Translations under genes and position numbers: made by a program | Assembly: GCF_004337365.2 (NCBI RefSeq) | Contig: NZ_CP044016.1 | Location: forward strand, 868,001-932,000 | DNA length: 64,000 nucleotides | Direction of reading: 5' to 3' | From: Rhizosphaericola mali | Lineage (GTDB): Bacteria > Bacteroidota > Bacteroidia > Chitinophagales > Chitinophagaceae | Shown: one piece after another, positions 1-64,000 of the stretch | How positions within the stretch are numbered: the stretch's first letter is position 1 | Layout: every line of letters begins with the position of its first letter | Notes under the pieces: generated by a model | What the model was told of the DNA's origin: nothing | What the model saw: the letters and a program-made list of their open reading frames with translations, nothing else | Database searches by the model: none

Positions 1-1790
1 GGTTTGATTAATTCTAATACGGTAATTTTATTTTTTCCCTTTTTGAGCCATTCTATAGGAACATACAATGTTTGTTGCGGTCCTACTTTCCAATAACGAC
101 CAAGGTTATGGCCATTTATCCAAACGATACCTTTACCCCACTGCGACATATCCAAATAAGAATCTCCGACTGCTTTTAACATAAATACGCCCTGCTTTAA
201 AATTGGTTTTTCTTTATCGGTAGGACTATTCGTTATTTTAGGCTCAGTTGCAAATGGTAGAGAATACATTTGCCAATTATTGATCTCTTTACCATTGTTA
301 GTAACATTTTGAGTAATTCCTTTTTTGTTTTTTAGTAAAAAAGGTCCAAAATTGATACGTCCAAGGTTTTCGACTAAAATATCTAGTGTTGCATCCTTAA
401 TATTTTCATCTATCAATAGACTGTCTTGATATAGTCTTCTATCGAGCGTCCCTATCTTGATTCCATTGATAAATATTACTGCGTAATCTCTTAGTTCGTT
501 TAATTTTAAATAACCTTTTTCTATTTCGCTGATTTTAGTCCTATATAAAACAAAACCATATGCTTGATGTAAATCCTCGAACGTCAATGGTGTGTTGTTG
601 TTGACTGGTTTGGGTAAATTATCAAATATAGTGGCATTACTTTTCCATTCTATGTTTTGAATAATTGTTGTTGGTTTCTTTACTGGTATGGCTGGTAGGA
701 TAACACCTTTAGGTAAATGTTTGGCAATTACATTTCTAAATTGCACATATTTGTCAGTTGGATTTCCTGCCTCATCCAATGGGGCATCATAGTCATAACT
801 ACTAATCTGTGGTTCGAAAGGATGGTTATTAGGATCCGAAGTGAGTATATTACTTTGGTTAAAATTCGCACCATTCATAAAATCTCGCGTCGTACCTCCA
901 TGAAACATATACATATTTATGGAAATACCGGCACCTAAGACCGCATCTAAGGCTGGTGTATATTTTTCTGCGGGAACCGTATGATGTTTAGTCCCCCACC
1001 AATCAAACCACGCTGGGTACCATTCTGCAATATAGTATGGACCTTTTCCATCATGGTTTTTATTGATTAATGCTTTTACTTTTTTAGGATCATCAACGCC
1101 ATTTATTGCGGGTAGTAATCCGGGTAAATACCCATTGGCTATGGCATCTTGGGGATCACAAGTAAATAGCAAACCATCAAAACCTGCTTCTAGGAACATT
1201 TTTCGGTTGATGTCAAGATATTCTTTATCGCTGCCATAGGAACCATATTCATTCTCTATTTGCACCATCAAAATGTTGCCTCCATGATTGACTTGATAAG
1301 GCGCTAATTGCTTACCTACTTCAATGATGTATTTTTTATACTCCTCTAAATATTGTTGGTTTTTGCTCCTTACGACCAGGCCTTTTTCATTTTGTAACCA
1401 GTAGGGATAACCACCAAATTCCCACTCTGCACATACATAAGGAGAGGGGCGTAGTATAACCCAAAGCCCTTCTTCTTTGGCAATTCTGACAAACTCAGCG
1501 ATGTCGTTGTTACCGTTAAAATCGAATTGCCCTTTTTCTGGTTCTTGCGCATTCCAAAAAACATAGGTGCCAATAGTATTGATGCCCATTGCTTTTGCTT
1601 TTTGCATACGATCTCTCCATGCTTCTCTAGGAATTCTAGTATAGTGCATTTCCCCTGAGATCATTTGTAATGGTTTACCATCTAGTAGGAATGCGCTATC
1701 GCCAAGTGCAAATGTATGTTTGCCAGTTATTTGACTATAACTTTGAAAATATAAAATAAATGTACTTAGTACTAATGCTATTTTTTTCAC
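1..1790 (-). CDS. GH35 beta-galactosidase, 3' end outside window
   Basis: Secreted or periplasmic glycoside hydrolase that removes terminal beta-galactosyl residues. I translated this frame by hand: it begins with GTG at 1790, has a signal peptide of about 20 residues ending in SYSQ, and stays open to base 1, giving about 596 residues. The GH35 barrel starts with GEMHYTRIPREAW. QIENEYGSYG supplies the predicted acid/base (E181) and AEWYPAWFDWWG the nucleophile (E256). C-terminal beta-sandwich motifs such as GKGIVWINGHNLGRYW lie near the edge, so only a short C-terminal part is missing. It is the last visible gene of the kduD-kduI-DUF4861 operon, 8 bp after the preceding stop. Galactan side chains of pectin are a plausible substrate (inference). 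Confidence 0.93.
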   Translation of the reverse strand, partial: MKKIALVLSTFILYFQSYSQITGKHTFALGDSAFLLDGKPLQMISGEMHYTRIPREAWRDRMQKAKAMGINTIGTYVFWNAQEPEKGQFDFNGNNDIAEFVRIAKEEGLWVILRPSPYVCAEWEFGGYPYWLQNEKGLVVRSKNQQYLEEYKKYIIEVGKQLAPYQVNHGGNILMVQIENEYGSYGSDKEYLDINRKMFLEAGFDGLLFTCDPQDAIANGYLPGLLPAINGVDDPKKVKALINKNHDGKGPYYIAEWYPAWFDWWGTKHHTVPAEKYTPALDAVLGAGISINMYMFHGGTTRDFMNGANFNQSNILTSDPNNHPFEPQISSYDYDAPLDEAGNPTDKYVQFRNVIAKHLPKGVILPAIPVKKPTTIIQNIEWKSNATIFDNLPKPVNNNTPLTFEDLHQAYGFVLYRTKISEIEKGYLKLNELRDYAVIFINGIKIGTLDRRLYQDSLLIDENIKDATLDILVENLGRINFGPFLLKNKKGITQNVTNNGKEINNWQMYSLPFATEPKITNSPTDKEKPILKQGVFMLKAVGDSYLDMSQWGKGIVWINGHNLGRYWKVGPQQTLYVPIEWLKKGKNKITVLELIK

Positions 1791-1798
1791 GCCTAATT

Positions 1799-3088
1799 TT
1801 ATTTTTCCCAATGTATTAATAACGGTTGCTCGATTTTAAGAAAGGTCTTTTTAAGGTAATTATTAAAATAATTTTCACTTAAAAAATTAGTATCTGTCTT
1901 ACTCCAACAACTAAAGAAATAATAAGATATCTGCTTAGATTTTATTATTTTTTCTCCGATTAAATGTGTTTCTGTAATATCACTATATTTTTTGGGTGCC
2001 TCTAAAAATTTGTAGAAACTATTTAAAGGTATGCCAATTGCCATTCCTAATTCATCCTTATTTTCAGATTGTTTTCCAAATGAAGAAGTGACTGCGAAAT
2101 TTTTGGTAGTGAAATTATTTACTTCATTATCATAAAAATCTCCAATACCAGTAAATAAAACACTTCCCTTGGGTAGACCTTCAATAATTACATCGCTTTT
2201 GTAATAATATTCTTCTCCCCAAATAGAGAAATTTTGCGTAATTGTGATTGGTCGGTTATTCACTTCCCAACTATATTTCATTTGTAATTCCGCGTACAAT
2301 GGACCATCTGCAATTTGCTGATAGGATTCATGTTTGATTTGTTTACCACCGAGTCTTATCAATGTGTCTTTGCCATTTAAATCCTTGGTTTGAATAGCCA
2401 AAGAACCGGCGCCAAGCGACTTGACAACATGCAAAATATCCATTCCCCAATCCGCTAAATGATGATAACTATGGGCCGGATTTGCACCGACGGAGTCCAT
2501 TACCATTCCTGGAATGCGTTTTCCATATATATCAATGGTGTTTCTCGTGTCAAAATAGAGTCTAAATGCATTTTTTTGATTTTCCCATGCTGGACCTTCT
2601 GTCAAATAAGGAGGCAATGCAGCTTTGGAAAAATCTGTTGGCGCATTTTGAAAAGGCATCTCAAGGCTTGCTACACTTGGACCAAAATTATCTTTGTCAT
2701 CCTTGAGTTTCATCCTGACATGCGCTTTTGGGATGATATTATCCGAATTATTGGACGCCGATATTATCTGATAATGTTTAAGTTCTTTTGAGTTTAAGGA
2801 TGTTAAAAATAGAATTGCATCATATTTTCCATCTAAATTTTTATCCAATAATTGGGTTTCTATATTTTTTCCATCCACTAATATTTGAAAATTATCTGTG
2901 CGGGTAAGATTGGAAATATCCCAACCTTTATTTTGCAGTTGATTCATTGGAATTTCAACTAACTCATTTTGACGTGCTAGATCCAAATTGTTTTTGATCG
3001 AAAAGGATAAACTTTGTGCAAAATTATTATTTGTACAAAGCAGGATAAAGGCTGAAATAGTAATTTTTGACCAATATTTTCGAACCAT
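1799..3088 (-). CDS. DUF4861 family secreted protein
   Basis: A 429-residue protein with an N-terminal signal peptide (hydrophobic segment, then NNNFAQ at about 20-25). The body matches the DUF4861 family as I remember it, with conserved-looking stretches YLTEGPAWENQKNAFRLYFD and HHLADWGMDILHV. DUF4861 members often sit beside KduI/KduD and unsaturated-uronate or polysaccharide-degrading enzymes. Their biochemical activity is not certain to me, so I assign none. It lies between kduI (7-bp gap) and the GH35 gene (8-bp gap), so it is clearly part of one operon and probably acts in the periplasm on a uronate-containing glycan (inference). Confidence 0.85.
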   Translation of the reverse strand: MVRKYWSKITISAFILLCTNNNFAQSLSFSIKNNLDLARQNELVEIPMNQLQNKGWDISNLTRTDNFQILVDGKNIETQLLDKNLDGKYDAILFLTSLNSKELKHYQIISASNNSDNIIPKAHVRMKLKDDKDNFGPSVASLEMPFQNAPTDFSKAALPPYLTEGPAWENQKNAFRLYFDTRNTIDIYGKRIPGMVMDSVGANPAHSYHHLADWGMDILHVVKSLGAGSLAIQTKDLNGKDTLIRLGGKQIKHESYQQIADGPLYAELQMKYSWEVNNRPITITQNFSIWGEEYYYKSDVIIEGLPKGSVLFTGIGDFYDNEVNNFTTKNFAVTSSFGKQSENKDELGMAIGIPLNSFYKFLEAPKKYSDITETHLIGEKIIKSKQISYYFFSCWSKTDTNFLSENYFNNYLKKTFLKIEQPLLIHWEK

Positions 3089-3095
3089 TATCTAA

Positions 3096-3926
3096 TTATT
3101 TTAAATCATTTATATCAACGGCATCCATATCAGAATAAGTATAGTTTTCACCAGCCATACCCCAGATAAATCCATAGTTTTTGGTACCACAGCCAGAGTG
3201 AATACTCCAAGGAGGAGAGACTACAGCTTCATGATTGCCCATTACAATATGTCGCGTTTCTGAAGGTTCACCCATCAAATGCAAAACACGTTGGTCAGTA
3301 GCTACATCGAAATAAAAATAAGCTTCCATTCTTCGCGTATGTGTGTGTGCTGGCATCGTATTCCAAACACTTCCAGTATTTAGGATAGTAAGTCCCATTA
3401 CAAGTTGGCAGCTTTGCAAGCCATTTTCATGGATATATCTATAAATTGTACGTTCATTACTTGTTTCCAAAGAACCCAAAACGGCGTTTTCTGCATCTGT
3501 TTTTTTGCAAAATTGCACCGGATGTTCTTTATGTGCTGGGCTAGATAAAATATAAAAGAATGCTGGATTATTCGCATCACTAGAAGTAAATGCTACTTCT
3601 TTTTTACCCAATCCAATATACAAACAATCTAATTTTTCAAGATCATATGATTGTCCATCCACAGAAACTTGTCCATCACCACCGACATTAATAATACCAA
3701 TTTCCCTACGTTGTAAGAAATATTCTGCTCTTAATTCGGGCTCGTTTGGTAAATGTACTGATTGATTGACAGGTTTTACTCCGCCAACGATCACTCTGTC
3801 ATAATGAGAATATACAAGACTGATTTTATCGTCTTGCATTAAATTTTGAATCAAAAAATTGGAACGCAACGCTTCTGTTGTCATTCCTTTTACTTCATTT
3901 GGGCTATTGGCAAATCGTATTTCCAT
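3096..3926 (-). CDS. kduI: 5-dehydro-4-deoxy-D-glucuronate isomerase
   Basis: A 276-residue cupin enzyme that isomerises 4-deoxy-L-threo-5-hexosulose uronate to 3-deoxy-D-glycero-2,5-hexodiulosonate, a cytoplasmic step in the use of unsaturated uronates from pectin or glycosaminoglycan breakdown. The zinc-binding motif HTHTRRMEAYFYF (about residues 194-206) carries the two His and the Glu known from E. coli KduI, and a further His in SIHSGCGTKNY fits the fourth ligand. Length equals the usual 275-280 residues. It is followed by DUF4861 and preceded by kduD (14-bp gap), so consecutive pathway steps are encoded together. Confidence 0.96.
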   Translation of the reverse strand: MEIRFANSPNEVKGMTTEALRSNFLIQNLMQDDKISLVYSHYDRVIVGGVKPVNQSVHLPNEPELRAEYFLQRREIGIINVGGDGQVSVDGQSYDLEKLDCLYIGLGKKEVAFTSSDANNPAFFYILSSPAHKEHPVQFCKKTDAENAVLGSLETSNERTIYRYIHENGLQSCQLVMGLTILNTGSVWNTMPAHTHTRRMEAYFYFDVATDQRVLHLMGEPSETRHIVMGNHEAVVSPPWSIHSGCGTKNYGFIWGMAGENYTYSDMDAVDINDLK

Positions 3927-3940
3927 GATTTTTGTTTTTA

Positions 3941-4708
3941 TTAGCGGCCCATCCAGCCACCATCAACATTTAATATTGCACCATCAACATAATCAGAGGC
4001 TTTGGATGCTAAGAAAATGGCAGCACCTTTAAAATCCTCTGGTTGCCCCCACCTTTGAGCAGGTATTCTTTCCAAAATAGCTTTGTTTCTATTTTCATCT
4101 GCACGCAAAGCGGAGGTATTGTCTGTAGCAATATAACCAGGTGCAATGCCATTGACATGAACGCCTTTGCTTGCCCATTCATTGGCAAATGCTTTTACTA
4201 AACCTCCAATTGCACTTTTTGAAGCTGTGTATCCTGGCACATTAATACCTCCTTGATATGTCAGCATGGAGCACGTAAATATAATTTTACCTGCGCCTTT
4301 TTCAATCATCATTTTTCCAAATTCCCTTGTTAATATAAACTGTGAATCTAAATTTACAGCAAGGACTTTATCCCAAAATTCATCTGTATGTTCTGCGGCA
4401 GGTTGTCGTAAGATCATCCCTGCATTATTTACCAAAATATCAATATCCGTTGTATTCTTAACCTTTTCTATAAATCCGTAAAGAGCATTCCTATCAGAAA
4501 AATCACAATTGTACGCGGTAAATTTGCGTCCCAATGCGCTAATTTTCTGACCAGTTTCTCCATCTTGGGTAAGATTACGGGAAACACCCACAATATCTGC
4601 TCCGGCTTCTGCAAGCCCGACAGCTATTGCTTGTCCTATACCTCTATCGCTCCCTGTTACCAATGCGGTTTTTCCAGAAAGGTCAAACAATTCATCTAAA
4701 TAATTCAT
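3941..4708 (-). CDS. kduD: 2-dehydro-3-deoxy-D-gluconate 5-dehydrogenase (SDR)
   Basis: A 255-residue short-chain dehydrogenase that reduces the KduI product to 2-dehydro-3-deoxy-gluconate with NAD(P)H. The cofactor motif TGSDRGIGQ is near residue 20, NNAG follows, and the catalytic YTASKSA lies near residue 160; the C-terminus NVDGGWMGR is typical. I chose ATG at 4708 (MNYLDELFDLSGK), because the 10 extra residues of the longer reading from 4738 are not typical of the family. It is the first gene of the operon, divergent from the LacI gene, with a candidate operator between them. Confidence 0.94.
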   Translation of the reverse strand: MNYLDELFDLSGKTALVTGSDRGIGQAIAVGLAEAGADIVGVSRNLTQDGETGQKISALGRKFTAYNCDFSDRNALYGFIEKVKNTTDIDILVNNAGMILRQPAAEHTDEFWDKVLAVNLDSQFILTREFGKMMIEKGAGKIIFTCSMLTYQGGINVPGYTASKSAIGGLVKAFANEWASKGVHVNGIAPGYIATDNTSALRADENRNKAILERIPAQRWGQPEDFKGAAIFLASKASDYVDGAILNVDGGWMGR

Positions 4709-4781
4709 GGCAAGTTGTTTAGAATTACAATAGTACAAAAATCTTTGCCTGCCATAACGGTAGTATGGATATTTATTTACG

Positions 4782-4791
4782 AAAACGTTTT
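4782..4791. promoter_or_regulatory. Candidate LacI-family operator
   Basis: Perfect 10-bp palindrome AAAACGTTTT with a central CG, in the 118-bp gap between divergent kduD and lacI. LacI/CcpA-type regulators typically bind palindromes with a central CG such as this. It occupies the place where the -33 element of the lacI promoter would lie, so autoregulation is plausible. Binding is inferred. Confidence 0.55.
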
Positions 4792-4808
4792 AGATGAATC
4801 TTTACATG

Positions 4809-4816
4809 TATATTTG
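4809..4816 (+). promoter_or_regulatory. Candidate Bacteroidota -7 element for the LacI gene
   Basis: TATATTTG matches the TAnnTTTG consensus of the Bacteroidota primary sigma factor. It ends 10 nt before the chosen ATG at 4827, so the mRNA would have only a very short leader. The expected -33 region falls on the palindrome at 4782-4791. Confidence 0.45.
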
Positions 4817-4826
4817 GTTTGGATAT

Positions 4827-5867
4827 ATGCATTTTAAATCAATTACAATAAAGGATATTGCAAAAGCGCTCGGACTTTCGATTTCTACGGTATCAAAAGC
4901 TTTACGGAATAGTTACGAAATAAGTGAAGAAACCAAGAAAATGGTTGGTGACTATGCACATTCGCACAATTATCGTCCTAATCCGTTAGCTCAAGGTTTG
5001 CGTAAAGGAACAAGTAAAACCATTGGTGTCGTCGTCGCTGTATTTGATGATAATTTTTTTTCAAAGGTTATCGATGGTATAGAATCATCTTCCAATGAAC
5101 ATGGATATTCGGTAATTTTTACACAAAGTAGAGAGTCTTACGACAAAGAAAAACAAAATGTACAGACTTTAGCAGATCGTTCCTTGGATGGTTTATTGAT
5201 ATCTTTAAGCTCTGGTACGAAAGATTTAAGTTACCTAAAAGAATTAAGTAATATCGGATTACCAATTGTATTATTTGATCGAATTTCTGAGGAGATTAAT
5301 ACACATAAAGTTGTCTGTAATAATTATAAAGGTGGTTATGAAGCTACAGAACATTTGATTAAAAATGGTTGTAAAAATATAGCTCATATTACGAGTAATA
5401 TTACGCTTTCATACTCCAAGGAACGTGAAGATGGCTACCTCAATGCGTTAAAATATTATAGCTTTCCTATCGAAGAGTCTAATATCATCTATTGTAATCA
5501 AGAGGATGATATATATGACCAAGCAAATAACGCAATAGATAAATTATTAAATAAAAAAAATCCTCCCGATGCAATCTTTTGTGGTTCTGATGTATTAAGT
5601 ACAACTGTTTTTCGTATTTTGAAGAAGAAGAATATTCGCATCCCTGAAGAAATTGCTATTGTCGGATTTTCCAATTCTGCATCAGCAGAAGCTTATGATC
5701 CATCCTTTACGACAGTAGAACAACCAACATTTGAAATGGGACAAAAGGCAACGGAATTATTAATACAACTAATGGAAGCAAAGAGAAAGCCATTGAAATA
5801 TGATACAATCGTCTTAGATCCTGTTTTACATGTTCGAAAATCTTCTCAAAAATTAGAAATTGTTTAG
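4827..5867 (+). CDS. LacI family transcriptional regulator
   Basis: A 346-residue sugar-responsive repressor or activator. The N-terminal helix-turn-helix is clear: ITIKDIAKALGLSISTVSKA (about residues 5-24), followed by the hinge region YRPNPLAQGLRKG. The periplasmic-binding-protein-like effector domain starts at TIGVVVAVFDDNFF and ends near VLDPVLHVRKSS. I chose ATG at 4827 because the family normally starts just before the HTH; the longer reading from 4794 adds a hydrophobic stretch and crosses the -7 element. Divergent transcription from kduD points to control of the uronate operon by a pathway intermediate (inference). Confidence 0.93.
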   Translation: MHFKSITIKDIAKALGLSISTVSKALRNSYEISEETKKMVGDYAHSHNYRPNPLAQGLRKGTSKTIGVVVAVFDDNFFSKVIDGIESSSNEHGYSVIFTQSRESYDKEKQNVQTLADRSLDGLLISLSSGTKDLSYLKELSNIGLPIVLFDRISEEINTHKVVCNNYKGGYEATEHLIKNGCKNIAHITSNITLSYSKEREDGYLNALKYYSFPIEESNIIYCNQEDDIYDQANNAIDKLLNKKNPPDAIFCGSDVLSTTVFRILKKKNIRIPEEIAIVGFSNSASAEAYDPSFTTVEQPTFEMGQKATELLIQLMEAKRKPLKYDTIVLDPVLHVRKSSQKLEIV

Positions 5868-5871
5868 CTAC

Positions 5872-6315
5872 TCATATTTTAACTGCTTGACGTGTAATCA
5901 GTTTCCATTTATTTTTTTCCCATTTCCAAACCAATAAAATTTTTAGATCAGTGTGTCCTGGCGTTTTGTTATCATCAGTATCTGCAGATAAAATATGTCG
6001 AACTACCGCGACATCATCAAAATATTGAATTCTTTCATCCAAAATATCTATTTTGGTAAAATCTGTCAGACCCGTGGCAAAAGATGCTAGAAATGCCTTT
6101 TTATCTTGCAGTTTTCCTGTGGAGTGCCCATACGTTAATTGATTATCTGTTAAATCAGACAATATTGAGGTGTCTGAATCTAGCATAGCCTGTTTAAATC
6201 TTTGTAATGTACTTACAATAGAGGATTTTTCTTTGTCAATTTTATACTGCGCTTTACTTGTTATTCCCAATAAAATTATCGAGAATAAGAATAGACTGAA
6301 TATTTTTATTTTCAT
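5872..6315 (-). CDS. NTF2-like (DUF4440-type) secreted protein
   Basis: A 147-residue protein with a signal peptide (hydrophobic residues 5-18, then SKAQ). The mature part shows the SnoaL/DUF4440 pattern: a helix STLQRFKQAMLDSD, then LTYGHSTGKLQDKKAFLASF and a C-terminal strand LLVWKWEKNKWKLITRQAV. In this fold the cavity may bind small molecules or be catalytic; no specific function can be given. It lies convergent to lacI with only 4 bp between the stops, and 26 bp downstream of the S9 peptidase gene, so it may be cotranscribed with the peptidase. Confidence 0.82.
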   Translation of the reverse strand: MKIKIFSLFLFSIILLGITSKAQYKIDKEKSSIVSTLQRFKQAMLDSDTSILSDLTDNQLTYGHSTGKLQDKKAFLASFATGLTDFTKIDILDERIQYFDDVAVVRHILSADTDDNKTPGHTDLKILLVWKWEKNKWKLITRQAVKI

Positions 6316-6341
6316 ATCAATGTTAGATTTTTATCATTAAG

Positions 6342-9206
6342 TTATAATCCCATGGTTTTGTCTTTCATCAAAGCGGGCACTCCAGAAGTAATCCAAGTCG
6401 CAGGTTTTTCACCTTTCAATAACCAATCAAAAAATTGTTGTTCTCTGATGGAAATATCTTTTCTATTCTTTCTTTGCATTAAATTGTGAGCCTCACCATT
6501 ATAGTTGAGTAACCACACTTTTTTACCCAACCTTCGCAAGTCGGTGAACATTTCAATACCTTGATACCAAGGCACCGCACCGTCCGCATCATTGGACATA
6601 ATAACCACTGGCGTTTTTACTTTAGGTAAATTGAACAAAGGAGAATTTTCGACATATAATTTTGGATCTTCCCAGATGGTTTTTCCGATACGGCTTTGTG
6701 TTTTTTCATACTGAAATTGACGATTCATACCGCTTTCCCAACGAATACCACCATAGGCACTAAACATATTTACCACAGGCGCGCCAGCCCAAGCAGCGGC
6801 GAATAAATTGGGCACTTTAGTAATCAAATAGGCTGTTTGGTAACCACCCCAACTTTGTCCTTGAATGCCTAATTTAGTACTATCTACATAACCTAATTTG
6901 AGTATGGATCTAATACCACTAACTATAAAATTGTAGGCAGAAAGCCCTGGATGACCTGTTGTATACCAAATATCCGGAACAAATACAACATAACCTCTAC
7001 TTACAAAATAGGAAATATTTAATCGAGAAGGAGTTGGCGCTGGGGCAAGATAATTATATAAGGTTTCATTATTTCTTTCATAAAAATATGAAATCATTGG
7101 ATATTTCTTTTTAGGATCAAAATCTTCTGGTTTATATATAATACCTTCTGTCAATTTTCCTGTATAAGATTTCCATTTGTATAGTTCGGCCGAGCCCCAA
7201 TTGTATTCTGATTGTTGTTGGTTGATATTGGAAAGTTGGATAAAATTGTCTGCTCTCGCAGTATAATAAACGTTGGGCGAGGTTTGATAATTTTGTTTTG
7301 TAAAAATATAATCTGCGCTATTTTTTGCTTTTTGAATATTAGCGACTTTATATGCACCCAAAGGCGTGACGGAATCAATGATTTTTCCTGATTTTAAATC
7401 TATAGTCGCATATTGATTGTTTTTTGTGACATCATAGTATAATTCTACGGGCAACGGTTTTTGAGTATTAATATATTCTTTGTTTGGATCTAGATTTTCA
7501 TAGCGAACTATAATTTTATTATTTCGACCGAAATTAGTCACTTGATTTGCTTTTCCATTTGATGGATTAACTGTCCAGATATCGTATTTGTCATATATAT
7601 AAAATGCAGAATCATTTTTTGTCCATCCCATCAGACCATACAAGTTTGGCTCTGCTGGGACATCGTTATCTTCATCATAAATAGGGAATTTAATACCTGT
7701 GAGAACTTTTTTTTGAGTGCTTTCTGCATTATAAACATTTAGTGTTTTCGCAAATTCATCATAAAAAACGAAATATTTTCCAGTATAGGACGGTCTTCCC
7801 ATACCTAATAAGGAATTAAAGATTTTTGTTTTTTGTCCTGTTACTGGGTTTATAGAATAAAGATCGGTGTGTGTCTGACCGAGCCACTGTTTTTCAATTC
7901 TATTACCTTTATCTGAAAGCGCATAGAAATATTGGCCATCTCCTTTTTTAGTGAGAAAGACTCTATTGAAAGTGGAATCTTCAATTTGGATAAATTTATC
8001 TTGTTCAATATTATAAATCGCTTTGTAATTTTTCTTTGCATCTTTAGCCAAATTATATAGTTGCGAACTATGCAAATCATCTTCATTATATTGCCAAATG
8101 TCCAAATGAACCCTCTCAAATTCTGGAAGTGTAGTGTCTTTTAAGGGTAAAATAGGTGCCGTTCCAATAATTAAATTTTTACCTGATGGAGAAAATGTTG
8201 CATTTGCAAATTCACTAATCATCCAATTTTTGTACATGCCATCATGCGCTCTAGTTAATATTGGCGAGGTTATATCTTTATCCGAATTAAACAAGTAAAC
8301 CGCATAGAAATTTCTCAAGGCTTTTTCCGTACTGTCTTTATCCACCAAAAAAGTAGCTTGATCGCCCATTTTATTTAAAGAAGGATTTTTGATAGACAGT
8401 GCATTGTTCAAAATTGTTTTTATTTTTCCATTAGAAAAATAGGCCACACTATAAGTTGAGTCCGTTTTGTCATGTCCAACGATTGCTATGGCTTTGTTAT
8501 CTTTATCACTTATTTCATAATCTGTTGCAAATGGAATAACAACGCTATCTTTATTTTCTAGGTTTACTATTGTTAATGCAGTCCCTACTTCTTTAAAGAT
8601 TTTGGGTTTCTTCGCAGGTTTAATAGCGGTAAATCCTTTCGTTTGAATATTCGTTAAATTATTTTGTAAACTATCAATTTCCTTTTGCAATATTTGAATT
8701 CTAGATACAGAATCCTTAGGTGCATGTTCTGCTTTTGCCTTTGTTTTTTCTGCTAAAAAGGCGACTAATGCACCTTGTTTTTTACTGTATTTATAGGATT
8801 GGATATTGGGGTGTATGCTTATAAAGGGTTCATTGAGATTGATAATTGCCAATGAATCATGCGGACTATCTTCTGGTGTTTTTTTCTCTATTTTGGCAGT
8901 TCTTATTTGTTGATAAGTAGGTTTTATTTTACAAATAAAAAATGCCTTATTGTTCAAAAAAGCACCATCATAACCACGCGCTATTTTGAATAATGTATCT
9001 CCCTTTGGTGTTTGAATGTATAAAATACCATCACCTTCTTGCGGATTTACCTCATACGAAACGAAGTGACCATTTTCACTGATAGACAAATTACTTGTGT
9101 TTTGCCAACTGTCATATACGGTATTATTTAAAGGTTTTTTTTGTGCAAATATTAATATAGGAATACATGTCAATAATGAAAATAAGCATTTGAAACGGTT
9201 ACTCAT
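6342..9206 (-). CDS. S9 family (prolyl oligopeptidase-like) peptidase
   Basis: A 954-residue secreted serine peptidase with a signal peptide (hydrophobic segment, then FAQKK). The first 650 or so residues form WD/beta-propeller-like repeats. The C-terminal alpha/beta-hydrolase domain carries the nucleophile motif GQSWGGYQTAYLI (Ser near residue 784), an Asp in SNDADGAVPW and a His in NGEAHNLM, which together form the catalytic triad of S9 enzymes. ATG at 9206 is preferred over a TTG 6 bp upstream. It probably cleaves peptides in the periplasm. It is longer than the usual 700-800 residue DPP-type enzymes, as in many Bacteroidota homologues. Confidence 0.92.
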   Translation of the reverse strand: MSNRFKCLFSLLTCIPILIFAQKKPLNNTVYDSWQNTSNLSISENGHFVSYEVNPQEGDGILYIQTPKGDTLFKIARGYDGAFLNNKAFFICKIKPTYQQIRTAKIEKKTPEDSPHDSLAIINLNEPFISIHPNIQSYKYSKKQGALVAFLAEKTKAKAEHAPKDSVSRIQILQKEIDSLQNNLTNIQTKGFTAIKPAKKPKIFKEVGTALTIVNLENKDSVVIPFATDYEISDKDNKAIAIVGHDKTDSTYSVAYFSNGKIKTILNNALSIKNPSLNKMGDQATFLVDKDSTEKALRNFYAVYLFNSDKDITSPILTRAHDGMYKNWMISEFANATFSPSGKNLIIGTAPILPLKDTTLPEFERVHLDIWQYNEDDLHSSQLYNLAKDAKKNYKAIYNIEQDKFIQIEDSTFNRVFLTKKGDGQYFYALSDKGNRIEKQWLGQTHTDLYSINPVTGQKTKIFNSLLGMGRPSYTGKYFVFYDEFAKTLNVYNAESTQKKVLTGIKFPIYDEDNDVPAEPNLYGLMGWTKNDSAFYIYDKYDIWTVNPSNGKANQVTNFGRNNKIIVRYENLDPNKEYINTQKPLPVELYYDVTKNNQYATIDLKSGKIIDSVTPLGAYKVANIQKAKNSADYIFTKQNYQTSPNVYYTARADNFIQLSNINQQQSEYNWGSAELYKWKSYTGKLTEGIIYKPEDFDPKKKYPMISYFYERNNETLYNYLAPAPTPSRLNISYFVSRGYVVFVPDIWYTTGHPGLSAYNFIVSGIRSILKLGYVDSTKLGIQGQSWGGYQTAYLITKVPNLFAAAWAGAPVVNMFSAYGGIRWESGMNRQFQYEKTQSRIGKTIWEDPKLYVENSPLFNLPKVKTPVVIMSNDADGAVPWYQGIEMFTDLRRLGKKVWLLNYNGEAHNLMQRKNRKDISIREQQFFDWLLKGEKPATWITSGVPALMKDKTMGL

Positions 9207-9281
9207 GTGCAATAAAATTAGAATATTGCCTTAAAGATAACATTTCAAATGCTTATTTCAGTTTAAAACTTCTTCTAAGGT

Positions 9282-9599
9282 TTAATCATTTTCGTCTTGT
9301 TCCAAATCATCATGATCTTCACCACCTAAACTATAATAATTATTCTCTTCATCTTCCTCTCCAATCAACTCATCTTGGTCGTCCAAAGAGGCACCAGGAA
9401 CATCCAAACCTTCATCCAATTCTGAAGCTAGCGAGTTTGTATCGCTTTTTAAAGCGACTTTTTTACTGTGTGCATAGATGTCATCTGATTTTTCATAAAT
9501 AGGATCACCTTCACTTGGCTTTAAGGAAGCTATTATTTCACGGTTTTTAAGTAACTGTTTTAAATGTTTATTTTTCTTCGGCATAAAAATAGTTTGCAT
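9282..9599 (-). CDS. Hypothetical acidic small protein
   Basis: A 105-residue protein that I do not recognise. The N-terminus is basic (PKKNKHLKQLLKNR), and the C-terminal half is very acidic (for example DDQDELIGEEDEENN) and probably disordered. ATG at 9599 and ATG at 9584 are both possible; the second gives MPKKNKHLKQ. No signal peptide or membrane segment is seen. It stands alone between the S9 peptidase and the divergent SRAP gene. Charge segregation suggests a binding partner or a chaperone-like role, but this is speculation. Confidence 0.65.
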   Translation of the reverse strand: MQTIFMPKKNKHLKQLLKNREIIASLKPSEGDPIYEKSDDIYAHSKKVALKSDTNSLASELDEGLDVPGASLDDQDELIGEEDEENNYYSLGGEDHDDLEQDEND

Positions 9600-9672
9600 T
9601 CAAATTACAACATTTAGTTGAAAAATTATTTTAAGCAAGTTAATTTAGCGTTATTCTTTGTAATAAAATCTT

Positions 9673-10296
9673 ATGTGCTATTATACCAGTAATACAAAAT
9701 CTATTGAGGCTTTAAAAAGGAGATATAAAAAATCAGGAAGCTCCACGATTTCTGAATATTCTCCTCAATTGGAATTTAGTGGTTTTGAATTTCCTATAAT
9801 GCCTATAATTATTGAAAATAGTGATGAAATATTATTAAGTAATTGGGGACTTTGGCCTGCTTGGGCAAATGATGATTTTAATAAAATGCATACTTTGAAT
9901 GCTAGGTTGGAAACTTTAAATGATAAGCCTTCGTTTCAAACAGTTGTTCAACAAAAATGTTTAGTGCCTGCAGAAGCATTTTTTGAATGGAAATGGTTGA
10001 ATAAAGCAGGCTCAAAAAAGGAAAAATTTAGGATAGAGGTAGTTTCTCAAGAAATATTTTCACTAGCAGGTTTATGGACGGAAAGGAGACTAGGTAATTT
10101 GATGTATCACTCATTTACTATCTTAACAATAGACGCCAATCCCTTAATGGCTGAAATTAATAATCAGAAAAAAAGAATGCCGCTCATTATCTCGCAAGAA
10201 AATGAAGCGGCATGGCTTGAAAATAAGTTAGATTTAAGTAAAAATAATGTAGAATTGATTCCTATTTCTCTAGACCAACAATTATCTTTATTTTAA
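9673..10296 (+). CDS. SOS response-associated peptidase (SRAP, YedK/HMCES family)
   Basis: A 207-residue cytoplasmic protein that protects abasic sites in single-stranded DNA by forming a covalent thiazolidine link through Cys2. Cys2 is present (MCYYTSN), as are the NARLETL motif, the PAEAFFEWKW motif with the active-site Glu, and the RMPLII segment near the C-terminus. Length is slightly under the E. coli YedK size. The gene stands alone, and its stop codon overlaps the stop of the convergent phosphorylase-like gene by 4 bp, so no terminator separates them. Confidence 0.94.
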   Translation: MCYYTSNTKSIEALKRRYKKSGSSTISEYSPQLEFSGFEFPIMPIIIENSDEILLSNWGLWPAWANDDFNKMHTLNARLETLNDKPSFQTVVQQKCLVPAEAFFEWKWLNKAGSKKEKFRIEVVSQEIFSLAGLWTERRLGNLMYHSFTILTIDANPLMAEINNQKKRMPLIISQENEAAWLENKLDLSKNNVELIPISLDQQLSLF

Positions 10297-11945
10297 TTAT
10301 ATAGTTCTGTGTAATACTCATCTGCCATTCTATTACTGTCAAATGCGTATCTTACATCATCCATACTATGAAAAATAGTGTTACGCCACTCATCTTGCCT
10401 ATCATAGTACATTGGTAAGATGGTGTTTTCTAGAATTTCATACAAATGATTATAGTCTGAATCGTCTTGAGCTTCTATACTCAAATGATTATAGTCTGCT
10501 TGTGGTATTACGAAACCATTATAGTTATGTTTTATAAATTCTGGAATCCAACCATCATTCGTAGAAAAATTAATAGCTCCGTTCATCGCAGCAGTCATGC
10601 CGCTTGTCCCAGATGCTTCTCTCGGAACACGTGGATTATTTAACCAGATATCCGCAGCTTGTTTGAGTCTTCGACTTAAAGTTAATTCATAGCCTGTAAG
10701 TACTGCAACATTGGGATATTTTTTACTTAATGCTACCAATTTATTGAATACTTGGATAGAACCTTCATCTTTTGGATAAGGTTTGCCTGCCCATATTATT
10801 TGAATGGGGTATTGCGTATTGGAAATAAGTTTCTCAAATCTTTCCATATTTTTCAATAGGAAATCTGCACGTTTGTATCCTGCAAATCTTCTTGCCCAAA
10901 CTATTGTTAATACATGTGGATCAAATATTTTACCTGTTTGATCTCCTACAATTTCAAATGTACGTAGTTTGATATATTTTTTTCGATCATCAAAAGCTAA
11001 GATATTTTGATTCTCCTTGTGACTATAAAGTTGTTTATCTCCCCAATATTTCCAATTTTGTGCATTTGTAATTGAAATAATCGGACAAATATTTCCGTAT
11101 TTTCCCCACATATTACGAGCGACTTCTCCATGTAAACGAGATACGCCATTTGCTTTTTTGGCTAATCTTAATGCAACTAGAGAAAGGTTAAAACTATCGT
11201 CTTGTATTCCAGTAATTCGTTTTACTTCATCAATAGGTAATCCATTGAAATAACTCATTTCTGCACATAGATGAATATCATGTTTCTCATTTCCTGCTTC
11301 TTCAGGAGTGTGCGTAGTAAAAACAAATTTTTCTCTTAATGCATCCACACTTTTATACTTATTTAAAAGGTAAAATGCCATGGGTAAACCATGGGCTTCA
11401 TTCAAATGATAAATATCTGGATTGAAGCCAATTTTATCCAAAAGCGTGGCTCCTCCAATTCCTAAAAGAATATATTGCGCAATTTTAGTTGCTTCATTAG
11501 AGTCGTATAGTCTATGTGTTATAGTTTGTGATAAATAATCGTTTTCAGGTATATCCGTCGTCATGAAAAACATAGGCGCCGTGTCAAAAATCTCTGGATT
11601 GAGATAAAAGACTTTTACCCATACATCACTGTCATGTATTTTAATAGTGAATTTTAGATTGATATCTTCTAAAAAACTATAGTCTTTTTCAATCCATTGA
11701 ACTTGCAAAGAATTGTCCTCGTTACGTCCTTGATCATAATATCCATATTTCCATAATATCCCAATGCCTACCATGTTTTGTTGTAGTTCAAATGCACTAC
11801 GCATGTGTGAACCAGACAAAAAGCCGAGTCCTCCACTATAGATTTTTAATGGTTGATGTATGGCATATTCCATTGAAAAATAAGCCACACGTTTGCTATA
11901 TTTTTCGTTGATAGGATAGGATCCCTGAAAATTATTGGGTTGCAT
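10293..11945 (-). CDS. Alpha-glucan phosphorylase-like protein (GT35) lacking the PLP lysine
   Basis: A 550-residue protein of the short alpha-glucan phosphorylase type (TIGR02094-like), normally releasing glucose-1-phosphate from glucans. Family landmarks are the N-terminal YSGGLGFLSGSHMRSA, HLNEAHGLPMAFYLL, FTTHTPEEAGNEKHD, VWARRFAGYKRADFLL and NNPRVPREASGTSGM. In known phosphorylases the last motif continues with the Lys that holds pyridoxal phosphate (SGTSGMK or SGTGNMK). Here the codon is ACT, giving SGTSGMTAAMNG. The usual AGDH of the N-terminal motif is also changed, to SGSH. It may therefore be a divergent glycosyltransferase or non-phosphorolytic enzyme. It is 12 bp downstream of a lipoprotein gene and probably shares its operon. 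Confidence 0.85.
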   Translation of the reverse strand: MQPNNFQGSYPINEKYSKRVAYFSMEYAIHQPLKIYSGGLGFLSGSHMRSAFELQQNMVGIGILWKYGYYDQGRNEDNSLQVQWIEKDYSFLEDINLKFTIKIHDSDVWVKVFYLNPEIFDTAPMFFMTTDIPENDYLSQTITHRLYDSNEATKIAQYILLGIGGATLLDKIGFNPDIYHLNEAHGLPMAFYLLNKYKSVDALREKFVFTTHTPEEAGNEKHDIHLCAEMSYFNGLPIDEVKRITGIQDDSFNLSLVALRLAKKANGVSRLHGEVARNMWGKYGNICPIISITNAQNWKYWGDKQLYSHKENQNILAFDDRKKYIKLRTFEIVGDQTGKIFDPHVLTIVWARRFAGYKRADFLLKNMERFEKLISNTQYPIQIIWAGKPYPKDEGSIQVFNKLVALSKKYPNVAVLTGYELTLSRRLKQAADIWLNNPRVPREASGTSGMTAAMNGAINFSTNDGWIPEFIKHNYNGFVIPQADYNHLSIEAQDDSDYNHLYEILENTILPMYYDRQDEWRNTIFHSMDDVRYAFDSNRMADEYYTELYN

Positions 11946-11957
11946 TTTTCTTAGGTA

Positions 11958-12929
11958 TTATTTCTTTTTAGACTCAGATTTTGACACCTTCTTTTTAAAT
12001 GTGTCATTGAATTGTGTGATACTTCCTCTGTGGTTGGCACAGTTGCCTTGTTCTTTGATTTTAACAGTATTAGATGTCATATCAAAATTGATTACACAAG
12101 GATCGCCACCTTGTTGATAAATCGCGGCATTTTCAGAAACCATTTTTATAGTTCCTTTTAACTCACCTTTACTATTCGGATCTTCATCCGTTTTATCAAA
12201 ATGTAAAAAGAAATTGTATTCGCTTGGTCTTTTGCCATCTCTCAAGAACAATTGATTGTGTTTGTCTTTAATGTAATTACCGCTGAAAGGGAATTTCTGT
12301 GGTAATGTATCGATAGGATTGAAAACCTCGTCTTCATCTGGTAAATTTTCATTGGTATCATTTATTACCAATGTAAATCTTTTTGCTGCGGCACTAAATC
12401 CAAATCCCGTATTCGTGTATAATTCATGCCCTTTGTTATCTTTTTTCGATCTGCCAACAGTAAATGTGGGTTCAGAATTGATAGTTAGTTTGTAACGATA
12501 TCCATTATCTGTCTTATTTTGGATACCTGTCATATATGCCAAATATTTATTGTTTTTATCAAATGCCAAAATGTACCAAATGTTTGATCCATGATTGGTT
12601 ACCGCGAGCAATAAATAGCGATAATCTTTGATATCGACTTTGCCGACAGGATGCAATTCATTGCCTGATTTTGCGGTAAGCTTTTCTAATAATGTATCAG
12701 GAATGTACTTACTAATAACCTCTTTTGTTATGGTAAATGAATCTGTATGCTGAGTTAATGAAGTATCTGTAGCAAAGTATGGAATTTTTAAACTAGAAAA
12801 TTCATCAAAAAATGATTCTGCTTTATATTTTACGCTATCAGATTTGCCGGACTTTTTTCCATGACATGCTGCCAATAGAAATATTGCTACAATCGGAATC
12901 AAGAAACTTAACTTGTTTTTTCTATGCAT
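11958..12929 (-). CDS. Hypothetical lipoprotein
   Basis: A 323-residue predicted lipoprotein. Basic residues, then a hydrophobic stretch and the lipobox LLAAC place the lipidated Cys at about residue 22. The mature part is polar, with several Lys/Asp-rich segments (ending KKKVSKSESKKK) and no domain I can name. It precedes the phosphorylase-like gene with a 12-bp gap, suggesting co-expression, but no functional link is evident. It is divergent from the Nramp gene. Confidence 0.75.
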   Translation of the reverse strand: MHRKNKLSFLIPIVAIFLLAACHGKKSGKSDSVKYKAESFFDEFSSLKIPYFATDTSLTQHTDSFTITKEVISKYIPDTLLEKLTAKSGNELHPVGKVDIKDYRYLLLAVTNHGSNIWYILAFDKNNKYLAYMTGIQNKTDNGYRYKLTINSEPTFTVGRSKKDNKGHELYTNTGFGFSAAAKRFTLVINDTNENLPDEDEVFNPIDTLPQKFPFSGNYIKDKHNQLFLRDGKRPSEYNFFLHFDKTDEDPNSKGELKGTIKMVSENAAIYQQGGDPCVINFDMTSNTVKIKEQGNCANHRGSITQFNDTFKKKVSKSESKKK

Positions 12930-12998
12930 TTTATTTGGATATACAGCTATAAAAATAAAATATTATGCCAAATATTCATGCTAAGTGCAAATATATAA

Positions 12999-13034
12999 TT
13001 AGATTTGCCTAAATAATTTAAAAGCAAAGTCTAA
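12999..13034. promoter_or_regulatory. Inverted repeat upstream of the Nramp gene
   Basis: Arms TTAGATTTGC and GCAAAGTCTAA, complementary except for one bulged base, are separated by 15 nt. It lies 57 bp before the metal transporter start, a reasonable place for a metal-responsive repressor site. The regulator is unknown. Confidence 0.3.
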
Positions 13035-13091
13035 CTAAAAATAAATATTGGTCCTAATATTAGTATGCTAAACCAATGGCAAAGTACGTAA

Positions 13092-14987
13092 ATGGAAACA
13101 AAATCTCAAAACAAACAATCTCTTAGCCTAGTTCACGAGACCATAGATACCACAATTCCCAAAAAAGGATTTAGGAAAATATTGGCTTTTTTTGGGCCAG
13201 CATATCTTGTTAGCGTTGGTTATATGGATCCCGGAAACTGGGCAACAGACTTACAAGGCGGTAGTCAATTTGGATACAAATTGATCTGGATTTTATTGCT
13301 TAGTAATTTGATGGCCCTGTTACTGCAAGGTATGGCTGCAAGATTGGGGATTGTAAGACGCCGTGATTTGGCACAAGCGAATCGAGAAGAATATCCCAAA
13401 GTTGTCAATTTTTTATTATACATATTAGCCGAATTAGCTATCGCCGCCTGTGATCTTGCCGAAGTGTTGGGTATGGCGATCGGTTTGAATTTACTTTGCG
13501 GCTTGCCCGTTATTTGGGGCGTAACGATTACCGTTTGTGATACATTTCTACTTTTTTATTTGGAAAAATTGGGAATGCGCAAAATGGAAGCCTTTATCAT
13601 TGTACTGATTAGCATCATTGGTTTTTCATTTTTGACAGAATTAATCTTTGCAAAGCCACATATGGGGGATGTAATTAAGGGCTTTATTCCTACTAAATTA
13701 TCTGGTGATGCATTGTATATTTCTATTGGGATTATTGGTGCGACAGTGATGCCGCATAATTTGTATTTACATTCTGCACTTGTACAAACACGTAAGATTA
13801 GTTCGGATAGAGATGGTATTTTAAAGGCAATTAAATTTAACCGAATTGACAGCACGATAGCCTTAAATGCTGCTTTTTTTGTCAATGCCGCAATTTTGAT
13901 ATTGGCAGGTGCTATTTTTTATACTTCGGGACATCAAAATATTGCCAAAATTGAAGATGCGTATAAATTATTAGAGCCGATGATGGGAAGTTTTTTGGCT
14001 CCCACATTATTTGCAATTGCATTGATTGCATCTGGTCAGAGTTCCACTGTAACAGGTACTTTAGCTGGTCAAATTGTGATGGAAGGATATTTGCATTTGC
14101 GTATTAATCCTCTACTTAGAAGATTGATTACGAGGATTATAGCAATCGTGCCAGCATATATCACCATTATATTTTTTGGAGAAAAAGATTTGGATGAATT
14201 ATTGGTATTTAGCCAAGTAATTTTGAGTTTGCAATTGGGATTTGCCATAATACCTTTAATTCACTTTGTAAGTGATAAGAAAAAAATGGGCGAATTTGCT
14301 ATTGGTCCAAAAACAAAAATCGTTGCTTGGATGATTGCGATTTTGGTTGTTTACCTAAATAGCAAATTGGTATATGATTCGATTTCTTCCTATCTAGAAA
14401 CACCAGGAAATATTCCTATAAAATTATTGATTGGTTTTGTTGCTCTTGGATTTGTTATTTTATTTATTATCATGACTTTTCATCCTATTATTAAAAAGAA
14501 ATTTGGATACGATGAAAGTGCTATGAGTATTCATGGTCCAGAAAGACAATTGATCGAAGCAGAAATGACCTTGCATCCATTGAAAAAAATCGCGATAGCT
14601 TTAGATTTTGCCATGAATGATGAAATTATCATTGCCAATGCGTTGAAACAAGGAGGAAAGGATGCGGTATATTATTTAATTCATATAACTGAAACGCCTT
14701 CGGCAAAATATTCCGGCTATAAAGCGGACGATTTTGAAACGGAAAAAGATAAAAATCAAATTGACTTGTATGTTAATCAATTACGTGAAATGGGATTTGA
14801 AGCGGAGGGATTGATTGGTTATAAAAATCGTGTCAACGAGATTGTAAGGCTGGTAAAGACCTACAATGCAGATTTATTAGTGCTTGGTTCGCACAATCAT
14901 AAAGGTATCATGGATTGGATTTATGGTGAAACTGTAGATAAAGTGAGACACAAATTGTCTGTGCCGGTTTTGGTGGTCAATAAATAA
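13092..14987 (+). CDS. mntH: Nramp-family divalent metal transporter fused to a UspA domain
   Basis: A 631-residue inner-membrane Mn2+/Fe2+ proton symporter. The transporter part (about 25-460) has the metal-binding DPGN motif in helix 1 (GYMDPGNWATD) and the MPHN motif in helix 6 (GATVMPHNLYLHSALV), with about 11 hydrophobic helices. From about residue 493 a soluble universal-stress-protein domain follows: KKIAIALDFAMND, then LGSHNHKG and YGETVDKV, which fit the UspA nucleotide-binding loop, and the typical end VPVLVVNK. The fusion suggests cytoplasmic nucleotide or stress control of metal uptake (inference). It is a single-gene unit closed by a strong terminator. Confidence 0.93.
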   Translation: METKSQNKQSLSLVHETIDTTIPKKGFRKILAFFGPAYLVSVGYMDPGNWATDLQGGSQFGYKLIWILLLSNLMALLLQGMAARLGIVRRRDLAQANREEYPKVVNFLLYILAELAIAACDLAEVLGMAIGLNLLCGLPVIWGVTITVCDTFLLFYLEKLGMRKMEAFIIVLISIIGFSFLTELIFAKPHMGDVIKGFIPTKLSGDALYISIGIIGATVMPHNLYLHSALVQTRKISSDRDGILKAIKFNRIDSTIALNAAFFVNAAILILAGAIFYTSGHQNIAKIEDAYKLLEPMMGSFLAPTLFAIALIASGQSSTVTGTLAGQIVMEGYLHLRINPLLRRLITRIIAIVPAYITIIFFGEKDLDELLVFSQVILSLQLGFAIIPLIHFVSDKKKMGEFAIGPKTKIVAWMIAILVVYLNSKLVYDSISSYLETPGNIPIKLLIGFVALGFVILFIIMTFHPIIKKKFGYDESAMSIHGPERQLIEAEMTLHPLKKIAIALDFAMNDEIIIANALKQGGKDAVYYLIHITETPSAKYSGYKADDFETEKDKNQIDLYVNQLREMGFEAEGLIGYKNRVNEIVRLVKTYNADLLVLGSHNHKGIMDWIYGETVDKVRHKLSVPVLVVNK

Positions 14988-14994
14988 TTTGTAT

Positions 14995-15040
14995 ATAAAA
15001 ACTAAAAATACTTACATTTGTAAGTATTTTTAGTTTTTAT
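14995..15040. terminator. Bidirectional intrinsic terminator after the Nramp gene
   Basis: A perfect inverted repeat with 21-nt arms (14995-15015 and 15020-15040) and a 4-nt loop. The arms contain A- and T-tracts, so it can end transcription from both sides: the Nramp gene on the plus strand and the GNAT gene that stops at 15114 on the minus strand. Confidence 0.88.
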
Positions 15041-15113
15041 AAAGTTTTACTTAAGATATCGTAGAAAATAGACACTTCAATTCCGGCGTTGTAGAGATAT
15101 CTTCAACGCTTTT

Positions 15114-15677
15114 TTATTTCCAATTCCAATACACGACTTCCCAATCTTCTTTGCCATCATTGAAAGAGTGTATTTCTTCAAATCCGACTTTTTTGTGTGC
15201 TGATCTAGAGCGAATATTAGATGTGGCAATTTCCGTTACACAACACTCAAATTGATTGTCTAAGGTTGCTCGCATAAAATTATACAATTGTCCAACCAAT
15301 CCAATTCCTCTAAATTCTTTACCAATACAAGCTTGGCCGCAAACAACAATTTTTTGCGTACTTAACTGAATTTCATTGTATTGTAATGAATTGAAAAGAT
15401 TAAACATCGGTTGTAAAACCGGAATGATAGACTTTGTATTTTCATCCATTGCCAATACATATCCAACAACTTTATCGTAGGGATCAACTGCTACAAATTG
15501 TGGTAAATTTTTAGCTAATTGACTAATTGTTTCAAATGAATGCTCTACCGTTACAAAGCCTTCTTTAGATTTTTCTTCGGAGGAAATATTTTTGGGTAAA
15601 TTATCTTGTTGTAATTCCAAAATGTCATACAAATAATGCTCGTCCTTTTCGGTTACAGACTTTAAAATATATTCCAA
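15114..15677 (-). CDS. GNAT family N-acetyltransferase
   Basis: A 187-residue protein with the GNAT fold. QACIGKEFRGIGLVGQLYNF resembles motif A (R/QxxGxG/A) for acetyl-CoA binding, and SNIRSRSAHKKVGFEEI is the usual C-terminal helix-strand ending. The substrate is unknown. The start is TTG at 15677, one base after the stop of cmk (TAAATTG), with no ATG nearby, so translation is probably coupled to cmk. It is the last gene before the 14995-15040 terminator. Confidence 0.82.
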   Translation of the reverse strand: MEYILKSVTEKDEHYLYDILELQQDNLPKNISSEEKSKEGFVTVEHSFETISQLAKNLPQFVAVDPYDKVVGYVLAMDENTKSIIPVLQPMFNLFNSLQYNEIQLSTQKIVVCGQACIGKEFRGIGLVGQLYNFMRATLDNQFECCVTEIATSNIRSRSAHKKVGFEEIHSFNDGKEDWEVVYWNWK

Positions 15678-15678
15678 T

Positions 15679-16356
15679 TTATTGTAATTTTTCGTTCACC
15701 ATATTTTTTACCAATGCCAATTGTTCATCCATAGTCAAGTTGGAATTATCTAAAACAATAGCATCGTCTGCCTGTCTTAACGGACTTATTTCTCGGTGGC
15801 TATCAATGTAATCGCGCTCTTCAAGATTTTTGCGTACTTCCTCGCGAGTGATATCGGGTTGTGTCGCAACCAATTCTTTATATCTACGTTCTGTTCTCAC
15901 TTCAGGTGTGGCAGTCATAAATAATTTCAACTCAGCATCAGGAAATACTTCTGTGCCAATGTCACGACCATCCATCACCACACCCTTATTTTTTCCAATT
16001 GACTGTTGTTGTGCTACTGCCAACTTTCTAATCTCTGCAATCGCTGCATAATGACTGACATTATTAGAAATATTCAAATTTCGGATTTGACTTTCAACAT
16101 TGACTCCATTCAAAACCACTTCATTTTTTTGCGTAGTGGTATTAAATTCAAAATGCAAATGAATATTGGAAATCTCGGACCTAATCGCTTCGATATCACT
16201 GGCTGCAATATTTTTTTGTAAAAAAAATAAAGTAATCGCCCGATACATCGCACCAGAATCAATGAATATATATTGAAGCTCTTTCGCTAATTGCTTTGCT
16301 ATGGTACTTTTTCCACAAGACGAATATCCGTCGATGGCAATATTGATCTTTTTCAA
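15679..16356 (-). CDS. cmk: (d)CMP kinase
   Basis: A 225-residue cytoplasmic enzyme that phosphorylates CMP and dCMP with ATP. The P-loop IDGYSSCGKSTIAKQLA is at the N-terminus, followed by IDSGAMYRAITLFFL, the conserved GRDIGTEVFPDA and the lid region RRYKEL. No ATG is available: both upstream candidates, 16392 and 16356, are TTG. I chose 16356 because it gives (M)KKINIAIDGYSS, the usual N-terminus and length. It is followed by the GNAT gene, one base away, and is divergent from the DeoR gene. Confidence 0.93.
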   Translation of the reverse strand: MKKINIAIDGYSSCGKSTIAKQLAKELQYIFIDSGAMYRAITLFFLQKNIAASDIEAIRSEISNIHLHFEFNTTTQKNEVVLNGVNVESQIRNLNISNNVSHYAAIAEIRKLAVAQQQSIGKNKGVVMDGRDIGTEVFPDAELKLFMTATPEVRTERRYKELVATQPDITREEVRKNLEERDYIDSHREISPLRQADDAIVLDNSNLTMDEQLALVKNMVNEKLQ

Positions 16357-16407
16357 CAGTAAAATTTTAAAAAAGTATTTTAATCCGGTCAAAAATATAA
16401 AGTTTTA

Positions 16408-16451
16408 CCTATTTTAGGGTCTTTATCTACGGATTATCATTTTAAAATAGG
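16408..16451. promoter_or_regulatory. Inverted repeat between cmk and deoR
   Basis: Arms CCTATTTTA (16408-16416) and TAAAATAGG (16443-16451) are perfect complements separated by 26 nt, in the short divergent promoter region. It may be a DeoR autoregulatory site. This is inference from position only. Confidence 0.3.
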
Positions 16452-16467
16452 CTTAAAACGGACCAAT

Positions 16468-17214
16468 ATGCTTAAAAAAGAACGACAATATTATATCTTA
16501 CAACAGTTAAATATTCATAATAAAGTATTGGTTACGGATTTATGTCTTCAAATGAATGTATCTGAAGATACGGTCAGGCGTGATTTACAAGAACTTTCAG
16601 ATAATGGAAAATTACTCAAAGTCCATGGCGGGGCTTTGTCCAATTCATTTGGCCGTACATTGCCAGATAAAAATATTTATGCGCTTCCTGAAAAACAAAT
16701 TATCGCACATAAAGGTGCGTCCTTGATTAAAGATGGAATGCTTGTTTTACTTTCTGGAGGGTCTTCCGTATTGGAATTAATCCGTCAATTGCCGCCAGAT
16801 CTGAATGCAACATTTGTAACACCAAGCATTGCGGCTGCGCAAGAATTGATTAATCATTCTAATTCTGAAGTGATTTTTATTGGCAATCAAATATATAAAT
16901 CAGCTCGAATGGCGGTTGGAGTGGAGGTTGTACGCAAGTTAAATGATTTACATGCGGACTTATGTTTTATCGGTACCAATGGGATTGATATAGAACATGG
17001 TTTGACAGATGTAGATTGGGAAGTTTTAGAAGTTAAAAGAGCCATGATTGCTTCTGCAGAAAAAACAGTATTACTTACTATCTCCCAAAAATTAAATACT
17101 GCTCAGAGATTGAGATGTTGTAAAATCGAAGAAATTGAATATTTACTTACAGAATTGGATCCTTCTGATCCTAAATTACAATCCTATATCAACAAAGGCG
17201 TAAAAGTTTTTTAA
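16468..17214 (+). CDS. DeoR/GlpR family transcriptional regulator
   Basis: A 248-residue sugar-metabolism repressor. The N-terminal winged helix (ERQYYILQQLNIHNKVLVTD, then MNVSEDTVRRDLQELSDNG) contains the DeoR signature, followed by LLKVHGGAL. The C-terminal DeoRC sensor domain (about 75-235) includes FIGTNGIDIEHGLTD and SAEKTVLL, and binds phosphorylated sugars in characterised members. It lies 227 bp upstream of the SusC gene in the same direction, so it may control that transport locus, but an unlinked target is equally possible. Confidence 0.93.
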   Translation: MLKKERQYYILQQLNIHNKVLVTDLCLQMNVSEDTVRRDLQELSDNGKLLKVHGGALSNSFGRTLPDKNIYALPEKQIIAHKGASLIKDGMLVLLSGGSSVLELIRQLPPDLNATFVTPSIAAAQELINHSNSEVIFIGNQIYKSARMAVGVEVVRKLNDLHADLCFIGTNGIDIEHGLTDVDWEVLEVKRAMIASAEKTVLLTISQKLNTAQRLRCCKIEEIEYLLTELDPSDPKLQSYINKGVKVF

Positions 17215-17293
17215 AATTATCCTGCTGCTTATTGCTTGAATGTTAAGTATTTAACAATAATTAAATATTAGATTTAATATTTTTTTAAAAAAA

Positions 17294-17321
17294 ATGCTTA
17301 AGCATGCGTTTTTTTACGCAT
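17294..17321. promoter_or_regulatory. Abutting palindromes upstream of SusC
   Basis: A perfect 12-bp palindrome ATGCTTAAGCAT (17294-17305) shares its last two bases with a second inverted repeat, ATGCGT-(T)6-ACGCAT (17304-17321). It lies 80 bp after deoR and 120 bp before susC. It could be a paired regulator site or a weak terminator of deoR. Confidence 0.4.
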
Positions 17322-17441
17322 ATCTTACTTATTTTTGAGGGAGTTTGAGAGAATTAAAGCAGTTTTTTGCGAAATTATGTATATGTATTTTAAGAAATTG
17401 ACATTTTAAACGAGAAAATCCTAAATATTAAATAATCAAAT

Positions 17442-20400
17442 ATGAATAAACTCAAATCGGGAAGATTTCTGTTAATTCTGTTATTGATGTTGGGTGCGCA
17501 TGTGATAAAAGCGCAGACTACTAAAATAACAGGTTCTGTTTATGACTCAAGTGATCATAAAGCACTTGAAGGGGCTACGATTAAAAATTTGTCTACCAAC
17601 AAATCGGTAACTGTAAAAGGAGATGGTAGTTTTTCTATTTCAGCTACTGATGGACAAAAATTATTGGTTTCTTTCATCGGTTACTCGCCTAAAACAATTA
17701 TTGCATCAGATAATTTGCAAATTTTACTTTCTAGTAAAAGTGCAGATCAAGAAGGTGTTGTCGTTGTTGCTATGGATATGAAGAGAAAGCCGAGAGAACT
17801 TGGTTATTCTGTACAAACGGTAAGTGGCAAAGATATCCAACAAACACAAAGAGAAAATTTTATTAATGCTCTTCAAGGTCGTGTTGCAGGTGTAACCGTT
17901 ACGCCTACCAACGGCCAAGCTGGAGCATCTTCTCAAATAATTTTAAGAGGTTTTAATTCAGCTTCCTTAAATAACCAACCATTATTTGTAGTAGATGGTA
18001 TTATCATGGATAATACAACATTTAATGAAACTTCTAATGGAGGCTCTGGTATTGGTTTAGCGGATGATAGACCGAATCGTTCTAGTGACTATTCTAATAG
18101 AATGTCAGATATGAATCCGAACGATATTGCGTCGATTACAGTTTTGAAAGGACCAGAAGCTACCGCTTTGTATGGTTCACAAGCTAGTTCTGGTGCTATC
18201 GTTATTACTACGAAACATGCGCAAGGTAATGGTGTTCGATTGGCATATGATAATAGTTTTAGATTTAATAAAGTAACGCGTTTTCAAAAAGTAATTGGAG
18301 GTTATGCTCCTGGTGCATCTGGAATGCCAATAACAAATACAGAAAACTCTTTTACTTATTTTGGCCCACAATTGGCATCTGGAGTTAAAACATATGATAA
18401 TATAAAAGACTTTTTTCAAACGGGATTTGCAAATACCCAAAATATTGCAGCAGATTTCGGTTCTAAAAATGTAGGATTTAGATTATCAGGTTCTTTTTTT
18501 GATAATAGTGGAACGATTCCTAACAATTCCTATAAGAGATACAATTTAAAACTTTCCAATACTATTAAAGTTGGAGATAAACTTACGATATCTCCGTCTA
18601 TCGCATTTATCAATACATCCAACGTTAAGCCTATGCGTGGTGCTGGTGGTTACTTATTGGATTTATATGCTTGGCCGACTACGGATATGGCAAGTAATTA
18701 TGAAGACGCAGCAGGTAATAAAAGATTATTATATGCTACAGATCCTACTCAAGAATTAATTGATAATCCATTTTTTAGTGCAAATAGAAATTATGGAAAA
18801 GATAATTTGAATCGTTGGATGGCTACATTGGGTATTGACTATCATCCATTTGATTGGTTGACTGTTGCCGGTAGATTTGGTTATGATACATACAAGCAAA
18901 ATGGATTTACCATTACGGATCCTCAAACTACTTCATCTAATCTTGCAACCGCATTACAAGGTTATTTGACTAATTACTATTTGACTTACAAAGGTTATAA
19001 TCACACAATTACAGCTACTGCTACAAAAAAGGTAGGTAAGTTCAATTTAAGAGGTATGGTAGGTACGATGTGGCAAGATTATGAACAATCAGAATTTGCA
19101 TTGGCGGGTTCTAACCTTAAAGACTATGCAAATACTGCCGGTCATAGCACCGATAGTAGTAATATCGGTGTAGTACAAAGTAGACTACAACGTAATTATA
19201 ATGGTCTGCCAAATGAATCTATAACTAGACAATTAGCATATTTTGGCGAAGCAAGTTTGGGATATAATGATGTTTTGTTTATATCTTATACACACAGATT
19301 TGAAACGGCATCTGTTTTCCCAACTGCAAACCGTCACTATAATTACCCAGGTATCAGTTTTAGTGCAATAATGAGCGATATCCTTCCTGGAATTAAAGGT
19401 AAATTCCTTAACTATTGGAAAATTAGAGCATCTAGAGCGTCTACAGCTAGACTAATGCCTCCATATTTGAATCAATCTGTATTTGTAAATAACTATGCTA
19501 GTTCGGCTGTTGGACAGGCTTATTCTTACTCTTACTATAACAATAATCCGGATTTAAGACCAGAACGTCAAAAAACATATGAAATTGGTACGGAGTTGAA
19601 GATGTTAAATAATCGAGTTTCTTTAGAAGCTGCTTATTACAATACACATAATATTGACCAAATAAGTGTTGGCTTTAGAGCAAGTTATGGTACGGGTTAT
19701 GTTTTAAATACACAAAATGCTACAGAGTCTAGAAATCAGGGCGTGGAAATTACTTTGAATGTAAATCCAATCAAAAAAGCTGATTTTAATTGGAATATCC
19801 AATTCAACTTCAACCACATGTGGAGTAATGTAATTGCAATTCCGAAATCTATTGATGGTTATTCTGATTACTATATTTCAGATACTTGGATTGCCTATAA
19901 TGCAAGAGGTGGATTTGTTAGAAATCAACCAACTACAATTATCACAGGTTATTCTTATCAGAGAAATAATAAAGGACAAATCTTGATCAATCCTTCAACA
20001 GGTTTGCCTTTAATAAATCAATCATTTAAACCAATTGGAAATAGAAATCCTAAATTTGCTTTAGGTACTGTCAATACTTTCCGATACAAAAATTGGGATT
20101 TAAGTTTCCTATGGGATTTGAGAGTTGGCGGAGATATATTTAATGCAACAGATATGTACCTAACTCAAATTGGTAGAAGCGAAAGAACTGCCGATAGAAT
20201 GAAGGCTAGAGTCATCAATGGCGTGTTAAATGATGGTTTGCAAAACTCCGATAATCCTACAAAAAATTCAATTTCTATTGTTCCTTATTATAATAGTACT
20301 GCATATTATGGAGAAACCACTGGGATGCCAGATGAAGAGTTTGTTCAGAAAAATGTAAATTGGTTTAGGTTGAGAGATGTTACATTAAGCTATCAATTCC

Positions 20401-20612
20401 CACAAAGTATCACTAATAGAATAAAAGGATTAAAAGGTTTGGCTGTATTTGCGACAGGTAATGATTTACTATTATTTACAAATTATAGAGGAGGAGATCC
20501 TGCTGTGAATGGAAATACTGCCGGTACTGTAGGTGTAGGTGGTTTTGGAATGGACTATGGAAATGTTGCCACTCCAGTATCCTATAATTTTGGTTTAAAA
20601 GCAAATTTTTAA
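17442..20612 (+). CDS. SusC/RagA family TonB-linked outer membrane protein
   Basis: A 1056-residue TonB-dependent transporter. A signal peptide (to about residue 25, HVIKAQ) is followed by a carboxypeptidase-regulatory-like domain (about 28-98, ITGSVYDSSDHKALEGATI), the plug domain (LQGRVAGVTVTPTNG, ILRGFNSASLNNQPLFVVDG) and a large beta-barrel. The SusC-type plug ending ALYGSQASSGAIVITTK is clear. No STN domain is present, so it is not expected to signal to a FecR/ECF pair. Its SusD partner follows after 20 bp, forming one nutrient importer. The substrate cannot be read from the sequence; no glycoside hydrolase lies next to it. Confidence 0.95.
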   Translation: MNKLKSGRFLLILLLMLGAHVIKAQTTKITGSVYDSSDHKALEGATIKNLSTNKSVTVKGDGSFSISATDGQKLLVSFIGYSPKTIIASDNLQILLSSKSADQEGVVVVAMDMKRKPRELGYSVQTVSGKDIQQTQRENFINALQGRVAGVTVTPTNGQAGASSQIILRGFNSASLNNQPLFVVDGIIMDNTTFNETSNGGSGIGLADDRPNRSSDYSNRMSDMNPNDIASITVLKGPEATALYGSQASSGAIVITTKHAQGNGVRLAYDNSFRFNKVTRFQKVIGGYAPGASGMPITNTENSFTYFGPQLASGVKTYDNIKDFFQTGFANTQNIAADFGSKNVGFRLSGSFFDNSGTIPNNSYKRYNLKLSNTIKVGDKLTISPSIAFINTSNVKPMRGAGGYLLDLYAWPTTDMASNYEDAAGNKRLLYATDPTQELIDNPFFSANRNYGKDNLNRWMATLGIDYHPFDWLTVAGRFGYDTYKQNGFTITDPQTTSSNLATALQGYLTNYYLTYKGYNHTITATATKKVGKFNLRGMVGTMWQDYEQSEFALAGSNLKDYANTAGHSTDSSNIGVVQSRLQRNYNGLPNESITRQLAYFGEASLGYNDVLFISYTHRFETASVFPTANRHYNYPGISFSAIMSDILPGIKGKFLNYWKIRASRASTARLMPPYLNQSVFVNNYASSAVGQAYSYSYYNNNPDLRPERQKTYEIGTELKMLNNRVSLEAAYYNTHNIDQISVGFRASYGTGYVLNTQNATESRNQGVEITLNVNPIKKADFNWNIQFNFNHMWSNVIAIPKSIDGYSDYYISDTWIAYNARGGFVRNQPTTIITGYSYQRNNKGQILINPSTGLPLINQSFKPIGNRNPKFALGTVNTFRYKNWDLSFLWDLRVGGDIFNATDMYLTQIGRSERTADRMKARVINGVLNDGLQNSDNPTKNSISIVPYYNSTAYYGETTGMPDEEFVQKNVNWFRLRDVTLSYQFPQSITNRIKGLKGLAVFATGNDLLLFTNYRGGDPAVNGNTAGTVGVGGFGMDYGNVATPVSYNFGLKANF

Positions 20613-20632
20613 TTTGAACGAAACGATTTAAA

Positions 20633-22303
20633 ATGACAAAAACTATTTTTAAATATCTTTTTGGATGTGTCGCGGTAGCAGGGATGTTTTCTTGCAATAA
20701 GAAAATTGATGATGCCTATTTGAATCCAAATTCTCCTGTGGTGGAGCCTGTTGAAACAATTTTTCCTAGTTTGATTGGTAGTATTATCGGTAGTTCTGCT
20801 GCGGCAGGTTCTGCCTATGGAATTGCTGGTGACGGGATTTATTTAGGTCGATACATTCAATATTGGGGTAATTATACATTGACTACTGCACAAAATGGAG
20901 CGTCTCAGTTTGATCAAATGGGCGGAGTAGTTGGATCTAGCGATGCCTTAGGAAGTATGTGGGGTGCCTTTTACTTTGGTCAAGGACAAAATTTGAATAG
21001 AGTAGTAGATTATGCTAGTGCGCAAGAAAAATGGGACTATGTGGGTGCTGCTAGGGCATTGAGAGCTTGGGGATGGTTAGAATTGACTGATCAGTATGCT
21101 GATGCAGAAATTGTAAGTGAAGCATTTAATACAAGTTTGCAAACATTCAACTATGATCCTCAATCTTTAGCTTATGATTCATGTAGACAAGCTTGCTATG
21201 ACGCTCTAGCTTATTTAAATAGAACGGATGGTAATGTAGGTAAAGGGGATTTCGCTGCTGCGGATGCTTATTTTTTAGATGGAGATATTGCCAAATGGAA
21301 AAAATTTACCTATGGCATTTTAGCTAGATCTTATGCAAATCTTTCTTATAAATCTACATTTAATGCAGATTCAGTAATTTACTATGCTAATCTAGCTCAA
21401 GCAAGTAATGATGACAATGCAACTTGTAAATTCGCAGCATCAGGAAGTTCTGGTACGTCTAACTACTATGGTCCATTTAGAGGTAATGTGGGTTCCTTAA
21501 GACAAGGAGCATATATCGCAGACTTAATGTCTGGGAGAAATACACAAGTATTTACAAATGTTACAGATCCTAGAATGTGGTATATGTTACAAGAAAACAG
21601 AAATAGTACGTTTTATGGTGTGACACCTGCTGTAGATGGTCAGAAATATTTAGATTCAGCTTTGCAACCACATAATTTTTGGGGTAATGTATATTATAAG
21701 ACTGTTGCTACATCACCAGATTCTGGTAGATATATATTCAGAAATAATGCAGAATTTCCAATTATGACTGCTTCTGAAATGCAATTTTTAATTGCAGAAG
21801 CATCTTATTTGAAAGGCGATTATACATCAGCTTTGACTGCATATCAAAATGGAATTAGTTTGAATTTTGATATGTTGTCCACGAAATATGCAACTATGGT
21901 TCCTTCTGCTCATCTAATTACGTCGGATAATAAAAATGCTTATTTGACAAATACAAGTATTGTTCCTACTAGTGCATCATCTCTATCCTTAAGTCAAATT
22001 ATGCTACAAAAGTATATTGCCTTATATGGCTGGGGAATGCAAGAAACCTGGACCGATATGAGAAAATATCATTATACAGATAAGGATCCCAAAACGGGGA
22101 ATCAAGTTTATGCAGGTTTTAATCCAGCTGGAGGTAATTTATATGTCGATAATGCTGGTAAATATGTTTATAGAGCTAGACCTAGATATAACTCAGAGTA
22201 TTTGTATGATATTCCATCTTTAAAATCTGTAGGGGCTGTTGATGCAGGAGGTAATCTAATTGCGGATTATCATACCAAACAACCATGGTTTTCACAAAAT
22301 TAA
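20633..22303 (+). CDS. SusD/RagB family outer membrane lipoprotein
   Basis: A 556-residue substrate-binding lipoprotein that caps the SusC channel. The lipobox is AGMFSC, with Cys at residue 21. The TPR-like helical body contains GAARALRAWGWLELTDQYAD and the C-terminal SusD region with AEASYLKGDYTSALTAYQNG; the ending YNSEYLYDIPSLKSVG is typical of the SusD-like group. It is cotranscribed with the upstream SusC (20 bp) and the downstream DUF4397 lipoprotein (21 bp). Confidence 0.93.
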   Translation: MTKTIFKYLFGCVAVAGMFSCNKKIDDAYLNPNSPVVEPVETIFPSLIGSIIGSSAAAGSAYGIAGDGIYLGRYIQYWGNYTLTTAQNGASQFDQMGGVVGSSDALGSMWGAFYFGQGQNLNRVVDYASAQEKWDYVGAARALRAWGWLELTDQYADAEIVSEAFNTSLQTFNYDPQSLAYDSCRQACYDALAYLNRTDGNVGKGDFAAADAYFLDGDIAKWKKFTYGILARSYANLSYKSTFNADSVIYYANLAQASNDDNATCKFAASGSSGTSNYYGPFRGNVGSLRQGAYIADLMSGRNTQVFTNVTDPRMWYMLQENRNSTFYGVTPAVDGQKYLDSALQPHNFWGNVYYKTVATSPDSGRYIFRNNAEFPIMTASEMQFLIAEASYLKGDYTSALTAYQNGISLNFDMLSTKYATMVPSAHLITSDNKNAYLTNTSIVPTSASSLSLSQIMLQKYIALYGWGMQETWTDMRKYHYTDKDPKTGNQVYAGFNPAGGNLYVDNAGKYVYRARPRYNSEYLYDIPSLKSVGAVDAGGNLIADYHTKQPWFSQN

Positions 22304-22324
22304 ATTATCTAGAATCTAGGAATT

Positions 22325-23167
22325 ATGAAAAAAAATTATAGAAACTTATTTTGTTTAATAGCTATTTCATTATTTACATTTTTTGGATGTAAGAAAGATG
22401 TCATTTCTGATGCAGGCTATGATTATGTAGATGATAATCATGCTTATATAAAAGTGATAAGTGCTGCTCCATATTATGCATCTTCAATTGGTGTTACGGA
22501 CAGTATAGATGTGTATCAAGCAGGAAGTAAATTGACTGGTGCAAGTATTGGATACGGTGGATTATTTCCTTATTCGATTAATCCAACATCCACCAATATT
22601 AATAATCTGTACAGTCAAGCAACGATTGGTAAGCAAAATCTTTTTTTGTTGTATGCTGACTCCTCTAGCAGAATAATCTATAACATGAATTTTGAAGGAG
22701 GAAAATATTATACTTTTCTACTAACTGATTCTCTCAACTCTACGGATAATTCAAAACGAATGGTTCTAACAGATGACTGGTCTACTGTTACGTCAGATAC
22801 AAATCAGTTTAAAATCCGATTTGTAAATGCAGTTTCAAAAGACAGTGCAATATCTCAAACTGCGGTAGATTTATATTCTGCAAATGATGGTGTTATTTTT
22901 TCTAATCAAAGTCAGTTTACTTCAACTAGTTTTGCTGCGGCAAACTATTTGAGCAAAAATGATACTTTTTATGTGACTCGAACCGTATCAGATCAAACTT
23001 TACCATTGAGCAAAAGAACTGTGTTAGCAAAATTAATCGTTCCTACTCAATCTTTTACGGTATCTGGTTTAGTTAGCAAAAGAGTGTATACATTTTATTA
23101 TTATGGTAATGGTACAATAGCTTCTGGAGCTAAAGCAAGAACTCTGGGATATTATATCAACCAATAA
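22325..23167 (+). CDS. DUF4397 domain lipoprotein
   Basis: A 280-residue surface lipoprotein with lipobox TFFGC (Cys about residue 22). The mature part contains repeated beta-rich segments of DUF4397 type: AYIKVISAAPYYASSIGVTD near residue 40 and KIRFVNAVSKDSAISQTAVD near residue 165, each beginning the usual (I/V)RxxNA-like pattern. Such proteins often accompany SusCD pairs and may be accessory surface binding proteins. It is the last gene of the SusC-SusD operon; no terminator is seen before rpmI. Confidence 0.82.
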   Translation: MKKNYRNLFCLIAISLFTFFGCKKDVISDAGYDYVDDNHAYIKVISAAPYYASSIGVTDSIDVYQAGSKLTGASIGYGGLFPYSINPTSTNINNLYSQATIGKQNLFLLYADSSSRIIYNMNFEGGKYYTFLLTDSLNSTDNSKRMVLTDDWSTVTSDTNQFKIRFVNAVSKDSAISQTAVDLYSANDGVIFSNQSQFTSTSFAAANYLSKNDTFYVTRTVSDQTLPLSKRTVLAKLIVPTQSFTVSGLVSKRVYTFYYYGNGTIASGAKARTLGYYINQ

Positions 23168-23189
23168 TTTTTTATTTCAATATTTTAAT

Positions 23190-23288
23190 TACCTTTGCAA
23201 CCCCAATTGGGAATTTATCCGTAAGGCTCGACAAGTGTCTACCCGTGTGGACCGCCAGCAGGATGTAATCAATTTGATTATTTAAATC
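23190..23288 (+). promoter_or_regulatory. rpmI-rplT promoter and structured leader
   Basis: TACCTTTG at 23190-23197 fits the Bacteroidota -7 element (TAnnTTTG); no clear -33 element is seen. The following 85 nt or so are unusually GC-rich for this DNA. They contain the palindrome CCCAATTGGG and a hairpin GTCTAC-CCGT-GTGGAC. L20 autoregulates this operon through its leader in other bacteria, so a similar role is plausible. I could not assign an Rfam class. Confidence 0.5.
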
Positions 23289-23486
23289 ATGCCAAAAGTT
23301 AAAACGCACTCTGGTGCAAAAAAGCGTTTTCACCTAACAGGAACTGGTGAAATTTCTTACCAAAAACCTTTCAAACGTCACATTTTGACGAAAAAATCCA
23401 AAAAAAGAAAAAGAGCTTTAAGAATTGATGGAACTGTTGCAGCTCCTCACAAAAAATTCGTTTTGCATCTTTTACGTTTGAAATAG
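23289..23486 (+). CDS. rpmI: 50S ribosomal protein L35
   Basis: A 65-residue basic ribosomal protein. [20 protein letters not shown] at the start is diagnostic for L35, followed by the Lys/Arg-rich [14 protein letters not shown]. It heads a two-gene operon with rplT (62-bp gap). The usual upstream genes thrS and infC are not present here; a SusCD operon precedes it instead. Confidence 0.97.
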
Positions 23487-23548
23487 TTCAAAACAAGAAA
23501 TTTTATTTAAATCATTTAGATGCATTTGCATCATAAACATTTTTAATT

Positions 23549-23893
23549 ATGCCACGTTCAAAAAACGCAGTAGCTTCAAGGGCTAGAAGAAAAAGAATCC
23601 TTAAGCAAGCAAAAGGATATTATGGTAAACGTAAAAACGTCTATACCGTTGCCAAAAACATTGTAGAAAAAGGTTTGACTTACGCTTACGTAGGTCGTAA
23701 ATTGAAAAAACGTGAATATCGCCAATTATGGATCGCTCGTATTAACGCTGCGGTTCGTAACGAAGGAATGACTTATAGCGTATTTATCGATAAATTGGTT
23801 AAGAAAGGTATTACTTTAGATCGTAAAGTATTGGCTGACTTAGCAATGAACGAACCTGAAAGTTTCAAAAAATTGATCGAATCTGTAAAATAG
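23549..23893 (+). CDS. rplT: 50S ribosomal protein L20
   Basis: A 114-residue large-subunit assembly protein that binds 23S rRNA. The start [20 protein letters not shown] and the internal [16 protein letters not shown] and [18 protein letters not shown] are characteristic. It follows rpmI and is closed by the terminator at 23916-23946. L20 is the known translational repressor of this operon in several bacteria. Confidence 0.98.
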
Positions 23894-23915
23894 TTTCTAC
23901 GATTTATACTTATTG

Positions 23916-23946
23916 AAAGTCCGAATTTATTCGGGCTTTTTTTTGT
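23916..23946 (+). terminator. Intrinsic terminator after rplT
   Basis: Stem AGTCCGAA / TTCGGGCT (one G-T pair) around a short loop, followed by a run of eight T. It ends the rpmI-rplT operon. Confidence 0.88.
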
Positions 23947-24084
23947 TTTGAAATTTAAAAAATATTTGAAAAAACAACACCGCAAATATTTCGTTGAAAC
24001 TCCTATTTTTGCGCAAATTTTAAAATTTTTTACAATCGTTTTAAAAGGCCCTTTTTAACGGAGGGGCATTACAAGATAGTATAG

Positions 24085-25515
24085 ATGACACATACGTACA
24101 CTGATCTGGTAAAACAAACTTTTGATTATCCACAGGAAGGATTCAAAGTTGGTGATAACGGTTATTTGGAGTTTAATGGTTTGGATTTAAAACCAATTAT
24201 TGAAAAATATGGTACTCCTTTGAAAATGACTTTCCTACCTAAAATAGGCATGCAAATTAATAAGGCGAAAGGTCTTTTTGATAAAGCATTTAAGAAACAT
24301 AAATATGAAGGCGAGTATCATTATTGTTATTGTACCAAAAGTTCGCATTTTTCATTTGTAGTAGAGGAAGCCTTGAAACATGGTGTTCAATTGGAAACGT
24401 CTTCTGCGTATGATGTAGACATTATCACGCAATTACATGCGAAGAAAAAAATCAACAAAGATATTTTTATCATTGCTAATGGCTTTAAACCAAAATTGTA
24501 CACTTCGCGTATCGCCAAGTTAATCAACAGCGGTTTTACCAATGTAATTCCTGTTTTAGATAATAAGGAGGAATTGCAAGCATATAAAAGAAGTGTAAGA
24601 AAATCGAAAGAACCGTTTAATATAGGCATTCGTATCGCAGCGGAAGAGGAACCTAGTTTTCCTTTCTATACTTCTCGATTGGGTATCAGAGCGCGTGATG
24701 TATTGGAATTTTATGTAGATGAAATCGAAGGAAATGAAGATCGTTTTCAATTAAAAATGCTTCATGTCTTTTTGAATAAAGGGATTAAAGATGATATTTA
24801 TTATTGGTCGGAGTTAAACAAAGCGATCAATCTGTATTGTCAATTGAAAAAAATCTGTCCAGAAATTGATTCGATCAATATTGGCGGTGGTTTTCCGATA
24901 AAGCATAGTTTGGGTTTTGAATATGATTACCAATTCATGATCAATGAGATCGTTGATAATATCAAAAAAGCATGTAAAAAAGCCAAAGTGCCTGTTCCAA
25001 ATATTTTCACAGAATTTGGAAGCTTCACTGTAGGTGAAAGCATGGCGCACATTTACAGTGTTTTGGCAGAGAAAAATCAAAATGACCGTGAGTGTTGGTA
25101 TATGATTGATTCTTCATTTATCACGACGTTGCCCGATACTTGGGGTATTGGAGAGAAATTCCTCATGCTTCCTGTTAATAAATGGGAAAATGAATATCAT
25201 CGTGTCGTTTTAGGAGGTATCACTTGCGATGGACATGATTATTACGATTCGGAAGAGCATATTAATGAGGTATTTTTACCCAAAATAAAAAATGAAGAAG
25301 ACGTACCGGAAAATAAAGAACCCCTATATGTAGGTTTTTTCCATACCGGTGCATATCAGGATCAGATCAGTGGCTATGGCGGTATCAAACACTGCTTGAT
25401 CCCTTCTCCCAAGCACATTATTGTTGATTATGACAAAAATGGCAAACTCACAGATTGGTTATTTAAAAAAGAACAATCGGCACAGAGTATGTTAAAGATT
25501 TTAGGTTATCTTTGA
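24085..25515 (+). CDS. speA: Biosynthetic arginine decarboxylase, PLP-dependent
   Basis: A 476-residue fold-III decarboxylase converting arginine to agmatine, the first step of polyamine synthesis by this route. YHYCYCTKSSHFSFVVEEAL near residue 80 carries the PLP-binding Lys, GVQLETSSAYDVD follows, and INIGGGFPIKHS is the phosphate-binding glycine-rich loop. GITCDGHDYYDSEEH and GFFHTGAYQDQ hold the C-terminal active-site Cys/Asp and Tyr. It is shorter than E. coli SpeA (658 residues), as is usual for this Bacteroidota type. A diaminopimelate decarboxylase-like relative is less likely. Confidence 0.88.
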   Translation: MTHTYTDLVKQTFDYPQEGFKVGDNGYLEFNGLDLKPIIEKYGTPLKMTFLPKIGMQINKAKGLFDKAFKKHKYEGEYHYCYCTKSSHFSFVVEEALKHGVQLETSSAYDVDIITQLHAKKKINKDIFIIANGFKPKLYTSRIAKLINSGFTNVIPVLDNKEELQAYKRSVRKSKEPFNIGIRIAAEEEPSFPFYTSRLGIRARDVLEFYVDEIEGNEDRFQLKMLHVFLNKGIKDDIYYWSELNKAINLYCQLKKICPEIDSINIGGGFPIKHSLGFEYDYQFMINEIVDNIKKACKKAKVPVPNIFTEFGSFTVGESMAHIYSVLAEKNQNDRECWYMIDSSFITTLPDTWGIGEKFLMLPVNKWENEYHRVVLGGITCDGHDYYDSEEHINEVFLPKIKNEEDVPENKEPLYVGFFHTGAYQDQISGYGGIKHCLIPSPKHIIVDYDKNGKLTDWLFKKEQSAQSMLKILGYL

Positions 25516-25540
25516 TAACTTAGAAATAATTATTTGTATA

Positions 25541-25581
25541 AATGTTTCAAAACGAGCAAATTATTGTTCTTTTGAAACATT
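25541..25581. terminator. Long hairpin between speA and glnS
   Basis: Perfect 12-nt arms AATGTTTCAAAA / TTTTGAAACATT enclose a second stem (GAGCAA / TTGTTC) and a 4-nt loop. Only a weak T-run follows. It could terminate speA or act as a leader element for glnS, whose ATG is 41 bp downstream. Confidence 0.55.
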
Positions 25582-25622
25582 TGTATTCTTAGGAATAGCG
25601 TTCAATTGAATTATTAGAAATT

Positions 25623-27287
25623 ATGGCAGAAGAGAAGTCGCTCAATTTTATTGAAGAAATTGTCGAAGAAGATTTAAAAAGTGGTAAGTACAAGGAAATT
25701 ATGACCCGTTTTCCACCAGAACCCAATGGATATTTACACATGGGACACGCCAAAAGTATTTGTTTAAATTTTGGCTTGGCTGAGAAATATGGTGGTGCTA
25801 CCAATCTTCGATTCGATGATACCAATCCCGTGAAAGAAGATGTAGAGTATGTAGATAGTATCAAACAAGATGTACAGTGGTTGGGATTTCAATGGAAAAA
25901 TGAATATTATGCCTCCGATTATTTTGATACGTTATACGGCTATGCGGTAAAATTGATCAAAAAAGGATTGGCATATGTAGACGACAGCACAGCAGAACAA
26001 ATTGCTGCTGGCAAAGGAACGCCGACAACTCCTGGAACAGATAGTCCATACCGCAATAGAACGATTGAAGAAAATCTTCAATTATTCGAAGAAATGAAAG
26101 CGGGCAAATATAAAGATGGTGAAAAAGTATTGCGTGCTAAAATTGATATGGCAGCAATCAATATGCACATGCGTGATCCGTTGATGTATCGTATCAAACA
26201 TGCACATCATCACCGTACAGGTGATGCATGGTGTATTTATCCCATGTATGATTTTGCACACGGACAAAGTGATAGTATCGAAGAAATTACGCATTCGGTT
26301 TGTACATTGGAATTTATTCCGCATAGAGAATTATACAATTGGTTTATTGAAAAATTGGACATTTTTCCATCTCATCAATATGAATTTGCACGTTTGAATA
26401 TGACGTACACAATGATGAGCAAGCGTAAATTGTTGCAATTGGTCAATGAAAAAGTTGTGGATGGTTGGGATGATCCTCGTATGCCGACGATTAGTGCGAT
26501 GCGTCGTCGTGGTTTTACCCCAGAAAGTATACGCGAATTTTGTAGCAGAATTGGCATTGCCAAAAGAGATAATCTGATCGATCTTGGTTTATTGGAATTC
26601 TGTGTACGCGAGCATTTGAATAGAATTGCAGAACGTAGAATGGTCGTATTTGATCCGATAAAAGTGGTTTTGACCAATTTACCAGAAGATTATTCCGAAA
26701 TTTTGGATGGGGAAAATAATCCTGAAGCAGAAGTAGAAACTTTCCGTAAAATTCCTTTTTCTAGAGAAATCTATATTGAACGTGAAGATTTTATGGAAAA
26801 TGCGCCAAGCAAATATTTCCGAATGACACCAGGAAAAATGGTGCGTTTGAAAAGTGCATACATTGTTCAATGTGATAGTGTGGATAAAGATGAAGATGGA
26901 AATATCTTACAAGTAAATTGTAGCATTATTCCTGATAGCAAAAGCGGTGGTGAAAATGCGGGTATCAAAGTAAAAGGAACGATTCATTGGGTAAATGTAA
27001 AAGATGCAGTAAAGGCTGAAATTCGCTTGTATGATCGTTTGTTTACCGAGGCTAATTTGGATGAGGCAGAAGGAGATTTTCACGATTATATCAATCCGGA
27101 ATCTTTGATCGTAAAAGAGGCTTACATCGAACCAGCTTTGAAAGAAGCGGCATCGAAAGATCATTATCAATTTATAAGAACAGGTTATTTTATTTTAGAT
27201 TCTAAAGACTCTACACCTGAAAAATTGGTATTTAATCGTACGGTAACTTTGAAAGATTCTTGGGCTAAAGAATTGAAAAAAATGTAG
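25623..27287 (+). CDS. glnS: Glutaminyl-tRNA synthetase
   Basis: A 554-residue class I synthetase charging tRNA-Gln. PPEPNGYLHMGHAKS holds the HIGH-type signature, and TYTMMSKRKLLQLV the KMSKS-type loop. RFDDTNPVKEDVEYV and the acceptor-binding region DAWCIYPMYDFAHGQSD are typical, and the C-terminal anticodon-binding beta-barrels follow. Length equals that of E. coli GlnS. The presence of GlnRS means Gln-tRNA can be made directly. The gene is closed by a terminator that touches tilS. Confidence 0.97.
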   Translation: MAEEKSLNFIEEIVEEDLKSGKYKEIMTRFPPEPNGYLHMGHAKSICLNFGLAEKYGGATNLRFDDTNPVKEDVEYVDSIKQDVQWLGFQWKNEYYASDYFDTLYGYAVKLIKKGLAYVDDSTAEQIAAGKGTPTTPGTDSPYRNRTIEENLQLFEEMKAGKYKDGEKVLRAKIDMAAINMHMRDPLMYRIKHAHHHRTGDAWCIYPMYDFAHGQSDSIEEITHSVCTLEFIPHRELYNWFIEKLDIFPSHQYEFARLNMTYTMMSKRKLLQLVNEKVVDGWDDPRMPTISAMRRRGFTPESIREFCSRIGIAKRDNLIDLGLLEFCVREHLNRIAERRMVVFDPIKVVLTNLPEDYSEILDGENNPEAEVETFRKIPFSREIYIEREDFMENAPSKYFRMTPGKMVRLKSAYIVQCDSVDKDEDGNILQVNCSIIPDSKSGGENAGIKVKGTIHWVNVKDAVKAEIRLYDRLFTEANLDEAEGDFHDYINPESLIVKEAYIEPALKEAASKDHYQFIRTGYFILDSKDSTPEKLVFNRTVTLKDSWAKELKKM

Positions 27288-27360
27288 TAGCTGAAAGTAG
27301 AAATGTGAAATAGGTTATTTTAGTACGTAAAATCTGATTTTTACATCAAACAATTTATAG

Positions 27361-27391
27361 AAGGTAAGTTAATTCGTTAACTTGCCTTTTT
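27361..27391 (+). terminator. Intrinsic terminator abutting tilS
   Basis: Stem AAGGTAAGTTAA / TTAACTTGCCTT (12 bp, one G-T) with a TTCG tetraloop, followed by a T-run to 27391. The tilS ATG is at 27394, so either tilS uses a promoter overlapping this hairpin or read-through is regulated. Confidence 0.85.
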
Positions 27392-27393
27392 AT

Positions 27394-28755
27394 ATGGCAA
27401 AAAAATCAATATCCTTATCATTTACAGAACGATTTTTACATTTTTGGGAATTGCATTTTGCACCTCAAGTGGATAAAGATTCGACTATAATTGTTGCCAT
27501 TAGCGGCGGTATGGATAGTGTCGTTTTGGCATATTTAATCAAAGAAATTGTACATTTAAATATTGAGTTGGCGCATTGTAATTTTCATTTGAGAGGTGAG
27601 GAGAGTGATCGGGATGAATTATTTGTTCGAAATTTTGCAGAACAATTGGGTGTGCATCTTCATATTCAAAATTTTGATACTATACAATATGCAAATTCGA
27701 AAAAACTAAGTATCGAAGAAGCAGCGAGAAATCTGCGCTATGATTGGTTTAGACAATTGGCAAGGAGAGAAGGTCGTAAGATTTGCCCAATATTTGTAGC
27801 GCATCATGCCAATGATAGTATCGAAACACTTTTGAATAATTTCTTTAGAGGTACCGGTATTGCTGGTTTGCAGGGAATTCAAGCCGTTAATAATGGAATC
27901 TTTCGCCCGTTATTATTTGCCAAAAGAAAAGAAATTGTACATTTTGCACTACAAAATAATTTACAATGGGTAGAGGATTCTACTAATGCCTCTTCGGACT
28001 ATACTAGAAATTATTTGCGTAATGAAGTTTTACCCGAATTGAAATCATTTTACCCAACTATTGAAGATAATTTACTAGGAAATATTCATAGATTTAAAGA
28101 TCTAAACTATATTTATTTGGATTTTATTCGGCAAACTTTAGATAAAATTCTTCTACAAAATGGAGCCGGTTTTAAAATTTCTATTGCAGATTTATTAGTT
28201 TTAGAGCCGTTGGATACCATTCTATTTGAATTAGCAAAAAAATTTGATTTCGGCACAAGGCAAGTGTCTGAGTGGAAAAAAATATTGGATGGTGAAAGTG
28301 GAAGTGCTATAGTTTCGCCAACATGGAAACTATGGAAAGATCGCACTGAATTGTATTTGATACCGATTGTAGAAGATGATCATAATGTGTTCATAATTAA
28401 TGAACCAAAAAACTATGAACTTCCTAATCTCAAGTTGTCCTTCTCTACACTTAAACATTTACCTGAAGAAAAAACGACTGACATACTGTATTTAGATCTT
28501 TCAAAAGTGACATTTCCTTTTACGATTCGTCATTGGAAAGATGGGGATTTCTTTTATCCCAATGGAATGAAAGGAAAGAAGAAATTGGCAAAATATTTTA
28601 TTGATGAAAAAATTCCTGTTGTAGAAAAGGGACAGATTTGGTTATTGACAAAAGAGGATGTGGTTGTATGGGTAATTGGGTTGCGAGCTGATCGACGTTT
28701 TTTAGCGGATGAAAATTCAACCGAAATCTTAGCAGTTCGTAAACTTTTGAAGTAA
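27394..28755 (+). CDS. tilS: tRNA(Ile)-lysidine synthase
   Basis: A 453-residue ATP-dependent enzyme that converts C34 of tRNA-Ile(CAU) to lysidine, so that it reads AUA. The PP-loop AISGGMDSVVLAYL near the N-terminus, LAHCNFHLRGEESDRDE and VAHHANDSIETLLNNFFRG are hallmarks. The C-terminal TilS substrate-binding domain ends with the IRHWKDGDFFYP region and GLRADRRFL. ATG at 27394 is chosen over the upstream TTG at 27382, which lies inside the terminator stem. Confidence 0.95.
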   Translation: MAKKSISLSFTERFLHFWELHFAPQVDKDSTIIVAISGGMDSVVLAYLIKEIVHLNIELAHCNFHLRGEESDRDELFVRNFAEQLGVHLHIQNFDTIQYANSKKLSIEEAARNLRYDWFRQLARREGRKICPIFVAHHANDSIETLLNNFFRGTGIAGLQGIQAVNNGIFRPLLFAKRKEIVHFALQNNLQWVEDSTNASSDYTRNYLRNEVLPELKSFYPTIEDNLLGNIHRFKDLNYIYLDFIRQTLDKILLQNGAGFKISIADLLVLEPLDTILFELAKKFDFGTRQVSEWKKILDGESGSAIVSPTWKLWKDRTELYLIPIVEDDHNVFIINEPKNYELPNLKLSFSTLKHLPEEKTTDILYLDLSKVTFPFTIRHWKDGDFFYPNGMKGKKKLAKYFIDEKIPVVEKGQIWLLTKEDVVVWVIGLRADRRFLADENSTEILAVRKLLK

Positions 28756-28981
28756 AATGACTTATTTAGTGGATAAACAACACTTTTTAGCACATTTATT
28801 CTATAGTATAAATGGATGGGGGCGATATTTTAATTTGTCATAAATTTTATGTACCTTTACTTAATTCAACAGAAATTAAGTTTATCAAGTTTAGAATTTT
28901 GCTTGTTTCCTAATAGGAAAAATTCATAAGTCCTCTTCTTTTATTCTCTAACACTGTTATAACCAATGTAAATTTTTTATT
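28756..28981 (+). promoter_or_regulatory. Gap and possible long leader of the RRM protein gene
   Basis: 226 bp without a gene. It holds a near-consensus -7 element TACCTTTA at about 28851 and a hairpin ACTTAATT / AATTAAGT at about 28858-28880, leaving a 5' leader of about 120 nt. Long structured leaders are usual for cold-regulated RNA-binding proteins; no known RNA family was recognised. Confidence 0.35.
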
Positions 28982-29278
28982 ATGAACATTTTTGTTTCTA
29001 ATTTGAGTTATTCTGTTACCAATGAGGAGTTAAAATCATTGTTTGAACAATATGGAGAAGTAAATTCTTGCGTAATTATCATGGATAAATTTACACAAAG
29101 AAGTAAAGGATTTGGATTTGTTGAAATTTCAAATGAGGAAGAAGCGGAAGCTGCCATTAAAGATTTAAACGGGAAACAATTTGGAGAACGTTCCATAAAT
29201 GTTGCTCAAGCGAGAGAGCGTCAAATTAAATCAGATGGTGGTGGTTATCGTGGAAACAAATCTTCTAATCGCTGGTAA
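28982..29278 (+). CDS. RRM-domain RNA-binding protein
   Basis: A 98-residue protein made of a single RNA-recognition motif. RNP2 is MNIFVSNLSY at the N-terminus and RNP1 is KGFGFVEI near residue 42. A short basic Gly-rich tail (GGGYRGNKSSNRW) follows. Such Rbp-type proteins are common in Bacteroidota and cyanobacteria and are often linked to cold or general RNA regulation. It is followed by a perfect terminator palindrome and then a cold-shock-domain gene. Confidence 0.95.
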   Translation: MNIFVSNLSYSVTNEELKSLFEQYGEVNSCVIIMDKFTQRSKGFGFVEISNEEEAEAAIKDLNGKQFGERSINVAQARERQIKSDGGGYRGNKSSNRW

Positions 29279-29337
29279 ATCCGAAATATTAAATTGGGTA
29301 AAAGTATTTAAAAAACTTACATATAATCTTAAGCATT

Positions 29338-29367
29338 GAGAAAGCAACTTTTAAAAGTTGCTTTCTC
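29338..29367. terminator. Perfect terminator palindrome after the RRM gene
   Basis: A 30-bp perfect palindrome with 15-nt arms (GAGAAAGCAACTTTT and its complement). It separates the RRM gene from the cold-shock gene, whose ATG lies 33 bp downstream. Confidence 0.82.
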
Positions 29368-29399
29368 TTATTTATCATAATTAAAAAGGAATATTATAA

Positions 29400-29840
29400 A
29401 TGAGCGAAACATTTAACAAAAAAGAAAAAGAAAAAAAGAGAAGAGAAAAGCAAGTTGCAAAACAAGAACGCAAAGAGCAAAGAAAAATGCAATCAATAAA
29501 AGGCGCTCCATTGTCTGATATGATGGCGTATGTTGATGAAAATGGGAATTTAACAAGTACTCCTGTTGATTTCAAAAATAAAAAAGATGTAAGTATTGAT
29601 GAAATTCAAATCTCAATACCAAAATTAGAAGATCGAGCTTTAGTAGATACTAAAAAAGGTGTTGTAAAGTTTTTTAATCAAGAAAAGGGATTTGGTTTTA
29701 TTCAAGAAAATAACAATAAAATAGATCTATTTTTTCACATTAATTCTCTAGTTCATGCCGTTAATATGAATGACAGAGTTTCGTTTGAAGTTGTTAGAGG
29801 AAAAAAAGGGCCAGAAGCGGTAAACATAACGAAATTATAA
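29400..29840 (+). CDS. Cold-shock domain protein with charged N-terminal extension
   Basis: A 146-residue nucleic-acid-binding protein. The C-terminal CSD (about 84-146) has GVVKFFNQEKGFGFI (RNP1) and LFFHINSLV (RNP2). The first 35 residues are almost entirely Lys/Glu/Arg (FNKKEKEKKRREKQVAKQER) and likely form a charged helix. This layout recurs in Bacteroidota CspA-like proteins. It may bind single-stranded RNA as a chaperone. It follows the RRM gene but is separated from it by a strong terminator. Confidence 0.93.
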   Translation: MSETFNKKEKEKKRREKQVAKQERKEQRKMQSIKGAPLSDMMAYVDENGNLTSTPVDFKNKKDVSIDEIQISIPKLEDRALVDTKKGVVKFFNQEKGFGFIQENNNKIDLFFHINSLVHAVNMNDRVSFEVVRGKKGPEAVNITKL

Positions 29841-29976
29841 CAGTCATTATCTACCATGAGCAACAAATTAATATTAGCTTCGACTTATGATAGATTTGCT
29901 ATGAGTAATTTCTCAACAAAGCAGATTTTCATCCTTTTTCATTTATAATTTATATATTATCACGAAGAAAAATTTA

Positions 29977-30858
29977 TTGTTGCTCCCCTTTTTTTATATT
30001 CTATCTCTCTTGCCTTTTTGGATAGTATACAGAATATCAGATTGTTTATATTTTCTTATATATAGAATTATTGGGTATCGCAAAAAAATAGTAAGGCAAA
30101 ATATAGCAAGTTCTTTCCCAAACAAAACTATAGTTGAGCAAAAACAAATAGAACGTAAATATTATGCTTATTTATGTGATTTGATTTTAGAAACTTTCAA
30201 GACTCTAACGATAAGCAAAAGGAGTATGTTAAAGCGTTGCCATCTTGAAAAAGATGCGGAAGCTTTATTTGCAGATTTAAATCGAAAAAATAATAGTGCT
30301 ATTCTTGTGCTCGGTCATCACGGTAATTGGGAATGGGCGGGAAATACGGTAGGGATAGTTTGCGGACAACCCGTTTATATTATATATCATCCACTTACAA
30401 GTAAATTTTTCAATCGCTTAATGATTCGGATGCGTAGTCGATTTGGCAATAAATTGATAGCTATGAAGGATACATTTAGGCAAATGTCACAAAATAGGCC
30501 TAATACTGTAATGACGGCTTTTGTAGCGGATCAATCTCCTGTGCCAGAGCATGCCTATTGGTTAAGATTTCTAAATCAAGACACACCAGTGTTTGAGGGC
30601 GTCGAAAAAATGGCAAGGAAATTAAAGCAATCTGTAGTATATATGGATATTGTTAAGAAAAAGAGAGGATTTTATTCTATTACAGCTAAGCTTATTGAGG
30701 ATTTTTCGACTGAAAATATAACTGGAACTATAACTCAAAAGCATATAAAATGTTTGGAAGATTCTATTAATAGTCAACCAGAGACTTGGCTATGGTCGCA
30801 TAGACGTTGGAAACATAAAAAGAAAATCGATACCATTGTACATCCAAGTATTATATAA
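29977..30858 (+). CDS. LpxL/HtrB-like lysophospholipid acyltransferase
   Basis: A 293-residue membrane-associated acyltransferase, probably adding a secondary acyl chain to lipid A. A hydrophobic N-terminal helix is followed by the catalytic HxxxxD/E motif, here HHGNWEWAG (about residues 112-120), then ADQSPVPEHAYWLRF and the C-terminal PETWLWSHRRWKHK. The visible start is TTG at 29977; no in-frame ATG exists after the stop at 29902-29904, so the true start may be TTG or another rare codon slightly upstream. It stands alone; an AT-rich gap follows. Confidence 0.88.
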   Translation: MLLPFFYILSLLPFWIVYRISDCLYFLIYRIIGYRKKIVRQNIASSFPNKTIVEQKQIERKYYAYLCDLILETFKTLTISKRSMLKRCHLEKDAEALFADLNRKNNSAILVLGHHGNWEWAGNTVGIVCGQPVYIIYHPLTSKFFNRLMIRMRSRFGNKLIAMKDTFRQMSQNRPNTVMTAFVADQSPVPEHAYWLRFLNQDTPVFEGVEKMARKLKQSVVYMDIVKKKRGFYSITAKLIEDFSTENITGTITQKHIKCLEDSINSQPETWLWSHRRWKHKKKIDTIVHPSII

Positions 30859-31558
30859 TTATCTATAGTAAGTAATATAGAAAATTTTTTTATAGATTGA
30901 TAATATATTGAGATAGCTTTTATTTTTACAAATAAGTAAGGATTGAAATTTATTAAAGTTTTTATTTTCGATTTTATTGTTTAGATAGTTATAATAAGTT
31001 TTTGTGATATTATAATTATACAGAAAAATTTGAGCGTTATTTTTTTGTTCCAAAATGTCCAACCGAAGATTATAGGTATGCAGGTGTTTGCTGATGAAGG
31101 CTTGTTGGCATTATTTTAGAGTTAAGACATATATACAATTAAATACATCAAAATAGTTACAATATCTTAGGTTAAACCTTAGATGTTCAATATTATTCAA
31201 TTGTAGAGACTTAAGAAAACTACACCTATTAAATTATAATTCTATTCCTGATCGTACTACTCAAATATGATGAATATCATTAATAGAGACATGTGTATTC
31301 ATCGAATTGATTTTAAATAATATTGTTAACAATTAGATTTTCTATAATCTATTAAGGTTAATTTATCAAAACTTTTATACAGATCAATCATTTACATATA
31401 TTGATGAACTATTTTTTGTAATGCAATAGATTTTAGAATACATACTTTTTTTCTTTCTATGCGATTATGAAATGCGAATGTCTTTAACGTATGAGAGTGA
31501 ATTATTATCAAGGATAGCGAATAAGACGAATCTATATATTGCTTAATGATTGAATAAT
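30859..31558. other. AT-rich intergenic region without convincing genes
   Basis: About 700 bp of very AT-rich DNA between the acyltransferase and the palindrome at 31559. The possible 67-codon minus-strand frame at its left end is Asn/Ile/Lys/Tyr-rich and looks non-coding. One more GC-rich patch at about 31054-31120 could encode the protein-like tail IIGMQVFADEGLLALF before a stop, possibly a decayed gene end. A near-palindrome around GGTTAAACC lies at about 31166-31186. Confidence 0.5.
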
Positions 31559-31619
31559 ATAACAATAGAAACAAAAATCGGATGTAAAATTTACATCCGA
31601 TTTTTGTTTCTATTGTTAT
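31559..31619. terminator. Long bidirectional terminator after yidC
   Basis: Perfect inverted repeat with 30-nt arms (31559-31588 and 31590-31619) around one central base. The GC-richer core ATCGGATG / CATCCGAT is flanked by A5 and T5 tracts, so it can work in both directions. It lies 44 bp after the yidC stop. Confidence 0.85.
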
Positions 31620-31662
31620 TCCCTAAGGAAAGATCCCCGCTAAGGCAATTTTTTGCTTTTGT

Positions 31663-33519
31663 TTATTTTTTACCTCTATTTTTGGCATCTTGCATTTGTT
31701 TTTGCATTTCCGCCATTTGTTCAAGGCGTTGTGCAAATTTGCCTTTTCCTTTCTTCGGTGCCTTTCTTTTTTCTTCAATTAAAGCCAATACTTTTTGTGG
31801 GTTGATCACCACTTTTTGGATAAATAATTGAATTAATAAAGTTACGACGTTACTTACCGTATAATACCAAGTTAAGGCAGATGGCATATTGTTCCACCAG
31901 AACAAGAATACGATTGGCATGATATACGGCATGTATTTCAATGCTGGATTATCTTGCGTTTGTGGCGTAGCACTGATATTATAAACGGAAATCAATAAAC
32001 TTGTAATAGCAGAAAGGAATGTAAATAAACTTAAGTGATCGCCTATTACAGGAATATTCGTATGCCAACTAATAATAGAATCGTAGGCAGAAAGGTCATG
32101 TGCCCAAAGGAAACTCTTACCTCTCAATTGAATATTGGAACTAAAGAAACTATACAAGGAGAAGAATATCGGAATCTGGAACAATACCGGAATACAACCG
32201 CCCATAGGATTTACTCCCGCTTCACGGAAAAGCTTCATTTGTTCCATCGCAAATCCTTGTTGGTCTTTGCCATATTTTTTCTTCAATTCATCTAATTCTG
32301 GTTTCAAAACTTTCATTTTGGCGCCACTTAAATAACTTGAATAAGTTAATGGAGATAGAATTATACGTATAAATAAGGTCAATAATGCAATCACCCATCC
32401 GAAATTAGTAATGAATCCTGCTAGGAAATTAAATACCGGAATGATGATACCTCTATTGATATATTTTACAAAAGAGAACATACCCGAACCAAGATCAACG
32501 ATGTTTTTCATTCCATTGTCGTATTGTTTCAAGATACCATAATCATTTGGTCCAAAATAAATCTGCATAGGGATTGATGCTGTAGCTGTGGCAGGTACGC
32601 TCAATTGCATATTGGCACTTGCGTCAAATAATTGACCTGTTGTGTCAGCAAAAGCATCCATCGTCGCTTTACCCTTGGAAAAGCTATTTTTAGAAAGTGC
32701 AACTGTCGCATTGAAAAATTGTTGCTTAAATCCAAGCCATTCAACAGGTTTTTCAAAGTCTTTCGTTACATTACCTTTTTCTTTCGCTCTATCGTAGTCA
32801 AAATCATTGTCAGAATAGAATACAATTCTGGATTGTTGTTTTTCGTAAGACGCAGAACGTTGTTGTTGATGCAATTGTGTATTCCAATGGAAATTCAACG
32901 TATTACCGGTCAATAAATGATTGGCTCCAGTCAACCCAATATTCCAATTGATCATATATTGGTCGGGACGGATTAAATATTGATGTACAATTTTTTCACC
33001 ATTAGGAGAGAAAAGTGTAAAAGTCAAAGATTGACTTCCATCAGCGTTTTTCACAATTGGATCAGCTGTAAAATACAAATCACTTGTTTGTGCTGTTGTA
33101 TTGTTAGACGTGTTAATCGCATAACCCATTTGATCATTGTTACCACCACCAATTATTACAGGCGTATTTGTTTTGTCATAAGAGTCATATTTCTTTAATG
33201 AAACACTTTTTAATTGACCTCCTTTATTAGAAAATACGGCTTTCATTAAGTCGTTTTCGACAATAATTTCAGTTTCTTTTCCCGCTGCGGCAGAAGTAAA
33301 ACTTCCAGCAATCTGATTTCTAGTGAGAGAATCTAATTTAAGGGAATCGGCTGTACTTAAAGGCTTGATTTTCGCTTTTTCAGCTTTCGCGATGGAGTCC
33401 TGCTTTTGTTTTTCTTGCTTTTGGACTTCCATCTGTTGCTTGTTGGTTACCCAAAAAAAGGCGATAAATAATACACCTAATAGGACGAACCCAGCAATGG
33501 ACATTTTGTCTCTTTTCAT
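31663..33519 (-). CDS. yidC: Membrane protein insertase YidC
   Basis: A 618-residue inner-membrane insertase that works alone or with SecYEG. An N-terminal anchor helix (AGFVLLGVLFIAFFWVT) is followed by the large periplasmic beta-sandwich (about 60-350) and the conserved C-terminal core of five helices, including the cytoplasmic loop KPELDELKKKYGKDQQ and NPMGGCIPVLFQIPIFFSLY. The basic C-terminal tail KAPKKGKGKFAQRLEQMAEM may contact the ribosome. Length and architecture fit the Gram-negative type. It is transcribed alone from a good promoter with a hairpin leader and ends before the 31559-31619 terminator. Confidence 0.97.
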   Translation of the reverse strand: MKRDKMSIAGFVLLGVLFIAFFWVTNKQQMEVQKQEKQKQDSIAKAEKAKIKPLSTADSLKLDSLTRNQIAGSFTSAAAGKETEIIVENDLMKAVFSNKGGQLKSVSLKKYDSYDKTNTPVIIGGGNNDQMGYAINTSNNTTAQTSDLYFTADPIVKNADGSQSLTFTLFSPNGEKIVHQYLIRPDQYMINWNIGLTGANHLLTGNTLNFHWNTQLHQQQRSASYEKQQSRIVFYSDNDFDYDRAKEKGNVTKDFEKPVEWLGFKQQFFNATVALSKNSFSKGKATMDAFADTTGQLFDASANMQLSVPATATASIPMQIYFGPNDYGILKQYDNGMKNIVDLGSGMFSFVKYINRGIIIPVFNFLAGFITNFGWVIALLTLFIRIILSPLTYSSYLSGAKMKVLKPELDELKKKYGKDQQGFAMEQMKLFREAGVNPMGGCIPVLFQIPIFFSLYSFFSSNIQLRGKSFLWAHDLSAYDSIISWHTNIPVIGDHLSLFTFLSAITSLLISVYNISATPQTQDNPALKYMPYIMPIVFLFWWNNMPSALTWYYTVSNVVTLLIQLFIQKVVINPQKVLALIEEKRKAPKKGKGKFAQRLEQMAEMQKQMQDAKNRGKK

Positions 33520-33542
33520 TCAAAATCGTTTTTTTGAAAAAT

Positions 33543-33561
33543 CGGGAAGTGATTCTTCCCG
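33543..33561 (-). promoter_or_regulatory. Hairpin in the yidC leader, terminator-like
   Basis: A perfect 7-bp stem (CGGGAAG / CTTCCCG) with a 5-nt loop, followed on the minus strand by ATTTTTC. It lies between the predicted promoter and the yidC ATG at 33519, so it would be transcribed in the leader and could act as an attenuator. Confidence 0.5.
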
Positions 33562-33573
33562 GTTAATGCGCGG

Positions 33574-33604
33574 CAAAGGTAACGAATGGAGAATAGATTG
33601 CCAA
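33574..33604 (-). promoter_or_regulatory. yidC promoter
   Basis: On the minus strand, TTG (33604-33602), 20 nt, then TACCTTTG (33581-33574) match the Bacteroidota -33/-7 pattern. Transcription should begin about 33567, about 50 nt before the yidC ATG. Confidence 0.6.
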
Positions 33605-33674
33605 TGTTAGAGGAAAGTAGTTTTTAACAATGATTTTTAATTCCATTTTTTACCTTTAGGAAAACATATAATCT

Positions 33675-33980
33675 ATGAGTAATTTAATGGACAATTTGAA
33701 AGATGGTTTAAACAATTTAAAAGACAAAGCTTCTGATGCATTAGACACAGCAAAGGAAAAAGCAGGAGAGTTGTATGATAAAGCTGCAGATAAAGTGGAG
33801 GAATTAAAAGATAAAGCTGAAGAAAAATTTGGACCATCTGCAGAAGATGCGAAAAATGAAGCCTCTAATCTAGCAGATAAAGCAGATGCGGAAGCACAGA
33901 TTTTGGCCGGGAAAGCGAAATTAGAAGCAACAGAATTAAAGGAAAAAATACAAGAAAAATTCAATAGCAATAACGAATAA
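33675..33980 (+). CDS. Small helical protein, LEA/YtxH-like
   Basis: A 101-residue protein of repeating Ala/Lys/Asp/Glu amphipathic helix units (for example LKDKASDALDTAKEKAGELY and AEDAKNEASNLADKADAEAQ). The pattern resembles group 3 LEA or YtxH-type stress proteins with 11-residue repeats. No signal peptide or membrane span is seen, so it is probably cytoplasmic. The function is not certain; stress protection or surface coating is inferred. It is closed by the terminator at 34004-34037. Confidence 0.78.
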   Translation: MSNLMDNLKDGLNNLKDKASDALDTAKEKAGELYDKAADKVEELKDKAEEKFGPSAEDAKNEASNLADKADAEAQILAGKAKLEATELKEKIQEKFNSNNE

Positions 33981-34003
33981 ATACTGTAAGTTTAAAAATT
34001 GGG

Positions 34004-34037
34004 ACTACATTAGAGTAAAATCTGATGTAGTTTTTTT
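34004..34037 (+). terminator. Intrinsic terminator abutting the GNAT gene
   Basis: Stem ACTACATTAGA / TCTGATGTAGT (11 bp, one G-T) with a 6-nt loop and a run of seven T. The next ATG is at 34042, leaving no room for a separate promoter outside the hairpin. Confidence 0.85.
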
Positions 34038-34041
34038 GTTT

Positions 34042-34605
34042 ATGGAAATACAATTTAGAAAGGGAAAAAAGAGTGATTCGATTCAGGTTGCACCTTTAAT
34101 TGTCGCCGCAATGGGAGAGTTGGCGTACAAGTTTATTGGGAAACAGGATTATATAATGGCTTGCCAACTCTTTGCACATTTTGTAACTCTTGAAAATAAT
34201 CAATATAGTTATCAAAATTTATATGTTGCAGAATTGGATAGTGAAATAATAGGAATGATTTTAGCTTATGATGGCGAAAATTTGGATAAATTAAGAAAGC
34301 CTTTATTGGCATATTTGGCGGAAAAATATGCGGTAAATTTAAATTCTATTCAAGATGAAACACAAGAGGGAGAGTTTTATTTAGATTGTATTGCTATTTT
34401 ACCAAAATATCGAGGATTGGGCATCGCTGGAAAATTATTGAAATATGTTAAAGCGGAAATTACTTTTTTGTCTCCTCATCCATTAGGTTTAATTGTCGAA
34501 AAAAATAATAATTCTGCAATAAATGCTTATCTTAAATGTGGATTTGATATCAAGGATGAAAAAAAGATTCTTGGACAAGCCTATTGGCATATGCAGTTAA
34601 AGTAA
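34042..34605 (+). CDS. GNAT family N-acetyltransferase
   Basis: A 187-residue acetyltransferase. YLDCIAILPKYRGLGIAGKL forms the acetyl-CoA-binding motif A (R-G-L-G-I-A), and NNNSAINAYLKCGFDI the C-terminal conserved helix-strand. The substrate is unknown. ATG at 34042 (MEIQFRKGKK) is chosen; the TTG two codons upstream lies in the terminator T-run. Confidence 0.87.
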   Translation: MEIQFRKGKKSDSIQVAPLIVAAMGELAYKFIGKQDYIMACQLFAHFVTLENNQYSYQNLYVAELDSEIIGMILAYDGENLDKLRKPLLAYLAEKYAVNLNSIQDETQEGEFYLDCIAILPKYRGLGIAGKLLKYVKAEITFLSPHPLGLIVEKNNNSAINAYLKCGFDIKDEKKILGQAYWHMQLK

Positions 34606-34670
34606 AGTCCCGCATAGAGATGCAGGACGTTTTTAATTTTTAATAAATAAAAATTAAAGGAACACTATAT

Positions 34671-35075
34671 TTAATGAATTGTGTTGATATTTGATTTTAG
34701 ATATTGTATTGGACTCTTGCCAAATAATTTTTTGAAACATTTTGAAAAATAGGACGGGCTATCGAAACCTACCATAAAAGCGGCTTCTGAACTATTATAT
34801 CCATTCTTTAAATAGGTTAATGATTTGTATAATCTATAATTTCGTACCACCTCACTTGCTGGAATACCTAATGAAAGTTTCACTTTTCGATGCAATTGAG
34901 CCCTGCTCACATTGAGACTTTTCGCTAGACTGCTGATATTTAGATAGGGATCATCTATTTTCCTTTCTAATAAGTTATAAATTTTTTCAATAAATGGGTC
35001 TATGGGGAAATAGGTAATATTTCTATTCTCTGTTAAAGTGTATTCGTTTGTTATGGGTTGCGTATTATTTTTCAT
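34671..35075 (-). CDS. AraC family HTH-only regulator
   Basis: A 134-residue protein with only the AraC-type DNA-binding domain (about 35-132): a first helix-turn-helix ISSLAKSLNVSRAQLHRKVK and a second, AAFMVGFDSPSYFSKCFKKL, followed by FGKSPIQYLK. This resembles the C-terminal output domain of Bacteroidota hybrid two-component or ligand-binding AraC regulators, but no sensor is attached: an in-frame stop lies directly upstream of the ATG. It may be a natural stand-alone regulator or a remnant of a larger gene. Confidence 0.85.
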   Translation of the reverse strand: MKNNTQPITNEYTLTENRNITYFPIDPFIEKIYNLLERKIDDPYLNISSLAKSLNVSRAQLHRKVKLSLGIPASEVVRNYRLYKSLTYLKNGYNSSEAAFMVGFDSPSYFSKCFKKLFGKSPIQYLKSNINTIH

Positions 35076-35567
35076 CTAAAATTAAGAAGTGCAATAATGA
35101 TAATGGGTTGTTGTTATCACTTTTGCGAATATTTATAAAAAAAAGCATAATCGTTATAACAGATGTTTCAACTTTTGCTTTTAATTGTATTTTATAAATT
35201 TAATTATAGTAATTTAATGATAATTGTTATCTTATTAATTAAATATATTAAGGCAATCCCGTAAGTATATTTTACATTAGGAATGTATCTATCAAAAAAA
35301 ATATTTGAATGGTTAATTAAGAAAAAATGGACAATAGGTAGGTTTAATATTTTTGAATAAATGGCAAATGCTTAGGTGAACAGGTCTACACCTCTGCAAT
35401 TATATAAAACCCTAAAAGATAATTATTTTAATTCTTAAGTAAATGAAAGTCTTGTTAAATGTGAAAGGTTTCCATGTTAAGAAAAACATATCTTATATAT
35501 TTAAGTTTAGTTGCATGCCAAATCCATTTTAAGTCATTTTGATTTATAAAATTATAACTCACTTAAT
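35076..35567. other. Gene-free region upstream of AraC regulator
   Basis: 492 bp with no convincing gene. It contains repeated GATAA...TTATC inverted motifs near 35098-35120 and 35218-35232, and a small inverted repeat AGGTG...CACCT near 35374-35393. These could be regulator sites for the adjacent AraC gene, but support is weak. Confidence 0.35.
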
Positions 35568-36008
35568 ATGAAAAAAGATATCAAGATTCTTTTGGTAACT
35601 CTATTTATTTTCCAATCATTTGCTTGTATGCATATGAAGAAATTAAGGCAATATCGAGATATCTATACTAGCGAATTCAAATTAGAATATTTAGAACGAT
35701 TTTTGACGTTGACGTATAATAATTCCCCTGAAATTAAGTCCATTTTATTAGAAGATAAAAGTGGGTATACAGAACCCATATTGTCGCCACAAGATTTGTT
35801 TTTTATTCAAAGTATTGCACAAAAAGATGCTGATTTTATTAAAAAAGATTCTATTGCATCTATGGGAACAAGAGCTGAAGGCGCAGAAGGAAAGCAAATC
35901 CTATTTTTTTTGATGAAAAAAATAGAAGATAGAAAATTGGAAAAAATAGCGAGAAAAAGATTTAAAATAACGAAAAAGGACCCACATTATAATTCCTTAC
36001 TGTTGTAG
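35568..36008 (+). CDS. Hypothetical small lipoprotein
   Basis: A 146-residue protein I do not recognise. A hydrophobic N-terminus (ILLVTLFIFQSFACMHMKK) with FAC at about residue 20 suggests a lipoprotein signal. The rest is polar and helical with a basic end (LEKIARKRFKITKKD) and no visible domain. It is convergent to mgsA with 14 bp between the stops. The long AT-rich upstream gap leaves its promoter unassigned. Confidence 0.6.
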   Translation: MKKDIKILLVTLFIFQSFACMHMKKLRQYRDIYTSEFKLEYLERFLTLTYNNSPEIKSILLEDKSGYTEPILSPQDLFFIQSIAQKDADFIKKDSIASMGTRAEGAEGKQILFFLMKKIEDRKLEKIARKRFKITKKDPHYNSLLL

Positions 36009-36022
36009 ATCCTTTGCATATT

Positions 36023-36481
36023 TTAATCCTTAATTTTTCTATTCAAATAACTGCTATAATCCGGAATTTCAATTTCATAATCTCCAGCCATATAAGGTGA
36101 TGAAACTAGAAAATCAGCAGATGCTCGATTCAATGCCATGGGAATATTCCAAGCTGTGCCTAATCTCACCAAGGCTCTTACATCACTATCGTGTGGCTGC
36201 ATCTCCATCGGATCAGAGAAGAAAATCATCAAATCAATTTTTCCTGTAGCGATCAATGCACCGATTTCTTGATCACCGCCCAATGGACCGCTCAACATTC
36301 GGTTAACAGGTTGTTTGATTTCGGATTCAATCAATTTTCCAGTGGTGCCAGTGGCAAATAAAATATGATTCGCGAGTGCTGCTTTATTTTCTTTTACCCA
36401 AGCGATGAGGTCGTTTTTTTTATGGTCGTGTGCAATTAATGCAATCGATTTTTTTGTGCTGATAACTCTTTTGGATTCCAT
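36023..36481 (-). CDS. mgsA: Methylglyoxal synthase
   Basis: A 152-residue cytoplasmic enzyme that converts dihydroxyacetone phosphate to methylglyoxal, a bypass of lower glycolysis under phosphate limitation. Matching motifs are IALIAHDHKKNDLIAWV at the N-terminus, the phosphate-binding ATGTTG, LSGPLGGDQEIGALIA with the catalytic Asp, and FFSDPMEMQPHDSDVRALVR. Length fits the family. It lies 8 bp after the upstream acyltransferase-like gene, so the two are probably one operon. Confidence 0.95.
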   Translation of the reverse strand: MESKRVISTKKSIALIAHDHKKNDLIAWVKENKAALANHILFATGTTGKLIESEIKQPVNRMLSGPLGGDQEIGALIATGKIDLMIFFSDPMEMQPHDSDVRALVRLGTAWNIPMALNRASADFLVSSPYMAGDYEIEIPDYSSYLNRKIKD

Positions 36482-36489
36482 ATAATTTT

Positions 36490-37674
36490 TTATTTTTTAT
36501 ACGTGATTTCAGGATGAGATTCGAATGGATATTTTTGGTCAAAAATATAGCGATAGGTGATCATGTGACGACTTCTTTTGCTACCAAGATGTTGATACAG
36601 ATTCAACATTCTCGGATTCCATTCAGATGTCCAACCCATTTCATAATCTTCGTATTGCGAATCTTGTTGAATGACTTTTGCACCTTCATATATTAAAAAA
36701 GCATCGACACCTAATATTTGAAATTTGGGAATGACACCAAAAACAATTCCTGTAAAGCGTTTACATTGTTTTGTTTTTTTCAAATATAAAACCTTCAATT
36801 TTTGCCATAAACCGAATTTGCCATTTAACTTTTTGAAATATTGATTGACGTCAGGAATATTGATCCACATGGCAATCGGCTGTTCGTTATAATAGGCAAA
36901 CCATACCAATTTGGGATCGATAATGGCTTTCATTTCTTTGAATAAATGTAAAACTTGCTCTTTCGTAATGGATTTATTCTCTTTATGTTGCGCCCATGCA
37001 ACATTGTAAATCGCTGTAAAATCTTGTGCAAATTTGTCCAATTTATCCAAAGTCAAATGTTGTGCACTGTATTCTGGTTTGGCGGCGAGTCGGTCGTGTC
37101 GCAATTTTATTTTTTCAGGTAATTGATGCGAAACAGATAAGTAAAAATAATATTGGTTGTAGTAATTTTGAAAACCATAATTTTCAAATAATCGTTGGTA
37201 ATAGGGCGGATTGTACGACATGCCATAATAAGGCTCTGTTTCAAAACCTTCCACCAATAATCCCCAATTTTTATCTCTATCCCCAATATTGATAGGACCG
37301 TCCATAGCATCCATCCCATTGGATTGCAGCCATTTTTTTGCTGTATCAAATAATTGATTTGCAGCAAGTTGATCATCAATACAATCAAAATAACCACATC
37401 CTCCAGTCGGAAAGTCTGTACCGAAATTTTTATAAATTGGATCTATAAAAGCGGCAATTCTTCCTATAACATTGCCTTCCTTTTTTAGAATCCAGCGATT
37501 TACTTTTCCGTTTTTGAGATGTTTGTTTTGGGTGGGTTGGAATGTTGCTATGATTTCTTTGTTCAACGGTCGGATGTACGCCGGATTATTGCGATTAACC
37601 AACACATTGATTTCGATAAAATCCTTTTCGTCTTGCGGCGTCCTTACTTCGACTAATTCCATATTTGCTCCCAT
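36490..37674 (-). CDS. Uncharacterised GNAT-like protein
   Basis: A 394-residue protein from a family conserved in Bacteroidota but not one I can assign to a reaction. It shows GNAT-like elements: GRIAAFIDPIYKNF, then GGCGYFDCIDDQLAANQLFD as a possible acyl-CoA region, GPINIGDRDKNWGLLVEGFE, and a second half with QPIAMWINIPDVNQYFKKLN and WTSEWNPRMLNLYQHLGSKR. Two GNAT-like halves, as in Fem or N-myristoyltransferase-type folds, are possible. ATG at 37674 or 37662 may be the start. It is cotranscribed with mgsA. Confidence 0.7.
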   Translation of the reverse strand: MGANMELVEVRTPQDEKDFIEINVLVNRNNPAYIRPLNKEIIATFQPTQNKHLKNGKVNRWILKKEGNVIGRIAAFIDPIYKNFGTDFPTGGCGYFDCIDDQLAANQLFDTAKKWLQSNGMDAMDGPINIGDRDKNWGLLVEGFETEPYYGMSYNPPYYQRLFENYGFQNYYNQYYFYLSVSHQLPEKIKLRHDRLAAKPEYSAQHLTLDKLDKFAQDFTAIYNVAWAQHKENKSITKEQVLHLFKEMKAIIDPKLVWFAYYNEQPIAMWINIPDVNQYFKKLNGKFGLWQKLKVLYLKKTKQCKRFTGIVFGVIPKFQILGVDAFLIYEGAKVIQQDSQYEDYEMGWTSEWNPRMLNLYQHLGSKRSRHMITYRYIFDQKYPFESHPEITYKK

Positions 37675-37764
37675 CTGTCTCAATTAGTGACAAAATAAGC
37701 AAAAAAATGTGTTGTTTAAAAATATAGCTGTCGATAAATACCTCAACATTTTCAATTACTTAAG

Positions 37765-37772
37765 TATTTTTG
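37765..37772 (+). promoter_or_regulatory. Candidate -7 element for the FAD dehydrogenase gene
   Basis: TATTTTTG matches TAnnTTTG and ends 9 nt before the ATG at 37782, so the transcript would be nearly leaderless. No good -33 element is seen at the expected spacing. Confidence 0.4.
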
Positions 37773-37781
37773 CAACATCTT

Positions 37782-39413
37782 ATGCAACAAAAAGTTTCTC
37801 TTCGTATACGTCCGGCGGATTTATTGGATGAAAATGCTGTGAAAATAGCCATTTCACAAGAATTGGAAATTAAGAAAAATACCATTTCTGGTTATTATTT
37901 ATTAAAAAAATCATTGGACGCACGTAGCAGAACGATTTGGTATAATTTGACCTTGAACGTATTTATTGATGAGCCTTTTAAAAATAGAGCCATCATGCCG
38001 ACTTTGTTGCAAGATGTGCACAATGCGACACATTCTGTTATCGTCGTTGGAGCCGGTCCTGCAGGTTTGTACGCCGCATTGGAATTGATTGAGCAAGGTG
38101 TAAAACCAATTGTACTTGAAAGAGGGAAAAATGTACGTGATCGTCGACGAGATTTGGCTCAATTAAACAAAGAAGGTGTTGTCAATCCGGAAAGTAATTA
38201 CTGTTTTGGCGAAGGTGGCGCAGGTACGTACAGCGATGGCAAATTATATACGCGAAGTAATAAGCGCGGTAGTATTGAAAAAGCATTGAATATTTTTGTA
38301 CAATTCGGGGCCGATGAAGCCATTTTGTACGATGCACATCCTCATATCGGTACAAATAAATTACCACATATTATCAGCGCCATGCGTGACGCAATTATTG
38401 ATTGCGGTGGTGAGATTTTATTTGAAAAAAAATTAGTTGATTTTCATATTGATAATGGAAAAATTCAGGAAATTATTACTTCGGATGGGGATAAATTGCC
38501 ATGTGAAGCAATGATTTTGGCTACAGGACATTCCGCACGAGATATTTTTCATCTTTTACATGATAAGGAAATATTGATCGAATCCAAACCATTTGCATTA
38601 GGCGTACGTATAGAACATCCGCAAGAGTTAATTAATTCTATTCAATATTGTCGTCATGCCGGGATGGAAGATAATTTAAGTGTATTGCCTCCCGCTTCGT
38701 ACAGTTTGGTGGAGCAAGTACATCAGCGTGGCGTATTTAGTTTCTGTATGTGTCCAGGTGGTATCATTGCTCCAGCCGCAACTAGTCCGAAAGAATTGGT
38801 GGTAAATGGTTGGTCGCCTAGTAAACGAAATAATCCTTATGCCAATAGCGGTATGGTCGTACAGATTACCAATGCAGATGCTTTCAAATATTTCCAAAAA
38901 CAAAATCAAGAAATAGATATAAATAATCCATTGCTTTTGATGGAATTTCAGAAAAGCATTGAATCCAAAGCGTATCAAGTAGGAGGAGGTAAAATGATGG
39001 CTCCAGCACAGCGTATGACGGATTTTGTACAAAGGAAAGTATCTAGTTCTTTGAATGAAAATAGCTATATACCCGGATTAAATTCTGCTGATTTGAGAGA
39101 TGTATTGCCCGCATTTGTATATGATTCTTTAGCAGATGGTTTTACTGCTTTTGGAAAAAAAATGCCTGGTTATTTTACCGAAAATGCCAATGTTGTTGCG
39201 ACGGAAAGTCGCACGTCTTCTCCCGTTAGAATCCCACGTGACAAAGAAACTTTGCAACATCCTCAGATCAAAAATTTGTTTCCATGTGGAGAAGGTGCTG
39301 GATATGCAGGAGGTATAATAAGTGCAGCTATGGATGGGCAAATTTGCGCTGATTTTGCTACTTACTATTTAAAAAGAGAGGATAAACAAAAAAATAAATG
39401 GGTCGAACTTTAA
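37782..39413 (+). CDS. FAD-dependent dehydrogenase (COG2509 type)
   Basis: A 543-residue flavoprotein of unknown substrate. After an N-terminal domain of about 85 residues, the FAD-binding Rossmann motif VIVVGAGPAGLYAALELIEQ appears, with LERGKNVRDRRRD and the conserved NYCFGEGGAGTYSDGKLYTR. A second glycine-rich region near the C-terminus (NLFPCGEGAGYAGGIISAAM) closes the FAD site. Similar proteins are annotated only as NAD(P)/FAD-dependent oxidoreductases. ATG at 37782 (MQQKVSLRIRP) is chosen over TTG at 37770. Cytoplasmic. Confidence 0.9.
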   Translation: MQQKVSLRIRPADLLDENAVKIAISQELEIKKNTISGYYLLKKSLDARSRTIWYNLTLNVFIDEPFKNRAIMPTLLQDVHNATHSVIVVGAGPAGLYAALELIEQGVKPIVLERGKNVRDRRRDLAQLNKEGVVNPESNYCFGEGGAGTYSDGKLYTRSNKRGSIEKALNIFVQFGADEAILYDAHPHIGTNKLPHIISAMRDAIIDCGGEILFEKKLVDFHIDNGKIQEIITSDGDKLPCEAMILATGHSARDIFHLLHDKEILIESKPFALGVRIEHPQELINSIQYCRHAGMEDNLSVLPPASYSLVEQVHQRGVFSFCMCPGGIIAPAATSPKELVVNGWSPSKRNNPYANSGMVVQITNADAFKYFQKQNQEIDINNPLLLMEFQKSIESKAYQVGGGKMMAPAQRMTDFVQRKVSSSLNENSYIPGLNSADLRDVLPAFVYDSLADGFTAFGKKMPGYFTENANVVATESRTSSPVRIPRDKETLQHPQIKNLFPCGEGAGYAGGIISAAMDGQICADFATYYLKREDKQKNKWVEL

Positions 39414-39474
39414 AAAATTGGCAAGATTCGTGCTTATTTATGAAAAGTAAAATTTTACAACTGTAACCTTACAC

Positions 39475-40332
39475 ATGAAATGCTCAATTTTTGGATGGCT
39501 GATTTGGATGATTTGCGTAGCGAATATAGCAAGCGCGCAGGATTCTCTCACTAATCCAATATTCAAATTACATAATCAATTTACCAAAATCAGCGACGTA
39601 ACTTCTACGACGCAAATGTCGTTGAATAACCAAAATTATAATTATTCGATTAATGCGCATTTTGAGAGCAATTATGAAATTGTAAATGTGCTTGATTCAA
39701 ATAGATATGATATCAGATTTTCTTTAAATGTGATCAATACGGAAGTGAGTACGAATGGTGTGAATATGAAATTCGATTCTCAAAATGATTCGCTCAACAC
39801 GGATTCTATCATTGCGAAGCCATTGTCGGATATTTTGGGTAAAAGTTTTCATTTTATAATCAATAAAAAGGGATTTATTATTACTGCGGATACTTCGATG
39901 TTGTTAAAAAAAGCCAATACGTATATGTCCAATACCTTGCTGAATGGTTATGGGATGAAAGCAGGAGATAAATTGGATATTTTGTTTGAAGATCTAGACA
40001 GCATTTCTGATGTAGGCAAGCAATGGGTTGATACACTCAATGCACCTGATGGACAACGTGTAACGAATTATACGGTAGAAAAAATATTTAACCAAAATGT
40101 ATTACTCAATCAATCAGGCACATTAAATAAAATTTTACAAATTCAAAAAGAAAATTTTAAGACAAATGCACTATTTGAAGGCAATTTTTCGGGTAAAGTA
40201 AATTTGTATAAAAATACGGGTCTGATTACGGAGCGCACGATGGATATTCAGATGAATAGTTCTATTGAAGTAGGTGATACTAAAATACCTACAACATCAC
40301 ATACCGTTTTAAAGGAAACCATACATGAATAA
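39475..40332 (+). CDS. DUF6263-like secreted protein
   Basis: A 285-residue exported protein with a signal peptide (WLIWMICVANIASAQ). The mature part is beta-rich, with the pattern of DUF6263: early strands LSFNV-like RYDIRFSLNVINTEVS, a central LGKSFHFIINKKGFI and late ETNYTVEKIFNQNVLLNQSG-like strands. The function is unknown. It sits 61 bp after the FAD dehydrogenase and 47 bp before malQ, with a hairpin in the latter gap. Confidence 0.65.
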   Translation: MKCSIFGWLIWMICVANIASAQDSLTNPIFKLHNQFTKISDVTSTTQMSLNNQNYNYSINAHFESNYEIVNVLDSNRYDIRFSLNVINTEVSTNGVNMKFDSQNDSLNTDSIIAKPLSDILGKSFHFIINKKGFIITADTSMLLKKANTYMSNTLLNGYGMKAGDKLDILFEDLDSISDVGKQWVDTLNAPDGQRVTNYTVEKIFNQNVLLNQSGTLNKILQIQKENFKTNALFEGNFSGKVNLYKNTGLITERTMDIQMNSSIEVGDTKIPTTSHTVLKETIHE

Positions 40333-40337
40333 AATTA

Positions 40338-40375
40338 CTTAACTTAGGGACGATTATTTTACCTACTAAGTTAAG
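40338..40375 (+). promoter_or_regulatory. Inverted repeat next to the malQ start codon
   Basis: Perfect 10-nt arms CTTAACTTAG and CTAAGTTAAG separated by 18 nt. The second arm ends 4 nt before the malQ ATG, so the folded RNA would cover the ribosome entry site. No T-run follows, so it does not look like a simple terminator. Confidence 0.45.
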
Positions 40376-40379
40376 CACA

Positions 40380-43253
40380 ATGAAAAAGGCAAATGTTGAC
40401 TCGAAGACATCTAGCAAAGCATCTCCTATAAAAAAAGAGGTAAAGCCCAAGAAAATAGAAAAGGTTGTAGCAAAAAAGACTGTAACCAAAGTTGTCGCTG
40501 TGGAAAAAGCGCCAGCGAAAGAAAGAATACCCAAAAAAGCATCCAAACCTATTGATAAAGTAAAGCCAACTTACTTTCTTACTTTTCAACTAAATTATCA
40601 TACAGAAGATGGAGAATCTGTTTGGTTGACAGATGTAAGTGGGTTCACTGAGGACTCGGCGATTCAATTAATGCAATTTGAAAATAGTGAGTATTGGAAA
40701 TGTACCAAAGAAATACAATGGGATAAAATACCTGAAAGTATTACTTATCAATATCATATAAAGAAAAAAGATGGTAGTTTTTTGAATGACTTTAAACCGA
40801 AAACGGTCACTAATGATAAATTTACCAATACGCAGATATTTATAAGAGATTATTGGGATTATGCTGGCTATTTTGCGCATACTTTTGAAACCGCAGCTTT
40901 TGATGTATTGCTACATAAGAAGAATTGGAACGATGTTGTGCCCAAAAGCACAACGAAAGCGACCCATTTTTTTCAAATAAATGCACCCATTTTAACGGAA
41001 AATGAAGCGGTTGGAATTTGGGGAGATGCTGATAATTTGGGAGCATGGAAAGAAGGCGGATTTCTTCCAATGGCCTATGATCAACAAGAAAAATTGTGGA
41101 AAGTTGCAGTTAATTTTCCTCTTGAAACAGCACATTTTCATTACAAATACATCGTTTACGATACCCAAACCAAACAAATAAAACAAGTCGAAACGGGAGA
41201 AAACAGATATAGTTTTAATTTTTCGGATATATCAGTTGTTCAAAATGATGGATTTCTCCGATTTGCTTCAGATCATTGGAAAGGCGCAGGTGTCAATATT
41301 CCGCTTTTTAGTATTAGATCAGAGTGTGATTTTGGAATTGGTGATTTTGCGGGTTTGGAAAAATTTATCTTTTGGAGTAAAAACGCAGGTTTAAAACTGG
41401 TGCAATTGCTTCCGATAAATGATACAACGCAATTAGGCGGTTGGAAAGAATCTTATCCATATTCTGCAATTTCCGTATTTGCATTGCATCCTATTTATGT
41501 AGACATTATTTCTTTGTTTGGAAAATCGGCAAAGAATATTGCTTATTTAAAAAAAATAGAGAAGGAGAGATGTCGATTAAATGCACTAGAAAAATTGGAC
41601 TATGAATCTGTTTTTCGACTAAAGATGGATGCGCTACAATATATATTCCCAATAAAGAAGAAAACGACATTCGCATCCGCAGATTTTAAGCAATTCTATG
41701 AGGTAAATAAATTTTGGCTCAAGTCTTATGCATTGTTTTGTACTTTAAGAGATCAGAAACAAAGTGTTGAATTTGAAACTTGGGAAAATGCTAGCGTTTA
41801 TTCGGATGAATTATTTGAAAAAAAATATATAAGCGATGGTACTTCAATTGATTTTTATGTATTTATCCAATATATTTTACATAGCCAATTGTCTTCTGTT
41901 GTCGAGATTGCCAAGCAAAATGGAATTGTCTTAAAAGGAGATATCGCTATTGGCGTGGATCGTCATAGCGTAGATGTATGGCAAAATCCTGATTTGTTTG
42001 ATGTCGAAATGCAAGCAGGTGCACCACCAGATTTTTTCACTAAAGCTGGTCAGAACTGGGGATTTCCAATTTATAATTGGGCAAATATGGGGAAAGATGA
42101 TTTTCAATGGTGGAGAGGTCGATTGGCACATATGTCCCAATATTTTCAAGCGATAAGGCTAGATCATATACTTGGATTTTTCCGTATTTGGTCGATTCCT
42201 GTTGCTAATACGCAAGGATTACTAGGTTATTTTCAACCAGCTTTAGGATATTCGGAAAATGAATTGTTACAATGGGGAATTCATTTCGATTACGAAAGAT
42301 ATTGTCAACCCTTTATTTCTGAGACAATTTTAGATGTTACTTTCTATGAACAAAAAGAAACTATAAAGGCAGAATTTTTAGATCAAAAATGGGATGATTT
42401 ATATCGATTTAAGTCGCATTTGGACACACAAAAAAAGCTCGTAGAATATTTTAAAACGAAAGAGGTTACGGATAATAGTCAATGGATTTTAACAGAATTA
42501 TTATCGCTTCTGGCCAATGTTATATTGATTCAAGATATCCATTTGCCACAAATATATCATTGTCGTTTTCAGTTATTTGAGACCAAATCTTACGAGGCCT
42601 TAAGTGCCTATGAAAAAGATAAATTGTATCATTTGCATAATCAATATTTCTACGAAAGACAAAATCAATTATGGCAAAAATTAGGCTTGGAAAAATTACC
42701 ATTATTGAAAGATGCTTCTAATATGTTGGTTTGTGGTGAAGACCTAGGCATGGTACCTTCTATTGTGCCTTCCGTAATGCAAAATTTGGGAATTCTTGGT
42801 CTGCGTGTTGAGCGTATGTCCACGCAACCAGAGCGTTTGTTTGAGTCTCCTTTAAGTGTTTCTTATTTGAATGTTGTCATGCCTTCCACACATGATACTT
42901 TGCCACTACGCAATTGGTATACTTCGTTAGACGCGTTAAAAAAAGAGCAATATTATCATCAAGAATTGAGATTGTCAGGAACCGTTCCTACTCAATATTC
43001 ATCTATTTTGTCGGAGCAAATTATCTTGATGCATTTACAATCTCCAGCGATATGGGCTATATTTTTATTACAAGATTTGTTTGGATTAGAATCTGATCTA
43101 ACCAATTCAAATATGGAAGCGGATATAATTAACAGGCCAGAGGTTCCCAATTTTTATTGGCAATACCGGATGCATCTAACTATCGAAAATTTACAAAAAA
43201 ATAGCAGTTTTTGCCAAAAGATTCAAAATCTTTTGCAGTTTTGCGCACGTTAA
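40380..43253 (+). CDS. malQ: 4-alpha-glucanotransferase (GH77) with CBM20 domains
   Basis: A 957-residue enzyme that transfers alpha-1,4-glucan segments and so links maltodextrin and glycogen metabolism. The first 62 residues or so are about one-third lysine, with Ala/Pro (for example KPKKIEKVVAKKTVTK), a histone-tail-like extension. Two CBM20-type starch-binding domains follow (YFLTFQLNYHTEDGESVWLT; FFQINAPILTENEAVGIWG). The GH77 catalytic core has the nucleophile in GDIAIGVDRHSVDVW, the acid/base Glu in VCGEDLGMVP and the Asp in MPSTHDTLPLR. The architecture resembles plant DPE2 and Bacteroidota MalQ apart from the tail. Confidence 0.94.
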   Translation: MKKANVDSKTSSKASPIKKEVKPKKIEKVVAKKTVTKVVAVEKAPAKERIPKKASKPIDKVKPTYFLTFQLNYHTEDGESVWLTDVSGFTEDSAIQLMQFENSEYWKCTKEIQWDKIPESITYQYHIKKKDGSFLNDFKPKTVTNDKFTNTQIFIRDYWDYAGYFAHTFETAAFDVLLHKKNWNDVVPKSTTKATHFFQINAPILTENEAVGIWGDADNLGAWKEGGFLPMAYDQQEKLWKVAVNFPLETAHFHYKYIVYDTQTKQIKQVETGENRYSFNFSDISVVQNDGFLRFASDHWKGAGVNIPLFSIRSECDFGIGDFAGLEKFIFWSKNAGLKLVQLLPINDTTQLGGWKESYPYSAISVFALHPIYVDIISLFGKSAKNIAYLKKIEKERCRLNALEKLDYESVFRLKMDALQYIFPIKKKTTFASADFKQFYEVNKFWLKSYALFCTLRDQKQSVEFETWENASVYSDELFEKKYISDGTSIDFYVFIQYILHSQLSSVVEIAKQNGIVLKGDIAIGVDRHSVDVWQNPDLFDVEMQAGAPPDFFTKAGQNWGFPIYNWANMGKDDFQWWRGRLAHMSQYFQAIRLDHILGFFRIWSIPVANTQGLLGYFQPALGYSENELLQWGIHFDYERYCQPFISETILDVTFYEQKETIKAEFLDQKWDDLYRFKSHLDTQKKLVEYFKTKEVTDNSQWILTELLSLLANVILIQDIHLPQIYHCRFQLFETKSYEALSAYEKDKLYHLHNQYFYERQNQLWQKLGLEKLPLLKDASNMLVCGEDLGMVPSIVPSVMQNLGILGLRVERMSTQPERLFESPLSVSYLNVVMPSTHDTLPLRNWYTSLDALKKEQYYHQELRLSGTVPTQYSSILSEQIILMHLQSPAIWAIFLLQDLFGLESDLTNSNMEADIINRPEVPNFYWQYRMHLTIENLQKNSSFCQKIQNLLQFCAR

Positions 43254-43270
43254 AGATCAAAATTAGAATT

Positions 43271-44092
43271 ATGTCAGAATTAATGAATCGATTAAATGAA
43301 ACGGTTTCATTTATAAAAACGAAATTTTCAGAAACTCCAGTTGCCGGCGTAGTATTGGGAAGTGGACTCGGAAATCTTACAAAAGATATAGATGTAGAGG
43401 TAGAAATCCCTTATGAGGAAATTCCCAATTTTCCTGTAAGTACAGTAAAAGGTCACCAAGGAAAATTAATCTTCGGTAAACTAGGAGGGAAGACGATTGT
43501 TGCAATGGCTGGACGTTTTCATTTTTATGAAGGTTATGCACCAAGTAAGATCATTTACCCCATTCAAATAATGAAATTATTGGGGATTTCCACTGTATTT
43601 CTTTCTAACGCGAGTGGTGGCGTGAATACCTCATTTAAAGTAGGTGATTTGATGATTATCAAAGATCATATAAGTTTCTTTACTGTAAATCCACTAATTG
43701 GTCCCAATGAAGAAGAATTAGGTACTCGTTTTCCTGATATGAGCGAACCTTATAATAAAGCATTAATTGTTAAAGCAAAAGACTTAGCAACTCAGTTTGG
43801 ATATGATTTAAAAGAAGGTGTGTATGTGGGCGTAACGGGGCCTACATTTGAAACGCATGCGGAGTATAGATTGATTAAAGCCGTAGGCGGTGACGTTGTC
43901 GGTATGAGTACAGTACAAGAAGTGATTGCTGCTAGACATGCGGGTATTGACGTATTTGCACTAAGTGTAGTTACAGACATGGGGATCAGAGATAATGATG
44001 ATGAGATTACCCATGAAGAAGTTTTAGCGGCCGCAAATGCTGCTGAACCTAAGATGACAGCCATATTTAAAGGCTTAATCGAACAATTGTAA
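43271..44092 (+). CDS. Purine-nucleoside phosphorylase
   Basis: A 273-residue trimeric-type (PNP class I/II, PunA-like) phosphorylase that splits inosine and guanosine to base and ribose-1-phosphate. Motifs are VLGSGLGNLTKD, the phosphate site GHQGKL and AGRFHFYEG, LSNASGGVN, and TFETHAEYRLIKAVGGDVVGMSTVQEV for base recognition. ATG at 43271 (MSELMNRLNETV) is chosen; the longer reading overlaps malQ by 43 bp and adds unrelated residues. It is immediately downstream of malQ and upstream of tRNA-Val. Confidence 0.94.
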   Translation: MSELMNRLNETVSFIKTKFSETPVAGVVLGSGLGNLTKDIDVEVEIPYEEIPNFPVSTVKGHQGKLIFGKLGGKTIVAMAGRFHFYEGYAPSKIIYPIQIMKLLGISTVFLSNASGGVNTSFKVGDLMIIKDHISFFTVNPLIGPNEEELGTRFPDMSEPYNKALIVKAKDLATQFGYDLKEGVYVGVTGPTFETHAEYRLIKAVGGDVVGMSTVQEVIAARHAGIDVFALSVVTDMGIRDNDDEITHEEVLAAANAAEPKMTAIFKGLIEQL

Positions 44093-44110
44093 ATTTTTTT
44101 TAGAAAAAAT

Positions 44111-44141
44111 TTTGTAGTTCAAAATCAGCCCCCTATATTTG
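44111..44141 (+). promoter_or_regulatory. tRNA-Val promoter
   Basis: TTTG (44111-44114), 19 nt, then TATATTTG (44134-44141) is an exact match to the Bacteroidota -33/-7 consensus, ending 13 nt before the tRNA. Confidence 0.7.
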
Positions 44142-44154
44142 CACTCCCAACAAC

Positions 44155-44229
44155 GGGAGCTTAGCTCAGCTGGTTTAGAGCATCTGCCTTACAAGCAGAG
44201 GGTCACAGGTTCGAACCCTGTAGCTCCCA
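44155..44229 (+). tRNA. tRNA-Val(TAC)
   Basis: A complete 75-nt cloverleaf: acceptor GGGAGCT pairs with AGCTCCC, D-stem GCTC/GAGC, anticodon stem TCTGC/GCAGA with loop CTTACAA (anticodon TAC, 44190-44192), T-stem ACAGG/CCTGT with TTCGAAC loop, discriminator A. The CCA end is not encoded. A second copy of its 3' half lies at 59290-59331. Confidence 0.97.
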
Positions 44230-44230
44230 C

Positions 44231-44268
44231 AAAAAAAAGAGTTGCAACTATTGCAACTCTTTTTTTTG
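44231..44268 (+). terminator. Terminator of tRNA-Val
   Basis: Stem GAGTTGCAA / TTGCAACTC with a 3-nt loop, flanked by A8 and T8. An almost identical copy accompanies the tRNA fragment at 59253-59289. Confidence 0.88.
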
Positions 44269-44520
44269 TTTACAAACTATAATAAATCAATATTAAATCA
44301 TCTTCATTTTAATAAATTATTATAAATATTACAACATTGCAATTTATGATATTTCTAGGCACTTTTAGCTAGTATTATATTTTTGCAAACTCTAATCTTA
44401 GTATTCCCTTCAATAATATTTAAATGCACCTTTATTAATTCGTCAATGAAATAATTATTATCAGTGGATTTAAAAAAAACTGCCCCTGAAATTATAGGAG
44501 ATTACAATCAAAAATGATTT

Positions 44521-45267
44521 TTATCGTCTAGCAAATGTTGTATAACCTCCATCAACTAAGAGCTCTGTACCTGTGATGTAGCTCGCATTGTTTGAGGCTA
44601 AAAACAAAACCGCTCTTGCAATTTCGTCAGGATTTCCCAACCGGTTTAAAGCTACCGAAGAGGCTAAATGAGTTTTGGCTTCTTCAGTTTTTACAACTTT
44701 GTCAAACCCTTCAGTTTTTATTGGCCCTGGACTTACAACATTAACACGAATACCTCGGTCAACTAATTCGTTGGACACAACTTGAGCAATTTTATTTAAC
44801 GCGCTTTTGGTAGCCGCGTAGATGCTAGAATTTAAATTGGCCGCAGTAGCTACTGTAGAAGATGTAAAAATGATTGATCCCCCTTCATTTAAATAAGGTA
44901 AAAGACTTTGAACTGTAAAAAAAGGTCCTTTTACATTGGTATTAAATTGAGCATCAAAATCCGCTTCAATTACATCTTCGATACCTGAAAAAACTGCAAT
45001 TCCTGCATTGAGATACAAAGTATCAATTAGTATTTTCTTTGAAACAATTTCTTCTTTCAACGCATTAATTCCATACATATTTGATGTATCAGCTAGGACA
45101 GTTATCAAGTTTGAACTATTGATTTTTGCTGCCGCTTTTTCCAAATTCGATTCATTCCTTCCCGTAATCCACACATTCGCTTCGGCATTAATAAAAGCCT
45201 GAGCAGTTGCAAATCCTATTCCTGTAGTACCACCAGTAATTACGATGTTTTTGTTTTTGAAATTCAT
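44521..45267 (-). CDS. SDR family oxidoreductase
   Basis: A 248-residue short-chain dehydrogenase. The cofactor loop TGGTTGIGFATAQAF, NAGIAVFSGI (NNAG variant), catalytic Ser in IFTSSTVATA and YAATKSALNK are present; the C-terminus LLVDGGYTTFARR is classical. ASWITGRN near residue 35, with Arg after the second strand, suggests NADPH use. It is divergent from an HxlR regulator, a common pairing in which the regulator senses electrophiles or oxidants (family knowledge). The substrate is unknown. Confidence 0.93.
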   Translation of the reverse strand: MNFKNKNIVITGGTTGIGFATAQAFINAEANVWITGRNESNLEKAAAKINSSNLITVLADTSNMYGINALKEEIVSKKILIDTLYLNAGIAVFSGIEDVIEADFDAQFNTNVKGPFFTVQSLLPYLNEGGSIIFTSSTVATAANLNSSIYAATKSALNKIAQVVSNELVDRGIRVNVVSPGPIKTEGFDKVVKTEEAKTHLASSVALNRLGNPDEIARAVLFLASNNASYITGTELLVDGGYTTFARR

Positions 45268-45316
45268 TTAGATATTATTTAATTTATAGCAAATGTATTT
45301 ATTGTTTGTTATTTTT

Positions 45317-45365
45317 AGTAACTTCGTACCTAAAAATAATAGTAACTTCGGTGTAACCTAGTAAC
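45317..45365. promoter_or_regulatory. Repeated AGTAAC motif between SDR and HxlR genes
   Basis: AGTAACTTCG occurs at 45317-45326 and 45341-45350 (24-bp period), with shorter GTAAC copies at 45353 and 45361. The repeats lie in the 101-bp divergent promoter region and are candidates for HxlR binding. Confidence 0.4.
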
Positions 45366-45368
45366 AAT

Positions 45369-45734
45369 ATGGAGCAGCAAAAAAGCGAGAAAAAGCAACT
45401 ACATAAAAAAGAAATTCGAGCGATTCAAGATGCAATGGACGTGCTAAATGGGAAATGGAAAATTAACATTTTATCCTCGATTTGCTTATATAACAATAGA
45501 CGTTTCTCTGATATATTGAATGATATAGAAGGTATTTCCAACAGGATGTTGAGTAAAGAATTAAAAGAACTGGAAATCAACCAACTAATCAAAAGGACTG
45601 TAATGGATACACAGCCGATTTCGGTGTCATACAATCTTACCGAACACGGAAAATCCTTAAAAACCATCATAAACAATCTTACTGATTGGGGAATTCGGCA
45701 TCGTAAAATGATTATTGGAAATGAGGATAAGTAA
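45369..45734 (+). CDS. HxlR family transcriptional regulator
   Basis: A 121-residue winged-helix regulator. AIQDAMDVLNGKWKINILSS near residue 17 is the HxlR signature (GGKWKxxIL), followed by RRFSDILNDIEGISNRMLSK, LKELEINQLIKR and the C-terminal YNLTEHGKSLKTIINNLTDW. It has no Cys in the usual redox-sensing position. It is divergent from the SDR gene, which it probably controls together with itself. Confidence 0.94.
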   Translation: MEQQKSEKKQLHKKEIRAIQDAMDVLNGKWKINILSSICLYNNRRFSDILNDIEGISNRMLSKELKELEINQLIKRTVMDTQPISVSYNLTEHGKSLKTIINNLTDWGIRHRKMIIGNEDK

Positions 45735-46262
45735 ACAAACTTCAGGTGGAGGTAATGAGAGAACCCATAACATTATTTTTTCCATGATTTCCCAATCCTC
45801 AAGGCTAACTTCCTTATCAATTGAATAATATTTACACTAGCGCTTAAAGGATATTCTTAGCTTTAATGGATATACATCGTTACATTAACTTTGTCTGTAG
45901 TTAGGTTCAATGGAAATTATTGGAATAGCATTCTTCATAATATAAAATTATGATACATGATGTGCCATATGTAATGAAGAATTAGGTCATTACATTCCCA
46001 AATAAAAAAATCACTAAAACTGCTTAAAATCTATAGGGTAAAGAGCTTCGTGAATTAATTAAGTGTTTTATCAATTTGAACTATTTAAATAGATAGAATG
46101 AATTTACCATAAAAAAAGATATGCAAAGCTGTGCACCACCAATCAATAGGAGCAACTTCACTTATATAAACTAGTTTTGGAAATCTTAAAATGGACCTTA
46201 TTTTTTAGTATTTATCATTAGTTATAATCTTGTTTATTAGCGTCTTTTATAAAATATTGATT
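45735..46262. other. Gene-free region
   Basis: About 530 bp of AT-rich DNA without a convincing gene. A short perfect inverted repeat TCATAAT-ATAAA-ATTATGA lies at 45935-45953. No promoter for the following thioredoxin gene could be placed with confidence. Confidence 0.4.
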
Positions 46263-47465
46263 ATGAAATTCAATTTTAAAAAGGCTAGTTTAAGTTTTTT
46301 CATTTTAACTTTATCTATTACTACTTATAGCCAAAATAATAAATATATTCCTACAATTCCTTTACACGGAAAATATTCAATTCAAATTAATAAAAATTTT
46401 ATTGCAAATAAAGGAGCTTTTTTTTCTATAAGTTTTGATAGCGCAGAAAACAATATCGAAAAATTTGTATCAAAGGAAAGCTCAACAAATATTTTAATCA
46501 AAGGAACACTTGGGCAACCACGTATTGTTGAGATTTCTTATATACCTACAAATGATAAAGATGTAAATGTATTTAACTCTTACGAGAAAAAAATCGACCC
46601 CAATAGTATATTAACAATGAAATTTTACTGCACTCCAGGAAATAATATAATTGATTTAAAAAACAATAGTTTAGTACTACAACAAACTAATCATTATCAA
46701 AATGACTATAACAATTACATCAACATTTTGAATAATCATGTAAAAATATACATAGATCCAGTTTTAAAAAAATACGAAGAAGTTGCTAAGACCAAAGATT
46801 CCGTACAAATAAAAAAGATTGGAATGGAATACCAACAAATAATTAGTGATTCATTTGAGGCCGCTAAAGTCGATTATCCATTCATCATAAACCATCCAAA
46901 TTCTCCAGTGAGCTTGTATGTGCTTACTTTAGTGTATAACAATAATCATCTCGACAAGATTGAATATTTGCTTAATAGCCTATCACCACAAATACAAAAA
47001 CTACCCACAGCTGTTAATATTAAAAACCTGATCCAAAGTGCTCGTACTAATGCAATAGGAAAAATTGCAACTAATTTTACATTGAAGGATACATCAAACA
47101 ACCAAGTTTCGCTTTCAGACTATAAAGGTAAATATGTATTGGTGGACTTCTGGGCTAGTTGGTGTGCTCCATGTAGAGCTGAAAATCCAAACGTAGTTAG
47201 CGCCTATAATAAATTTAAAAGTAAAAATTTTACGATAATCAGTGTATCACTAGATGATAATCGAAAGAATTGGTTAAATGCTGTAAAAAACGATCACTTA
47301 GATTGGGCTCAATTATCCGAATTAAAAGGTTGGGATGGAAAGGTTTCCCATGACTATGCGGTCACATCTATTCCCACTAATTACTTAATTGATCCTTCCG
47401 GTAAAATAATTGCTAAAAATTTAAGAGGTGCAGAATTGGACGAAGCATTGACTAAATATTTATAG
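46263..47465 (+). CDS. TlpA-like thioredoxin-domain protein, DUF4369-type N-terminus
   Basis: A 400-residue exported protein: signal peptide (LSFFILTLSITTYSQ), an N-terminal DUF4369-like beta domain and helical linker, and a C-terminal AhpC/TSA-thioredoxin domain (about 272-400) with the redox motif WASWCAPCRAENP and the cis-Pro in SIPTNYLID. It probably acts as a periplasmic thiol-disulfide oxidoreductase. ATG at 46263 is chosen because the longer reading from 46230 would bury the signal peptide. It converges on a second TlpA gene across a shared terminator. Confidence 0.9.
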   Translation: MKFNFKKASLSFFILTLSITTYSQNNKYIPTIPLHGKYSIQINKNFIANKGAFFSISFDSAENNIEKFVSKESSTNILIKGTLGQPRIVEISYIPTNDKDVNVFNSYEKKIDPNSILTMKFYCTPGNNIIDLKNNSLVLQQTNHYQNDYNNYINILNNHVKIYIDPVLKKYEEVAKTKDSVQIKKIGMEYQQIISDSFEAAKVDYPFIINHPNSPVSLYVLTLVYNNNHLDKIEYLLNSLSPQIQKLPTAVNIKNLIQSARTNAIGKIATNFTLKDTSNNQVSLSDYKGKYVLVDFWASWCAPCRAENPNVVSAYNKFKSKNFTIISVSLDDNRKNWLNAVKNDHLDWAQLSELKGWDGKVSHDYAVTSIPTNYLIDPSGKIIAKNLRGAELDEALTKYL

Positions 47466-47490
47466 TTTACCCTTACTATAAAATAAAAAA

Positions 47491-47526
47491 AATCCTCATT
47501 GAATTTCAATGAGGGTTTTTTATTTT
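47491..47526. terminator. Bidirectional terminator between two TlpA genes
   Basis: Stem AATCCTCATTGAA / TTCAATGAGGGTT (near-perfect, G-T allowed) with A- and T-tracts on both sides. It serves the convergent genes ending at 47465 and 47538. Confidence 0.85.
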
Positions 47527-47537
47527 GAGTAGGAATA

Positions 47538-48665
47538 TTATTTGTTGTATAATCGAGTTAAAGTCTCTGATAGTTTTTCCCCTCGAAGATCACGAGCTAC
47601 AATTCGGCCATTTGAATCAACTAAAACATTAAATGGAATTCCAGAAACCATATAGAAATCTGGTAAATTTTGACCTTGATTGACATTTAACCATGGCAAT
47701 TTGAGTCTATTTAAGGCATTCATCCACGCATCTTTTGTAAAATCAATAGACAAACCATAAATATTGAAGCCTTGATTTTTATACTTTGCAAAAGCATTTC
47801 TTAAATATGGAAATTCTTGCTGACAAGGTATGCACCAGCTTGCCCATAGATCAATTAAGGTATAGCTATTTTTTTTATAAAAATTTTGCAAATTCACTGC
47901 AGTATTAGAGGAGTCTAGCGCGTTCAAATCCGTAACCTTATTTTCTATTTTATATTGCAACAAATGCGTAATCGTTTTATTCACCTCTGCCCACAACATA
48001 GTCTTTGACAAACTATTATCTAAATTGTCAAATAGAGGTTGTGCAGTTTCAATAGCGATGCCATTTTTCAATTCATCTTTCAATAAGGAAAGAGCGAAAT
48101 AAGTATCACTATATTTTGTAACATATTCACTATCTAAAAGCATTTTTACAGTTCCTAATTTATCTAATCTATCATTTAAATACATTAAGGAATCTTGAGC
48201 TGCATCATCTGCAGAAGTATGATCTTCAATATTCAAATATTGTAAAGTATAGTCTGAAATGCTATCTAAAAGTATTTTGTTTTTATTTAAATAAGCAGTT
48301 CTTAGATCATTGTTTAATGTTCCTTTTGCAAATGATTTTCCTATAGAATTGGCATTTAATTCAATGCTTATGGTACCTTTTTCCATAAAAAAAGAAAAGT
48401 CATCCAAACCTTGTTGTTTAATTTCGGGGATCTCAACATTTGTCCATTGAGGTTCATCTACGCTTTGTCGATATGAAAAAAGATTATTCTTTACCTTAAT
48501 AGTATCTGCGAAAACATTATCCACTGTATAACGGTTAAATATCAAGTATGAAATCTTACCATTCGTAACAGAACCACTTACCAATACATTATTTTGCTTT
48601 TTTTGTGCAATACTATAATTACCTATAAAAGCTATGGAAACTATAGTTATTAAAATTGATTTCAT
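47538..48665 (-). CDS. TlpA family disulfide reductase, last gene of the SusCD operon
   Basis: A 375-residue exported protein with a signal peptide (SILITIVSIAFIGNYSIAQ), a DUF4369-like N-terminus, and a C-terminal thioredoxin domain with LWASWCIPCQQEFPYL (CxxC) and the cis-Pro region SGIPFNVLVDS. ATG at 48665 lies 5 bp after the SusD stop; the longer reading overlaps SusD and lacks an N-terminal signal. It belongs to the sigma-FecR-SusC-SusD-TlpA operon, so the oxidoreductase is made together with the importer. Confidence 0.92.
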   Translation of the reverse strand: MKSILITIVSIAFIGNYSIAQKKQNNVLVSGSVTNGKISYLIFNRYTVDNVFADTIKVKNNLFSYRQSVDEPQWTNVEIPEIKQQGLDDFSFFMEKGTISIELNANSIGKSFAKGTLNNDLRTAYLNKNKILLDSISDYTLQYLNIEDHTSADDAAQDSLMYLNDRLDKLGTVKMLLDSEYVTKYSDTYFALSLLKDELKNGIAIETAQPLFDNLDNSLSKTMLWAEVNKTITHLLQYKIENKVTDLNALDSSNTAVNLQNFYKKNSYTLIDLWASWCIPCQQEFPYLRNAFAKYKNQGFNIYGLSIDFTKDAWMNALNRLKLPWLNVNQGQNLPDFYMVSGIPFNVLVDSNGRIVARDLRGEKLSETLTRLYNK

Positions 48666-48670
48666 ATAAA

Positions 48671-50041
48671 TTAATAACCAGGATTTTGAGTAATGGATGA
48701 GCGTTGAATTTCTGTTAATGGAATAGGAAACAACTGATGATAGGATTGCCAAACATTTGGTTTGAATTGAGAAAGAACTGCATTAACTTTTCCTGTACGT
48801 TTTAAAGTAATCCATCGATCGGACCACTCAAAACATAATTCTTTACGTCTTTCATCTAGAATAGAATCGATCAACACATCACCAGAAAGTGAAGCGTCTA
48901 AATCTTCTAATCCTGCTCGTTGTCTTATCATGTTAACATCAGCCAATGCGGCACTATTTTGGCCTAATCGTGCATAAGCCTCCGCACGACTCAAATACAA
49001 TTCATCTAATTTGAACATAATTTCATATTCTGTAATATCTGTATTTAAGTCAAAACCATTATTTTGGTATTTATTTACTAAATATGTGGTATCATCATAT
49101 TGACGAAGAAACCTTTGTTTTCTATTATCATCATTACTAAAATCATCATATAGATTTCCAGTACTTCCAATCGTAGCCATGTAGGAAATATAAGAATCAT
49201 AATTTGCAGTGTTTCCTATTGATGTGTAATTAATTTGCGACCAGATTTGCAAAATAGTCTCTTTACTATCTGCATTAAACATATTATCCAATGTAGACAT
49301 ACTATAATCACCCGTGGCTAATATTTTATTTACATTTTCTATAACTCCTTGATAGTCACTCGACGAAAGATAAACTCTTGCTAATAGCGCATCTGCCGCT
49401 GATTTATTAAAACGAAACTTACCTTCTGTTGGATAATTCTCACTTAATAAGGAATCTGCTCGTTTCAAATCGCTAATACAATATTGAAAAATACTATCTA
49501 CAGAAGTTCTATTCAAAAATCTAGTTTGATTATAGTCCCCATTTGTAACGTATGGTACCGCTCCATAAAAATTAGCTAAATAATAATAAAAAAATGCACG
49601 CCAAGCAAGCGCTTCTCCTGTACACTGCTTTTTGTATGCATCTGTCATACCTGATGATGCGGCAACATTTATTATTATTGAGTTGGCGCCATAAATAAAA
49701 TTATAAACATCAGTCCAGTAAGTATTCGTTGACGCATCTTGAGATCTTAATTGATAATTATAAAGTATAAATGCGGAGGAACCTGCTGTAGCATTATAAC
49801 CAGCCGGCATTAGTTCATCAGAAACAAGCCCTAAATCAAGATTAAAACCTGTAGTTAGTTCCGTTGTTCCTGTAGTGAACTGTGCATATATTCCCGCCAT
49901 TTGCAAAGCCGCCATAGAATCATTTGCAAATGCCTTTTCTGTATTGAGAATATATTTTGGTGTAACTTCCAAAGTCTTATTACAAGAACTTATTGTAACA
50001 ATAAGTAATCCGATATATATATATAGTTTGAATAATTTCAT
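48671..50041 (-). CDS. SusD/RagB family outer membrane lipoprotein
   Basis: A 456-residue lipoprotein (lipobox VTISSC, Cys about residue 20). The N-terminal SusD-like part has the helical repeats with FIYGANSIIINVAASSGMTD and EALAWRAFFYYYLANFYGAV, and the C-terminal RagB region contains LDELYLSRAEAYARLGQNSA and RRKELCFEWSDRWITLKRTG. It binds the substrate at the SusC pore. The gaps of 16 bp to SusC and 5 bp to TlpA show one operon. Confidence 0.95.
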   Translation of the reverse strand: MKLFKLYIYIGLLIVTISSCNKTLEVTPKYILNTEKAFANDSMAALQMAGIYAQFTTGTTELTTGFNLDLGLVSDELMPAGYNATAGSSAFILYNYQLRSQDASTNTYWTDVYNFIYGANSIIINVAASSGMTDAYKKQCTGEALAWRAFFYYYLANFYGAVPYVTNGDYNQTRFLNRTSVDSIFQYCISDLKRADSLLSENYPTEGKFRFNKSAADALLARVYLSSSDYQGVIENVNKILATGDYSMSTLDNMFNADSKETILQIWSQINYTSIGNTANYDSYISYMATIGSTGNLYDDFSNDDNRKQRFLRQYDDTTYLVNKYQNNGFDLNTDITEYEIMFKLDELYLSRAEAYARLGQNSAALADVNMIRQRAGLEDLDASLSGDVLIDSILDERRKELCFEWSDRWITLKRTGKVNAVLSQFKPNVWQSYHQLFPIPLTEIQRSSITQNPGY

Positions 50042-50057
50042 TTTTTATGCTTTTAAA

Positions 50058-53000
50058 TTATTTAAAAGAAGTTCTGATGCCAAATGTGAATGACCGAAGG
50101 TTGGGCATACTCATACCTGTTTCTGGATCAAATCCTGGATTACTCGTAAAAGTGAACAAATTATTAGACATGGCATAAATATCGAACTTGGTAAATCCAA
50201 ATCGTTTAATCCAATTTTTGGGTAAACTATAATTTATTGTTGCACTTTGTAATCTTAAATAAGAACCTGAATAGTAGGATGCTAAGGATGTGTTGAACAA
50301 ATAAAAGTTATTGTTAGTAGTTATTGTGCTAGCCTTGGGAAATTTCTTTTCATCTCCTTGATTTTGCCAATAGTTGCCCCAGATTAATTCTGGTTGATTG
50401 AATGTCGTTCCTTGTTGGAAGCTATAAACTTGCGCATATGCTTGATTTTTGAAAGTAAAGAATACATCTAAACTTAAATTTTTATATGTGAATGTATTCT
50501 CTATTCCTCCTGTATATTTAGGTAATTGACTACCCAAATAGCCGTAATCACCTTCCACAGTAATAGTTCCATCCTTATTAATATCATCGACAATTGTAGA
50601 GCCATCAGCAGGATTGACATGCGCATTAGTATATCCCGTAATATTATCAATCGGTTTTCCAAGAAAAAATTGTGTTTGATAACCAGAAGTGGCTAAACCT
50701 GGAAAACTCAATAATTTATTTCTCGCAATCGACATATTAAAATTAGTTGTCCAACTAAAATTTTTAGACTTTATTTCATCAAAACGAAGAGTGAACTCGA
50801 CACCCGTATTTTGCGTTGTTGCTCCTAAGTTAGCCATAACTTGATCTTTCCCAGTAAAGTCTGGTAATTGATAGCCTGTTAATTGATTTCCTGTTACATT
50901 TCTATAATAGTCTCCAGTAAAGTACAGTCTATTATCCCAAAATCCTAATTCTAATCCTATATCCAATTTCTTAGTAGATTCCCATTGAAAATCAGAATTG
51001 TATAAATTCTGAGGATAATATCCTAGTTGATTTTGATAAGGGGAGTAAACAAAATTATAATTGATATAATATTGATAATCGCCAATCTGATCACTACCTG
51101 TAATACCGTAACTACCTCGAAGTTTCGCAAAACTTACAATAGGCTTCATCCATTCAAAAAACTTTTCATCAGAAAAATTCCATGCTGTACCGATTGATCC
51201 AAAATCTCCATATTGTTTACCAGGGCCAAATCTTGAAGAGCCATCTCTACGACCTGTTAGATTAATAACATATTTACTATCAAAATCATATCCTACTCTT
51301 GCAAATCCAGAAAGAAATTTGTATGTTCCTTCTGCGTAGGTATAGTTAATTGCAGGCGCTTTGGAAAAATCATTCAAATCTGCATCGCTCGTAAAACTAC
51401 TTGCATATTCTGCATTTTGCAAAGTAGATGTTTTCATATAAGTCCCTCCAAGTAAAACGGAAAAATGATTTTTTCCTACATACTTTTCAAAGTTTAATTG
51501 AGGCTCAACATTTAAGGTATAATTTTTTGAAAACGATTTTTGAGCAGAACCCGTAATACCGCCATCAGAAGGATCTTGAGCTGCAATAGGATTTTCTCCA
51601 TATTCATTCAAATACATCCAATTGTAACCTGCATCTAATTTAAAAGAGAGTCCTTGCAATATTTCATAAGACAGATTAAAGCTACTATTGAAGGATTTGG
51701 TATGATTACGCATGGTATTCATTTGCGAAGCGATAGGATTACCATTATTATTCGCCAAATCCCAATTAAGAGAACCATCACTTTTATACAAACTAAAGTC
51801 GGGTGGCAAGTTGATAAAATTATCCAAAGTCATAGGAATTACTCTATTTCTATCCACACTATAACTTAACATCGCATTGATACTGAATTTACCATCTTTG
51901 GACGAGTGGTTACCTGTCAACATAAAGCTTCCTCGATCAATTCCTGAATGACTATTATATATAGTTGTCTGATTGTTGTAACTAGCGGATGCAGAAAAAC
52001 TATTATATGCATTACCACCATTGACAGAAAAGTCAACTGTATTCAAATGTGCCCATTTATTAAAGTATTCTTTCGCCCAATTGTGGTTAATAGTTGTATC
52101 CCATGCTAATACGTCTGGAGAATTCGTTGCATCCATCGGTTCGAATACATTACCATCTGCCAAATCATTTGCATATGCTTGTCTGCGCAATGTTAAATAT
52201 TGGGAAGTATTCAACATTTTGACATATTTAGGTATATGTTGCATGGTAGTTCCAACATTAAGATTGAAATTTAATCCATCTTTTCTACCTTTTTTAGTCG
52301 TGATTAATATTACACCATTGGCTCCTCTAGCTCCGTAAATAGCCGTAGCATCCGCATCTTTTAAGACTTCAATACTTTCTATATTATTGGGATCAATAGA
52401 CTTGAAGGGACTTTCTTGATATCCATATTGATATGAATTTCCGATGTTAGTAAGGGAATTATTATTAAATGGAATTCCGTCTACTATAAATAATGGTGTA
52501 TTGACTTTATTGTAAGAATTAATTCCATTATTACCCAAACTTGTTGAATTTTCGCCTCTTAAAGTTATGGTAGAATTGGCACCTGCTAGACCGCTATTAG
52601 GCGTAATTACCAATCCTGGCACACGCCCTTGTAATGCTTGTACCGGATCTAAAGTTGCAGTACGTTCCAACTCTTTTGCAGTAACTTTTACACTAGATCC
52701 CGTATTTAATCTGCGATTTGTTGTCTGTCCATAAGCTAAGACTTGCACATCCTCTAAATCATTGGATTTTTTGGTTAGGAAAAATAACATTTTCGAATTA
52801 TCTACCACTTCTGCTAATTCATTATAACCAACTAATGCTAATGTGATTGAATCTCCAATTTTTACGTCAGGAATACTAAAATTTCCATCTCCATCAGAAA
52901 AAACAAATTTCTGTAGTCTCGGCATATATATAGAAACATCTTGTAACTCCGTATTGTTTTCAGTGGAAATGGTGCCATTTAACTTAAACTCGCCTTCCTC

Positions 53001-53294
53001 AATTTTCCGTTTTATGACTACATTTTTTCCAATAATTTTATAGGTTATGTGGTAAAATTTTTCGCAATAGGCAAATACTTCTTGTAAAGTTGCATCCTTT
53101 AATTGAATATCAATTTTGCTTTTACCGATTTCGTTTTGATCATAAATAAATACGTAACCAGTTTGTTTTGTAACCTCATTCAAAACCTTTGGTAAGGTTG
53201 CTTTCTTCAGATTAAGTGAAATTTTTTGCGCATGTAATGTAATAGTACAAAGTAGAGCCAATAAAAAAACACAAGAGAAAAGAATTCTTTTCAT
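50058..53294 (-). CDS. SusC/RagA TonB-dependent transporter with STN signalling domain
   Basis: A 1078-residue outer-membrane importer. After the signal peptide comes a Secretin/TonB short N-terminal (STN) domain (about 25-95: LKKATLPKVLNEVTKQTGYV, LKDATLQEVFAYCEKFYHIT), which contacts FecR in known systems. Then come the carboxypeptidase-like domain, the plug (LQGRVPGLVITPNSGLAGAN, TPLFIVDGIPF, DATAIYGARGANGVILITTK) and the barrel ending in RSFTFGIRTSFK. It lies 16 bp after fecR, matching trans-envelope induction by its own ligand. The substrate is unknown. Confidence 0.96.
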   Translation of the reverse strand: MKRILFSCVFLLALLCTITLHAQKISLNLKKATLPKVLNEVTKQTGYVFIYDQNEIGKSKIDIQLKDATLQEVFAYCEKFYHITYKIIGKNVVIKRKIEEGEFKLNGTISTENNTELQDVSIYMPRLQKFVFSDGDGNFSIPDVKIGDSITLALVGYNELAEVVDNSKMLFFLTKKSNDLEDVQVLAYGQTTNRRLNTGSSVKVTAKELERTATLDPVQALQGRVPGLVITPNSGLAGANSTITLRGENSTSLGNNGINSYNKVNTPLFIVDGIPFNNNSLTNIGNSYQYGYQESPFKSIDPNNIESIEVLKDADATAIYGARGANGVILITTKKGRKDGLNFNLNVGTTMQHIPKYVKMLNTSQYLTLRRQAYANDLADGNVFEPMDATNSPDVLAWDTTINHNWAKEYFNKWAHLNTVDFSVNGGNAYNSFSASASYNNQTTIYNSHSGIDRGSFMLTGNHSSKDGKFSINAMLSYSVDRNRVIPMTLDNFINLPPDFSLYKSDGSLNWDLANNNGNPIASQMNTMRNHTKSFNSSFNLSYEILQGLSFKLDAGYNWMYLNEYGENPIAAQDPSDGGITGSAQKSFSKNYTLNVEPQLNFEKYVGKNHFSVLLGGTYMKTSTLQNAEYASSFTSDADLNDFSKAPAINYTYAEGTYKFLSGFARVGYDFDSKYVINLTGRRDGSSRFGPGKQYGDFGSIGTAWNFSDEKFFEWMKPIVSFAKLRGSYGITGSDQIGDYQYYINYNFVYSPYQNQLGYYPQNLYNSDFQWESTKKLDIGLELGFWDNRLYFTGDYYRNVTGNQLTGYQLPDFTGKDQVMANLGATTQNTGVEFTLRFDEIKSKNFSWTTNFNMSIARNKLLSFPGLATSGYQTQFFLGKPIDNITGYTNAHVNPADGSTIVDDINKDGTITVEGDYGYLGSQLPKYTGGIENTFTYKNLSLDVFFTFKNQAYAQVYSFQQGTTFNQPELIWGNYWQNQGDEKKFPKASTITTNNNFYLFNTSLASYYSGSYLRLQSATINYSLPKNWIKRFGFTKFDIYAMSNNLFTFTSNPGFDPETGMSMPNLRSFTFGIRTSFK

Positions 53295-53310
53295 TTTTTA
53301 GTTTTATAGT

Positions 53311-54498
53311 TTAATGTGTGGAGACGATGATGGAGTTGCCTTCAATTTTAGAATGAATACCTTCATATTTCAATAGTTCTAAAACCTCAGAGGCTTTTGT
53401 ATTTCTATATATTTGACCTGTAATTAATTTATTGGGAAGTGGATCTTTAAAAATTATTTTGGCATTATACCATCGTCCTATTTGTCCAAATACTTCATGA
53501 ATAGGCGTATTATCGAATGAAAATAATCCATTTTTCCAAGCGACAACTATTGTAGTATCAATATTTTCTCTAATTGCACTTGCTTGATTATGTTGAATTG
53601 ATATTTGATTACTAGGTAATAGTATTGCCGATAAAGACTTGATATTATTATCTGTGAGTTTTATTTTTCCAGAAAGTAAAGTTGTAGTTATTCCATCAGG
53701 ATTATTATCGTAAGCATTGATATTAAAATGCGTCCCCAGAACTTCTACATTTTGGTGTGACGTATGAACTATAAATGGATGTTTCGCATCTTTAGTTACT
53801 TCAAAATAACCTTCTCCACTTAAATTAACCTCTCTATTTTTTTCTTTAAATACAACCGGAAATTGTAGTTTAGATGAAGCATTTAACCAAACTATAGTTC
53901 CATCTGGTAGCGTGACTTTATAAGTATTTGCATTCTGTGTAGTAATCGTATTATATACGGTCGGCTGGATTTTGGATAAATTATTTATAGGTAAGAATTT
54001 TATCCATCCGTCTTTGGGTAAATTTACGATAGAGTCATATTCATCCACAATGCTCGTCGGTGCTGTGGCATTAAGTTGTATCACTTTTCCATTTGGGCTC
54101 GTAAGTACTGATGCATTTGTTCCTGGTAATAAATCAGCGTGTATAGTTGCTAAAAATTTTGTTTGTTTCTTATTTATTTGAAAAAGAAAAACACCAACTA
54201 TTGCTACTATAAAAATGCCTAAAGTAGAGAGAAGTAAAGTATTCCGTTTGCTTCTTTTTGTACGCATTTGTCTCTTTTCAGAAACAGTTTTGGCATTTTG
54301 TAAAATAGAGGCAAATAATTTTTCCTTATTGTGATTAGATAATTTTGTCGAACTGTTTTCCCATAAACCATCTAATGATTGATAATCTATAGTATTTTGT
54401 GCAATCTCTTGCATCAAAAGACTAAATTCCTCTTTTGAAATCTGATTTTTAAAATATTTTTCTAGTAGTTCTTGACTATTTTTTTTATAATTTTCCAT
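53311..54498 (-). CDS. FecR family anti-sigma regulator
   Basis: A 395-residue inner-membrane regulator. The N-terminal cytoplasmic part (about 1-85) precedes one membrane helix (about 89-108, TLLLSTLGIFIVAIVGVFLF). The periplasmic FecR domain has the typical YKVTLPDGTIVWLNASSKLQ and REVNLSGEGYFEVTKDAKHP, and the DUF4974 C-terminus has FSFDNTPIHEVFGQIGRWYN. It transmits the STN-domain signal of the SusC protein to the ECF sigma factor encoded 80 bp upstream. Confidence 0.95.
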   Translation of the reverse strand: MENYKKNSQELLEKYFKNQISKEEFSLLMQEIAQNTIDYQSLDGLWENSSTKLSNHNKEKLFASILQNAKTVSEKRQMRTKRSKRNTLLLSTLGIFIVAIVGVFLFQINKKQTKFLATIHADLLPGTNASVLTSPNGKVIQLNATAPTSIVDEYDSIVNLPKDGWIKFLPINNLSKIQPTVYNTITTQNANTYKVTLPDGTIVWLNASSKLQFPVVFKEKNREVNLSGEGYFEVTKDAKHPFIVHTSHQNVEVLGTHFNINAYDNNPDGITTTLLSGKIKLTDNNIKSLSAILLPSNQISIQHNQASAIRENIDTTIVVAWKNGLFSFDNTPIHEVFGQIGRWYNAKIIFKDPLPNKLITGQIYRNTKASEVLELLKYEGIHSKIEGNSIIVSTH

Positions 54499-54578
54499 AT
54501 ATAATTAATCTAAATATGAATCATCTTATAACAAGACGAGATATGCGTTCATATTAACTAATTATTATGAATTTTTTT

Positions 54579-55163
54579 TTAAATTTTATGGATAAAATAT
54601 ATAATCGTCAGAATATCAATATGTTCTATTAAATATTCTTTGATAAATTTCCTTGCATCTGTGATATGATTATTGACCGTAGCCTTGGAAATACCCAATT
54701 TTTCTGCAATTTGTTCTTGTGAAAGACCTTCAATACGGCTTAATATAAAGGCTTTTTTCCGTTGTGGAGATAATAAATCTAAAGCGACAATTAATTCCTT
54801 CTCAAATTCCTTTTGACGGATCAAATCATCCGAACTACTATTATCTAAATGGTAATTAAGATTTTCAAATACTGTTTCTTGTAAATGTGGTTTATTGGCA
54901 ATCGATCTAAAATAATCAATCGCTTTATTTTTGGCCATTCGAAAGAAAAATGCATCTGTATTTTCTATTTTTGGAAGTAAATCTCTACCTAGCCAGATCT
55001 TTGTAAAAACATCCATGGCAATCTCCTCGGCAATGGTAGAAGACTTAATAATAGTGGTTAAATAAGCAATAAGTCGATCTACATACTCCTCATACAAAAT
55101 CTTGAATGCAACTTCATTTCCCTCAGAGATTTGAATTAAAATATGTCGATCGATTGAAGCCAA
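54579..55163 (-). CDS. ECF RNA polymerase sigma-70 factor
   Basis: A 194-residue sigma factor of the Bacteroidota FecI-like ECF type. Region 2 spans FKILYEEYVDRLIAYLTTII to NTDAFFFRMAKNKAIDYFRS. Region 4 carries ALDLLSPQRKKAFILSRIEG and the HTH LSQEQIAEKLGISKATVNNH. The only suitable start is TTG at 55163 (MASIDRHILIQI). It heads the operon with FecR, SusC, SusD and TlpA, and is separated from the M16 peptidase gene by a strong terminator. Confidence 0.94.
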   Translation of the reverse strand: MASIDRHILIQISEGNEVAFKILYEEYVDRLIAYLTTIIKSSTIAEEIAMDVFTKIWLGRDLLPKIENTDAFFFRMAKNKAIDYFRSIANKPHLQETVFENLNYHLDNSSSDDLIRQKEFEKELIVALDLLSPQRKKAFILSRIEGLSQEQIAEKLGISKATVNNHITDARKFIKEYLIEHIDILTIIYFIHKI

Positions 55164-55207
55164 TATGTAGTTTTTAGTTTGTAAAAATAAACAAAACTAA
55201 TTATGAT

Positions 55208-55241
55208 AAAAAAAGGTAAAGCGATTTTACGCTTTACCTTT
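55208..55241 (-). terminator. Terminator after the M16 peptidase gene
   Basis: On the minus strand, stem AAAGGTAAAGCG / CGCTTTACCTTT (12 bp, perfect, 6-nt loop) followed by a run of seven T. It separates the peptidase from the sigma-factor operon. Confidence 0.9.
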
Positions 55242-55261
55242 AAAAATGAATGTTTAACTAA

Positions 55262-58099
55262 TTACTTTTTGTCTGGATAAGAAATTGATGTAAAATGGTT
55301 ATTTGCGATTAATAGTTGCGCAATTTTTTTAATATCTTCTTTGGTTACTTTTTCCACTTCTTTGGGATACTTTAATAACCAATCTAGATTTTTATCAAAG
55401 AATGTAGTTGCCTTAATAACACTTAACCAATAACCATTGCTTGTCTGTTGATCTTTAAAACCTTCTAAAGTTGTTTTTTTCACTTTTGCCAAATCAACAT
55501 CAGATGGTCCGTTTGTTTTCATATCATTTAAAATACCATCATAGGCTTTTAAAATATTATCCACATTTTTAGGATCACAAGGTAGATTTGCCTCCAAAGA
55601 ATAATTACTATAAGGATATTGAGACATACCTGCACTTACATTACCACTATAAATATATCCTAGTTTTTCCCTCAATATTTCTGTAACTTTTATGGTTAAG
55701 ATTTGTCCTAATAAATCAGCTTTCAAATTAGCATCATCAGCAAATTTAATGTTGCCATAATATTTGTCACTGATATTACTTTTTTGGTTTTCTCCTTTGT
55801 AAAAATCTAATCTATGCGTACCCTCAATTGGGCGTAAATGATTATCTGCATACAAAGAACCAATCTTACCATCTGTAGGCAAAGTCGCTATATATTGGCA
55901 TAATAAAGGCTTCAAAGAATCGATATTAACATTACCGACAAAGTAAAAATGCATACCATCAACTGTACTAAATAAAGATTTATACAAATGAACTAAAGTA
56001 TCTGCATTTAGTGCATTAATCTGCGCAACAGTAGGAAGTACGATTGGCGCAAATGGACTACGATGATAATAAAAATTATTGACAGAATCGCTAAATAAAA
56101 CGTCTGGATCTTTTGATTGATTTGGTAAGATTTGATTTACCCTATCTTTAAAATTGTCCAATAATGAAGTATCTCTTCTAGGTGATGTCAATGTCAAATA
56201 AGTCAATTGCATTAATGTATTCAAATCTTTCACTGAAGATGAACCACTTACCCCCATAACATTATCTCCCAAGTTTGGAGAAACACTTACATTTTTACCC
56301 GCTAAATAATCATTGAGTTGTGTAGGTGTGAAATTACCATATCCCATAATACCGGAAAGCATCGTAAGAAATGTTGCGTTGAAGTTCTCTGATGCGGGAA
56401 GATCATTACTGCCACCTGGTTTGCTACCAGACATCAAGATTTGATCATTTTGATAAGTAGTCGGCAATACAGTTACCATTACTTTGTTACTTAAGGTAAA
56501 TGTGGTTGTCTTTAATTTAGCATCTTTTTCTTCTTTAACGATAGTGCCGGCAGCAGGTAAATTACTAATCAACTTATCTGAAAAATCTGCAGCGACATAA
56601 GGATTTACTTTTTGCGCTTCTGCTTCATTTACCCAGTTTTTTAATTGTACAGAGTCTGGCAATACAAGATTTCCACTATCTGGTGCAGTCAACAAAGTGT
56701 ATGTATTGGGACTATTTATAAGATTTGTCTTAGCGAAACTATTAATATCCTGTGTAGTAATTGTCGGAAGTAGTTCTTTTATGTATTGGTACAAATTAGA
56801 AATACCTACGGGTTGTTCACCACCCATGAAATCTGCTGCGTATGCGTCAGTATATGAAGCAGAATATTGTTTTGCGCGTTCATTATAGGCATTTTCATAT
56901 TGAGAAAGAATATCATTTTTTACTATTTGAATTTCTTTTTCCGTGAGTCCATAATTTTTAACTTGCAAAATTGCATACATCGCACTATCAATACTCGTCT
57001 TGATGTCCTTATTTGGCGCAATATCAATTTCCGTATTCTTTTGTTGAATAGCGAAGCCACTAATAGATCCATCAAGATCTACAGATGCATATCCAAATGA
57101 AGGATTTGGTTTCTGCGCCAATAGATTAAGACGTTTATTCAGACAAGTACTAAAAATATCTTTAATCAAATCTTGCTTGATATCACCTAGATTACGTGTA
57201 GTATCTTTTTGCGTAGCAGGAAAGGAAATATTTATATTATATCTAGTTGCTTCCTTATCTGTAACGATCTGCGCATCATCTTTTGTGTAGGGCAATACAT
57301 CATAAAAAGTCCGTTTTTTCTCATTATTAGGCGCTTTCAGGGAACTAAAATATTGCTTTACTAAAGCCAATCCTTTTTGTTTGGATATATCACCAACTAT
57401 AATTACCGCCATCAAGTCTGGACGATACCAACTATGATAAAAGTCTCTAATCAATTGAGGATTAGCATTAGCAACAATGGAATCTAATCCACTGGGTAAT
57501 CTATCGGCATAGCGAGAATTATTTAAAAGATTTTTTAAATATTTGTTCATCATTCTCATACTAGCATTGCGATTTCTCATTTTCAATTCTTCGAGAATTA
57601 CATTACGTTCCGCCTTTACCTCCGCATCAGAAATCTGTGCACCATCAGCCCAATCTCTCAATATTTGCATACCCGTAGGCAAATTTGTCGGATTGTCAGT
57701 AGGAATCGGTAAAATATAATACGTGCGGTCAAACATCGTATTGGCATTGAGGTCAGAGCCAAAACCGACACCTATTTTTTCCAAATAATCTACTAATTTA
57801 TTTTTAGGAAAATGTTTCAAACCATTAAATTCCATGTGTTCCATGAAGTGAGCCAAACCTTGTTGATTATTATTTTCTAAAATGGAACCTGCATTAACAA
57901 CCAATCTCAATTCTACTTTTTTTCCGGGCTTCGCGTTTGGTTGAATATAATAAGTAAGGCCATTTGGTAATTTCCCGGTCAATACGGAAGTATCTTTTGC
58001 AAGTAAAGTATTCAAATTATTGCCATGTTGCGTCTGGGCATTTAATACATTTAAACTAGCAAAAGACAATAAAGGAAGAATAAATCTTAATTTTTTCAT
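55262..58099 (-). CDS. M16 family (pitrilysin-like) zinc metallopeptidase
   Basis: A 945-residue exported peptidase (signal peptide ending NVLNAQ). The N-terminal M16 domain carries the inverted zinc motif HFMEH (within GLAHFMEHMEFNG, about residues 83-95) and the distal Glu in AERNVILEELKMR. The C-terminal half, with a second M16C domain, lacks a zinc site, as is usual for M16B-like Bacteroidota proteins. It probably degrades small peptides in the periplasm. It is 110 bp downstream of apbE in the same direction and upstream of the sigma-FecR-SusCD-TlpA genes, but ends at its own terminator. Confidence 0.95.
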   Translation of the reverse strand: MKKLRFILPLLSFASLNVLNAQTQHGNNLNTLLAKDTSVLTGKLPNGLTYYIQPNAKPGKKVELRLVVNAGSILENNNQQGLAHFMEHMEFNGLKHFPKNKLVDYLEKIGVGFGSDLNANTMFDRTYYILPIPTDNPTNLPTGMQILRDWADGAQISDAEVKAERNVILEELKMRNRNASMRMMNKYLKNLLNNSRYADRLPSGLDSIVANANPQLIRDFYHSWYRPDLMAVIIVGDISKQKGLALVKQYFSSLKAPNNEKKRTFYDVLPYTKDDAQIVTDKEATRYNINISFPATQKDTTRNLGDIKQDLIKDIFSTCLNKRLNLLAQKPNPSFGYASVDLDGSISGFAIQQKNTEIDIAPNKDIKTSIDSAMYAILQVKNYGLTEKEIQIVKNDILSQYENAYNERAKQYSASYTDAYAADFMGGEQPVGISNLYQYIKELLPTITTQDINSFAKTNLINSPNTYTLLTAPDSGNLVLPDSVQLKNWVNEAEAQKVNPYVAADFSDKLISNLPAAGTIVKEEKDAKLKTTTFTLSNKVMVTVLPTTYQNDQILMSGSKPGGSNDLPASENFNATFLTMLSGIMGYGNFTPTQLNDYLAGKNVSVSPNLGDNVMGVSGSSSVKDLNTLMQLTYLTLTSPRRDTSLLDNFKDRVNQILPNQSKDPDVLFSDSVNNFYYHRSPFAPIVLPTVAQINALNADTLVHLYKSLFSTVDGMHFYFVGNVNIDSLKPLLCQYIATLPTDGKIGSLYADNHLRPIEGTHRLDFYKGENQKSNISDKYYGNIKFADDANLKADLLGQILTIKVTEILREKLGYIYSGNVSAGMSQYPYSNYSLEANLPCDPKNVDNILKAYDGILNDMKTNGPSDVDLAKVKKTTLEGFKDQQTSNGYWLSVIKATTFFDKNLDWLLKYPKEVEKVTKEDIKKIAQLLIANNHFTSISYPDKK

Positions 58100-58209
58100 T
58101 TGAATTTAGTCATTTGTATAAGGACGTATAATTCTGTGAAAATAACTAATAATATCACATTTAAAAAAAACTATATATCAATCGAGCTAGTTTATAGGCT
58201 AGTAACAAG

Positions 58210-59169
58210 TTAATTATGAACCTTTCCCTTATCGGAAATGATATAGCTGTGGTAATTAGGAAATTGTTGCAATAATTTTTTACTTTTTTCAATTCCCAAA
58301 ACCATAATTGAAGTACTCAAACCATTAGCAAATTCTGCACTTGGACCAGCAATCGTTACACTTACGATACCTGTGGCAGGATATCCCGTTGCAGGATTGA
58401 TAATATGGGAATATCTTTTACCATCTATAAGTGCAAATTTTTCGTAACTACCAGAAGTAACAATGGAAGAGTCTTTTAAGGTTATAATTTTCTTTATTTT
58501 ATTCGGCTTAAATGGATTGGTTACACCGACCACCCAAGACTTTCCATTGGGTTGTCGCCCCCATGTACTTATATCTCCAGAGGCGTCCACAATACCACCA
58601 ATAACTCCAAGTCCTAGCATTAATCGCCTTCCCATATCCGCTGCATATCCTTTACCTATGGAACCAAAACTAATCTTCATCCCTTTTTTCTCGAGAAAAA
58701 TAGTTGTATCGTTATCGTTAAGAATAATATGCTTGTAACCTACGTTGACTATAGATTTTTTTATAGTTTGACTATCCGGAATTTGTTGCATAGAGCCATC
58801 AAATTTCCAGACTTTGTCCATGGCGGCATAACTTATATCAAAAGCACCTTGTGTAATTTCGGAAAAATAAATAGCTCTTTTGGTAAGATTATACACTTCT
58901 AATGGTACTTTTATCGCTGTGATCCCCGCATTTTTATTGATCTGAGAAATATAGGTATTAGGACGCCAGTCAGAAATTAAATCTTCAATGCGAGAGACTT
59001 CATTTTCTACCAATTGTATATTTTGCAATGCTTGACTAGAATCACTTGATACAATCGTAATCGTAAACTTACTGCCCATCAAAGTCGCTGTTTTTTTTAC
59101 AGCAACTTGTGCATGAACTATTGAAAAAAGAAAACTAGAAATGATGATTAACTTGCTATATAGTGCCAT
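58210..59169 (-). CDS. FAD:protein FMN transferase (ApbE family)
   Basis: A 319-residue exported flavin transferase that attaches FMN to Thr/Ser of target proteins (family knowledge). A signal peptide (IIISSFLFSIVHAQ) is followed by LMGSKFTITIV, the SIGKGYAADMGRRLM motif, VDASGDISTWGRQ (DxxGD-type) and HIINPATGYPATG for Mg2+ and FAD binding. No obvious flavinylation target (NqrC/RnfG/FMN-binding domain) is seen in the window. It precedes the M16 peptidase gene and abuts the island junction. Confidence 0.93.
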   Translation of the reverse strand: MALYSKLIIISSFLFSIVHAQVAVKKTATLMGSKFTITIVSSDSSQALQNIQLVENEVSRIEDLISDWRPNTYISQINKNAGITAIKVPLEVYNLTKRAIYFSEITQGAFDISYAAMDKVWKFDGSMQQIPDSQTIKKSIVNVGYKHIILNDNDTTIFLEKKGMKISFGSIGKGYAADMGRRLMLGLGVIGGIVDASGDISTWGRQPNGKSWVVGVTNPFKPNKIKKIITLKDSSIVTSGSYEKFALIDGKRYSHIINPATGYPATGIVSVTIAGPSAEFANGLSTSIMVLGIEKSKKLLQQFPNYHSYIISDKGKVHN

Positions 59170-59252
59170 TGGATAGGATTCAATTATTGGGTAAATTTAA
59201 ACAAGCTATTGAATTAGAAAATAATTAAAGAAAAATAACTATAGTTTGCAAA

Positions 59253-59289
59253 GAAAAAAAGAGTTGCAATAGTTGCAACTCTTTTTTTG
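59253..59289 (-). terminator. Terminator copy beside the tRNA-Val fragment
   Basis: Read on the minus strand it repeats the tRNA-Val terminator: GAGTTGCAA / TTGCAACTC with flanking A7 and T7. It followed the original tRNA copy that was interrupted here. Confidence 0.8.
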
Positions 59290-59331
59290 TGGGAGCTACA
59301 GGGTTCGAACCTGTGACCCTCTGCTTGTAAG
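59290..59331 (-). repeat. Attachment site: 3' half of tRNA-Val(TAC)
   Basis: 42 nt identical to 44188-44229, beginning exactly at the first base of the anticodon loop (CTTACAA) and ending with the discriminator base. The 5' half is missing: upstream the sequence changes to CGGG. This is the usual product of tyrosine-recombinase integration into a tRNA anticodon loop. Confidence 0.85.
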
Positions 59332-59336
59332 CCCGA

Positions 59337-59359
59337 AAAACAATCATGCAAGTTGTTTT
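59337..59359. repeat. Inverted repeat next to the att core
   Basis: Arms AAAACAA (59337-59343) and TTGTTTT (59353-59359) with a 9-nt spacer, directly inside the island end. It may be a recombinase or accessory-factor site. Confidence 0.35.
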
Positions 59360-59459
59360 AAATTATTTATAGTTAGTTCACAAAACCCTTTACCCTATTG
59401 CGTTTGAGTATTTTTAGTATTTACTTTGTTTCGGAAAGCGATAATCTAATTTATCATTA

Positions 59460-59483
59460 CATGTATCAAATCATGTATCAAAT
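59460..59483 (+). repeat. Two tandem 12-bp repeats before the integrase gene
   Basis: CATGTATCAAAT occurs twice without spacing, ending 8 bp before the integrase ATG at 59492. Likely roles are arm-type integrase binding or control of integrase expression; both are inference. Confidence 0.5.
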
Positions 59484-59491
59484 TTTCCATC

Positions 59492-60721
59492 ATGAAACAA
59501 GCCCTTCCTATCATTTCAATTGTCCCAGACAAGAGAAGAACTAAAGATAACAATCTGTATCCATTAAAGTTAAGAATCACTTACAAAGGTGAGCGTAAAT
59601 ATTATTCCACCGGTTACGAAACAAGTTTGGAAGATTGGAAGGCCATGCAGGAAAGACAGGTAAGGGGAAAACTGAAGTCATTGCTCAATTCAACAAACGA
59701 TGTCAAAATACGTGCGCAACATTGTTGCGACACGCTGTCCTTTTTTTCTTACCATGCTTTTGAAGCGGCATTTTTCCCAAAATCAGTACCAACAACATCT
59801 GTACTTGGTGCATTTGAAGAATATGTGGATAGGCTTAAGAAGAACGGACAGGTAGGTACAGCTTCCTCCTACCAATGTGCATGTGTCTCCTTGCATAAAT
59901 TCAAACCCAATCTTAAATTTCGCCATATTACCGTTGAATTTTTAAAAAGCTATGAACAATGGTTTTTGTCCCAAGGTAATTCTATTACTACGGTAAGTAT
60001 ATATGTCAGAGCTCTTCGTGCGCTTGTCAGAATAGCCATCGAGGATGGGATTATGGATAACTTAGACTATCCTTTCGGTAAGCGTAAATATGTTGTCCCT
60101 ATCGGAAGGAATATCAAAAAAGCTCTGACAGTAGAGGAAATCGGATTGATATACAATTACGAAGCGGAAGCCGGAAGCATGGACGAAATGAGTAGAGATT
60201 ATTGGATTTTCATATACTTATGTAACGGGCTTAACATGAAAGACCTGTGTCTATTGAAATACAAAGACATACAAGGCGATTTTATTGCATTTCAACGGGC
60301 AAAGACAATAGTTTCAAGGCGTAGCAACAGTGAGCCGATAAGGATGGCAATAAAAGAAGACGTGAAAAATACCATAGAAAAATGGGGTCAGAAGCCTATT
60401 CATCCTGACTCGTACATTTTTCCATGGATCAAGTCGGAGATGTCATTAGAAGCACAGCGTCTCAAAATTCAACTTGTCGTGCACCTTGTCAACGAACACA
60501 TGAAAAAAATAGCTAAGGAACTAGGTATCGACAAGCCTGTGACAACCTACTGTGCAAGGCACAGTTTTGCTACAGTTCTGAAAAACAGTGGAGTGTCGAC
60601 GGAATTCATAAGTGAGGCTTTGGGGCATAGTTCATTGAAAACAACAAAAAACTACCTTGCTGGATTCGAGAACGAGGCTATACATAAGAATACCGACTTA
60701 CTTTTGCAGTTCAAAAAATAA
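59492..60721 (+). CDS. Tyrosine recombinase / integrase
   Basis: A 409-residue site-specific recombinase of the Bacteroidota phage_int_SAM_5 type. An N-terminal arm-binding domain (KLRITYKGERKYYSTGYETS) and SAM-like core-binding domain (TVEFLKSYEQWFLSQGNSIT) precede the catalytic domain. Box II is present (YCARHSFATVL with Arg and His), as are the second His (LGHSS) and the nucleophile Tyr (KTTKNYLAGF). The box I Arg is replaced by Asn (CNGLNMKDLCLLKY), as in relatives such as IntDOT that lack this Arg. It likely drives integration at tRNA-Val. Confidence 0.95.
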   Translation: MKQALPIISIVPDKRRTKDNNLYPLKLRITYKGERKYYSTGYETSLEDWKAMQERQVRGKLKSLLNSTNDVKIRAQHCCDTLSFFSYHAFEAAFFPKSVPTTSVLGAFEEYVDRLKKNGQVGTASSYQCACVSLHKFKPNLKFRHITVEFLKSYEQWFLSQGNSITTVSIYVRALRALVRIAIEDGIMDNLDYPFGKRKYVVPIGRNIKKALTVEEIGLIYNYEAEAGSMDEMSRDYWIFIYLCNGLNMKDLCLLKYKDIQGDFIAFQRAKTIVSRRSNSEPIRMAIKEDVKNTIEKWGQKPIHPDSYIFPWIKSEMSLEAQRLKIQLVVHLVNEHMKKIAKELGIDKPVTTYCARHSFATVLKNSGVSTEFISEALGHSSLKTTKNYLAGFENEAIHKNTDLLLQFKK

Positions 60722-60810
60722 AAAATTCTTTATAAATAATGAAGAGGTAACTAATCTTAATTGGGTGACATATTAAAATGAAGTAGCGAAATTTTTATGT
60801 GTATGTATAG

Positions 60811-60845
60811 TATTGTACAAGTTATGAACTTATATGTGTACAATA
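60811..60845. repeat. Inverted repeat downstream of the integrase gene
   Basis: Perfect arms TATTGTACA (60811-60819) and TGTACAATA (60837-60845), with a smaller AAGTT-ATG-AACTT repeat in the loop region. The surrounding 276-bp gap between the integrase and AraC genes holds no gene. Confidence 0.4.
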
Positions 60846-60997
60846 ACTGAACTCAAAGTAATGATTTGTTTTGCTAGCAAATGAGTTATATAAGGATTTG
60901 TTAGAACCTAAATACTGAATGAATAATATGTGCTGACTATATAAAGCCTATTCGTATTTATATGTCTTTAGAGGATGAAAATTTGATCAATACAGAT

Positions 60998-61915
60998 TTA
61001 ATTGAATGATTTCCTGAAATCTAAGGGCGAAACCTTTGTTTTGGCTTTGAACAATTTGGTAAAAGAAGAAGGGTGTCCAAAACCAAGTTCGTAAGCTATC
61101 TCACTTACTGACAAGTTCGTGGTCGACAATTTTTCTTTAGCAGCTTCTATGACTTTCTGGTGAATAAAGCTTAATGCATTCTGCCCTGTAAGTGAACGTA
61201 CCATGTCGCTCAGGTAACTTGGAGATACATTCATTTGTTCCGCCAGAAACTGAACTGTTGGAGTTCCTTCGATTAGCGTTTTGCTGGTCGTAAGATAATC
61301 CTCTAATATGCCTTCTAATTCTTCTAATAAATTACTGTTGACAACCTTTCTAGTAATAAACTGTCGCTTATAAAATCGATTCGCATAAGTAAGCAGAAGA
61401 TCAACCTGAGAAACAATTACATCTTGGCTAAGGTCGTCAATCCTATTGTTTAACTCGTCTTCGATTTCTGTCATAATGCCAACTATCGTATTTTTTTCTT
61501 TTTCAGAAAGATGAAGTGCTTCATTTGTATTATAGGAGAAGAAGCCATACTGCTTGATTTTTTTGGACAATGGATATTTCAACAAAAAGTCTGGATGGAT
61601 AAGTAAAGTATACATAGACCATTGCTCTGCGAATTCATAACTACATTTGCCGATAATCTGGTTGGGTGCTATAAACGTCATACCTCCTTCTGCATAATCA
61701 TAGTGACACTGCCCGTATTTGGACATGCCGCTCAAGCCACTACCAAAAGAGATCCTGTAAAAATTCGATAGCACAGAACCCTCAAACTTATTTTCGGGAA
61801 TACGGTTTTTTGGCCAATTAATAAGGCTAATGAGTGGATGCTGGGGTGATGAAAGATCATGGTCACGATGTATTTCTGACAATGATCTGATATTAATGGG
61901 ATGAGTCTTTTTCAT
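60998..61915 (-). CDS. AraC family transcriptional regulator
   Basis: A 305-residue regulator. The N-terminal cupin-like sensor part (about 1-190) includes FYRISFGSGLSGMSKYGQCH and GGMTFIAPNQIIGKCSYEFA. The C-terminal HTH pair is TVQFLAEQMNVSPSYLSDMV and LSVSEIAYELGFGHPSSFTK, ending KVSPLDFRK. It is cotranscribed or adjacent to the SDR gene (71-bp gap) and probably controls the island's oxidoreductase genes in response to a small molecule (inference). Confidence 0.93.
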   Translation of the reverse strand: MKKTHPINIRSLSEIHRDHDLSSPQHPLISLINWPKNRIPENKFEGSVLSNFYRISFGSGLSGMSKYGQCHYDYAEGGMTFIAPNQIIGKCSYEFAEQWSMYTLLIHPDFLLKYPLSKKIKQYGFFSYNTNEALHLSEKEKNTIVGIMTEIEDELNNRIDDLSQDVIVSQVDLLLTYANRFYKRQFITRKVVNSNLLEELEGILEDYLTTSKTLIEGTPTVQFLAEQMNVSPSYLSDMVRSLTGQNALSFIHQKVIEAAKEKLSTTNLSVSEIAYELGFGHPSSFTKLFKAKTKVSPLDFRKSFN

Positions 61916-61986
61916 ATTTATAAATTTACAAATTAAACCGATAGCAAGCTACCGGTTTAACCATTTCGTTAAAACAACTAAGGATT

Positions 61987-62787
61987 TTACAGTCTGTAAC
62001 CACCACTTGCCTCGACTACCTGGCCAGTAATCCATCCACCCTTGTCAGACGCTAAAAAAACGACAACTTCGGCAATGTCAGTAGCTTCTCCAAATCGTCC
62101 CAAGGCGGTGTCGGTTTCTATAGCCTTAACTATGTTTTGATTTTCGCGAACGGCCGCATTCATGTCTGTGCGCGTCCAACCAGGTGCAACCCCGTTTACA
62201 GTAATACCACGTGCACCGAACTCCATTGCAAAGGCATGGGTCAACGCATTAACGCTAGCCTTAGCCGCCGAGTAAATCGGAACAAGAGGCTGTGGCTGTG
62301 TTGCCAAGTTTGACGATATATTGATGATACGTCCTCCATCTGGAATGCGGCCAATTGCAGACTGAACTATAAAAAAAGGGGCTCTCGCATGCACGGCAAA
62401 CATAGTGTCCCAACTCTCAGGTGTCGCATCTGAAAGGTTTCCAAAACCAGAATTCCCAGCATTGTTAACCAAAATATCCAATGAGTTACTGCCAGTGCGT
62501 TCGGTTAATTCTTTATCCAGTATTTCGAAAAGTTGTGGTATTGTACTGGCCTCTACCAGATTTGCATGCAAGGCAAACGCTTTACCACCCGATTTTTCAA
62601 TATCTGCAACCACTTTATCTGCGGCATCTTTGCCTGAATTGTAGGTGATGGCAACTACAGCTCCCTCTATTGCAAGTTGTTCCGCAATTGCACGTCCTAT
62701 TCCTCTCGATCCTCCGGTAACAAGTGCCGTTTTGTTGGCTAAAGTTTTACCGCTGAAATTATCTTCTGATCTGTTTTTTTCTGACAT
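61987..62787 (-). CDS. SDR family oxidoreductase
   Basis: A 266-residue short-chain dehydrogenase. TGGSRGIGRAIAEQLA forms the cofactor loop, NNAGNSGFG follows, and YSAAKASVNALTHAF holds the catalytic Tyr and Lys; the end is QVVEASGGYRL. It resembles 3-oxoacyl-ACP-reductase-like or glucose-dehydrogenase-like members; the substrate is unknown. ATG at 62787 (MSEKNRSEDNFSGK) is chosen, because the reading from 62889 adds 34 residues without family resemblance and overlaps the upstream gene's stop. Confidence 0.93.
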   Translation of the reverse strand: MSEKNRSEDNFSGKTLANKTALVTGGSRGIGRAIAEQLAIEGAVVAITYNSGKDAADKVVADIEKSGGKAFALHANLVEASTIPQLFEILDKELTERTGSNSLDILVNNAGNSGFGNLSDATPESWDTMFAVHARAPFFIVQSAIGRIPDGGRIINISSNLATQPQPLVPIYSAAKASVNALTHAFAMEFGARGITVNGVAPGWTRTDMNAAVRENQNIVKAIETDTALGRFGEATDIAEVVVFLASDKGGWITGQVVEASGGYRL

Positions 62788-62888
62788 ATTGTTTTTTCTT
62801 TTTGTTAAGACAAAGTTCAACGTTCCGCAATTTGTAAGTTTTGCCGTTTTTAGGTATTGCTTTGCCAAAAGGAAGTTGAGACAATTCA

Positions 62889-63587
62889 TTAAACCACTCT
62901 ATCACGATATACTGGACCAGGATTTGCCTCAACAATGGTAATTGCCAAACGATTGAGGTAATCACCCCCTCCGTATTCAAGCGTTGCAACTTCGTGAATA
63001 AGAATACCAGCTTGCTCTATTGTCCGGGCCGACTTAAGAGGGCCTGCATTCAAAGGTTTAAAGCCACTGTCCGTAATTAGCTTTCTAGTGACCTGTCCTG
63101 CTGCATGGTCATCCGTTGCATAAAAAATGCCCGGCTGGGTAGATGATTTAGCCCACGCAGCCGCTTCGAGGAGTGGGGAAGCCAGCAGGTTAAACGCCTT
63201 AACGACTCTTGCATTGGGAATCAATTTTTGCAGGACTTCAGCAGTTGAATTATCACGCATAAATTCCAAATCGTGATAGTGCTCAAATTTTTCTGTAACG
63301 GCCAAGGGATTCATTGTTTCGATAACGACTTTGCCATCGAAAGCATCTCCTGCAAGATATACCACAGCTTCGGCCCTCGGCCAATATACCGAAAACAAAA
63401 TCACCTCTCCAAACTCTGCTGCTTCTCTAATAGTGCCAAGACGGACATTCCCTCCCAATTCTTTTAGCAGAGGCTCCAATTTTCTATCATCACCATCTTT
63501 TGCTACTACGATCTCATGTCCAGCAGAGGCCCACGCCCTAGCAAGACGGCCACCGATGTTACCAGTGTTTAAAATTCCAATTTTCAT
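62889..63587 (-). CDS. NAD(P)-binding F420-oxidoreductase-like protein
   Basis: A 232-residue protein of the NADP-dependent F420 oxidoreductase fold. The Rossmann motif MKIGILNTGNIGGRLARAWA is followed by GHEIVVAKDGDD, VILFSVYWPRAEAVVY and VIETMNPLAV. In this family the reductant is often NADPH, but most bacterial members have an unknown substrate. It lies about 100 bp upstream of the SDR gene in the same direction, likely one oxidoreductase unit. Confidence 0.9.
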   Translation of the reverse strand: MKIGILNTGNIGGRLARAWASAGHEIVVAKDGDDRKLEPLLKELGGNVRLGTIREAAEFGEVILFSVYWPRAEAVVYLAGDAFDGKVVIETMNPLAVTEKFEHYHDLEFMRDNSTAEVLQKLIPNARVVKAFNLLASPLLEAAAWAKSSTQPGIFYATDDHAAGQVTRKLITDSGFKPLNAGPLKSARTIEQAGILIHEVATLEYGGGDYLNRLAITIVEANPGPVYRDRVV

Positions 63588-63651
63588 TTTACTTGTTTTT
63601 ACTTAAACATTCCTAATTCATTTGGAATGCTAAACCGCAAAATTCTATCTT

Positions 63652-64000
63652 TTACATACCAGATATTTTGCCATATCTAGGAATTTCTTTGCCGAATTGT
63701 TCCTTGACCCAATGCAGCTGCATAAAACCGTTCACTGCATTATAATCTTTAAGTGAAAACCTTGTGTTTAATTCACTACTGTTCCCCAACGTACTGCCAA
63801 CTCCTGTAATTAAAGGATTGACGTTTAAATAAATGTCCGTTACCAAATCACTTTCTATAAAGGCATTAAATGTATCTGTTCCTCCTCCTATTGCGATTTC
63901 GGTTAATCCTTTTGCAGACGCAAATTCTACAGCTTTCTCTGGACTTTCGATAGTCCTGTAATTTTTTGTAATTATTGAATTATTAGACAATACAATGATT
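63652..64000 (-). CDS. Dihydrofolate reductase/RibD-like protein, 5' end outside window
   Basis: The C-terminal 116 residues or so of a DHFR-family (RibD C-terminal domain-like) reductase. AIGGGTDTFNAFIESDLVTD and LNVNPLITGVGSTLG match the usual GGGxL and P-x-x-GxG region, and FMQLHWVKEQF ends the domain. The frame stays open to base 64000, so the start lies outside; the TTG at 63990 is internal. Such proteins are common NADPH reductases near AraC/SDR genes in Bacteroidota accessory DNA. Confidence 0.8.
   Translation of the reverse strand, partial: IIVLSNNSIITKNYRTIESPEKAVEFASAKGLTEIAIGGGTDTFNAFIESDLVTDIYLNVNPLITGVGSTLGNSSELNTRFSLKDYNAVNGFMQLHWVKEQFGKEIPRYGKISGM

Follow-up and report, generated by a model that had tools for sequence, protein, structure and literature searches.

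The tRNA-Val half-gene near the right edge of the window is very probably the integrase-side end of a 9,445-bp integrated element, now decayed, that rebuilt its target tRNA-Val gene and furnished it with a terminator-like hairpin of its own. The window is the whole stretch of DNA analysed here, 64,000 nt of Rhizosphaericola mali (GCF_004337365.2, contig NZ_CP044016.1, positions 868,001-932,000 of the forward strand); features beyond its right edge are given in window-equivalent coordinates. What is new here is the end-plan that this element shares with its relatives, consisting of paired repeat doublets and a carried hairpin.

The element is bounded by two 43-nt direct repeats, 9,445 bp apart. 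One is the displaced 3′ half of tRNA-Val at 59289-59331 (minus strand), and its partner, at window-equivalent 68734-68776, is the 3′ end of an intact minus-strand tRNA-Val(TAC) at 68734-68809 (G000:C1:936734-936809). The block comprises 42 nt of the tRNA 3′ half plus one base beyond the discriminator, and by eye its start falls on the opening base of the 7-nt anticodon loop (CTTACAA). A sequence-only reading of this DNA had described a 42-nt block identical to the tRNA-Val 3′ half; its anticodon-loop start stands, and its length is corrected to 43 nt. The same reading had predicted an intact minus-strand tRNA-Val to the right of the window, with the second attachment repeat at its 3′ end, and both were found when looked for. 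On the outer side of the displaced half lie the original host tRNA-Val terminator (about 59254-59288, minus strand; fold −17.3) and then the chromosomal flank with an apbE-like gene (58210-59169, minus strand), whose name we take from the earlier reading along with this gene order. The tyrosine recombinase that it placed on the other side carries three Pfam domains and is encoded between the intact tRNA and the displaced fragment, which have the same orientation. Its impression of GC-richer genes on that side is also borne out, with 39.7% GC in the island (38.3% without the insertion sequence) against 31.8% and 33.3% in the two flanks. The half-block at 59289 is confirmed as a real island boundary, and the genomic-island interpretation is supported. 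Decay of the element, its relatives elsewhere in the genome at different tRNAs, the terminator-like hairpin and the paired arm-like repeats lay beyond that reading's view.

An unoccupied paralogue, tRNA-Val(TAC) copy 1 (44155-44230, plus strand), serves as the empty-site reference, and its terminator (44231-44268, plus strand) aligns with that on the far side of the element. When the outer flanks of the element are joined in silico, they match copy 1 through the upstream side, the tRNA and the terminator; at the occupied locus the match runs no further than one base past the 3′ end of the tRNA. Because the repeat is present at both ends and the rejoined flanks align to copy 1 past the tRNA on both sides, the shared block is not due to chance. 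The two tRNA-Val loci are alike for some 180 nt and lie inverted to each other; this agrees with the older duplication that had been proposed for them and leaves room for later homogenisation. In the single same-genus genome (G001) the orthologue of copy 1 is occupied by a related right end, and copy 1 in the window is empty. As substitutes for an empty site, the paralogue and this orthologue would support integration. The flanking amidase and apbE-like proteins had no match in the same-genus draft, and in none of 10 amidase and 11 apbE-like loci in more distant genomes (0/21) did an intact tRNA lie closer than about 1,500 nt; the locus is therefore not conserved in those genomes.

Judging from the repeats, the integrase would have recombined an attP carrying the tRNA-Val 3′ half with the anticodon loop of the chromosomal tRNA-Val(TAC). 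Integration would split the host gene: the 5′ half would stay in place and be made whole by the 3′ half that the element carries, and the host's own 3′ half and terminator would be moved to the other end, where they adjoin the apbE-like gene. The element supplies the terminator-like hairpin, positioned between its arm repeats and the rebuilt tRNA. With such a hairpin, we infer, transcription of the rebuilt tRNA would stop on element DNA without reading into the element.

The integrase (409 aa; 59492-60721, plus strand) is encoded so that it reads into the element, and contains Arm-DNA-bind_5 (PF17293), Phage_int_SAM_5 (PF13102) and Phage_integrase (PF00589) domains. Where the first catalytic Arg is expected it has Asn248, an equivalence drawn by eye, and this residue is invariant among seven aligned integrases. 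Arm-binding, SAM-like and catalytic domains together with the absence of the first catalytic Arg are traits of the IntCTnDOT subgroup, and the match is made by domains and the first-Arg criterion as given in PMC8138268, where that residue is described as weakly conserved in the subgroup. No relatives of the integrase were found in viral contigs, and genome contigs yielded a single one, on a Chitinophagales metagenome contig, in a search from which own-genome records were possibly excluded.

On the integrase side of the end-plan, a doublet of the form TGTATCAAAT-NN-TGTATCAAAT is located 8 nt upstream of the integrase start codon (59462-59483, plus strand). An identical doublet lies at the right end (window-equivalent 68669-68690), separated from the tRNA by the terminator-like hairpin. 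More generally, the doublets are 11-12-bp direct repeats that are specific to the integrase, stand upstream of its gene and recur at the far end. The interval from core to left doublet is 130 nt in the window element (59332-59461, unstranded) and 127-130 nt in four further elements, and the right doublet is 38-45 nt from the core (five uninterrupted pairs). The tandem period of 11-12 bp is about one turn of DNA, and the distance to the core is nearly fixed. The arm sites of NBU1 are described as pairs of direct repeats (DR a/b). Because of their position, their pairing and their variation with the integrase, the doublets are the likely arm sites, to which the N-terminal Arm domain of the integrase would bind.

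The right-end hairpin has a G+C-containing stem followed by a U-run, the sequence criterion for an intrinsic terminator, and in 14 of 14 right ends hairpin and U-rich tail beat all of 200 shuffles each. We infer that the element swaps in its own predicted terminator, so insulating the rebuilt tRNA. A different reading is that the hairpin is part of the recombination site, such as an extra site for the integrase or an accessory protein, instead of a terminator or in addition to being one. Its location, with the core on one side, the arm doublet on the other and a similar spacing, is consistent with this, as is the similar stem sequence in 10 of the 14 right ends despite different tRNAs, which would be expected for a protein site. 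However, other right ends (G019, G029 and G055, G022 in part, and G010) have other stem sequences and retain the hairpin and T-run, and a scan of 700 nt at the end of the window element gave a single terminator-like site, coinciding with the hairpin, against 0.2 expected. We therefore regard the recombination-site reading as rather unlikely.

The genome of R. mali contains related elements, three of its elements having the same arrangement at three different tRNAs. Element B (41.5 kb) occupies tRNA-Asn and encodes a relaxase, NikA/MobC and a small HTH protein (HTH_17); neither these mobilisation genes nor the HTH gene have a counterpart among the 10 proteins scanned in the window element. Element E (95 kb) lies in tRNA-Lys and encodes a relaxase, a coupling protein and TraG; its far doublet is degenerate, was missed by the pattern and was located through a search for the family of a 300-aa protein. 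For elements C and D only right ends were found, with no far end in 60 kb each, and a further integrase, int3, has a doublet and no half tRNA, its far end likewise not being found.

Compared with these relatives, the window element appears to be a partly decayed family member whose middle is missing. Its cargo includes an AraC-type regulator (60998-61915), a short-chain dehydrogenase (SDR; 61987-62889) and an F420/NADP-oxidoreductase-like protein (62889-63587); next to these lies the gene for a RibD/DHFR-like protein of 183 aa (63652-64000, cut at the window edge and starting at window-equivalent 64203). All four are on the minus strand. An IS21-family insertion occupies the position that the end of the right-terminal gene has in element B, and the genes cut at its two sides differ, an SDR without its start and a protein of the 300-aa family without its end; loss of the middle is deduced from these different truncated genes. 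No target duplication was seen by eye at three identical IS21 copies, and the left ends of two further copies (92%) were not located. The scan of 10 proteins, which did not extend to small opposite-strand ORFs, revealed no relaxase, coupling protein or secretion ATPase; on this basis the element is neither an ICE, which has all three, as element E does, nor an IME, which has its own relaxase and no conjugation machinery. It probably cannot transfer itself, and its excision may depend on a relative to provide the factor that it lacks.

It might be argued instead that the island is a small cargo island, fully mobile at present, for which the integrase and host factors suffice. The island has a full-length integrase and keeps both ends, and spontaneous excision is reported for a Riemerella island of 10 kb that lies in tRNA-Arg and encodes a tyrosine integrase (PMC6764341). 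This seems quite improbable here, given the IS21 copy that cuts the right-terminal gene and the lack of any counterpart of element B's HTH_17 and relaxase proteins among the 10 proteins scanned. The right-terminal 300-aa protein gave nothing convincing in Pfam, PHROGs or PDB-sequence searches, and its AlphaFold2 model (mean pLDDT 78.6, pTM 0.50, built from an alignment of five sequences) matched no PDB entry significantly (best E 0.54). A C-terminal likeness had suggested RteC, which the tests did not support: PF09357 was not among the Pfam matches up to E 1, and hhalign against nine RteC proteins gave a probability of 0.5% (E 0.11) with a query profile of only five sequences. Going by gene position alone, one might guess at a role in excision.

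That the 43-nt block is left over from an old duplication of the tRNA, or from partial gene conversion, and marks no integration boundary, is scarcely credible: an inverted duplicate of the tRNA-Val locus does exist in the genome and could be a source of tRNA fragments, but the block and the intact tRNA are direct repeats that enclose doublets, an integrase and compositionally different DNA, the second end has been located, and the three elements of this genome repeat the arrangement at three different tRNAs.

The same end-plan occurs in related elements across this bacterial group. In the R. mali genome the doublet pattern gave eight matches with up to two mismatches, and the pattern read backwards gave none. 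With up to one mismatch there were 19 matches in 8 of 195 family genomes (control, 0), 15 of them adjoining an intact or half tRNA. Two of the 19 (L127 and L130) have no adjoining tRNA, and L042 and L135 have the integrase and no half tRNA, the contig of L135 ending 15 nt past the doublet. In a first set of 21 loci, three (L013, L017 and L018) had no doublet; L009, which the script missed there owing to a contig end, has one visible in the other search. For G139 the script run on paired ends returned no proper core, and its 43-nt half tRNA does recur, unchanged, at 267297 and 301932, next to an intact tRNA-Lys.

Among 27 further Bacteroidota integrase loci, 22 have a doublet, compared with 3.4% of shuffles; in both locus surveys the shuffles preserve base composition only, and they are a control for the doublets and not for the half-tRNA rule. 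The 27 are partly non-independent (L213 and L217 carry the same repeat) and exclude four own-genome matches, and one match (G259:C37) gave no locus. For every locus the script took the upstream flank to be 1,500 nt long, and it placed the start codon by estimate from the first residue in the match. The remaining five loci lack a doublet (best 7 of 10). Repeat sequences differ between integrases. By a strict T-arm rule a half tRNA is present in nine of the 22 doublet loci, always in one orientation and 140-153 nt away. When the doublet was used to locate the far end in five elements with 60 kb of sequence, three were found by direct search and one with a period of 11 instead of 12 bp, and one was missed. 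No far doublet was found in 60 kb for G037, nor a far copy for G021, G033, G017, G036 and G029b (10-20 kb each). There are also deviations: G017 has a second doublet copy 373 nt off, in G036 the integrase side, where the plan expects a half tRNA, carries an intact one on the plus strand, G055 has only 101 nt between core and left doublet, and the common core of G029a is only 14 nt.

We lean towards the view that Bacteroidota integrases of this kind follow one blueprint, namely a doublet upstream of the integrase gene, a core in a tRNA anticodon loop, and then a replacement terminator and the same doublet. If so, arm sites, far ends and targets could be read directly from sequence. The doublet rule offers a handle, in that the repeat pair upstream of an integrase gene leads, through its copy in the same orientation, to the far end with the intact tRNA. 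The repeat sequences depend on the integrase, and therefore provide a way to study DNA recognition by the Arm domain.

tRNA genes commonly host islands, and interest in them often ends at the rebuilt tRNA. The element described here appears to mend the transcription unit beyond the tRNA itself, terminator included, and such repair might explain how several elements reside in the tRNA genes of one genome without harm. Like the islands catalogued by Islander, it has a rebuilt intact tRNA at one end, a displaced 3′ fragment at the other and an integrase between them. Sites centred on the anticodon form the larger class in that catalogue (2083 of 3919 islands), and the word "terminator" is absent from the main text of that report (PMC4383910), to which the paired doublets and carried hairpin are an addition. 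With the NBU1/CTnDOT type it shares a Bacteroidota integrase with arm-binding, SAM-like and catalytic domains and a weak first Arg. NBU1, as described in PMC8138268, targets tRNA-Leu, whereas the sites of the present family are the anticodon loops of Val, Asn, Lys, Leu or CAT tRNAs, and the right-terminal 300-aa protein of the window element is not RteC by the hhalign test. Elements B (relaxase) and E (relaxase, coupling protein and TraG) fit the Bacteroidota IMEs and ICEs described in PMC5704250 and PMC8694125; the window element differs in having no detected relaxase, and looks like a decayed derivative. Finally, ICEKp1 of Klebsiella also moves the host terminator to the far end on tRNA integration, but as described its integrase gene adjoins the tRNA, whose promoter can drive it because the terminator has been displaced (PMC13023037). 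In the window element the integrase is at the opposite end and a terminator-like hairpin is brought by the element, and if the blueprint is true, such elements would be built to insulate the rebuilt tRNA, the reverse of ICEKp1.

The sequence-only reading, that a genomic island ends at half a tRNA-Val gene in the right part of the window, is correct. The block at 59289-59331 is the 3′ half of tRNA-Val(TAC) and begins at the first anticodon-loop base, as described; its length is 43 nt rather than the 42 nt given there, one base past the discriminator included. The window is G000:C1:868001-932000 in a genome of two contigs (4.70 Mb, 99.7% estimated completeness), and a DNA search of that genome found a second copy of the block on the same strand at C1:936734-936776. 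ARAGORN, run on a 16-kb stretch (L007), identified an intact tRNA-Val(TAC) on the minus strand at 936734-936809, equivalent to window positions 68734-68809. Rightward extension thus returned the repeat inside a complete tRNA-Val, in the place and on the strand predicted, with the two copies spaced 9,445 bp start to start.

When the outer flanks are rejoined across the repeat, they align with the unoccupied tRNA-Val(TAC) of the window (copy 1, 44155-44230) from ~50 nt upstream, across the tRNA and across the terminator, whereas the alignment of the occupied, intact tRNA-Val locus to copy 1 ends one base past the tRNA 3′ end. Because only the rejoined flanks continue through the copy-1 terminator, the sequence now bordering the apbE-like gene is what originally lay downstream of the tRNA, and the terminator copy that had been noted between the block and apbE is borne out. 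In G001, the single same-genus genome compared, a related element (L134) has its right end in the copy-1 orthologue, which adjoins punA and malQ, whereas copy 1 itself is empty in the window. For the occupied locus, neither flanking protein had a match in G001, and the flanks of 21 more distant loci recovered with these proteins contained no intact tRNA.

The two tRNA-Val(TAC) loci (44103-44280, and 59254-59331 with window-equivalent 68777 onward) are alike over ~180 nt, upstream region and terminator included. They are inverted relative to each other and lie ~15 kb apart, island excluded, an arrangement that could permit inversion of the intervening segment. By eye, this segment holds SDR, HxlR, TlpA-like, SusC/SusD-like, FecR-like, sigma-factor, M16-peptidase and apbE-like genes.

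From the integrase side, the element encodes the integrase, an AraC regulator, a short-chain dehydrogenase, an F420-type oxidoreductase, a RibD/DHFR-like protein, an HxlR regulator, a dehydrogenase without its start, an IS21-family pair (IstB and transposase) and a 140-aa ORF with no family match. The earlier impression of more GC-rich genes agrees with a GC content of 39.7%, the two flanks having 31.8% and 33.3%. Element B, a related element at a tRNA-Asn in the same genome, has a complete 300-aa protein whose first ~138 residues are matched by the 140-aa ORF (88% identity for the region over query residues 1-149, with one internal stop). The IS21 copy is bounded on one side by this 300-aa-protein gene without its end, and on the other by the dehydrogenase gene without its start; the absent end of the 300-aa protein had no convincing match in the window or L007. 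Two identical and two 92%-identical IS21 copies are found elsewhere in the genome. An SDR-HxlR pair also lies directly downstream of copy 1 (44521-45734), and the pair in the island cargo (L007 6278-7111) is related to it at 54% and 42% identity.

A tandem doublet, TGTATCAAAT-NN-TGTATCAAAT, stands at each end of the window element in one common orientation, and a stem-loop with a T-run in the transcription sense lies between the right doublet and the tRNA. With at most two mismatches, the doublet has eight matches in the organism's own genome, and the pattern read backwards has none; with at most one mismatch there are 19 matches in 8 of 195 family genomes (control, 0). Fifteen of the 19 are beside an intact or half tRNA, two are with a family integrase only, and two have no adjoining tRNA. 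In five uninterrupted pairs (the window element, A; element B; and those of G084, G211 and G019), the left doublet is 127-130 nt inward of the core and the right doublet 38-45 nt. In a sixth pair (G139), a 43-nt half tRNA has an exact copy within an intact tRNA-Lys 34.6 kb off, followed by a hairpin of the same kind.

In G139, a stretch of ~3.7 kb (L143, G139:C1:267340-270998) with a transposase-like gene (363 aa) and a 477-aa ORF separates the hairpin from the right doublet, the final bases of which are changed. G001:C168 (L036/L025) holds a tandem array, in which a right end directly adjoins another element's half tRNA and integrase and the doublets of the two differ (TGTATCAAAT versus GGGGTGCAAAT). 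At G084:C11 (L147), a half tRNA stands at both ends, with no intact tRNA in the 20 kb examined. The DNA outside the left end in G019 (L150) contains a hairpin of the element type together with a degenerate sequence resembling the doublet, which suggests an older right end, belonging to a different element, at this tRNA-Lys.

Paralogues of the window integrase occur in the same genome, two at 72-73% identity and one at 38%. Element B spans 41,489 bp between an intact tRNA-Asn(GTT) (308200-308274) and its half (349721-349763), and encodes HTH_17, NikA/MobC and relaxase proteins. A distant third copy of the 300-aa protein located the end of element E, which spans 94,946 bp from a half tRNA-Lys(CTT) at 2181672 to a repeat at 2276618 inside the intact tRNA-Lys(CTT), and encodes a relaxase, a coupling protein, a TraG-type ATPase and an RteC protein. 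Right ends beside a tRNA-Asn at 4580934 (L045, G000:C1:4580868) and a CAT-anticodon tRNA at 3292368 (L044, G000:C1:3292488) have no partner end within 60 kb, and represent either very long elements or remnants without an integrase end. A family integrase with a doublet at G000:C1:1138589-1139836 (L042) had no half tRNA seen upstream and no partner end; loss or rearrangement appears to have affected its left boundary.

The 300-aa protein is present in 5 of the 195 family genomes, all among the eight that bear the doublet, and in none of 394 other genomes of a phylum sample. The family (L038 1670-2572; L137, L138, L139, L140, L153) is encoded at the end of these elements that faces the tRNA, and searches of Pfam, PHROGs and the PDB gave it no convincing relative. 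A small ORF resembling, by eye, the HTH_17 protein of B adjoins the 300-aa gene in E, G139, G084 and G211; in B itself, the HTH gene is ~20 kb further inward.

The hairpin was assessed at 14 right ends, 13 located by the doublet, one (E) by the 300-aa protein and none by the hairpin itself. At all 14, none of 200 dinucleotide shuffles was as stable (MFE -12.7 to -20.0); the right ends of G010 and G139 also have a hairpin, seen without shuffle comparison. A similar stem sequence recurs in 10 of the 14, although the tRNAs concerned are Val, Asn, Lys and CAT, so the hairpin seems to be the element's own rather than one picked up from the host tRNA at each site. Stem sequences are different in G019, G029 and G055 and partly similar in G022, with the structure kept. 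Judged from sequence, the hairpin would stop transcription; the displaced host terminators fold as well, so integration would put one such structure in place of another.

The doublet extends to other Bacteroidota integrases. Among 21 integrase loci, four of them from the same genome, 15 have a perfect (10/10) tandem repeat of period 11-12 near the integrase start and two more score 9/10; the repeat sequences differ between different integrases. Recurrence at the far end was stated as an expectation before the far-end sequences were analysed. Three of five loci taken over 60 kb each have a far doublet in the same orientation beside a hairpin and an intact tRNA (G022, CAT; G029, Leu-CAA; G055, Asn), a fourth (G010, Asn) has one with a period of 11 instead of 12, and none was found in the 60 kb of G037, nor in five other loci of 10-20 kb each. 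One of these five, G036:C264 (L203), with a TGTGTCAAAT doublet, is an exception to the end-plan, since an intact plus-strand tRNA (CAT) replaces the half tRNA on the integrase side. A further phylum sample of 118 genomes gave 28 matches outside the organism's own genome, 27 with a locus, and a doublet of at least 9/10 is present in 22 of these 27 (base-shuffled rate, 3.4%). A strict T-arm rule placed a half tRNA in nine loci, all oriented alike, with 140-153 nt between half tRNA and doublet, and none in the opposite orientation.

As a tRNA island, the window element is ordinary. Islander counts 2083 of 3919 islands at anticodon-centred sites (PMC4383910), which makes this class of site a common one. 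Its interest is raised by what appears to be a common end-plan with a carried terminator-like hairpin, visible in the complete element and its relatives. The integrase fits the IntCTnDOT subgroup as presented in PMC8138268, the first catalytic Arg being absent here too (position by eye). In contrast to the window element, integration of ICEKp1 moves the terminator away from its tRNA, and int is then driven from the tRNA promoter (PMC13023037). The word "terminator" is absent from the main text of a review of IMEs (PMC5704250). Neither a carried terminator nor the doublet rule is described in the titles and abstract openings searched. The NBU1 arm sites are reportedly paired direct repeats, so the doublet may generalise a feature already known for NBU1.
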